Shown piece after piece: positions 1-32,651 of a DNA stretch of 32,651 nucleotides. The notes below the pieces were generated by a model that saw only the letters and a program-made list of their open reading frames with translations, did no database searches and had not been told where the DNA came from. Position 1 is the first letter of the stretch; each line of letters starts with the position of its first letter. The position numbers and the translations under genes were made by a program. Origin of the DNA: Armatimonadota bacterium (GTDB lineage: Bacteria; Armatimonadota; Fimbriimonadia; Fimbriimonadales; GBS-DC); the NCBI GenBank assembly GCA_030550775.1, contig JAUQOS010000017.1:1-32651 (forward strand), given 5' to 3'.

Positions 1-77
1 TGGTAGCGGCGGGCGGACTCGAACCGCCGACCTACCGGGTATGAGCCGGTCGCTCTCACCAACTGAGCTACGCCGCC
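1..77 (-). tRNA. tRNA-Met (CAT), probably elongator
   Basis: Read on the minus strand this folds as a complete cloverleaf: 7-bp acceptor stem (with a G:U first pair), D arm, anticodon stem ACCGG/CCGGT around the loop CTCATAC with anticodon CAT, T arm with TTCGAGT loop, and an encoded CCA at bases 3-1. The first pair is G:U rather than the C:A mismatch typical of bacterial initiators, so elongator Met is the likeliest. A CAT anticodon could also be the tRNA-Ile2 that TilS modifies, and tilS is encoded in this window, but the body resembles elongator Met more. Confidence 0.93.
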
Positions 78-82
78 ATTAA

Positions 83-169
83 TGGTGCGGGCGGAGGGAC
101 TCGAACCCCCACGGGCGTAAGCCCACTAGAACCTGAATCTAGCGTGTCTACCAATTCCACCACGCCCGC
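83..169 (-). tRNA. tRNA-Leu (CAG)
   Basis: An 87-nt minus-strand cloverleaf with 7-bp acceptor stem GCGGGCG/CGCCCGC, anticodon stem CTAGA/TCTAG and loop TTCAGGT giving anticodon CAG. It has the long variable arm expected of a class II tRNA and an encoded CCA at bases 85-83. Only 5 nt separate it from tRNA-Met downstream, so both are probably processed from one transcript. Confidence 0.95.
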
Positions 170-180
170 AGCGCCCAATT

Positions 181-211
181 AATATACCCCATCCGCAGGG
201 GCATGTGTCAA
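181..211 (-). promoter_or_regulatory. Candidate sigma-70 promoter for the tRNA pair
   Basis: On the minus strand a perfect TTGACA (211-206) is followed by TATATT (186-181), 19 nt apart (18 nt if GTATAT at 187-182 is used). The expected start falls a few bases before the tRNA-Leu 5' end at 169. The spacer is longer than the ideal 17 nt. Confidence 0.5.
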
Positions 212-239
212 GGGGCTGCGCACCAACCAAGCCAAGTAG

Positions 240-265
240 GAAATTCAACTCGGCGGTTGAATTTC
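240..265. promoter_or_regulatory. Perfect 10-bp inverted repeat upstream of ceramidase-like gene
   Basis: GAAATTCAAC and GTTGAATTTC flank a 6-nt centre. The site lies between the tRNA promoter and the ribosome binding site (GGAGGTGA, about 277-284) of the gene starting at 290. It could be a repressor operator or a 5' UTR hairpin. No T-run follows on either strand, so it does not look like a terminator. Confidence 0.5.
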
Positions 266-289
266 TGACACGCACGGAGGTGAAACCCT

Positions 290-1861
290 ATGCGACTGTT
301 AGCAACGGTGCTCGGTTTTGCGCTATCGCTCGTCAGTTGGGCGCAAGGCTTACAAGCAGGGGCTGCCGCCAACAAAATCACGCCCACCAAACAGGTGTTT
401 CTGGCAGGCTACGCCCCCAACCGCCCCAACACAGGTGGCGTGCACGACGACATTTGGGCACGCGCCGTCGTGGTTCAAGTCGGTCAGGAACGCCTAGCCA
501 TAGTTGTGTGCGACCTTCTGGGCTTGCTGCGCGATGATGTGCAAAAAATCCGCCAGCGCGTCAAAAGCGTGCCCCCAGAACGCGTGATGGTATTGTGCAC
601 CCATGTGCATTCTGCCCCCGACACCATTGGGCTGTGGGGCCCCTCACCGACCCAGTCTGGACGCGATGAGGAATATGTGCAGTTCGTGATTGAAACTGCC
701 GCCCGCACCGTAGACGAGGCTGCCAGCCGCCTTCAACCCGCCACGGTTGGATTCGCCAAAACCACCATCGAAGGCGTCGCCTACAACTTCCGCGTGGAGA
801 AAATCCTCGACACCGAAGCGGCTGTGATGCAGTTCCGCAGCAAGGAAGACGGCAAGGTAATCGCCACCCTAACCAACTTCGCCTGCCATCCCGAGGTACT
901 CAACAACGACCAACTCACTGCCGATTTCTGCCATTGGTATTACCAAACCGTGGAGTCCAAGGTCGGAGGCGTGGCGTTGTTTGCCAACGGCGCGCTAGGC
1001 GGGATGATTTCTCCTGCGCCCAACCCTGACCCGAATGTGCCCAAAGGGCGCGACTGGGCACGCGCTGAACGCTACGGCACCATTATTGCCAACCGCGCCT
1101 TAGAAGCCATCGCAAACGCGCGCTTCACCGACGAGGTGCGCTTAGAACACCGCGCGACTACCTACACGGTGCCTCTGGAAAACGAACGCTTCCGCCTCGC
1201 CTTGGCAGCGGGCATTATTCCTCAAGGTCCCTCGTTCGCCAACGGCACCATCACCACCGAGTCACACTTGATTCGGCTGGGGGATGCGGTGATGTTTACG
1301 ATGCCCGGCGAGGTGCTGCCCAACTTGGGGATTCTGCTCAAGCGACGACTTGCCCCCTATGGCGACCCTGTGTTTCTGTTCGGGCTGGCAAATGATGAGT
1401 TGGGCTACATCCTCAGCGACGCCGACTATTACCTAGACTTGTATAGCTACGAGCGAAGCATGTCGGTCGGTCCGGAGATTGGGCCTGCGATGATGCAAGC
1501 CGCGCGCCAGCTGATGGCGCAACTCACGCCGCGCACTGCTGCAGCCGAATCGCCAGTGGAGCAGGAGCTGCGCAAGTATCTGCAGCGGTTTCGCCCTGAG
1601 CGTGCGGGCAACTTCCGCGCGACTTATCGCCTAGTGTTGGAAGGTGCAGGCGAGTTCTACCTGCGTATCGCCGAAGGTAAGGCAACCCTGAGCCGTGAGG
1701 GTAGCCCCGCAGAAGCAGCCGTGACCATCAAAGCCCCCGCGCAGGTGTTTGTGGACATCATCAACGGCAGGCGCGACCCGCTGGACGCCTACAACACAGG
1801 CGAACTGCAAGTGGAGGGCGATCTCGGAGTTGCCCAATACCTGCTATTCGTGTTCGAGTAG
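290..1861 (+). CDS. Secreted neutral/alkaline ceramidase-like hydrolase with C-terminal SCP2-like domain
   Basis: This 523-residue protein starts with a signal peptide (about 1-20). Residues about 25-420 resemble the N-terminal domain of neutral/alkaline non-lysosomal ceramidases. That family is zinc-dependent and cleaves the ceramide amide bond. Visible motifs are HVHSAPD near residue 104 (the family's zinc-binding HTHSAP region), FACHPEV near 200 and NGALGGMISP near 237, which takes the place of the GDVSP-type nucleophile loop with Gly for the usual Asp. From about 430 to the end the sequence resembles a sterol carrier protein 2 domain, with the typical ending 'ELQVEGDLGVAQYLLFVF'. The ATG at 290 follows GGAGGTGA. 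The two-domain order suggests an enzyme with its own lipid-binding module, but the true substrate is unknown. It precedes an MFS gene by 35 nt. Confidence 0.8.
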   Translation: MRLLATVLGFALSLVSWAQGLQAGAAANKITPTKQVFLAGYAPNRPNTGGVHDDIWARAVVVQVGQERLAIVVCDLLGLLRDDVQKIRQRVKSVPPERVMVLCTHVHSAPDTIGLWGPSPTQSGRDEEYVQFVIETAARTVDEAASRLQPATVGFAKTTIEGVAYNFRVEKILDTEAAVMQFRSKEDGKVIATLTNFACHPEVLNNDQLTADFCHWYYQTVESKVGGVALFANGALGGMISPAPNPDPNVPKGRDWARAERYGTIIANRALEAIANARFTDEVRLEHRATTYTVPLENERFRLALAAGIIPQGPSFANGTITTESHLIRLGDAVMFTMPGEVLPNLGILLKRRLAPYGDPVFLFGLANDELGYILSDADYYLDLYSYERSMSVGPEIGPAMMQAARQLMAQLTPRTAAAESPVEQELRKYLQRFRPERAGNFRATYRLVLEGAGEFYLRIAEGKATLSREGSPAEAAVTIKAPAQVFVDIINGRRDPLDAYNTGELQVEGDLGVAQYLLFVFE

Positions 1862-1896
1862 CAGGAACTGCGTCCGTAGAGGGCAAACTTGGGGCT

Positions 1897-3099
1897 ATGG
1901 AACAGCCGCCTACGCGCTTTCCTGTTGGGCGCACGGTGTTGCTCGGCGCGATGTTTATGGGCATGGGCATGACCATGCCCATTTTCAATCACTTTGTGCC
2001 TGTCTTCTTGCGCGAGTGGGGGCTGACTGCCACGCTGATTTCCTTCGTACTCACTTGGGATAACTACCTCAACATGTTTATGCAGCCCCTCGTCGGCCAG
2101 CTTTCGGATAATACGCACACGCGCTTTGGCAGGCGCAAGCCGTGGGTGATGGGGGGCGCGCCGATTGCACTCACTGCATTCCTGTTTGTGCCCCTTGCGC
2201 CCTCTGCCCTCGCGATGATGGTTGCCATCTTCCTCACGAACTTCGGGAACGCGCTTTTCCGCTCGCCGGGCGTTGCGCTCATCGGCGATTTATACCCCCC
2301 AAGCCAACGCAGCATCGCAAACGCCATCATCAATCTGATGCTGGGCGTGGGCGGCGCCGCTGCCTACGCACTGGGCGGTCTCCTGTACGGTTGGTTCGGG
2401 CGCACTGCGCCGTTCGTCTTTGGCAGTAGTGTGATGCTGCTCGCGCTGCTGGTCGCTATCTTCTTTGTGCACGAACCCAAACGCCCCCTTTATGAGCCAG
2501 AGGAGAAAGAAGCGAGCATGCGCGACGCGCTCCGTGCGCTTGTGGCAGCCCATAACCCATCAATGCTATGGATGATGTTGGCGATTCTGAGTTGGTTTAT
2601 GGCGTTCACGGCGTTGGAGGCGTCGCTCTCGCTGATTGGCAAAGAGGTGCTGGGCATCGCCCCCGACGCAATGGGCACCTATGTGGCGTTTATCCCGGGC
2701 GCGTTTATCTTAGCGACGCTGCCAAGTGGCTTGCTGGCAACCTACTTTGGGCGCAAGCCGGTTATCTTGGCGGGCGTGGTGGGGCTCACGGGCTTGCTGG
2801 TATACGGCTACTTCATCCAGTCTGTGCCGATGTTGCTGGGCTTTCTGATTCCTGCAGGGATGCTGTGGGCACTGGTCAATGTGAACTCACTGCCGTTGCT
2901 GTATGATACCGCCCCGCAACTGCGCCCTGGTATCATCACAGGATTGTATTATCTCGCCTCCAACCTCGCAGCGGTGTTGGGACCCCAAGGCTCTGGCGTG
3001 CTGGTAGACCTTGCCGGCGGCAACTTCCGCACAGTGTTTTTGTACGGTGCGTTCTTTATGCTGGTGGCAGCGGTGTGTATAACGCGTGTGCGTGCGTAG
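1897..3099 (+). CDS. MFS transporter, sugar-transporter (SLC45/GPH-like) type
   Basis: A 400-residue, very hydrophobic protein with about 12 predicted membrane segments. The loop after the second segment reads LSDNTHTRFGRRKPWV, the MFS motif A in the form seen in SLC45/sucrose-type and related sugar:cation symporters. A charged cytoplasmic loop (about residues 190-212) divides the two six-helix halves. This suggests proton- or sodium-coupled uptake of a sugar or glycoside, but the substrate cannot be read from sequence. The ATG at 1897 has only a weak upstream purine stretch. It lies between the ceramidase-like gene and an alcohol dehydrogenase on the same strand, and its 3' end contains the candidate promoter region of the latter. 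Confidence 0.82.
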   Translation: MEQPPTRFPVGRTVLLGAMFMGMGMTMPIFNHFVPVFLREWGLTATLISFVLTWDNYLNMFMQPLVGQLSDNTHTRFGRRKPWVMGGAPIALTAFLFVPLAPSALAMMVAIFLTNFGNALFRSPGVALIGDLYPPSQRSIANAIINLMLGVGGAAAYALGGLLYGWFGRTAPFVFGSSVMLLALLVAIFFVHEPKRPLYEPEEKEASMRDALRALVAAHNPSMLWMMLAILSWFMAFTALEASLSLIGKEVLGIAPDAMGTYVAFIPGAFILATLPSGLLATYFGRKPVILAGVVGLTGLLVYGYFIQSVPMLLGFLIPAGMLWALVNVNSLPLLYDTAPQLRPGIITGLYYLASNLAAVLGPQGSGVLVDLAGGNFRTVFLYGAFFMLVAAVCITRVRA

Positions 3100-3103
3100 C
3101 AGG

Positions 3104-3109
3104 TATACT
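3104..3109 (+). promoter_or_regulatory. Candidate -10 box (TATACT) for leaderless alcohol dehydrogenase mRNA
   Basis: TATACT ends 6 nt before a GTG codon at 3116 that begins the recognisable dehydrogenase sequence. Transcription from about 3116 would give a leaderless mRNA. There is no clear -35 box and no Shine-Dalgarno sequence for that GTG. Confidence 0.45.
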
Positions 3110-3115
3110 GCTGTC

Positions 3116-4126
3116 GTGCAAACGCGCGCGTGGCTGCTGCTACCGAATGGCACTTACCGCTGGGAAAGCCTCGAGCTGCCCCCCTTGCAACCGGGCGAAG
3201 CTTTGATTCGCCTGCGTGCCTGTGGCTTGTGCACAGGCGAGATTATGGATTGGTACACGCTGCGCAAAGCCCCCTTCGTGCCGGGGCACGAGCTGGTGGG
3301 CGAGGTGGAGATGCTGGGCGAAGGCGTGAGCCATCTGCGAGTGGGCATGCGCGTGGTGGTGCATCATCACGCACCGTGTTTGCAGTGTGAGCTATGCCAG
3401 CGGGGGGCATTCGTGCACTGCCCTACTTGGCGAAGCACAAAACTCAACCCTGGTGGACTGAGTGAACGGTTTATTGCCCCTGCGCCCATTGTGCGCACCG
3501 ATGTATTACCCATACCCGACGGCGTGTCGGACGAACAAGCGGTGTTTACCGAGCCGTTGGCGTGCGTGGTGAAATCGCTCCGCCGCGCAGGGCTGCGCCC
3601 CGGCGCCACGCTGGCAGTGGTGGGCGCGGGCGTAATGGGGCTTTTGCACCTGATGCTGGGGCGCGCGTGGGGAGCGTCGCGCCTGCTAGCAGTGGACAAG
3701 CTCGCCCATCGGCTGGAAGCCGCCGAACAGCTGGGCGCAACGCCCCTCCTTGCCAACGACGCACCCCGCCTGGCCCGCCACACCGCTGAGATTGTGGTGG
3801 TGGGACCTGGCAGCGAGGAAGCGCTTGCCCTCGCACTGGAACTGGTGGCACCCGATGGCGCGGTTGTGCTGTTTACGCCCGCCCCGCCGGCAGTGCGTGC
3901 GCCCCTCGCATGGCACGACCTTTACTTTCGCGAGGTGCGCCTTGTGCCTAGCTACTCCGCCAGCCATACCGAAATGCGCGACGCGCTCCTCCAGATCGCA
4001 GCAGGCTTGCCCGTGCAGCCGCTCATCACACATCGGCTGCCGTTAGAGCGAGCCCCTGAGGGCTACACCCTACTGCGTCGCGCCCAAGCGCTGAAGGTGG
4101 TGGTTTCTCCCTTGCAACAGCCTTGA
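3116..4126 (+). CDS. Zinc-dependent alcohol/polyol dehydrogenase (MDR family)
   Basis: From the GTG at 3116 this is a 336-residue medium-chain dehydrogenase. An upstream in-frame GTG at 3086 would add ten residues and overlap the MFS gene. The N-terminal GroES-like half has the catalytic zinc Cys in ACGLCTGE, the GHE motif (PGHELVGEV), and the four structural-zinc cysteines in CLQCELCQRGAFVHC. The Rossmann half has the VVGAGVMGL nucleotide-binding loop followed by an acidic residue (AVDK) that suggests NAD rather than NADP. It probably oxidises a secondary alcohol or polyol. Position after a sugar-type transporter suggests carbohydrate metabolism, but substrate assignment is inference. It ends at 4126 with no clear terminator. 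Confidence 0.85.
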   Translation: MQTRAWLLLPNGTYRWESLELPPLQPGEALIRLRACGLCTGEIMDWYTLRKAPFVPGHELVGEVEMLGEGVSHLRVGMRVVVHHHAPCLQCELCQRGAFVHCPTWRSTKLNPGGLSERFIAPAPIVRTDVLPIPDGVSDEQAVFTEPLACVVKSLRRAGLRPGATLAVVGAGVMGLLHLMLGRAWGASRLLAVDKLAHRLEAAEQLGATPLLANDAPRLARHTAEIVVVGPGSEEALALALELVAPDGAVVLFTPAPPAVRAPLAWHDLYFREVRLVPSYSASHTEMRDALLQIAAGLPVQPLITHRLPLERAPEGYTLLRRAQALKVVVSPLQQP

Positions 4127-4189
4127 CAGGGGCACTGTGAGCAGGCTAAACCTGCAACGCAGCCACCATTGGAACCCCCTCCTTGAGAT

Positions 4190-4262
4190 TCACCCTACTT
4201 GTAGGGGGAACCGAGCATGTTTTCGGTTCCCTTCGCGAAGGGGACCTTACGGCGGGGAAAGC
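4190..4262. repeat. Palindromic repeat of the GGTTCCCC/GGGGAACC family (outlying copy)
   Basis: This stretch contains AGGGGGAACC, then CGGTTCCCTTCGCGAAGGGG, then ACCTTACGGCGGGG. These are the same modules, on the opposite strand, as the tandem cluster at 6130-6500. It lies in the 275-nt gap between the alcohol dehydrogenase and the HD-GYP gene. Apart from it, and a possible TACAAT -10 box at 4326-4331 without a good -35, I see nothing in that gap. Confidence 0.7.
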
Positions 4263-4401
4263 CGCGTTGCAAAATCAACAGACCCCGCAGCGCAGCAGGA
4301 AATCGTCGCACAAGACAAGAAACGGTACAATTGCTATCCCTGAACGCAGGAGCAACCACGAGCAGGAGGCTCGGTTCGTTCGGGGCATAGGTGGTGAGGG
4401 C

Positions 4402-5424
4402 ATGCTTTTGCGATCGCCGTATAGCGAGGCTCTTATTTGTGTGGTGGATGATGAGTTGAGTGCATTGGATTTGATGCGCACTATCCTTGCAGAGGCAGGA
4501 TACCAGCGGGTGGTGACGGCGCGAAGCGTCCGCGAGGCTGTGCAAGTCTTGCAAACCGCTCGCCCTGACCTGGTGTTGCTGGACTGGCATTTGAGCGATA
4601 CTGATAGTGGCGAGTTCATCCGTGTCTTGCACACGCTCTACCCCGAAGAAGTGATACCTGTGATCGTGCTTACGGCAGACCCATCTCCCACAGTCAAACA
4701 TGAAGCTTTGCGCGCAGGCGCTTCGGACTTCCTGCATAAGCCCTTTGATATAACGGAAGTGCTGTTGCGGATGCAGAACCTGTTGGAGATTCGGCGACTG
4801 CATATGACGCGCACGCGCGAGCTGGAGTTGGCGCGCTTAGAAACACTGGAGCGGCTGGCGCGTGCGGCGGAGTTCCGCGACGATACCACAGGACACCACA
4901 TTATTCGGGTTGGGCGCCTCAGCGAGCAAATTGGGCGCGTGTTAGGACTAGACGAAGAGCAGCTGTTCCAGCTGCGCCACGCCGCGCCCCTGCACGATGT
5001 GGGCAAAATCGGCATTCCCGACGCAATTTTGCGCAAGCCTGGCGCGCTAACCCGCGACGAATGGCGCCTTATGCAACAGCACACCGAAATCGGCGCGCGA
5101 ATCTTAGAGGGCTGCCCCTATCCTGTGCTGGAAATGGCACGCCAAATCGCGCTCACCCATCACGAACGCTGGGATGGACGCGGCTACCCTCAGGGCTTGC
5201 GCGGCAACGAGATTCCTCTTTGGGGGCGCATCGTGGCTGTTGCCGACGCCTACGACGCGATGACCAGCCCACGCCCATATCGCCCTGCACTCAGTCACGA
5301 ACAAGCCGTCGAAATCATCTACGCTGAACGCGGCTACCACTTTGACCCCGTTGTCGTAGACGCCTTCTTAGACCCTGCTACCTTTAGCCAGCTGAAGGAG
5401 GCATCCGAGCCATCCGTTACTTAG
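4402..5424 (+). CDS. Response regulator with HD-GYP domain (predicted c-di-GMP phosphodiesterase)
   Basis: This 340-residue protein has a receiver domain at about 8-130, with acidic pair D16-D17, phospho-acceptor D61, T91 and K113. A short helical linker leads to an HD-GYP domain (about 145-330) with H198-D199 in LHDVGKIGIPD and the GYP triplet at 261-263 in ERWDGRGYPQGLRG. HD-GYP enzymes hydrolyse cyclic di-GMP to pGpG or GMP, here probably under control of phosphorylation. The ATG at 4402 was chosen because the receiver begins right after it and GAGGG precedes it. The frame is open upstream to 4183, but that part reads through repeat DNA. No cognate histidine kinase lies nearby. The 3' end overlaps the next gene. 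Confidence 0.9.
   Translation: MLLRSPYSEALICVVDDELSALDLMRTILAEAGYQRVVTARSVREAVQVLQTARPDLVLLDWHLSDTDSGEFIRVLHTLYPEEVIPVIVLTADPSPTVKHEALRAGASDFLHKPFDITEVLLRMQNLLEIRRLHMTRTRELELARLETLERLARAAEFRDDTTGHHIIRVGRLSEQIGRVLGLDEEQLFQLRHAAPLHDVGKIGIPDAILRKPGALTRDEWRLMQQHTEIGARILEGCPYPVLEMARQIALTHHERWDGRGYPQGLRGNEIPLWGRIVAVADAYDAMTSPRPYRPALSHEQAVEIIYAERGYHFDPVVVDAFLDPATFSQLKEASEPSVT
5395..5414 (+). promoter_or_regulatory. Shine-Dalgarno and ATC start of YqgF-like gene
   Basis: AAGGAGG at 5395-5401 lies inside the end of the HD-GYP gene, 10 nt before the ATC at 5412. A second ATC at 5403 is too close to the SD to be used. The SD decides the proposed start because no canonical start codon is available. Confidence 0.55.
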
Positions 5425-5816
5425 CGGTAGACCCCGGCAGCCACAAAGTCGGAATCGCCATCGCCGAGTGTGCCGCGGGCGAGTGGCGCGTGCTGTTCCG
5501 CGCGATTGTGCCTGTAGAGCAACTGCGCCCCGTGCTGGAAGAGTGCCTCGCCCGCTATACGCCCCAGCGATGCCTAATCGGGGCAGGTACAGGCAGCAAA
5601 CGCCTGCTGCCCCGACTCCACGCATGGTTCCCCGAAGTGCATTGGCTGCCTGTGCCTGAACGCGAAACCACCCTCCGTGCCCGCGAACTCTACTTCCAGC
5701 ATCATCCGCCGCGCGGCTGGCGCCGCCTGCTGCCCAAAGGTATGCGCATTCCGCCCGAACCCTACGACGACTACGCTGCCCTTGCGCTTATTTACCGCGC
5801 TGCTAAAACCGAATAA
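5412..5816 (+). CDS. YqgF/RuvX-like RNase H-fold protein with apparent ATC start
   Basis: A 134-residue protein whose N-terminus (RYLAVDPGSHKVGIAI) matches the first strand and catalytic Asp of the YqgF/RuvX RNase H-like superfamily (pre-16S rRNA processing and Holliday-junction-resolvase-like proteins). ERETTLRAR near residue 85 and PYDDYAALAL near 120 fit the later conserved motifs. The frame is closed by a TAG at 5385-5387, and no ATG, GTG or TTG occurs before the DPGS motif. The first usable start after the AAGGAGG at 5395-5401 is the ATC at 5412, exactly where family members have Met. The next canonical start, GTG at 5490, would remove the first catalytic strand. It overlaps the HD-GYP gene by 13 nt. 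Exact subfamily is uncertain. Confidence 0.72.
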   Translation: MRYLAVDPGSHKVGIAIAECAAGEWRVLFRAIVPVEQLRPVLEECLARYTPQRCLIGAGTGSKRLLPRLHAWFPEVHWLPVPERETTLRARELYFQHHPPRGWRRLLPKGMRIPPEPYDDYAALALIYRAAKTE

Positions 5817-5836
5817 GAGGGCAAGTTTCTACTACG

Positions 5837-5865
5837 AGATTCCTCGCTCGTGGCTCAGAATGACA
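5837..5865 (+). repeat. Dispersed repeat (AGATTCCTCGCT...AATGACA family)
   Basis: One copy of the short element that also occurs at 6557-6626, 21452-21558 and 25594-25680. The shared core is a stretch like GATTCCTCG followed 8-10 nt later by CGGAATGAC or its variants. Unlike most other copies, this one has no close inverted partner. Confidence 0.6.
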
Positions 5866-6129
5866 ATATGGGTTGCGCTTAGATAAGCCTGTCACCCCAA
5901 GCACATTGACTGACGAAGGCGCGAAGTACTTGCCTCAACAGTCAAAGCCGTTACCTACTTTTCTCGAACTCCCTCCGTTGGGTCTGACAAGGGTACAGAG
6001 TACCACCTCAAACTACCAAAGCTGCCGCCCGATTTTTCCCAAGCCCCCTCCTTGGGGTCTGATAAGGGTACAACGCATAGGTTCAACTCGGCTGTACCAA
6101 CAACCAACTTGGCTCCCTCAGCTCCCTTA

Positions 6130-6500
6130 CCCCCCCTCCGTAAGGTTCCCCCCGCTGCGCGAGGGGAACCGACTCCGGCACGGTTCCCCCCTTCGTAAGG
6201 TTCCCCCCGCTGCGCGAGGGGGAACCGACCCCGACCCGGTTCCCCCTCCGTAAGGTTCCCCCCCGCTGCGCGAGGGGAACCCAGAAAATACTCGGTTCCC
6301 CCTACGGCGTAGGGGGAACCTGAAGGAGGGGGTTCGAGAAAAACTTATCTCTGCCCTCGGCTTGAGGGGCTGCAAGTGGAGAAAATGCGCCCGCGGTGCC
6401 CGAATTTGGGGTAGAACCGTGTACTGGTTCCCCCTACGGCGTAGGAGAAGCCGAGCCGATGGCAGTTCTCCTTGCGAAGTCGGGAGAACCTTACGGAGGG
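6130..6500. repeat. Tandem array of GGTTCCCC/GGGGAACC palindromic units
   Basis: In the 933-nt gene-free stretch from 5817 to 6749. Three near-identical units of about 50-57 bp start at about 6132, 6181 and 6238. Each carries CCGTAAGGTTCCCC, then CCGCTGCGCGAGGGGAACC. A fourth element at 6294-6320 is a perfect 12-bp hairpin (arms GGTTCCCCCTAC and GTAGGGGGAACC, loop GGC). Degenerate units follow at about 6426-6500. The units read as open frames on both strands, but these are GC-skewed repeat translations without domains. It resembles REP/BIME-type intergenic repeats. Confidence 0.8.
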
Positions 6501-6556
6501 GCAGAATTCGAAAATCCACTGCAAGAAGCGCGCGGTGGAACCTAAGCAGTGTACCT

Positions 6557-6626
6557 TTGTCAGGAGCGCAGCGAGGGGTCTCGAGCGCAAGGTTTGTACA
6601 GATCCCTCGCTGCGTTCGGAATGATA
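6557..6626. repeat. Inverted pair of the dispersed CATTCC...GAGGAATC element
   Basis: TTGTCAGGAGCGCAGCGAGG at about 6557-6576 and its approximate reverse complement CCTCGCTGCGTTCGGAATGA at about 6605-6624 can fold on each other. They belong to the same family as copies at 5837, 21452 and 25594. Confidence 0.6.
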
Positions 6627-6735
6627 AGTTTACGGTTGCGAAAAAGACCCTGCCACCTCGAGTGAAGCGAGAACGCTCAAGCGTGCCTTGCCGGAGATTC
6701 CGCCTAAAACGAATAGGCAACAACTGCAATGCGGG

Positions 6736-6741
6736 TATAAT
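6736..6741 (+). promoter_or_regulatory. Consensus -10 box (TATAAT) for isomerase-tilS-sigma cluster
   Basis: A perfect TATAAT ends 8 nt before the ATG at 6750. The predicted transcription start therefore coincides with or nearly touches the start codon, giving a leaderless mRNA. There is no Shine-Dalgarno sequence and no strong -35 box. It is the only promoter-like signal visible before the five-gene cluster. Confidence 0.55.
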
Positions 6742-6749
6742 TGCAACAG

Positions 6750-7670
6750 ATGAGCCGACATGATCGACCCACCAGCCGACGCGACTTTCTGCGTGAAGGG
6801 TTGCGCTCGCTGGTGAACGCGGGGTTTGGGGGTATTTTTGAGAAGCTGGAGCGGGTGAGCGAACTGATGGAGCGCGGCGAGCCGAAGCCCGCGCCACTGA
6901 CACCTGTGCTCAGCTGCGAGACTCGAAGCCTGCACCCACTGTTCGAATCGGGGCAACTGACCGTAGAAAACAGCTTTGCCCTGCTCAACGAGCTCGACAT
7001 TCAGGGCGTAAGCCTGAGCAGCCGCCACCTGACCAGCCTGCACCCGCGCTACTTGGAGAATCTGCGCGAGGTTAGCCATCGGCACCATCTCACCATCACC
7101 GGGCTGATGGTGAGCGAGCCTATCAATCTCAACGACGACTCCAACCTCAGCCGGCGGATGGACGAGGTGGCGGAATATCTGCACGCGGCGGCGATTTTGC
7201 ATGCGCCGCTGGTGCGCCTGCATCTTGCGGGCGAGCGTGAGGATGAGCTGTTTGAACGCGCCGCACTATTTCTACAACGCCTGCTGCCCGAAGCCCGCCG
7301 ACGCCGGGTGCGCCTCACCATTGAAAACCGTGACGGCGTCGGGCGACGCCCTGAACTACTGGTGAACCTCGTGCGCGCGTTGGACGCGCGCTGGATCGGT
7401 GTCTGCTACGATTTTGGGCACGGCGCGCCCGAACGCCTTTACGACACGGCACGCATCCTTGCCCCCTACGCCTTCCACGCCCACGCCAAAAGCCGCGCCT
7501 TTGACCCGCGCGGCGAGGAAACCAGCCTCGACTACGGGCGTATCCTAAGCCAGCTGCGCCTTGCCAGCTATGTGGGCGCACTCTCTATTGAGTATCTGGG
7601 CGAGGGTGACCCGATTGAAGGTATCCGCAAAACGCGCGACCTCATCCGCCGCCACTGGCGCGCCTACTAA
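6750..7670 (+). CDS. Sugar phosphate isomerase/epimerase-type TIM barrel (AP endonuclease 2-like fold)
   Basis: A 306-residue protein whose core (about 60-300) has the alternating strand-helix pattern and metal-binding residues of the xylose isomerase-like TIM barrel: IENRDG (Glu, about 205), CYDFGHG (Asp/His, about 237), HAHAKSR (about 260) and LSIEYLGEG (Glu, about 283). The first 35 residues contain SRRDFLREG followed by a mildly hydrophobic stretch, resembling a twin-arginine signal, but the hydrophobic region is weak. The ATG at 6750 was chosen; a TTG at 6741 is in frame but overlaps the TATAAT. It is the first gene of a cluster with tilS (1-nt gap). Substrate unknown. Confidence 0.78.
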   Translation: MSRHDRPTSRRDFLREGLRSLVNAGFGGIFEKLERVSELMERGEPKPAPLTPVLSCETRSLHPLFESGQLTVENSFALLNELDIQGVSLSSRHLTSLHPRYLENLREVSHRHHLTITGLMVSEPINLNDDSNLSRRMDEVAEYLHAAAILHAPLVRLHLAGEREDELFERAALFLQRLLPEARRRRVRLTIENRDGVGRRPELLVNLVRALDARWIGVCYDFGHGAPERLYDTARILAPYAFHAHAKSRAFDPRGEETSLDYGRILSQLRLASYVGALSIEYLGEGDPIEGIRKTRDLIRRHWRAY

Positions 7671-7671
7671 C

Positions 7672-9066
7672 ATGGAGATCCTGGAGCGCGTGCGCGCCAC
7701 GATCCGCGAACGCCAGCTGCTGCCCTCAAGCGGTGGCATCGTCATCGTCGGCTATTCGGGAGGGGCAGACTCCACCGCCCTGCTGCACTTGCTAACGCGC
7801 CTGCAAGCGGAGTTAAACATTCAAGTGCACGCTGCGCACCTTCATCACGGCATGCGCGCCGAAGCCGACGCGGATGTGGCGGTGTGCCAACGCGTGTGCG
7901 CAGCGCTGGGGGTACCCCTGCATGTAGAGCGCGCCAATGTGCCCGCTTTAGCCCACCAGCACAAACTCTCGCTGGAGGAAGCGGGGCGCAATGCCCGCTA
8001 TGCCTTCTTTGAACGGCTCACCCACCAACTCAACGCTGCTGCTGTTGCCCTCGCCCACACCCGCGACGACCAAATTGAAACCATCCTCATCAATCTATTG
8101 CGCGGCACAGGTCCGCGTGGGCTGATGGGCATGCCGTACAAGCGCGACTTTATCATCCGCCCGCTGCTGGATGTGCCCCGCGAGCAAACCCACCGCTACT
8201 GCGCCGAACAAGGGCTGCCCACCGTGTTCGATATCACCAACTTAGACCCGCACCAGCTACGGCGGCGCGTACGCGCGGAGCTGGTGCCCACCCTGCAGGC
8301 GATAGCCCCCGCCTTTGACCGCCACTTGCTGCGCCTTGCCACTATCATAGAAGCCGAAGAGGCATGGTGGGAGGCGCAGGTGCGGTCTGCCCTGTGTCAG
8401 GTGCGCCACCGCACCCCCGACGGAGAGCATGTTGCGCGCGCCGCGTTTGCCGAACTGCCCCTCGCGTTGCAGCGACGCCTGCTGCGCGAGTGGCTGCGCG
8501 AGCACTTGGGCACGCTGAACCTGCCCCCGTTTGAGGTCATAGAAGGCATTCGCCAGGCTGCGCAGACAGGCGAACGCACCTCGTGGCAGCTCAGCGCCAA
8601 CCTGAGACTCACCACAAGCCCTGAAGCCTTACACCTGCACTCGGCTACCCCCGAGCCTGCCCCGTACGCCTACCCCGTCTCGCCCGGCACACCCGTGCTC
8701 ATTCCTGAAGCGGGCGCGTGGCTGGAAGTTCGCCCGCTGGAAGGGGTATCGCCCCCCATACTTACACCACACACGCCCGATGAAGCCCTGCTTGATGCCG
8801 ACGCCGTGCAAGGGCAATTGGTCGTGCGCAACGGGCGAAAAGGCGAGCGGTTCCAACCACTGGGGATGCCCGCCCCCAAAAAACTCAGCGACATCTTCAC
8901 CGATCGCAAAGTGCCTCGTACTGAGCGATGGCGATTGCCCCTGCTGTGCGACGAGACGGGCATCCTGTGGATTCCAACCTACACCATCGCGGAGCGCGCC
9001 AAAATCACGCCCGCCACAACGCGCATACTGCACGCGCGCCTATACCGAAACGATGCCGAACCCTAA
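7672..9066 (+). CDS. tilS: tRNA(Ile)-lysidine synthase
   Basis: This 464-residue enzyme attaches lysine to C34 of the CAT-anticodon tRNA-Ile2, changing both its codon reading (to AUA) and its charging. The N-terminal PP-loop ATPase carries SGGADS at residues 29-34 and the family motif HLHHGMR. The middle helical domain and a C-terminal TilS domain (NGRKGERFQPLGMPAPKKLSDIF, about 390) complete the long form of the enzyme. The ATG at 7672 lies 1 nt after the isomerase stop; an open upstream extension overlaps that gene. It is followed by an ECF sigma factor gene overlapping by 14 nt, so the housekeeping gene appears to be co-transcribed with a stress-response module. Confidence 0.93.
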   Translation: MEILERVRATIRERQLLPSSGGIVIVGYSGGADSTALLHLLTRLQAELNIQVHAAHLHHGMRAEADADVAVCQRVCAALGVPLHVERANVPALAHQHKLSLEEAGRNARYAFFERLTHQLNAAAVALAHTRDDQIETILINLLRGTGPRGLMGMPYKRDFIIRPLLDVPREQTHRYCAEQGLPTVFDITNLDPHQLRRRVRAELVPTLQAIAPAFDRHLLRLATIIEAEEAWWEAQVRSALCQVRHRTPDGEHVARAAFAELPLALQRRLLREWLREHLGTLNLPPFEVIEGIRQAAQTGERTSWQLSANLRLTTSPEALHLHSATPEPAPYAYPVSPGTPVLIPEAGAWLEVRPLEGVSPPILTPHTPDEALLDADAVQGQLVVRNGRKGERFQPLGMPAPKKLSDIFTDRKVPRTERWRLPLLCDETGILWIPTYTIAERAKITPATTRILHARLYRNDAEP

Positions 9067-9706
9067 GCGTCAAGAGTTTAGGATGGAACGGGCATTGGCG
9101 ATGGACAACCTGCACGCGGGAGCGGCGCAACGCATGCTCACGGACGAGCAACTGGCAGCGAAAGCCCGCGCAGGAGACGCCGACGCGATGGAAGAGCTGT
9201 ACCTGCGCTATCGCCAGCCTGTGTTCCGTGTCGTGTACCGCTCCACGCGCAACATCGATGAGGCGGAAGACATCGTGCAGGAGGTGTTTCTCAAGGCATT
9301 TGAACGCCTGCACACCTTCCGCGAGCAGAGCCGCTTTAGCACTTGGCTGATGCGCATCGCGCTGAACCTCTGCACTGATCGCGCGCGTATGCGCCACCGC
9401 CGCCAAGAACTGCTGGAGCGCGAAGCCGACCACAAACTGGCATGGAGCCACCCCCATCCGCCCGACCCGCTGGAAACCACCCACCAGAACGCTTTCCGCG
9501 AAGCGTTCTATACCGCGCTCAACCAACTGCCCGACCATCACCGCCAACTAATCATCTTGCGCGATCTGGAAGAGATGGAATATGAGCAAATAGCCGAGAT
9601 TTTGGGCGCAACTGTCGGCGCGGTGAAGTTGCGCGTCATGCGCGCTCGCCGCGCCTTCAAAGCCAAGTTAGAACCTTTGCTACGTGCGATCGGGGAACTG
9701 GAATGA
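9053..9706 (+). CDS. ECF-type RNA polymerase sigma factor
   Basis: Up to 217 residues with the two-domain ECF architecture. Region 2 (about 35-110) contains DIVQEVFLKAFERL and the FSTWLMRIALNLCTDRAR segment. Region 4 (about 155-205) has LPDHHRQLIILRDLEEMEYEQIAEIL followed by a helix-turn-helix with VGAVKLRVMRARRAF. The ATG at 9053 overlaps the tilS end; ATGs at 9083 and 9101 are also possible, and none has a strong SD. The stop overlaps the start of the next gene (ATGA), which is a zinc-binding anti-sigma factor. The two are expected to be a regulatory pair, with the sigma factor released upon an envelope or redox signal. Confidence 0.9.
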   Translation: MPNPKRQEFRMERALAMDNLHAGAAQRMLTDEQLAAKARAGDADAMEELYLRYRQPVFRVVYRSTRNIDEAEDIVQEVFLKAFERLHTFREQSRFSTWLMRIALNLCTDRARMRHRRQELLEREADHKLAWSHPHPPDPLETTHQNAFREAFYTALNQLPDHHRQLIILRDLEEMEYEQIAEILGATVGAVKLRVMRARRAFKAKLEPLLRAIGELE

Positions 9707-10452
9707 AACGCTTGTGTAAAACAGTTGAGCAGTACTTGGTCAGTGATTGGGAGTCGTTGCCGGAATCGCTGCAGGCACATGTGCAGGCGTGCCCGCGCTG
9801 CCGCGCTGCGTGGCAGCTGGCGCGTGCCTACCGCAAGACAGTACAAATGGTGCGTGATGAACCTGTGCCCGTCAGCACCACCGCATGGGCGCAGGTTCGA
9901 GCAAAGTTATCAGCACGGGCGACGGCACGCGCCCGCCCTGTTTGGTGGCGCTTCGCGCCCGCTTTTGCGCTGGGGCTGGTCGCTTTCGTGGCGTTCAGCT
10001 TGACGCTTGTTGGGCGCGTGCCGCACAAGCCTGCCGAAGTCGCACACGCGGGCGAGCCTGGGCACCTACTTGAATATCGGCTCGAGGTGCCCCCACGCGA
10101 CTCGCAAGGATCGGGACCCAGGCGTACAGCACCGCTGACGGCAGCGGAACCTATGCCACCATCGCCTGCGGAGGGGCTGTCCACGCGCCCTGCCGAATCG
10201 TTGGAAGTCGCACTGCGCGCGCTGAACCATCGCGGGAGCTACGGCAACACGCGGCGCCGCACCAAATCGGTGCCAACAACCGTGCAACTAGCACAACTGC
10301 CAGAGACGGAGCTCGTGGTTGAAGTGCCCGCCCTCAGCGACTTCGAAATACCGCACCAAAGCGAGGTAAGCTACTTGCCCATCCAATACGGTACGCCTTC
10401 TGGACAACCGTACTCCGAGGGGAATGGCTATGCGATTGTGGGTTCTTTTTAG
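9703..10452 (+). CDS. Membrane-anchored ZAS-type anti-sigma factor
   Basis: A 249-residue protein. The N-terminal cytoplasmic part has the zinc-binding anti-sigma signature H26-x3-C30-x2-C33 (AHVQACPRC). A single membrane segment lies at about 84-104. The rest (about 105-249) is a Pro/Arg-rich, low-complexity extracytoplasmic region without a recognised domain. Its start codon overlaps the sigma factor stop and its end overlaps the next gene by 29 nt, so production of all three is probably coupled. By analogy with RseA-type systems it should hold the sigma factor inactive at the membrane. The outer part may be the target of proteolysis or of ligand binding. Confidence 0.83.
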   Translation: MKRLCKTVEQYLVSDWESLPESLQAHVQACPRCRAAWQLARAYRKTVQMVRDEPVPVSTTAWAQVRAKLSARATARARPVWWRFAPAFALGLVAFVAFSLTLVGRVPHKPAEVAHAGEPGHLLEYRLEVPPRDSQGSGPRRTAPLTAAEPMPPSPAEGLSTRPAESLEVALRALNHRGSYGNTRRRTKSVPTTVQLAQLPETELVVEVPALSDFEIPHQSEVSYLPIQYGTPSGQPYSEGNGYAIVGSF

Positions 10453-11404
10453 CATGGTTTTGGGGCTGATCTCGGTGAGCAGCGCCCAGCAGATTAGTTC
10501 GCTGCTGGAGCAAGCGAACCAGGAAGTCAGTCGTGTAGTGGAGCGCACCTTACCAGCGGTGGTTACCGTGGAAGTGCGCATTGGCGGGCGATCGATTCGC
10601 AGCAGTGGCTTTGTTATCGACACGGCAGGGTTTGTGGTGTGCTCCGCAGATGGGTTAAGTGGGCAGCCGCGGGCTACTGTTTATACCTATGCGGGCGATT
10701 CGTTGGAAGCGAATGTCGCAGGCGTTGACCGCATCACGGGGATTGCCCTGTTGCGCGTGCCGAGCACTGCGGCATTGCGCGAGGCGTTGAGCTGGGGCGA
10801 GTCGGAACGCGTGCCCATCGGCAGCACGGCGATTTTGATTGGCAACCGTGCAGGTTTAGAGGGCAGCGTGACGGTGGGTACCCTCGGTGGCAAAGACCGC
10901 GTCGGGGTGCGCCGCGATAATCAGCGCATGGTGTTGCTGTTGCAGTTCAACGGCACAGTGGGCGCAGGGGAACAAGGCGCGCCCCTGCTGGATACGCAAG
11001 GGCGCGTGATTGGCGTCATCGTGGGCGATTTGGCTTCGGTGGAGGGCGCCCCCGTAAGCGCAGTCTCTATCGTGGGCTTTGCTGTGCCTGCGGAAATCGC
11101 TCAGCGTGTGGTAAACGACCTACGCACGCGGGGGCGCGCCGAACACGCTTGGTTAGGCATCGACTATCAGGGCTTGCCCACGGGCGTGGTGGTGCGCCGT
11201 GTGGTGCCCAACAGCCCCGCCGCTCAAGCAGGAATCCAGGTAGGCGATCTCATCACGCAGTTTGATGGCAAACCTATCCGCTCGGCAGGCGACCTTACGC
11301 GCGCCCTCTATTTCGCGCGCCCCAACCAGTCGGTGCAGCTCACGCTTATGCGCGAGGGGCAAATACTCACGGTGTCTGTGGTGCTGGGCAAGCAGTCGCT
11401 GTAA
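10424..11404 (+). CDS. HtrA/DegP-like trypsin-fold PDZ protein lacking the catalytic triad (predicted pseudoprotease)
   Basis: A 326-residue secreted protein (signal peptide about 1-21). Residues about 35-235 align in order with the HtrA protease domain and 240-320 form a PDZ domain (WLGIDYQG, VVPNSPAAQAGIQVGDLI). All three catalytic positions are changed: the His in the usual TNNHV becomes Asp76 (CSADGL), the Asp of DLAVL becomes Gly106 (TGIALLRV), and the Ser of GNSGGP becomes Gln184 (GEQGAPLL). The fold therefore seems kept without proteolysis. It is the last gene of the sigma/anti-sigma operon and overlaps the anti-sigma gene. A second ATG at 10430 could be the start. A role as periplasmic sensor or scaffold for the anti-sigma factor is inference. 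Confidence 0.8.
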   Translation: MAMRLWVLFSMVLGLISVSSAQQISSLLEQANQEVSRVVERTLPAVVTVEVRIGGRSIRSSGFVIDTAGFVVCSADGLSGQPRATVYTYAGDSLEANVAGVDRITGIALLRVPSTAALREALSWGESERVPIGSTAILIGNRAGLEGSVTVGTLGGKDRVGVRRDNQRMVLLLQFNGTVGAGEQGAPLLDTQGRVIGVIVGDLASVEGAPVSAVSIVGFAVPAEIAQRVVNDLRTRGRAEHAWLGIDYQGLPTGVVVRRVVPNSPAAQAGIQVGDLITQFDGKPIRSAGDLTRALYFARPNQSVQLTLMREGQILTVSVVLGKQSL

Positions 11405-11410
11405 GCGCGT

Positions 11411-12139
11411 CTATCGCGTGGGGTCGTCGGTGATAATCGCATCTACGCCCAGCTGAGCCATCTCGCGCTTGCGTATGGGGTCGTTGACCGTCCACACCAC
11501 CATCTTTTTGCGGTGCTGGCGGGCACGGCGCATCGCTTGCGCATCTACCAGCGAGTGGTGCGGGTGCAACGCTTCATAGCGCACGCCCCAGCGACGCCCA
11601 TCCTCGCGCATCATGTGCGGTGTGTGCTGGCTAATCAGCACGCCCAGCCGAATTGTGCGCGACTCTTCGGTAAACCAGCGCAGCGTATCCAAACTGAACG
11701 AGGCAATCAACACATAGGGTTCCAACTTGAACTCCTCAATAAGCGCAAGCACGGTGCGCACGATGGGGCGGTCGGCGTCGTAGAAGGTTTTCATGTCTAA
11801 GTTGTAGCGGGTACGCGTGCCGAACGCTTCGAACACCTCGCGCAGGGTGGGCACGCGCTCGCCCGCGTATTTACTGCCGAACTTGATGCCTGCATCGTAG
11901 CGCTGGATCTCCGCCGCGCTGAGTTGGCGCACATCGCCCTTGCCGTCGGTGGTGCGTTCCAAGTCGGGGTCGTGGATAACCATTGGTACGCCGTCGGCGC
12001 TGGGGGTGATGTCCAACTCGATGCCATCCGCGCCCATCTCCAGCGCGAGGCGGAAGGCAGCAAGCGTGTTTTCGGGGGCGTGCATGCTTGCGCCCCGATG
12101 CCCCAAAATAAGTGCCCGCTTCGGTTGCCAGAATCGCAT
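11411..12139 (-). CDS. Glycerophosphodiester phosphodiesterase
   Basis: A 242-residue cytoplasmic TIM-barrel protein with the GDPD signature: HRGAS (H14), PENT (E23), ELDI (E41, D43) and HDPDLERTT (H56). Such enzymes hydrolyse glycerophosphodiesters to glycerol-3-phosphate and an alcohol. No signal peptide is seen, which fits a UgpQ-like cytoplasmic type. The start at 12139 begins just before the first barrel strand; the longer open frame runs antisense-free into the upstream gene and lacks family similarity. It converges with the PDZ gene with only 6 nt between the stops. An upstream hairpin (12141-12205) covers its ribosome binding region. Confidence 0.92.
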   Translation of the reverse strand: MRFWQPKRALILGHRGASMHAPENTLAAFRLALEMGADGIELDITPSADGVPMVIHDPDLERTTDGKGDVRQLSAAEIQRYDAGIKFGSKYAGERVPTLREVFEAFGTRTRYNLDMKTFYDADRPIVRTVLALIEEFKLEPYVLIASFSLDTLRWFTEESRTIRLGVLISQHTPHMMREDGRRWGVRYEALHPHHSLVDAQAMRRARQHRKKMVVWTVNDPIRKREMAQLGVDAIITDDPTR

Positions 12140-12140
12140 C

Positions 12141-12205
12141 GGCGTCTCTTTTGGCGTGTGAGATGCCTTTGGAATTCTACCTGCAAAACACGCCAGAGAA
12201 GCGCC
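12141..12205 (-). promoter_or_regulatory. Imperfect long hairpin overlapping the GDPD ribosome binding region
   Basis: Arms 12141-12159 and 12188-12205 are nearly complementary, with a perfect core TGGCGTGT/ACACGCCA and a 28-nt loop. On the minus-strand mRNA the 3' arm contains AAGAGA just before the GDPD start at 12139. Folding could hide the ribosome binding site or mark a processing site between the adaptor and GDPD genes. There is no T-run to make it an intrinsic terminator. Confidence 0.4.
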
Positions 12206-12206
12206 T

Positions 12207-13916
12207 CTATCGACCGCCGCCTTGTCCACCGCCACCTCCACCGCGTGGACCGCCGCCACCGAAACCGCGTCCGGGTGGTCCAAACGCCCGCCCAAACGGC
12301 GAGCTGGGGCCTTCGTCTTGGCGGTTGAAAATGCGTCCGACAACCACTACCTCGCCTGGTTGCAGTCCGTCAATGATTTCTGTTTTGGTATTGCCCTGAA
12401 TGCCGATTTTCACTTCGCGGCGGCGGGGTTGCCCGTTCACCATCACCTCCACGAATGCGCCCTGCGGGGTTTCGTGAACAGCTTCGTTCGGCACGGCAAC
12501 CACATCGTTCTTACGGGCCACCAGAAACTCGCAGCTGGCGTTCATGCCGGGCTTGAGGCGCGGGTCAGGTTTTTCAATCTCCACGCGCACCTTGATGACC
12601 GTGACATTTTGCTCCAACACCGCTTGGGGGTCAATTCGGCTCACTTTGCCTTTGAACCGTTCGCGGCGGAAGGCGTCCACGCGGATGTCTACGGGCTGCC
12701 CGATGCGCACGCTACCGATATCGGCTTCGTCCACCGAGACCTCCACATACATGCGGCTGGTATCGGCGATTTGGAGCAGTGTGTTGCCCTGTGAAAAGAG
12801 CGAGGTGCCTGGTGGCACGATGGTGCCTTGCTCCACAAAGCGGGCGATGACCACGCCGTTCATCGGGGCAGTGATGGTGGTGCTATCCAGCTGCACTTTG
12901 GCATTGTAGAGTTGGGCGTCGGCGCGGGCACGCTGGGCTTTCGCTGCGGCGATATCTGCTTCGCGCAGCCGTATCTGGCGTAGGTTCGATTGGGCTTGAG
13001 CTAAGGCGGTTTTCGCTTGCTCATATTGGGCGCGTGCCTCGCGCAGGGCTTGTTGCGCGATTTCCACTTGGGCGCGGTTCGCTTCAGCAGCACGCAGGTT
13101 GGCTTCTGCTTCTTGCACGCGAGCCCGGGCGGTCTCCAAACGGGTTTGGATGTCTTGTTCCAGCGTTTGCAGGCGTTGCTGCGCGGCGACGAGCTGGGCG
13201 CGGGCATTTTCTAACTGTGCGGCGGCATTATCCACCTGTTGCTGCGATACATAGCCCTTCTGCAGCAGGTTCTTGAGGCGTTCGTAGTTGCGTTGGGCGG
13301 TTTCGACGGCTTGGCGGGCGGCGTCGTAATTAGCCTGCGCTTGTGCCCGCTCTTGTGGAATAATCACGCGCTCCAGCTGCTCAAGGTTTTTTTGGGCGGT
13401 TTCCAGCGTGGTGCGTGCTGCCTGCAGTTGCGCTTCGGTGACGGTGGGCTGCAAGCGGGCACGTTCTTCGGCTTGACGCAGGCGTGCCTCCGCCGCTTGT
13501 AAGTTCGCCGCCGCCTGCTGCACAGCCAGCTGGCTCTGTTCGCGTTGCAGGCGCAGGCTCTCTAAGGCTTGCTCGATGCGCGCGTCGGCTGCTTCCAAGT
13601 CGGCGCGGGCTTGGTTGTATACGGCCAGCGTGTCGGCGGGGTCGATCCGCGCCAGCAACTGCCCTGCTTTGACTTCGTCGCCCACATCCACCAAAATCTG
13701 GCTCACGATTCCGCCCGCTTTGGATTTCACATCCACGATGTTATAGGTACGCAACACGCCCACCGCCGTGATGGTGCGCACCACATCCTCGCGCGTCACT
13801 TCCGCCGTACGGATTTCCACCTCAGGTTCCGCCGCTTGGGTGTTCCTCCCGCGCAGCCACAAGCCGATTGCCAAAACCGCCACGATGCCTACAACGATTG
13901 CCACACGCTTTTTCAT
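12207..13916 (-). CDS. HlyD/RND-type periplasmic adaptor with very long coiled coil
   Basis: A 569-residue membrane-fusion protein. One N-terminal membrane segment (about 5-22) is followed by the first half of a lipoyl/barrel-sandwich domain (VKSKAGGIVSQILVDVGDEV, about 63-95). A roughly 250-residue Ala/Gln/Glu/Arg-rich coiled coil follows, much longer than in typical AcrA/MacA proteins. The second lipoyl half (TITAPMNGVVIARFVEQGTI), beta-barrel (DEADIGSVRIGQPVDIRVDAF) and membrane-proximal domain come next. The last about 30 residues are nearly all Gly/Pro/Arg. Such proteins link an inner-membrane ABC or RND pump to an outer channel, but neither partner is encoded nearby. Start at 13916 chosen as the Met before the KKR-membrane segment. 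Confidence 0.88.
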   Translation of the reverse strand: MKKRVAIVVGIVAVLAIGLWLRGRNTQAAEPEVEIRTAEVTREDVVRTITAVGVLRTYNIVDVKSKAGGIVSQILVDVGDEVKAGQLLARIDPADTLAVYNQARADLEAADARIEQALESLRLQREQSQLAVQQAAANLQAAEARLRQAEERARLQPTVTEAQLQAARTTLETAQKNLEQLERVIIPQERAQAQANYDAARQAVETAQRNYERLKNLLQKGYVSQQQVDNAAAQLENARAQLVAAQQRLQTLEQDIQTRLETARARVQEAEANLRAAEANRAQVEIAQQALREARAQYEQAKTALAQAQSNLRQIRLREADIAAAKAQRARADAQLYNAKVQLDSTTITAPMNGVVIARFVEQGTIVPPGTSLFSQGNTLLQIADTSRMYVEVSVDEADIGSVRIGQPVDIRVDAFRRERFKGKVSRIDPQAVLEQNVTVIKVRVEIEKPDPRLKPGMNASCEFLVARKNDVVAVPNEAVHETPQGAFVEVMVNGQPRRREVKIGIQGNTKTEIIDGLQPGEVVVVGRIFNRQDEGPSSPFGRAFGPPGRGFGGGGPRGGGGGGQGGGR

Positions 13917-14092
13917 AACCGCCCTCTGCAAAGCTGCTGGAGACGCGCCAACGTGCCTGCCGATACGACAAGCACGCGGATGTCGCAACGCCGTCTATCC
14001 CTGCATCGGTTGCTTACGAACACCGTTGCAGTCTCCCCGATTGTGGACGCAGCGGCTGGCAATTTGTTCGGCAGGGCGAGGACCGGCTCCTG

Positions 14093-16081
14093 CTATTGGT
14101 TCCAGCCCAGATGCCCGTTGATGGAGATGGTGTACACCGCTTGCCCCGTGATTAGATGGTAGATCGCAAGGGGCATATCAATCGCAAACTCGCCCAAAAT
14201 TACGCCGATGGCGACCGCGCGCAACTTCTCGTAGCCCGGCAAACCAAAGTAGCGGTTGACAAACAGCTTAATCAACAACACGACGCCCAAGCCAAACCAC
14301 ACGTAGTCAATGCCGAAGTTCATTGAAAGCGCATAGCCCGCAGGATGGATTGGAAAACCTGGCACGCGATAGCGGATGAAATCCAGCAACAGCACGAAGG
14401 TGAATGCGCCCGTAAAGAAAGCAATTGCGGTGACGTTGGGCGGGTAGCGGTTGTCGGCGAGTTGAGTGATGACGCCTGCCATGCCACCGCCCATATCGCC
14501 CGCGCCGTCGCGATAATAACGGTTGATGCTGAACAGCTCGCCCAAGAAGATGCCCAACAGCACAGCGGCGACCATTGCGAAGAACAACGCCTTCTGATTC
14601 AGGCGCGCGATTTCGCCCATCTTCATCGCCTCCAGCTGATAGGGCATCGGATGCGTGCGGTGCAAACGGTTCATAAAGTGGAAAGTGGTCATCAGCTTGG
14701 CAATCGTGGACTCCGTGAGGTTTTGGGTGCCCGTGAAGGCGATCATCAGCTGGTGGGGCCCCATAAACGCCATTTCGTGGATAGGTGCGCCTAGTTGCGC
14801 GCGCAGGCGTGCCACAATCACACTAAACGCCATATAAAGCAACACATAAATCGTCACCAACCACCATGGCAGCCCCACAGCAACGCCGATGCCAATCAGC
14901 ACCGTAAGGCTGGCGATTAGCCCGATGAACGCCCACCGCGCCGAAATCGCATAGCCTGGTTCAGGATTGATGCCCGTTTTGATTTCATGCCAGATTTGTT
15001 TGAGGTAGCCACGCGAGGCATAAACCACGCTCACAAACAGCCCCAGAAACGCGCCCCACGACTGTTCGCTGAAATAGGGCGGCTGCGGCACGAGGTATCC
15101 ACCGCCGAACACGCCCTGCTCATAGCCCATTGCGGCGGTGATTACCTGCATGCCCTTTCGCACGAAGTAAAACAGCACGCTGGAGAACAACAAGTCGTTG
15201 GGCACAAACACGCCGATTGCCGCCATATACGGGAATAGCCCCACAGGAATCCAGCCCACTTGGTTCCACGGCGGGGTGTGCAGGTATTCGTTCAGTGCGG
15301 CGAGGAAGCGCACATTGATGCGCGGAATCCAGGGGAAGAACATGTGCAAACCGTTGATGACGCCAATGCTAAAGGTCACGATGAACGCGCCCCACAAGTA
15401 GCGGCTGCGCCACAGTGGGGATTGCGGTTGACATAACAGCATGGGCACTTGGATGATGGGAAACGCAAGGCGTTCCTGCTGGGTCCATAGGCGACGCATC
15501 AGTGCGTTGATGCAGAGCATCGCCAGCGCTGCAGAGCCAAACAGCCCCATCCAGCCCAAGAAAATCGGTAGCCAAGTGCCCAGCTTGGTCAGCGCATACG
15601 GAAACTTGTAGCCCCCGATGCCATATTCGCGAATGGGTGCAGCTTCCTTATGGAATAACCAATCTACTAAGTGGGGCAGGATACGGTTGCGGTAGGTATC
15701 GTTGTACTCCGCGTATAGCCCAAACGAGTGCCACAGCGGTGCGCACACATTCATCCACTCCGCCGCCATCGCTGTGCCTACAAACAGAATGGTGAAAATC
15801 ACCACCAAGTCGGGCGTCTCCAAAAACCAGCGGCGGAACAGTAGTCGCCCAATCGCGTTCAGCAGAGCAACTGCCATAAGCGTGGCGACGGGCGGAATCA
15901 TCAGCGAGAAAATCACGCTAAGCACGATCTCCACTGCCCAGTAGGTTGTAAAGGGCAGCAAGGCAAAGCCAACCAACAGCGCGCGCAATCGCAAACCACG
16001 CGCCCGCTCCACCGTCGGAGTTGTGAGTAGTCCGTCGGGCTGCGCTTGGGGTAGTTCCGACTCAATCGGTCTGATTGCCAT
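14093..16081 (-). CDS. Multi-pass membrane protein of the DUF6785/DUF6784 type
   Basis: A 662-residue integral membrane protein with about a dozen or more hydrophobic segments. It shows conserved-looking blocks such as LCINALMRRLWTQQERLAFP, NGLHMFFPWIPRI and the C-terminal VNRYFGLPGYEKLR, which I recognise from the DUF6785/DUF6784 proteins common in Armatimonadota and Planctomycetota-like genomes. Their function is unknown; the architecture suggests a transporter. The start at 16081 is the Met after which similarity seems to begin; the frame stays open to 16204 but that part looks noncoding. It is followed on the same strand by the HlyD-like adaptor after a 176-nt gap in which I see no clear terminator or gene. 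Confidence 0.75.
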   Translation of the reverse strand: MAIRPIESELPQAQPDGLLTTPTVERARGLRLRALLVGFALLPFTTYWAVEIVLSVIFSLMIPPVATLMAVALLNAIGRLLFRRWFLETPDLVVIFTILFVGTAMAAEWMNVCAPLWHSFGLYAEYNDTYRNRILPHLVDWLFHKEAAPIREYGIGGYKFPYALTKLGTWLPIFLGWMGLFGSAALAMLCINALMRRLWTQQERLAFPIIQVPMLLCQPQSPLWRSRYLWGAFIVTFSIGVINGLHMFFPWIPRINVRFLAALNEYLHTPPWNQVGWIPVGLFPYMAAIGVFVPNDLLFSSVLFYFVRKGMQVITAAMGYEQGVFGGGYLVPQPPYFSEQSWGAFLGLFVSVVYASRGYLKQIWHEIKTGINPEPGYAISARWAFIGLIASLTVLIGIGVAVGLPWWLVTIYVLLYMAFSVIVARLRAQLGAPIHEMAFMGPHQLMIAFTGTQNLTESTIAKLMTTFHFMNRLHRTHPMPYQLEAMKMGEIARLNQKALFFAMVAAVLLGIFLGELFSINRYYRDGAGDMGGGMAGVITQLADNRYPPNVTAIAFFTGAFTFVLLLDFIRYRVPGFPIHPAGYALSMNFGIDYVWFGLGVVLLIKLFVNRYFGLPGYEKLRAVAIGVILGEFAIDMPLAIYHLITGQAVYTISINGHLGWNQ

Positions 16082-16234
16082 CCACTGGGTAACTTCGACG
16101 CAGGCTAAGAGAATCCTACTACCCCTTTCCCAAGGGGCAGTTGGTTGACCATCGGGTTCCTTGAGCAGCGGTCTCGGAAAACCTTGCGAGAAGTTTCCAA
16201 ACACCGCGTTATTCTTTCGGATAAGAGTCCCCTC

Positions 16235-16263
16235 TTGACAAATCGTTCAACGCGATGTATAAT
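16235..16263 (+). promoter_or_regulatory. Consensus sigma-70 promoter of the dockerin-like secreted protein
   Basis: Perfect TTGACA (16235-16240), exactly 17-nt spacer, perfect TATAAT (16258-16263). It is by far the strongest promoter in the window. A small hairpin CCTGC-TTTTG-GCAGG (16272-16286) lies in the 5' UTR, followed by AGGAGGT (16300-16306) and ATG at 16312. Confidence 0.92.
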
Positions 16264-16311
16264 ACGGATATCCTGCTTTTGGCAGGCAAATCTACTTTCA
16301 GGAGGTCATTG

Positions 16312-17556
16312 ATGAAAGGTTTTATTTTGTGGTGCGCGGTAGCGTTAGCGACAACAGCCTTCGTTGGTGTCGCAACAGCGCAAAAGTCGGTTCCCAGCGC
16401 AGGCTTGACAGAAGTGGAGGTCAGAACCGTACAGGCGACTCAAGCACCACCGATTTATCGAGTTGATCTACGTGGTGACTTCCAGCCCGCTCAAGACCCA
16501 GACCCGTATATCTACCTGCAAACGATGTTCGCCCGCTGGAATGATGCAGGAGCCTACGGGTTTAGCTTCTTCTCTTTCTCGGGTGGGCGAATCATAGGCG
16601 ACGATGTAGTGCTTCTTGGCGGTGCCCCTGATCCTGGGACTGGCTACAGCACTACAACACCTGTTGCCTCGGCAAGTGAAATCACCTTCGCCTTACTGAC
16701 CGTAGATGGTGTGGGCGGGACCTTAGGGCTCCAGATAGATATTCACCCGTGGAACGGTTTGTTCGGCTCTGCAGCCGCGCCCTCAATTGGCAGCGCTGCT
16801 TTCACGCTGAACATTCCGCCCGCTCCAACGCCTCCGGGCTTTGCGATTATTCTCATCACGGTTCCTGTGCAAAACTTGGCGCTGCCGAAGGCGTTCTGGG
16901 TGGTTTTCACGCCCGACCTGTCTCAATCGACCATCAACCTCGCGAATGTGGGCTTGCTAATCGCTAACGGTACCCCAGGCAATGTCTCCATGCTGCCCGG
17001 GCGGGGCTACTTCCGCGTTGCAACTCCGTCGACCGCGTTCACTGAAGTCACGGGAGGGAGCGTGTTTGCAGGGCTGCCTCAGGGTTCCTTCTATATGGCA
17101 ATCCGTGGCAAGCATAACTTCGTTGGCACGATTGATCTTGCGGCGTTGTCGGCACGCGCTAAGCCCAGCGACCCACTCGCCTTCGAGTTCGATGACGACC
17201 CGCAAGGCGATCCCGATGAAGGCATCGAAGAAGGTCTGCGACGCAACCTTGTCGATGTGGAGGTAGTGAACGACAGCGGCACTATTCCCTTCACTTCGCG
17301 GTTCACAACCTACCTCGACGAGAACGGGCGTTTCAGCCTGCCCGTGACTAACGCGATTGCCTCTATCACTATCCGCCGTTGGGACAACGGGCTGAAAGTT
17401 ACTTTCAACCGCCCAGCAGGTGGCTGGAGCACCGATGTCTTCAACCCCACTACCGCCACTGCCCAGATGATCTTCGGTGATGTGAACGGCGACGGCGCTA
17501 TCAACGACACTGACTTGCTGGCAGTGCTGTTCGGCTTTGGCAACAGCGAACAGTAA
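16312..17556 (+). CDS. Secreted protein with C-terminal single dockerin/EF-hand-like repeat
   Basis: A 414-residue protein with signal peptide (about 1-23, cleavage near ATAQ). The body is rich in beta-strand-forming, Gly/Pro/Thr segments and has no family I recognise. It includes an acidic patch FEFDDDPQGDPDEGIEEG at about 300-318. The final 24 residues (GDVNGDGAINDTDLLAVLFGFG) form one calcium-binding loop of the dockerin type, where D/N-x-N-G-D-G coordinates calcium. Isolated terminal repeats like this are common on secreted proteins of planctomycete- and armatimonad-like bacteria, perhaps for calcium-dependent surface attachment. The gene has a consensus promoter, perfect SD (AGGAGGT) and strong terminator, so it is a single-gene unit that is probably highly expressed. 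Confidence 0.82.
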   Translation: MKGFILWCAVALATTAFVGVATAQKSVPSAGLTEVEVRTVQATQAPPIYRVDLRGDFQPAQDPDPYIYLQTMFARWNDAGAYGFSFFSFSGGRIIGDDVVLLGGAPDPGTGYSTTTPVASASEITFALLTVDGVGGTLGLQIDIHPWNGLFGSAAAPSIGSAAFTLNIPPAPTPPGFAIILITVPVQNLALPKAFWVVFTPDLSQSTINLANVGLLIANGTPGNVSMLPGRGYFRVATPSTAFTEVTGGSVFAGLPQGSFYMAIRGKHNFVGTIDLAALSARAKPSDPLAFEFDDDPQGDPDEGIEEGLRRNLVDVEVVNDSGTIPFTSRFTTYLDENGRFSLPVTNAIASITIRRWDNGLKVTFNRPAGGWSTDVFNPTTATAQMIFGDVNGDGAINDTDLLAVLFGFGNSEQ

Positions 17557-17564
17557 GTCGATTC

Positions 17565-17596
17565 GCGCCCTCTTGCCTAAAAGGGCAAGAGGGCGC
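17565..17596. terminator. Strong terminator hairpin between convergent genes
   Basis: A perfect 13-bp stem GCGCCCTCTTGCC (17565-17577) / GGCAAGAGGGCGC (17584-17596) with a 6-nt loop, followed on the plus strand by TTTGGTTT. It lies 8 nt after the dockerin-like gene and 6 nt before the end of the convergent metallohydrolase gene, so it may serve both. The T-run is better on the plus strand. Confidence 0.85.
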
Positions 17597-17602
17597 TTTG
17601 GT

Positions 17603-20161
17603 TTATCGCATCCAATACACGGGGTTCGTGAATGCCATTGGCGCTTCAGGCAGCAGCGCGGTGAACTTCTCGCCCACGATGCGCACGATTAGCCATCCGT
17701 GCGTGCCTTCCACAGGCACAGTTAGCGTGCCTCGGTAGTTCAACGGCTTGCCCTCGGGCTGATTGAGTGGCGCTTCCTGCACCACTTTGCCATTGACAAT
17801 CACTTGAAGGGATTTCACGCGCACCCACGACGCTGCGCGCGCTTCTACATTCAGCAAAATCGTATCGCCCTGCAGCTTGAGAGTGTCGCCAATGCGAACC
17901 GTTCGTTGCGGGGTGCGCGAATCGGCAGCGGTTAGCGTCACTACGGGTCCGCTGGAAACTACGACATCGCCCTTGCGCAACTGCGCCACCAGATTAGTGG
18001 GTGTCACGCGGGCGGGGTCGCGATGTCCAAAGTAGACATAGGTACGCGGCAAGCCTGGCTGGAGGCGAGAGCAGTGGTGACCATCGGTGGTGCCGATACC
18101 CAACACGCGCTTGCCTTTGTTGAGGAAGTAAAACCAGTCGCGCATCACCAGCTCTGCCGCCGCCACGCTCATGCCGTTCATCACCTCAATGGCGTCAAAG
18201 TCTTCACTCAGTTCATCGGGGCGTTTCACTTCGCCGGTGGCGGGATCTAAGCCCACATGCAGGAAGTAGCCCATCATGGGCGCCCGCGGGTGGTTCACCA
18301 TCACAATCACGTCGCCGTCGTAGTTTTTGCGCGCCTCGGCAAAGATTTCGCCCGCTTTTTTGTCGTACCACTCAATCGCACCGTTGTTCCAAGCGTTAGG
18401 ATCATAACGTTGAGGAAAAGCGTTGAAGTGCCCGATACCGTTCATTGGGGTAATCTCGTTACCCACGATGGTAGCGATGCGATTGCGTAGCCCCATCGCC
18501 TGCACCGTCGGCGCCAGGTCAGTGTGATAGTCATGATCGGTGTTGACCATGATATGCACATCCATCGCTACGTAGGAGGCGATTTTGTCCTCAAAAAAGT
18601 CATACGAGTCGGGGGAGGTTAGGGTGTGCAGGTGGTAGTCACCCGACAGGTAGCCCGGCAATGGGGCGGTGTGCGCCAGTTGCGCGAAGAGTTCAGTAGT
18701 TTCGCCTGAGCGCAGCTCCAACTCGCGTTGAGCGATTTCGTATTCAAAGCCGCGCAAAAGCGTGATCCGGTAGCGTCCGGGCTCTACCAGCAGTGTCTCG
18801 TCGCCCGTGAGGCTGTAATGCACGCGGTCCCATCGCCCGAAGTTGCCCTCTTCGCCATAAAGTAGGCGTTCGGCTTTGGCGCGCGGGGCATCGAGCCGTT
18901 CAAAAACGACAGCGGTCGGCTGCGGGCGGTTCGAGTCATCGGTAGCGCGTAGGCGCAGTTTGGCAGGTGCAGGGAGGCTCGCGCTCGGCATCGCGCTTAC
19001 AGGCGCACTGAAACGCAGCTCTTGAGGCGTGTGGTAGTCCGCAAAGACCATCGCGCGGTAGTTGCCCTGTGGCACACGCGCTTCAAATCGCCCCGCGCCG
19101 TCGGTGCGCACCACGGTGACGAACTGATCGCGCCCGTTGCTTTGCTCAAACAAGTAGACGCGGGCGTTCTCCAATGGCGCGCCCTCGCTATTGCGCACAG
19201 TGCCACTAACGAGGGTCAGCTCAGGTTGCTGGTTTAGCAGCCGGGCACGCTCGGCACGAATGGTTTCCGTCTCGCCCGTGCCGATGGTAAACGCCCAACG
19301 CACAGAGATACTTTCGTTGGGAGCCACCATAACCCCTGACAAGAGTGTGAATAGATAAATGTCCTGCACTTTTTGCACACTCGCAAACTTTTCGCTTAGC
19401 GGGAACAGCCCGTAGCTAAGGCTATGATTTACTGCGGCAGCAAACGGGATGTCGCCCCGAATGGTTTGCGCCATCGCAGCAATACCCGTGCCCATAGCCG
19501 CGCCCGGAGCCGCTTTGGCATGTCCGAATGGGGGCATGTACATTTGCATGCCGTCGTCTTGGATCCAGCTTTGCACGAAGGTGAAGGGTTGAGCGCGTTC
19601 TGAGCGGTTATGTAAGGTAGCCTCCGCCAGGAGCGTGGGGTTGTCGGGGGCTAAGGTGTAGGTAATCACCACGCGCAAGTTCATTGGTTGGCTGGGGATA
19701 CGCGTGGTTTGATCAATCAGCGGTAGGCGTTCATCCACCATTTCCACACGCAGTATGGCAGGTTTGCCTGCGCCTCCTGCCGAGACCACCTCGAACCGCT
19801 CAGGGCGCAAGGTGCGTGCCGCAAGCAGCCCTCGGGCATCTGCGACCCCGAAAAAGAGTTCACCTAAGTAGTCGGCTTGACGCCCGTCTTCGTGGCGCAC
19901 CGCGTCAACCAATCGCCCGCCAAAGCGTCCGTAGCCATGAGTGGGGCGGTTGGCAGCAATCACAAAGGTGGCGAGATGATTGCGCAATACATAGTCGCCG
20001 ACGCGCCCGTCGGCTTTGGGACCTGCGGGCAGATCCGCTTGAGTGGCGACAATCAGTTCTGCGGTGCCTTTGGGTGGAACGGGCAGTTTGCGGGGTGCCT
20101 CTGCCCAACCGTATGTTAGCAACAGTACCAACGCAGATAGAATGTTTAGTGTGCGCTTCAT
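17603..20161 (-). CDS. Secreted CehA/McbA-family metallohydrolase (PHP-type) with beta-rich N-terminal domains
   Basis: An 852-residue protein with signal peptide (about 1-21). The N-terminal 300 residues form a beta-rich region of unknown role. At about 320-400 there is a carboxypeptidase-regulatory-like (Ig-fold) segment (VSGTVRNSEGAPLENARVYLF). The C-terminal half holds a PHP-type metal site: GDYHLHT (about 510), NTDHDYHTD (about 538), VNHPRAP and GTTDGHHC (about 690). CehA is a carbaryl hydrolase and McbA a related protein, but most members are unassigned phosphoesterase-like hydrolases. The ATG at 20161 follows AGGGAGG. It lies 44 nt after the isomerase gene on the same strand and is probably co-transcribed with it. 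Confidence 0.85.
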   Translation of the reverse strand: MKRTLNILSALVLLLTYGWAEAPRKLPVPPKGTAELIVATQADLPAGPKADGRVGDYVLRNHLATFVIAANRPTHGYGRFGGRLVDAVRHEDGRQADYLGELFFGVADARGLLAARTLRPERFEVVSAGGAGKPAILRVEMVDERLPLIDQTTRIPSQPMNLRVVITYTLAPDNPTLLAEATLHNRSERAQPFTFVQSWIQDDGMQMYMPPFGHAKAAPGAAMGTGIAAMAQTIRGDIPFAAAVNHSLSYGLFPLSEKFASVQKVQDIYLFTLLSGVMVAPNESISVRWAFTIGTGETETIRAERARLLNQQPELTLVSGTVRNSEGAPLENARVYLFEQSNGRDQFVTVVRTDGAGRFEARVPQGNYRAMVFADYHTPQELRFSAPVSAMPSASLPAPAKLRLRATDDSNRPQPTAVVFERLDAPRAKAERLLYGEEGNFGRWDRVHYSLTGDETLLVEPGRYRITLLRGFEYEIAQRELELRSGETTELFAQLAHTAPLPGYLSGDYHLHTLTSPDSYDFFEDKIASYVAMDVHIMVNTDHDYHTDLAPTVQAMGLRNRIATIVGNEITPMNGIGHFNAFPQRYDPNAWNNGAIEWYDKKAGEIFAEARKNYDGDVIVMVNHPRAPMMGYFLHVGLDPATGEVKRPDELSEDFDAIEVMNGMSVAAAELVMRDWFYFLNKGKRVLGIGTTDGHHCSRLQPGLPRTYVYFGHRDPARVTPTNLVAQLRKGDVVVSSGPVVTLTAADSRTPQRTVRIGDTLKLQGDTILLNVEARAASWVRVKSLQVIVNGKVVQEAPLNQPEGKPLNYRGTLTVPVEGTHGWLIVRIVGEKFTALLPEAPMAFTNPVYWMR

Positions 20162-20205
20162 GCCGTGCCTCCCTCTGTGGCGTTGAGAGTATACCGAGTG
20201 CGATG

Positions 20206-21012
20206 TTAAAGTTTTTGTAGGTAGCGCAACGATTCGCGCGCCATCGTTTCAGGATCGGGGTAGTAGTCAAAAGGTTCCAGCGACGCCCACCCTGTGTAGC
20301 CCACCTCGCGTAGCGCGGCGAGAATCGGCGCGAAATCGGTGTCGCCATAGCCCGGAGCGCGCAGGTTGGAGTCGTTGAAGTGCACGTGGGCAATGTAGGG
20401 GGCATACTGGCGAATAAGCGCGGGCACATCGTTGGTTTCCGCCAATGCGCTTTTGACATCCAGCATGGTGCGCAGGTTGGGATGATTGGCTTGCTGCACC
20501 AGTGCGACCGCCTCGCCCAATCGCTGCACCACATTGGTTTCAGGGAGTGGTTCTAGTAGCATTAAGATACCGTGTTGCTCACAGGCGCGCAAGGCGGGCT
20601 GCAGCGTGTCGAGCCACAGCGACGCCGCTTGCTCAGGGGTCAACGGGGGAAGGGCATCGCGTTGTTTCGGTGAGCCGAACACCATCACCTGCCCGCCCAC
20701 ATCGGCGCAGAACTGCACCAGCGCTACAAGGTATTGCGCTGTCGCGTTGCGGATTTCGGGATCGGGGTGCGTGGCGTGAAGCCCCGACGGCGACCAGAGC
20801 AGCATATGAAGCCCCACGATTTCCAAGCCGTGCTGGTGGGCAGTTCGGCGGATTTCGGCGCGGGCATCGGAATCGAGCAACTCCACGCGCTCTGCGAAGG
20901 TAAACGGCGCAAGTTCCACGCCTTCGTAGCTCAGCGATGAGAGGAGTGCACAGGCATCCGCCCAGCGCAGGTGGCGTAGCACCTCATTACACAGGGCGTA
21001 CCGAATCAACAC
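20206..21012 (-). CDS. Sugar phosphate isomerase/epimerase (hydroxypyruvate isomerase-like TIM barrel)
   Basis: A 268-residue xylose isomerase-like TIM barrel. Metal-site motifs are clear: LLEPLPETN (Glu, about 152), MLDVKSAL (Asp, about 183), HVHFNDSNLRAPGYGDTDF (His/Asp, about 208) and ASLEPFDYYPDP (Glu, about 245). The GYGDTDF block after HVH is typical of epimerases/isomerases acting on small keto sugars. The start is GTG at 21012, 3 nt after the stop of the upstream small gene, with GGAG nearby. It belongs to a three-gene minus-strand set with a PD-(D/E)XK-like protein and the CehA/McbA hydrolase. Substrate not assignable. Confidence 0.85.
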   Translation of the reverse strand: MLIRYALCNEVLRHLRWADACALLSSLSYEGVELAPFTFAERVELLDSDARAEIRRTAHQHGLEIVGLHMLLWSPSGLHATHPDPEIRNATAQYLVALVQFCADVGGQVMVFGSPKQRDALPPLTPEQAASLWLDTLQPALRACEQHGILMLLEPLPETNVVQRLGEAVALVQQANHPNLRTMLDVKSALAETNDVPALIRQYAPYIAHVHFNDSNLRAPGYGDTDFAPILAALREVGYTGWASLEPFDYYPDPETMARESLRYLQKL

Positions 21013-21015
21013 GCC

Positions 21016-21375
21016 TCACTCCTCCGTGTGCGACATCGGGGCGCGCTCCACGCCGTACTTGAGCATCAACTTTTGGAAGTCGCGTGGGCTCATTAGCTTG
21101 ATGTTGATGTCGGGGCGTTGGGCGCGCAACAGCGCGATTTTGCGTCGCTTCCGACGATTGATGTTTGCCCGACGCACGGTCAACTCCACATAGAGGTTAT
21201 AGTCGGGGAGGTAAAAATCGGGGGTGAAGCACTCTTTGGGATTGCCGTCTTCGTCGGTGCGCAGCACGAAGGTGTGAGGCTCATATTCCCAGCGAATCTT
21301 ATAGTAGTCTAACAGGCGTGCAAACGCCTCCTCGCTGGGGTGCATAAACGCGACTGTCGCCTTGCGACCTCGCAC
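21016..21375 (-). CDS. Small PD-(D/E)XK nuclease-like protein
   Basis: A 119-residue protein. CFTPDFYLPDYNLYVELT (about 49-66) matches the core of PD-(D/E)XK nuclease folds: Asp in TPDF and Glu in VELT. However, the usual Lys two residues after the Glu is Thr, with RR following. The rest (RRKRRKIALLRAQRPDINIKL) is a basic helix and final strand as in small predicted endonucleases found in many bacteria. The GTG at 21375 was chosen because GGAG sequences precede it and it follows the promoter at 21399-21404; an ATG at 21345 is an alternative. It is the first gene of a unit with the isomerase (3-nt gap). Activity unproven. Confidence 0.68.
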   Translation of the reverse strand: MRGRKATVAFMHPSEEAFARLLDYYKIRWEYEPHTFVLRTDEDGNPKECFTPDFYLPDYNLYVELTVRRANINRRKRRKIALLRAQRPDINIKLMSPRDFQKLMLKYGVERAPMSHTEE

Positions 21376-21398
21376 GCTCCGCTTGCCTCCGCCATTAC

Positions 21399-21431
21399 AT
21401 TATACACGCGCAGTGTTAAGCAAATGTTAAG
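21399..21431 (-). promoter_or_regulatory. Promoter with direct-repeat operator candidate
   Basis: On the minus strand a perfect TATAAT lies at 21404-21399, about 25 nt before the GTG at 21375. The -35 box is poor, but two 7-bp direct repeats (plus-strand TGTTAAG at 21414-21420 and 21425-21431) lie 11 bp apart over the -35 area. This is the arrangement expected for an activator binding one face of the helix. Confidence 0.5.
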
Positions 21432-21451
21432 AACCAAGTTGCTACCCATGT

Positions 21452-21558
21452 GAGATTCCGCGCCTGCGGCTCGGAACGACGAGATTGCTTGCGCAACATG
21501 GAACTGTGTTCCAAGCGCGTCGGGGGGGCTTAGTTGCCCCCCTCGTCATTCCGAGCGC
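21452..21558. repeat. Inverted pair of dispersed repeat with central GGGGGGC hairpin
   Basis: GAGATTCCGCGCCTGCGGCT continuing to CGGAACGACGAG (about 21452-21483) faces CTCGTCATTCCGAGCGC (21542-21558). Between them GGGGGGC (21523-21529) and GCCCCCC (21536-21542) form a 7-bp stem. The structure lies just after the metalloprotease gene (minus strand) and may act as its transcript end, although no T-run follows the stem. Confidence 0.6.
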
Positions 21559-21571
21559 TTACTACAGAGAA

Positions 21572-24500
21572 TCAGCGGTTTGGTTCTGTGCCAATGCCCA
21601 GCAGTTCCAGTAGCGACGGTACGCGGATTTCGGGTGCGCCTAAGATGTACTGCGCGTTCAATGCCTTGTCAATCACATCAATTGCCTCGCTGTAGTGAGC
21701 GCGGGTGTAGGTGTCTTGCACACGAGGCAGCTGTTTGCTAAGCTGTTCGCGCAGCTGGCGCAGGTGGTAGCGTGCCAGCATTTTGGCGTCATCGGGTGCG
21801 CCCGTCTCTTTCGTGAGCATATCCACGAGTGTTTGGAGGTGGGCGCGTTGCAGCTGGCGACGCAAAGGCGAGACAGCACGCGGCGACTGTGCTTCCGCCC
21901 AGATGGCTTGCTGAAGTGTCTCAAACAGCTCCGCCATCGTGAAGGTGTTGCGTGGGTCAACAGCTTTGAACTCGTTGTTTGCCACGCGACGCAGGGTATC
22001 GGGCGACATCAGGCGCGCCAGCGTAGAGCGCTGGATGCTGCTGAGAAAGTCGCGCACTGGTGCATCGGGCGGCACTGCCCCGCCGAAGCCGTAGGGGTTT
22101 GGCGCGAGGCGCAAGTACAGCCCTTTTGGCAGGTCGAACGCCTTCTCGGCAAAGATGTAATCCACAATCAGGCGCAGGGCGCGTCGCTGCTTCTCCGCGC
22201 TCACGGGTTCAGAGGGCGGCAGCGCGTTCGGGTCGCTGGCGAAGTTGCGGCGGATGTGCAAGCCGCCGATGTAGCGGCTCAGCTGCACAGCAGCGCGGCT
22301 AAAGCTTGCCAGCGTGGCAAAGAAATAGCGCGTGAAGTCGTAGTAGCTCTCGCCCGCTGCAGGCACGCGCGAGGGCAACACACGCAGCAACTCGTGAGTG
22401 TCTTGCATCACCAGCTCCCAATACTCCAGCGGTTCCCTGCCCAGATCAAAGCGCGAGACATAGGGGTCGAAGCGGTCGGCATATTCATCGGTTTCGTAGG
22501 CGAGTTCTGGCTCGGTGTTGCGCCGCGCAATCTCAAGCAAGTAGGGGCGCTCATCTTCGGGCGTGCGCACATTCGGAAAGATGCGGTAGCCATACTCAAT
22601 CGCCCAGTAGTCGTAGGGTCCGATGGTGGGGTTCCAGTAGTAGGTGTTGGGCGCGTGCAGCGCCATTTGGTTGAACGGGTCGTAATCCATCACGCTAGCG
22701 ACTGTGCCGCGCGTGCGCACCAGCTCGCCATCTTTGAGCTGCTCTAAGGTAAGCATACGGCTAGCGACGAAGTTGTGGCGCAGCCCCAAGATGTGCCCCA
22801 TCTCGTGCATCGCCACCGATTTGAGATAGTCTTTCACAAACTGCTCTTCGGAGATTTTGGTGGCGCCACGTTTGCCCGCCAGCAACTCCATCATCACGAA
22901 ACCCTGCCACGCGCGATGCAAGGTATCTTGTGCAAAGGTACAAGCGTGCGGCGAGTTGTGGTCGTGCTCGCAGCAGTTGCGCTCGCGTTGCTCGGCTTCT
23001 CTGAACGCCGCCAGCGGGTCAATCTGGCGCAGGAACTGCAGGCGAGTGAAGCGCGCCATGTTGCCGTCAATCGTGATGCTGGCATTCAAGATTTGCCCCG
23101 TCAGCGGATTCGCGCGGAATAGCGCCACCGCGTAGCCGTTGCTAGGCGAGGTTACCCAGCGCACCACATTGTAGCGCATATCGGCGTGATCCCAGTCGGC
23201 ATCGTCGGGCATCTGCTTGACGACAATCGCGTCCTTGATGCCGATTTTTTCAAACGCCTTGTTCCACTCCAGAATGCCTTCGCGGATGGCGTCACGATAT
23301 TCGTATGGAATCGCGTTGTCCAGCCAGAACACGATTGGTTCTTTGGGGGGTGATAGTTCGGCGTTCGGGTCGGCTTTTTCGAGGTGCCAGCGCAGGATGT
23401 AGCGGCGGGTTTGGTCGTCGCGCTCGCGCGTGAAGTCTTCGTAGGCAGTCACGAAGTAGCCCACGCGCGGGTCGTACAGGCGGGGCACATAGCCGTTGTT
23501 GACGGGCAGCTCCCACAGGTTGTAGTTGACGGTGATAGGCACGCTGCGTGGATCAGCAAGGTTGGCAGCACCTGCCAAACCACCCAAAATTGCGCCTAAT
23601 CCGCCCCCACGCTGCGGACCACCCGCGAAGTGGTACGCCGTCTGAATAAAGATGTTGTTTGGAAACGCCTTCACTTGGTTGTAGACCGTTTTTTCGCGGT
23701 CAATCGCGTAGCTACCGCCTGCAGCCACGCTCACCAGTTGCTGGATTTGGATGAGGTCGGAGCGGAACAGGTTGCTGACATCAATCAATAGTCGCTTGCC
23801 CTCGTCCGATTTGGCTTCGATTTTGAACGCTTCCAGATAGGCATCGGCAAACGAGCGGCGCACGGAGCGCGCCACGGGCGTGTCGGGGTTCGCTCGGAAG
23901 CGGATGTTGGGCACTACCATCAAAATCTGCTCGTCGCGCTGCACGAACTTGAACAAAATGTCGTTGATAGGGGTGCCTGCTGCCAAGAAAAAGGTTGGTA
24001 AACCTTCGCTGACGGTCGCCTGCAAGAAGTAGAGCTTGCCCAGCTGGTCTTGCCGAATCTCCAGGTAGAGGGTGTCCTTGCCCGACTCTTTCTTGCGGTA
24101 GAGCGTGAACAGCCCCTCCAGCTTCTCGAAGTCTTTGGTGACTTCCTCTATGGTTTTTTCTTTCTTCTTGGGGTCTTCTTTTTTCTCCTCTTTCTTCTCG
24201 CCGTCGGCGGGCTTCTGCTCGTCGGCTTTTTGTTGCCCCTGCTGGGTGGGCTGTGCATCGGGCTGTTGCGTGGTTTGCGGCTGCGTGCCGTTCACGCCTT
24301 CTGGCAGTGGGCTGCCCTCGATGCGTTCAAAAACTAGATTGAAGGTGCTCGTGGCGCTTATCTCACCGAAGCTGGAAGTCGCTTCGCCCTTGATTGTGGC
24401 GTAGACCACATCGCCTGTGCGCAACTCCACAAGCATCTCGGATTCGCTGCTGCCCTTGACCTCGCCCGTGGCTGTGAAATTGACTTGGATTCGCGCCACG

Positions 24501-25045
24501 CGGGTGCCTTTCCAGGTTTCGAAGCCCTTCACGAGGTACTCGGCAGTGCCTGCGCTGATGCCCAGTTCCTTATTTTCTTCAAAGGTTTGGCTCCAGCGGT
24601 CGCCAACGCCCACAGGCTGCGTGCTGAATACCAAACTCGCGTTCGTGCCCAGCGCACCAATCGGCAATTCACCTCGCTGGTCAGCATCGCGCTTGATGAC
24701 TTCGCCGTTGGGCTTGACCGTGGTTTTGACCTTGCCTGCGCGCGCTCGGTCGGACAAGGGCACCCGTTGCCCGTTGATGGTGATTTCAAACGATTCGAAC
24801 TCCTCTTCCCAGGTGATGTTGCCTTCGGGCGAGACTTCTACGAAGCGGCGTACCAACACAGCCGTAGTCTCGCCCTGTACAGAGTTGACACCAAAATCAA
24901 AGCTAATGGTGCCACTCACTCGGTAGCGGGCGACCTGCCCTGCCTGAGCACGGTATTGCAGGAGCACTTTCTCTTGAGCAACTGCCCCCAGTAACGTTAC
25001 GAACGTCAACAGCCAAATAGTTGTGATTCGCCATCCGATTCGCAT
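21572..25045 (-). CDS. Large secreted zinc-dependent metalloprotease (DUF5117/DUF4953 type)
   Basis: A 1157-residue protein with signal peptide (about 1-23). The first about 250 residues form a beta-rich domain (LLQYRAQAGQVARYRVSG) of the kind found in DUF6263-like proteins. A low-complexity Gln/Pro then Lys/Glu-rich linker lies at about 265-315. From about 330 the DUF5117-like part (FTLYRKKESGKDTLYLEI) leads into the catalytic DUF4953-type region with HEMGHILGLRHNF at about 747, an extended metzincin-like zinc site (HExxHxxGxxHN). The family is widespread in Bacteroidetes and other phyla, but substrates are unknown. The ATG at 25045 follows GGAGG; the upstream open extension lacks similarity and includes the promoter region. 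Confidence 0.88.
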   Translation of the reverse strand: MRIGWRITTIWLLTFVTLLGAVAQEKVLLQYRAQAGQVARYRVSGTISFDFGVNSVQGETTAVLVRRFVEVSPEGNITWEEEFESFEITINGQRVPLSDRARAGKVKTTVKPNGEVIKRDADQRGELPIGALGTNASLVFSTQPVGVGDRWSQTFEENKELGISAGTAEYLVKGFETWKGTRVARIQVNFTATGEVKGSSESEMLVELRTGDVVYATIKGEATSSFGEISATSTFNLVFERIEGSPLPEGVNGTQPQTTQQPDAQPTQQGQQKADEQKPADGEKKEEKKEDPKKKEKTIEEVTKDFEKLEGLFTLYRKKESGKDTLYLEIRQDQLGKLYFLQATVSEGLPTFFLAAGTPINDILFKFVQRDEQILMVVPNIRFRANPDTPVARSVRRSFADAYLEAFKIEAKSDEGKRLLIDVSNLFRSDLIQIQQLVSVAAGGSYAIDREKTVYNQVKAFPNNIFIQTAYHFAGGPQRGGGLGAILGGLAGAANLADPRSVPITVNYNLWELPVNNGYVPRLYDPRVGYFVTAYEDFTRERDDQTRRYILRWHLEKADPNAELSPPKEPIVFWLDNAIPYEYRDAIREGILEWNKAFEKIGIKDAIVVKQMPDDADWDHADMRYNVVRWVTSPSNGYAVALFRANPLTGQILNASITIDGNMARFTRLQFLRQIDPLAAFREAEQRERNCCEHDHNSPHACTFAQDTLHRAWQGFVMMELLAGKRGATKISEEQFVKDYLKSVAMHEMGHILGLRHNFVASRMLTLEQLKDGELVRTRGTVASVMDYDPFNQMALHAPNTYYWNPTIGPYDYWAIEYGYRIFPNVRTPEDERPYLLEIARRNTEPELAYETDEYADRFDPYVSRFDLGREPLEYWELVMQDTHELLRVLPSRVPAAGESYYDFTRYFFATLASFSRAAVQLSRYIGGLHIRRNFASDPNALPPSEPVSAEKQRRALRLIVDYIFAEKAFDLPKGLYLRLAPNPYGFGGAVPPDAPVRDFLSSIQRSTLARLMSPDTLRRVANNEFKAVDPRNTFTMAELFETLQQAIWAEAQSPRAVSPLRRQLQRAHLQTLVDMLTKETGAPDDAKMLARYHLRQLREQLSKQLPRVQDTYTRAHYSEAIDVIDKALNAQYILGAPEIRVPSLLELLGIGTEPNR

Positions 25046-25226
25046 AGTCGCCTCCACGGAACGTAGGCTAATGTCTCCTACAGGTGTGTAGTGTACCTCA
25101 GAGAACAAGCAGTTTCAGCCGATCCGAGTTGCCCCTATAAGTCGGTTGTTCCGAGCGGGGCAAAGAATTTTACTTACGCAAAATCGCTGGGCAGCCACTT
25201 GGGTAATGTCAAGTGCAGGCTTACCT

Positions 25227-25595
25227 CTACGCTTCCGCGAGAACTGCTTCCAACGTGCGCTGGAACTCTTCCAGAGTGGGCGCATCCAATGCCAGTCCAC
25301 TCAACGCCCACAGTTGCTCCAACGAACCCACCTGTCTCACCGAAGCGCCGCTGCAGAATCTGAACCATCACAGCTACGATTTCTTGTTGCAGATCGCGCT
25401 TTATTCCTTGCTGCAGCCCCTTTCGTGCCCCTCCTCAATAGCCAGTTTTTCCAGACTGGTCAGCAGCCACTCCGATTCCTCCTCAAACTTGCGCACTACT
25501 TGCTTCACCAACTGCTCCAACTCTTGCGAGAGTGTCATTATAAAATCCGCCACCTTGTATAAGTCTCGCGCCTTGATCTCATAAGCAGTCCCCAA
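25227..25595 (-). pseudogene. Frameshifted C-terminal remnant of an Rpn/DUF4351-type gene
   Basis: Three minus-strand frame segments join into one protein tail. The first (from 25595) ends in EEGHERG. The second gives GLQQGIKRDLQQEIVAVMV and ILQRRFGETGG. The third gives SLEQLWALSGLALDAPTLEE and ends TLEAVLAEA at a TAG at 25227-25229. The GLQQG repeats and the RRFG...LEQLW...L pattern match the C-terminal tail of Rpn-family PD-(D/E)XK transposase-like proteins with a DUF4351 domain. Two frameshifts are needed to join them, and the N-terminal nuclease part is missing: the sequence upstream runs directly into a dispersed repeat at 25594. The gene is therefore broken and truncated. The flanking sequence from about 25046 to 25226 holds nothing else I can identify. 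Confidence 0.7.
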
Positions 25596-25680
25596 GATTC
25601 CTCGCCTTCGGCTTGGAATGACAAGTTCATTTTCGCCAAAACCGTGCTGTCATTCCAAGCCGAGCGAGCGAGGAATCTTA
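25594..25680. repeat. Inverted pair of dispersed 30-bp repeat
   Basis: AAGATTCCTCGCCTTCGGCT (from 25594, continuing to TTGGAATGACA at 25623) is followed after 24 nt by its near reverse complement at 25648-25680 (TGTCATTCCAAGCCGAGCGA, then GCGAGGAATCTTA). This is the cleanest copy of the family. It abuts both the broken Rpn-type remnant and the end of the MmgE/PrpD gene (25686), for which it could act as a transcript-end hairpin. Confidence 0.82.
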
Positions 25681-25685
25681 GAATA

Positions 25686-27053
25686 TCACTCCACCTGCAG
25701 CAGCTCCATTAGCAGCGAGAGGTTCACCTGCCGATCAAGGTTCCAGACGAAGTGCAAAATCTCGTCCTGACGCTTGCGGGGCAGCGCCCACTCGGTTAGC
25801 ACATAGAACTTCGCCTCCACTTCCTCGTCGGTCATCGGGTTTTTGGCGTGCCCGCGCGGGAAGGTGTTCTCTTCCGTGAGGGTGCGCCCGTCTTTGAGGT
25901 AGAGCGTGATTCGGTTTGGAATGCCCTCGGGGTAGCGCGCGTCAAGTGCAGGGTCGTGGCGCACGGTGATTTTGCTCACCAGCTCCAGCAGCGCAGGGTC
26001 GGTGTAGCGCGCCTCTTCAAAGGTGTCCAAGTCAATCCTGCCATCCATCAACGCGGCGCCCACGATGTAGGGCAGGCTGTGGTCGGCGGTCTCGCGGCTT
26101 TGGGGGCGCCACTTCTCGGGCTCACTGCCGATAATCGAGTAGCAGGCTTCGAAGGTATCGATTTCGATGCGTTCGATTTGGCTGATGTCGCCTCCGATTT
26201 GCTCGCGCAGCGCCAGCGCCGCCCACACCGCGCTTTGAGCGTGGTATTCCACGGGGTAATACTTGATGTAGGTTTGGTTGATCATAAAGCCGCGCCCCTC
26301 CTCGCCGCCGAGCGGGCCCACCGTGAACTCGCCTGAGACCTGCTTCATAAAGCCCATCTTGCCCTCGAAGATTTCGGAGGGGCCCGTCAGCCCGTGTTTG
26401 GCGAGCCAGCTGGCGAACACGGCGTGTCGGCTGACATTGGCGAAGGCGCAGCCTTTCCATGCGGAGATTTCGCCCACACGCGTTTGGCGCATTGCAAGCC
26501 CCGACACGCCCGCGATGCTCATGGCATGGCGCGTGGCTGTGGCGTCCAAGCCCATCAGGCGGCTGGCTGCCGCCGACGCCGAGAACAGCCCGTAGTTCAC
26601 ATGATCCCAGCCTCGCGCCCGCAGGCTCGCCGAATCGCATAGACGGCACTGAATCTCATACGCCAGCACGGTCGCCAGCAGCACCTCCTTGCCCGAGCTG
26701 CCTTCGGCTTCTGCCACTGCCAGCACCGCCGCGAGGTTGTCGCTAGGATGCGCGGGCTCTTTGGAGAGGTAGGTATCGTTGTAATCCAAATAGCGGATTA
26801 GCAAGCCGTTGGCGAACGCTGCCCAGTCGGGCGAGGCTTTGTGACTGGTGCCGATAATCGTTGCGCCGTAGGGGCTGCTCACTTGCGTTGCGACCTCGCG
26901 CACCTGTCGTGCTGTCTCGGAGCGCCACGCCCCAAAAGCACACGCGATGGAGTCTATTATCCGCCGTTTTGCCTCATGGATCGCCTCGTGGGGCAGTTGC
27001 TCATAGCGCAGTTCTGTCGCATAGCGAGCAAAGCGTTCGGCTAAGGTCATCAT
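25686..27053 (-). CDS. MmgE/PrpD family protein (2-methylcitrate dehydratase-like)
   Basis: A 455-residue protein with the usual MmgE/PrpD layout: N-terminal helical domain (RRIIDSIACAFGAW, HPSDNLAAVLAVAEA, WDHVNYGLFSASAAASRLMGL, SIAGVSGLAMRQ) and C-terminal alpha/beta domain (FEACYSIIG, RETADHSLPYIVGAAL). Family members include 2-methylcitrate dehydratase, aconitate decarboxylase and several less defined dehydratases. The conserved D-N-D-x-x-H region appears as DYNDTYLSKEPAHPSDN. No prpB or prpC lies nearby, so the methylcitrate cycle assignment is open. The start ATG at 27053 (or the adjacent ATG at 27050) follows GGAGG. It diverges from the cas operon across a 139-nt intergenic region. Confidence 0.88.
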   Translation of the reverse strand: MMTLAERFARYATELRYEQLPHEAIHEAKRRIIDSIACAFGAWRSETARQVREVATQVSSPYGATIIGTSHKASPDWAAFANGLLIRYLDYNDTYLSKEPAHPSDNLAAVLAVAEAEGSSGKEVLLATVLAYEIQCRLCDSASLRARGWDHVNYGLFSASAAASRLMGLDATATRHAMSIAGVSGLAMRQTRVGEISAWKGCAFANVSRHAVFASWLAKHGLTGPSEIFEGKMGFMKQVSGEFTVGPLGGEEGRGFMINQTYIKYYPVEYHAQSAVWAALALREQIGGDISQIERIEIDTFEACYSIIGSEPEKWRPQSRETADHSLPYIVGAALMDGRIDLDTFEEARYTDPALLELVSKITVRHDPALDARYPEGIPNRITLYLKDGRTLTEENTFPRGHAKNPMTDEEVEAKFYVLTEWALPRKRQDEILHFVWNLDRQVNLSLLMELLQVE

Positions 27054-27158
27054 CCACCTCCATACCCGCAAGGATACCTTATCAAAGGGCGAGGTATATG
27101 CTTTGGCACGTAACTGCTCCGATGCCCCGCAGAATTGGCAGGAACTTTTGCTTGAATG

Positions 27159-27192
27159 TGGTATACTTCTGTCTACTTGAGGAGGTAATGAT
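27159..27192 (+). promoter_or_regulatory. cas operon promoter and ribosome binding site
   Basis: An extended -10 element, TG at 27159-27160 plus TATACT at 27162-27167, precedes GGAGG at 27181-27185 and the cas5c ATG at 27193. There is no good -35 at 16-18 nt; TTGGCA at 27135 is too distant. The presence of a promoter directly before cas5c means the operon can be expressed without an upstream cas3. Confidence 0.6.
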
Positions 27193-27813
27193 ATGCGCAA
27201 CGGCAAACTGCCTGCGTTATGTGTGAAAGTGTGGGGCGAGTATGCCTGCTTTACGCGCCCTGAGATGAAGGTGGAGCGTGTTTCCTATCCGGTGATGACG
27301 CCGTCGGCGGCGCGTGGCGTGTTGAAGGCAATCTTTTGGAAGCCTGAGTTTGAGTGGCAAGTGCGCGAAATCCATGTGTTGCGCCCCATCCGCCACATTT
27401 CGCTGATGCGCAACGAGGTCAGCAAGCGCATGTCGCTTAGTGGCGGCCCGTTCTTCGCCGACGAGGCGCGCGCCCAACGCCATACCCTTGCTCTGCGCGA
27501 TGTGGCATACCTGATCTACGCGGACATCGTGCTGAAAGACCACGCCGACAAGGATGTGGCGGCTTACCGCGACCAGTTTCGGCGACGGGTGGCGCGCGGC
27601 GAATGTTACTTTCAGCCCTATTTAGGCTGCCGCGAGTTCACGGCGTATTTCAGTGCACCCACAGGCAACGAACAGCCTATTTCGCTTAGCGACGATTTAG
27701 GGCGCATGCTCGGCGAAATTCGTTTCCGCAACGGCAAGGCAGAGCCTGTATTTTTCCACGCTTACTTGCGTCAGGGCATCTTGCATGTGCCCGAGGAAAT
27801 CTACGGGAGGTAA
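27193..27813 (+). CDS. cas5c: CRISPR-associated protein Cas5c (type I-C)
   Basis: A 206-residue RAMP-family protein with the Cas5c/Cas5d features: a Gly-containing N-terminal strand (VKVWGEYACFTRPEMKVERVS), YPVMTPSAARGVLKAIFWKP, and AQRHTLALRDVAYLIYADIVLK. In type I-C systems, which lack Cas6, Cas5c cuts pre-crRNA in the repeat and stays on the 5' handle as part of Cascade. It is slightly shorter than many Cas5c proteins (about 220-240). The ATG has a strong SD. It is first in the operon here, a place normally taken by cas3, and is followed 6 nt later by cas8c. Confidence 0.93.
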   Translation: MRNGKLPALCVKVWGEYACFTRPEMKVERVSYPVMTPSAARGVLKAIFWKPEFEWQVREIHVLRPIRHISLMRNEVSKRMSLSGGPFFADEARAQRHTLALRDVAYLIYADIVLKDHADKDVAAYRDQFRRRVARGECYFQPYLGCREFTAYFSAPTGNEQPISLSDDLGRMLGEIRFRNGKAEPVFFHAYLRQGILHVPEEIYGR

Positions 27814-27819
27814 AGCGCC

Positions 27820-29490
27820 ATGTTGTTGCAGCGATTGGTGGAATACAGTCAGCGGCTGGCTCTGCCGCCCAGCCTCTACGCGCTCGTGCAAATCCATCGC
27901 CTGATAGATTTGGACTTGCAGGGCATGCCGCAGGGCATGATAGACATTCGCGTAGACGATGGCAAGCGCAAGCGCGGGCGAATCTATCCCGCGCCCAGCT
28001 TAGGCAACCTGCGCACCAGCAAAATTGCGCCTGTGCTGCTGTGTGATAACGGCGGCTATGTGCTGGGCAAGGTCGCTGCCGACAAAAAGGCGGAACGCGT
28101 GCACAGCCAACACGAGGCGTTTAAGCAACTTGTGCGCGAGTGTGCCACGCAGCTGAATCTGCCCGAGGTGCAGGCGGTGGCTCGATTCTACGAGCACCAT
28201 TTTAAGAAGCTCCAAGTGCCCGACGACTACGATGCGTCTGAGACCATTACCTTCCGCGTGAACGGGCAGTGGCTGATTGACCTACCCGCTGTGCAGCAGT
28301 TTTGGGCTGAGTACGCCGCTCGCGCCCACGAGATTACGGGCGAGCCTGCCGAGTGCATGGTATGTGGCGTTGTCAAACCTGCCACGCGTATTCATCTGGT
28401 GCCCACGAAAGGCATTCCGGGCGGGCAAAGCTCGGGCATGGCGCTGATTTCCGTCAACTCGGACGCATTTGAGTCATATGGGCTCAAGTCAGGCTTTGTC
28501 GCGCCCTTGTGTCTGGATTGCTCAGAGCGAGCGCTCAAAGCGTTAGACACGCTTATTCGCGATGAAAACACCCACCTTACGCTCGGCAACCTTGTGTATT
28601 GCTTCTGGACGCGCGAGGAGAGCCAGTTTAGCCCCACACGCCTGCTGGATAACCCCGACCCCCAAGAGGTCAAACGCCTTCTGAAAAGCGTGCAGGCGGG
28701 CAAGCCACGAGCCGCCCTCAGCGAACCCGATTTCTACGCCGTAGCGCTGTCGGCAAACAGTGCGCGCGTGGTGGTGCGCAGCTACCTCGAGCTGACCGTG
28801 CCTGAGGTGCAGCGCAACTTGGCGCAGTGGTTCGAGTGGCAGCGACTCAAGCGCACCTCCAGCGACGACGATACCCCCCTCAGCGTGTTCCGATTGGCGG
28901 TGAGCCCCTACCGCAAGGCGGAGGAGATGCCCCCCTATGTGCCCGAGATATTGATTCGCAGCGCGTTTACAGGCGTGCCGCTGCCCGATAGCCTGCTGCA
29001 GTCAGCCATTCAAGCCAACCGAAGGGCACAAGCGGTGTCTTACGAACGCGCTAAGCTCATCAAAACTATTCTCGCCTCACAAAATCCCTCGCTCAAGGAG
29101 GTGCTGATAATGCTCAATCGCGAACTTACAGACCCCGCCTACAAGTGCGGGCGATTACTGGCAGTGATCGAGCGCATACAAGGCGTGGCGATTGGCAACC
29201 CCAACGCGACGCTAACCGACAAGTACTACGGCAGCGCCTCAACTGCGCCCGCCAGCGTGTTCGGCGTGCTGCTGCGCATGACCCAGCCCCACCTTAGCAA
29301 ACTTCGCAAGCACAGCGAAGGACTGGCAATCCGGCTCGAGCGCGAACTCCACGAGGCGATGCCCGACCGCTTCCCCACCACCCTCAGCCTCAAAGAACAG
29401 GGGCTGTTTGCCCTAGGCTACTACCACCAGCGCAGCGAGTTCTTCAAACCCAAAGCCAACCAGGAGGTGACCCCCGATGAAAACGCTTGA
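27820..29490 (+). CDS. cas8c: Type I-C Cascade large subunit Cas8c (Csd1)
   Basis: A 556-residue Csd1-family protein. Recognisable blocks are the N-terminal MLLQRLVEYSQRL...LPPSLY segment, a zinc-finger-like set C179-x2-C182 and C231-x2-C234, and between them GIPGGQSSGMALISVNSDAF with ESYG, the best conserved Csd1 motif. Cas8c recognises the PAM and anchors target DNA in Cascade. The last 126 residues correspond to the small subunit Cas11c and can be translated separately from an internal ATG (29110). The ATG at 27820 follows GGGAGGTAAA. Its 3' end overlaps cas7c by 14 nt. Confidence 0.95.
   Translation: MLLQRLVEYSQRLALPPSLYALVQIHRLIDLDLQGMPQGMIDIRVDDGKRKRGRIYPAPSLGNLRTSKIAPVLLCDNGGYVLGKVAADKKAERVHSQHEAFKQLVRECATQLNLPEVQAVARFYEHHFKKLQVPDDYDASETITFRVNGQWLIDLPAVQQFWAEYAARAHEITGEPAECMVCGVVKPATRIHLVPTKGIPGGQSSGMALISVNSDAFESYGLKSGFVAPLCLDCSERALKALDTLIRDENTHLTLGNLVYCFWTREESQFSPTRLLDNPDPQEVKRLLKSVQAGKPRAALSEPDFYAVALSANSARVVVRSYLELTVPEVQRNLAQWFEWQRLKRTSSDDDTPLSVFRLAVSPYRKAEEMPPYVPEILIRSAFTGVPLPDSLLQSAIQANRRAQAVSYERAKLIKTILASQNPSLKEVLIMLNRELTDPAYKCGRLLAVIERIQGVAIGNPNATLTDKYYGSASTAPASVFGVLLRMTQPHLSKLRKHSEGLAIRLERELHEAMPDRFPTTLSLKEQGLFALGYYHQRSEFFKPKANQEVTPDENA
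29110..29490 (+). CDS. cas11c: Cas11c small subunit translated from inside cas8c
   Basis: An in-frame ATG at 29110 (Met431 of Cas8c) is preceded by a perfect AAGGAGG at 29095-29101, 8 nt upstream. The product would be 126 residues (MLNRELTDPAYKCGRLLAVI..., ...SASTAPASVFGVLLRMTQ...), helical and of the size known for Cas11c. Independent translation of the small subunit from within cas8 is established for type I-C and other type I subtypes. The SD here is better than that of the cas8c start itself, which fits the need for more than one Cas11 per complex. Confidence 0.85.
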   Translation: MLNRELTDPAYKCGRLLAVIERIQGVAIGNPNATLTDKYYGSASTAPASVFGVLLRMTQPHLSKLRKHSEGLAIRLERELHEAMPDRFPTTLSLKEQGLFALGYYHQRSEFFKPKANQEVTPDENA

Positions 29491-30379
29491 TGCACAAGCC
29501 ATCTATTGCGATCCTGAGCGACGGCACGACTTCGTGCTGCTGTTTGATGTGCGCGACGGCAACCCGAACGGCGACCCTGACGCGGGCAACCTGCCCCGCA
29601 TCGACCCCGAAACCATGCAAGGCATCGTCACCGATGTGTGCCTCAAACGCAAACTCCGCAATTACATCGACCTACTGTACGCCAACGACTACAACAACTT
29701 GGACTACGACGACCGTGGCTACGGTATTTTCGTCCGCGACAGCGGCGTGGCGCTGAACGCCAAAATCCGCGACGCTGCAGAGCAGCTGGGCGCTGCGAAA
29801 GAGAAAAAACGCGAAAACCCCGACGTACGCGCCGAACTGTGCAAACGCTACTACGACATCCGCATGTTCGGCGCCGTGCTAAGCACGGGCGACTATAACG
29901 CCGGGCAAGTGCGCGGTCCTGTGCAAATAACCTTCGCACGCTCCATTGACCCCATTGTGCCGTTAGACTTAGCGATTACGCGCGTGGCGATTACCCGCGA
30001 GGGCGAATCGAAAGAAACCGAGATCGGGCGTAAGCCGATAGTCCCCTACGGGCTATATCGGGCGCACGGTTTCTTCTCGCCTGCGCTGGCACAGCAGACG
30101 GGCGTCTCACGCGAAGACCTGCGTCTACTGTGGGAGGCGATGCTGCATATGTTTGAGCACGACCGCTCCGCCGCACGCGGCGAGATGACCCTGCGCGGAC
30201 TGTATGTGTTCACCCACGACTCTCCGCGCGGCAACGCGCCAGCCCACCTGCTGTTCGAAAAAATCGCGGTTCGGCGCGCGGAAGGCGTACAGACACCCCG
30301 CACCTTCAGCGACTACCAAGTAATCGTCGCCGACGACCTGCCGAACGGCGTGCAACTCCATCGATTGGACGCCGTCTGA
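29477..30379 (+). CDS. cas7c: Type I-C Cascade backbone subunit Cas7c (Csd2)
   Basis: A 300-residue RAMP protein with the Csd2 signature FDVRDGNPNGDPDAGNLPRI followed by a helical lid (VTDVCLKRKLRNYI) and the mid-region DIRMFGAVLSTGDYNAGQVRGPVQ. Cas7c polymerises along the crRNA spacer to form the Cascade backbone. AGGAGGTGA lies just upstream of its ATG at 29477, inside the end of cas8c, giving translational coupling. It ends at 30379, shortly before a perfect hairpin. Confidence 0.95.
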   Translation: MKTLDAQAIYCDPERRHDFVLLFDVRDGNPNGDPDAGNLPRIDPETMQGIVTDVCLKRKLRNYIDLLYANDYNNLDYDDRGYGIFVRDSGVALNAKIRDAAEQLGAAKEKKRENPDVRAELCKRYYDIRMFGAVLSTGDYNAGQVRGPVQITFARSIDPIVPLDLAITRVAITREGESKETEIGRKPIVPYGLYRAHGFFSPALAQQTGVSREDLRLLWEAMLHMFEHDRSAARGEMTLRGLYVFTHDSPRGNAPAHLLFEKIAVRRAEGVQTPRTFSDYQVIVADDLPNGVQLHRLDAV

Positions 30380-30385
30380 CCCGTA

Positions 30386-30410
30386 GGGCACGGGCACACA
30401 GCCCGTGCCC
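30386..30410. repeat. Perfect 10-bp hairpin between cas7c and cas4
   Basis: GGGCACGGGC (30386-30395), loop ACACA, GCCCGTGCCC (30401-30410). It starts 6 nt after the cas7c stop and ends 17 nt before the cas4 ATG, with the cas4 SD (GGAGG) in between. No T-run follows, so complete termination is unlikely. It resembles short palindromic elements scattered in many bacterial genomes and might stabilise the upstream Cascade mRNA or lower expression of the adaptation genes. Confidence 0.75.
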
Positions 30411-30427
30411 CTCTCTGGAGGAACCCG

Positions 30428-31048
30428 ATGCCAGCCCCCGATCTGTTGGAGTTCTGGAACGAGGCAGAGATCGTGCCCATCTCCGCCCTCGAACATTACG
30501 CTTATTGCCCGCGCCAGTGCGCACTAATCCACATCGAACAGGTGTACGAAGAGAATGTGTACACTCTGCGTGGGGCTGCGCTCCACGAGCGCGTTGACCA
30601 AGCCGAAGGTTTGATTGAAGACGGTTTTGTGTTAGAGTATGCCTTACCTTTGTGGAGCGTTCGGTTGGGGCTTATTGGACGCGCGGATGTGGTCGGCTTT
30701 CTGCCCGATGGCACCCCCTACCCAATTGAGTACAAGTCGGGCAAGCGCAAGGTGAAATACCACGACGATGTGCAGCTCTGCGCCCAAGCGATGTGTCTTG
30801 AGGAGATGCTGCAACGTGCCGTGCCCAAAGGTTCCATCTACTACTACGCCAGCCGTCGACGGCGCGAGGTGGAATTCACCGCCGACCTACGCGCCCTCAC
30901 CGAGCAGGTCATCCACGAGACTCGTCAGATGTTTCGTTCAGGGCGCACCCCACCGCCCCTCAACGACGCCCGCTGCCCCGATTGCTCGCTCATTCGCCTC
31001 TGTATGCCTGATGTAATCGCACGCTTACAACAGGAGCAGACACGATGA
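30428..31048 (+). CDS. cas4: CRISPR-associated Cas4 (PD-(D/E)XK exonuclease, adaptation)
   Basis: A 206-residue Cas4. The RecB-like nuclease residues are all present: H53 (LHERVD), D87 (GRADVV), E101 and K103 (PIEYKSGK) and the QLCAQAM motif near 117. The iron-sulphur cluster cysteines are C27 (YCPRQC) with C183, C186 and C192 ([12 protein letters not shown]). Cas4 trims and orients prespacers with the correct PAM for Cas1-Cas2. The ATG follows GGAGG. Its stop overlaps the cas1 start (ATGA), the usual I-C coupling. Confidence 0.95.
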
Positions 31049-32076
31049 TTTATCAACTACTCAACACACTGTATGTAACAGTGGATGGCACCTACCTACG
31101 CCTCAATAATGAGGCGGTGGAAGTTACGCAGGAAGGTACCCTACTCAAGCGCGTGCCGTTGCACCACTTAGGAGCAATTGTAATGCTGGGCAACATCTCA
31201 GTAAGCCCCCCACTGATGGAGCGCTGTGCTCAGGAGGGACGCTCGCTGGTCTGGCTTGACGAATCAGGGCGGTTCCGCGCCCGCGTGGAGGGTCCCGTCT
31301 CCGGCAATGTACTCTTGCGCCGTAGTCAACACAAAACGCACGACGACCCCCACGCCACCTGCAACTTGGCACGGAGCTTCGTACAGGGCAAACTTCACAA
31401 CCAACTCCAGGTTTTGCAGCGGGCACTCCGCGAGCATCCCACCCCAGAGACGACCCAACTCCAAACGGCAGTTACACAAATCCGCACCCACCTACAGGCG
31501 CTTGAACATGCCCATGACCTCGACACTGTGCGCGGTGTGGAAGGCTATGCCAGCAAAATCTATTTCGACGCGCTGGACGCCCTGATTACGGCACAACGCG
31601 AGTCGTTCCGCATGCTGGGGCGTACTCGCCGACCCCCACGCGACCGTTTCAACGCCTTGCTCTCGTTCGTCTACAGCCTGCTGACTGTGGACTACGTCAG
31701 TGCACTGGAAGGAGTCGGTTTAGACCCGCAAGTGGGCTATCTGCACGCCCTGCGCCCTGGACGCCCAGCACTGGCGCTCGACCTAATGGAAGAACTGCGC
31801 CCAGCACTTGCCGATCGCTTCGCGCTAAGCTTGGTCAACTTACAACAAATCAACCCCAGCCACTTCGAGGAGCGTCCCGGCGGCGCGGTACTGCTCAACG
31901 ACACGGGACGACGCGAAGTCATCGTTGCTTACCAAAAGCGCAAACAGGAACAAGTCTACCACCCCGTGCTGCAAACGCGCATTCCATGGGGGTTGGTGCC
32001 GCATATTCAGGCACGACTACTTGCCCGCGTACTACGCGGGGATATTTTGGAATATCCACCATTTACGATACGATGA
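31045..32076 (+). CDS. cas1: CRISPR integrase Cas1 (type I-C)
   Basis: A 343-residue Cas1 with an N-terminal beta domain and C-terminal helical domain. The metal ligands are visible: E166 (GVEGYAS), H234 (GYLHAL) and D246/E249 (LALDLMEELRP). With Cas2 it integrates new spacers next to the leader. The full catalytic set and length suggest a working enzyme. The start overlaps cas4 by 4 nt. Unlike the compact cas4-cas1 junction, 162 nt separate it from cas2. Confidence 0.96.
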   Translation: MIYQLLNTLYVTVDGTYLRLNNEAVEVTQEGTLLKRVPLHHLGAIVMLGNISVSPPLMERCAQEGRSLVWLDESGRFRARVEGPVSGNVLLRRSQHKTHDDPHATCNLARSFVQGKLHNQLQVLQRALREHPTPETTQLQTAVTQIRTHLQALEHAHDLDTVRGVEGYASKIYFDALDALITAQRESFRMLGRTRRPPRDRFNALLSFVYSLLTVDYVSALEGVGLDPQVGYLHALRPGRPALALDLMEELRPALADRFALSLVNLQQINPSHFEERPGGAVLLNDTGRREVIVAYQKRKQEQVYHPVLQTRIPWGLVPHIQARLLARVLRGDILEYPPFTIR

Positions 32077-32238
32077 CGGGCGACGACCGTTCAACTCCAA
32101 GTGAGCACGGTCCTCACGGCGCTCGGAGTAGCCAAGTTACTTTCACAAGGTTATCTTGTCATGCTGAGCTGCGGGCGAGGCCGCTCAGGCTGAGGGTCAG
32201 CTGCATCTGTCAAACACTTCACGCGGAGGTAACCAACG
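32077..32238. repeat. Repeat-bearing spacer between cas1 and cas2
   Basis: This 162-nt gap contains small inverted repeats: GTGAG/CTCAC at 32101-32117 and CTGAGC/GCTCAG at 32164-32188. TCTTGTCATGCTGAGCTGCG at about 32153 resembles a diverged copy of the dispersed CATTCC/GAGGAATC element. No convincing coding sequence is present. GGAGG at 32226-32230 serves cas2. Confidence 0.5.
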
Positions 32239-32535
32239 ATGCGCTTGAACATTCTCGTGTGCTACGATGTGAACACTGAAGACCCTGCGGGGCAGAAACG
32301 ACTGCGCAGGGTCGCTAAAGCCTGCGAAGCCTATGGACAGCGTGTGCAAAAGTCGGTGTTTGAATGCCGTCTTACTGAAACCCAGCTGGAAAAGCTCAAG
32401 CAGCGTTTGCTTCGGATTATTGACCCCCAGAAGGACAGCCTACGCTTTTACCGCCTACCAGGCGAGCGGGAGCGCTGGGTGGAGGTATACGGGGTAGACC
32501 ACTATGAAGACTTTGACGCACCGTTGGTTATTTAG
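32239..32535 (+). CDS. cas2: CRISPR-associated Cas2
   Basis: A 98-residue ferredoxin-fold protein with the canonical first strand ILVCYDVNTED (Asp10) and QRVQKSVFECRLTETQLEKL, as expected for a type I-C Cas2. It forms the dimer core of the Cas1-Cas2 integrase. The ATG at 32239 follows GGAGG with good spacing. The stop codon lies inside a small palindrome (32530-32546). Confidence 0.95.
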   Translation: MRLNILVCYDVNTEDPAGQKRLRRVAKACEAYGQRVQKSVFECRLTETQLEKLKQRLLRIIDPQKDSLRFYRLPGERERWVEVYGVDHYEDFDAPLVI

Positions 32536-32612
32536 CCATGCTAAATAGGTTGCGCGTACCCCAAGTGCCCCCCTGTTTGAACCTGAGGTACGCGCAAAGC
32601 GTTGAGTTCAAA
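32530..32612. repeat. Nested inverted repeats after cas2
   Basis: ATTTAGC-CAT-GCTAAAT (32530-32546) spans the cas2 stop. TTGCGCGTACC (32550-32560) has a perfect 11-bp inverted partner GGTACGCGCAA (32587-32597). TTTGAAC (32576-32582) pairs with GTTCAAA (32606-32612), overlapping the second pair. These could be transcript-end structures or protein sites at the start of a CRISPR leader. The remaining bases to 32651 show no repeat unit. Confidence 0.6.
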
Positions 32613-32651
32613 TTGCCCGCCCAAGACGCGCACATCGGGCTTTAGGACTTG

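Follow-up and report, generated by a model that had tools for sequence, protein, structure and literature searches.

An SCP2 domain fused to a neutral-ceramidase-like hydrolase in Armatimonadota

The window considered here, that is, the whole stretch of 32,651 nucleotides analysed from an Armatimonadota bacterium, contains at positions 290–1861 (+ strand) a complete open reading frame that starts with ATG and encodes a 523-residue protein, in which a neutral-ceramidase-like hydrolase domain is joined to an SCP2 domain. The same fusion recurs in relatives, where it is found as a single ORF in at least 29 distinct copies from 27 Armatimonadota genomes. The protein is a member of the PF04734 superfamily that carries SCP2 and not a proven neutral ceramidase, from which it is set apart because the score of the NCBIfam model, the active-site arginine and the C-terminal Ig-like domain of those enzymes are all missing. 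As to its function, the explanation we favour, tentatively and at somewhat less than an even chance, is that the protein would be secreted and act as a zinc amidase, with SCP2 holding on to the acyl tail of its substrate, an N-acylated amphiphile.

Domain architecture and fold

The start codon lies 6 nt downstream of a Shine-Dalgarno-like GGAGGTGA (276..283, +) read in the sequence. Two tRNA genes occupy positions 1–169 on the opposite strand, upstream of the ORF, and an MFS transporter gene starts at 1897, downstream of it. Residues 1–18 (290..343, +) form a probable Sec-type signal peptide without a lipobox Cys, as judged from a hydropathy scan and a reading by eye that places the likely cut after Ala18. 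Export of the fusion protein by this signal peptide is probable, which fits the location outside the cell proposed in the preliminary description of this DNA. A hydrophobic 12-residue stretch (mean Kyte-Doolittle value of at least 1.87) precedes the domain in 28/28 fused rows tested, and a hydrophobic N-terminal stretch is also present in many relatives that lack SCP2.

The hydrolase domain spans residues 19–414 (344..1531, +), and its ceramidase-like nature, first read by eye, is confirmed by both family and fold. In particular, Ceramidase_alk (PF04734) matches residues 24–207 with an E value of 1.9e-14 and 53.6 bits, over the Pfam-A cut-off of 32.1, and a sequence search of the PDB with the fusion protein returns the neutral ceramidase 2zws (1.4e-7) together with the SCP2 proteins 3cnu (4.9e-4) and 3bn8 (4.7e-3). 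The AlphaFold2 model obtained with 68 diverse alignment rows (alignment A2, made of 53 of 58 references and 15 members of the host's own family) has a mean pLDDT of 93.4 and a pTM of 0.82; with the 15 close relatives only, the mean pLDDT is 78.2. Residues 17–414 of the model align with 2zws, the neutral ceramidase of P. aeruginosa, at Z 40.0 (375 residues, 2.7 A, 21% identity), up to chain residue 488 of 2zws, where the alignment stops, and the hydrolase domain gives Z 36.6 with human neutral ceramidase (ASAH2, 4wgk). Foldseek returns the same ceramidase and SCP2 families for the model.

The SCP2 domain covers residues 420–523 (1547..1858, +). The two strings in which an SCP2 pattern had originally been noticed, VTIKAPAQVFVDIINGRRDP and LQVEGDLGVAQ, are both present in the 523-residue translation, and a significant C-terminal match is indeed found: PF02036 aligns with residues 436–518 at an E value of 2.4e-12 and 47.5 bits, well over the Pfam-A cut-off of 21.3, and the last 104 residues searched alone retrieve SCP2 at 1.1e-13. 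The best fold match of model residues 420–523 is the C-terminal domain of the alkylsulfatase Pisa1 (2yhe_A, residues 546–650; Z 16.3 over 104 residues), with further matches to SdsA1 (Z 14.8) and human MFE-2 (1ikt, Z 13.5). Many matches lie within a few Z units of one another, the alkylsulfatase C-terminal domains being the closest (Z 14.3–16.3). The Alkyl_sulf_C model (PF14864) scores 17.9 bits on the fusion protein, under its cut-off of 27, which is passed by other fusions (L119, 27.2 bits; L100, 40.9 bits). In the fusion, SCP2 takes the terminal place that another C-terminal domain occupies in solved neutral ceramidases, an Ig-like one in the human enzyme (PMC6952831). Across nine pairs of fused copies, pairwise dN/dS is 0.04–0.15 for the hydrolase and 0.03–0.23 for SCP2, with synonymous sites near saturation, and by this measure both halves look to be under constraint.

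Predicted zinc site, loop and arginine

We take the zinc ligands of the P. aeruginosa ceramidase (PaCD) to be H97, H204, E411 and Y448, and its arginine to be R160. In the fusion, the predicted ligands are His105 (602..604, +), in the motif THVHSAP whose second His is His107, aligned with PaCD H97; His200 (887..889, +), in FACHPEV, aligned with H204; Glu341 (1310..1312, +), in MPGEV; and Tyr373 (1406..1408, +), in NDELGYI. The pairing of Glu341 and Tyr373 with PaCD E411 and Y448 comes from a weak second segment of the pairwise alignment to 2zws that is not significant by itself. In a 101-row alignment, all four residues are invariant in the 26 fused rows of the subfamily to which the protein belongs, in support of the zinc site that had been proposed, and both zinc-site His are kept in 101/101 rows. 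In the other 75 rows, the Glu341 column holds Glu (61), a gap (13) or His (1), and the Tyr373 column holds Tyr (62), a gap (12) or Ala (1).

The fusion thus shares with neutral ceramidase (2zws, 4wgk) the catalytic fold, the predicted zinc ligands, the second His and the pocket Tyr, which is found at position 385 in 26/28 fused rows, whereas it differs in having SCP2 as C-terminal domain, a shorter catalytic domain, a GGM loop and Phe or Tyr at the position of human Arg257. The conserved ligands and pocket Tyr, along with the Z of 40.0 to the P. aeruginosa enzyme, would suit an ordinary ceramidase that digests the ceramides of other organisms and in which SCP2 has replaced the Ig-like domain. 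We regard this as improbable, as the NCBIfam neutral ceramidase model (NF041649), whose cut-off is 1200, scores 25.6 bits, the stretch separating two aligned blocks (of which the second is weak) has some 60 residues fewer in the fusion hydrolase than in PaCD, and the arginine is not in its place. Indeed, the site expected for PaCD R160 and human R257 reads Asn166-Phe167-Arg168 (785..793, +) in the alignment, with Phe167 as the counterpart of human Arg257 and the Arg sitting one residue on. Arg occupies the human Arg257 position in 0/63 subfamily rows versus 38/38 rows outside the subfamily. Among the 63, 52 have it one residue beyond and 11 have it at neither place, and in the host's own family the residue aligned with Arg257 is Phe or Tyr. 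Since the subfamily either carries the arginine of proven ceramidases at a shifted place or lacks it, ordinary ceramide is probably not the substrate.

A further claim of the preliminary description was that the Asp of a nucleophile loop is replaced by Gly, hinting at a different substrate. The change itself is real: the loop GALGGMISP (residues 234–242; 989..1015, +) carries Gly238 (NGALGGMISP), and position 238 is occupied by Gly (60) or Ala (3), never by Asp, in the 63 subfamily rows, and by Asp (31), Asn (6) or Ser (1) in the other 38. What finds no support in the form first given is its reading as a nucleophile loop informative on the substrate, since the change is subfamily-wide and the P. 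aeruginosa ceramidase has Asn there (GNLSP), not Asp. The subfamily loop is also one residue longer than loops of the GDVSP type, and in the pairwise alignment to 2zws it is Met239, not Gly238, that stands opposite the Asn, so that the counterpart of the Asp is alignment-dependent. In the structure of human neutral ceramidase, the corresponding loop is not described as a nucleophile (PMC6952831). Gly for Asp is a mark of the 63-row subfamily and not of the fusion; as a mark of the fusion it is ruled out, because none of the 63 rows has Asp, although just 26 of them are fused to SCP2 and 35 have no fused or paired SCP2. The division into 63 and 38 rows follows the tree, while the loop text would class L019 (GAMGD) as GGM and L066 (GAQGS) as other. 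Because the two groups are old, loop and arginine go together by common descent and not through repeated events. Judged from these alignments, the missing arginine at the Arg257 position says more for a different substrate than the loop Gly does.

Distribution and history of the SCP2 module

Among the 291 Armatimonadota genomes that make up the phylum sample, PF04734 has matches in 206 and PF02036 in 57. Fusions were detected with models from 15 family members run on the retrieved loci, and the count of 29 is a lower bound because two long SCP2-bearing ORFs (G043:C1, 482 aa; G195:C36, 747 aa) are not included; moreover, a diverged SCP2 could escape the Pfam model. The 29 are distributed among the host's own family (15), genus g92 of family f19 (10, in 10/10 genomes), genome G191 (three) and genome G209 (one). 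An assembly artefact, which was also considered, is ruled out by the presence of the 29 fusions across 27 genomes. In the own family, 15 of 18 genomes have the fusion, with full-length relatives of the ORF in 14 genomes other than the host. As for the remaining three, the copy of G013 is cut by a contig end, no orthologue was found in G006 (85% complete), and G011 (85% complete) has a diverged hydrolase copy that ends before SCP2, with no PF02036 match anywhere in its genome. The SCP2-less hydrolase of G011 still looks to be under constraint (dN/dS 0.11–0.19 over five pairs whose synonymous sites are near saturation). This copy (L015) has an altered loop, GGPIWALP, and a branch longer than those of its same-genus relatives.

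Outside Armatimonadota, no fusion was seen in a thin cover of viral contigs, plasmids and genomes of other phyla. A scan of genome contigs yields 14 loci, of which 13 are titled Armatimonadetes or Fimbriimonadales/Fimbriimonadia and one 'Bacterium HR15'. No relative was found in viral contigs. Plasmids gave matches in 43 records, and in none of these did a single place cover 80% of the query. At least 101 genomes lie outside the phylum (392 searched minus 291); with at most three candidates scored per genome, eight of them matched at E <= 1e-25, and the matches listed for seven of the eight end before SCP2, the eighth being G335. In a small phylum of seven genomes the hydrolase is present in 7/7 and SCP2 is reached by 0/19 matches, and another small phylum (five genomes) has no match at E <= 1e-50. 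A literature search with little cover of subscription journals returned no paper on a ceramidase-SCP2 fusion.

The two domains also occur as neighbours. In G116 and G117, from one genus, hydrolase and SCP2 are separate genes with an ATGA overlap, in which the TGA closes the hydrolase (402 and 398 aa when counted from stop to stop) and the ATG begins the SCP2 gene. The split SCP2 proteins match Pfam SCP2 at 2.7e-15 and 8.7e-16, and the split hydrolases score 21.9 and 21.5 bits with PF04734, under the cut-off of 32.1, and 9.1e-124 and 1.8e-121 against the model of alignment A1. The domains therefore stay paired without fusion. In both genomes, the two genes lack any start resembling a signal peptide, and the split pair is probably cytoplasmic. 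These arrangements bear on the idea that SCP2 is purely structural, serving dimerisation or stability. Homologues without SCP2 exist, as such a role would allow, and the dimer interface of the alkylsulfatase SdsAP involves residues of all three domains (PMC5426288); set against this, the module is also encoded by a separate gene coupled to the hydrolase and found in stand-alone proteins, and a purely structural role appears doubtful to us.

In a hydrolase tree of 101 rows made by a quick method, the SCP2 label changes seven times, and gain and loss are not distinguishable by the tree, which omits duplicates, long X runs and hydrolase parts below 250 aa and hence the fusion L121. In the SCP2 tree (41 rows, thinned, short and weakly supported), L121 is placed beside L120, both from G191; the hydrolase of L120 is outside the GGM group (GDINP loop), and that of L121, whose N-terminal part is masked, has a GGMVT loop. 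Near-sister SCP2 domains on hydrolases of different groups are therefore a sign of a portable module, and SCP2 seems, from these sequences, to have moved between hydrolases. The domain also ends three GHL10 glycosidase-like proteins of family f22 (L123:2117-4177, L124:1171-3291, L127:466-2706).

Other combinations are present in G191. A 902-aa ORF with masked bases (L193:3777-7772) has SCP2 near its N-terminal end and is followed, 217 nt further downstream on its own strand, by a GGM-group hydrolase. In one ORF (L058:1147-3693), a ceramidase-like domain precedes an AAT domain (PF03417, acyl-CoA:6-aminopenicillanic acid acyl-transferase), which puts two different amide-bond enzymes on a single chain, and a 950-aa ORF (L177:2746-5595) places PhoPQ_related (PF10142) ahead of a ceramidase-like domain belonging to the 63-row group.

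Gene neighbourhood was dropped as a functional clue, as it is not conserved and no neighbour points to lipid metabolism. At 14 named loci, the other genes of the window are not found beside the hydrolase, save for weak matches of 33–44% identity to two (L035, L040). When flanking ORFs of up to 54 loci are clustered, the top clusters are antisense ORFs of the hydrolase itself, and the others span at most nine loci, none in a fixed position across lineages. A gene that is esterase-like by eye only lies just downstream of the hydrolase in L160, L163 and L165, all without SCP2.

Possible roles of the fusion

A close parallel is offered by the type III alkylsulfatases SdsA1, Pisa1 and SdsAP, which likewise combine a zinc hydrolase with a terminal SCP-2-like domain. 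These act on alkyl sulfates and have a metallo-beta-lactamase-like catalytic domain and an extra dimerisation domain (PMC5426288), whereas the catalytic domain of the fusion has the ceramidase fold. By analogy with them, SCP2 may bind the tail of the substrate, and the presentation of a lipid substrate to the zinc site, as first suggested, is plausible. Human MFE-2 is a second case in which a lipid-binding SCP2 domain, similar in fold to that of the fusion, is part of an enzyme of lipid metabolism; it is a peroxisomal enzyme, whereas the fusion protein is probably exported.

According to the favoured explanation, after export by the Sec signal peptide a single zinc on His105, His200, Glu341 and Tyr373 would activate water and the N-terminal domain would cut an amide, a chemistry suggested by the fold and the conserved residues. 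SCP2 would bind an N-acylated amphiphile, e.g. an N-acyl lipid or an N-acyl amino compound, by its hydrocarbon tail, and could thereby raise the local substrate concentration or take up the released fatty acid. The presence of the fusion in 15/18 own-family and 10/10 g92 genomes and the invariant zinc ligands count in its favour, as do the significance of both domains in sequence and fold, the constraint that both seem to be under, the coupled genes of G116 and G117, the signs of a portable module in G191 and the structural closeness of SCP2 to the alkylsulfatase C-terminal domains. Against it, the catalytic domain dispenses with SCP2 elsewhere, since 35/63 subfamily rows lack it; the G011 hydrolase is constrained without SCP2; no lipid genes are found nearby; SCP2 need not imply a lipid substrate, because it ends the three GHL10 glycosidase-like proteins; and a distant homologue is located among amino-sugar genes. 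The latter, on a Devosia neptuniae plasmid (L157:5998-7269, 32% identity, ceramidase-like), is surrounded by amino-sugar catabolic genes, including those for glucosamine-6-phosphate deaminase, a sugar isomerase, an amidohydrolase and a sugar ABC transporter, a setting that hints at sugar amides as the substrates of part of the family.

The GHL10-like proteins and the Devosia homologue would also agree with SCP2 being a tether that docks the exported enzyme on the membrane at the cell envelope, with a small or sugar amide as the substrate; as the protein has no lipobox, an anchor of a non-covalent kind would be of use to it. Tethering at the surface is hard to square with the G116/G117 pair, which lacks signal-peptide-like starts and is probably cytoplasmic, and we consider the tether unlikely, though it keeps some weight.

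If the amidase with a tail-binding SCP2 is the correct explanation, the fusion would be a second zinc hydrolase, of a fold unrelated to that of alkylsulfatases, with an SCP2 domain of its own, and a candidate enzyme for the cleavage of N-acyl lipids. The coupled gene pair of G116/G117 and the SCP2-less close relative represent natural test pairs for the role of SCP2. In a broader and rather speculative version, to which we give a low probability, SCP2 would be a portable lipid-handling module on exported Armatimonadota hydrolases, and the GGM subfamily would be a separate class of zinc amidases, not ceramidases, that with SCP2 deacylate some N-acyl lipid of the phylum or of its neighbours.

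The window also contains other genes of note. Positions 14093–16204 (− strand) encode a 703-aa DUF6785/DUF6784 protein of unknown function, and positions 21572–25108 (− strand) a 1178-aa met-zincin protein with DUF5117/DUF4953. The region 27820–32076 carries Csd1 (PF09709) and Cas1 genes, which point to what we take to be a type I-C CRISPR-Cas locus.
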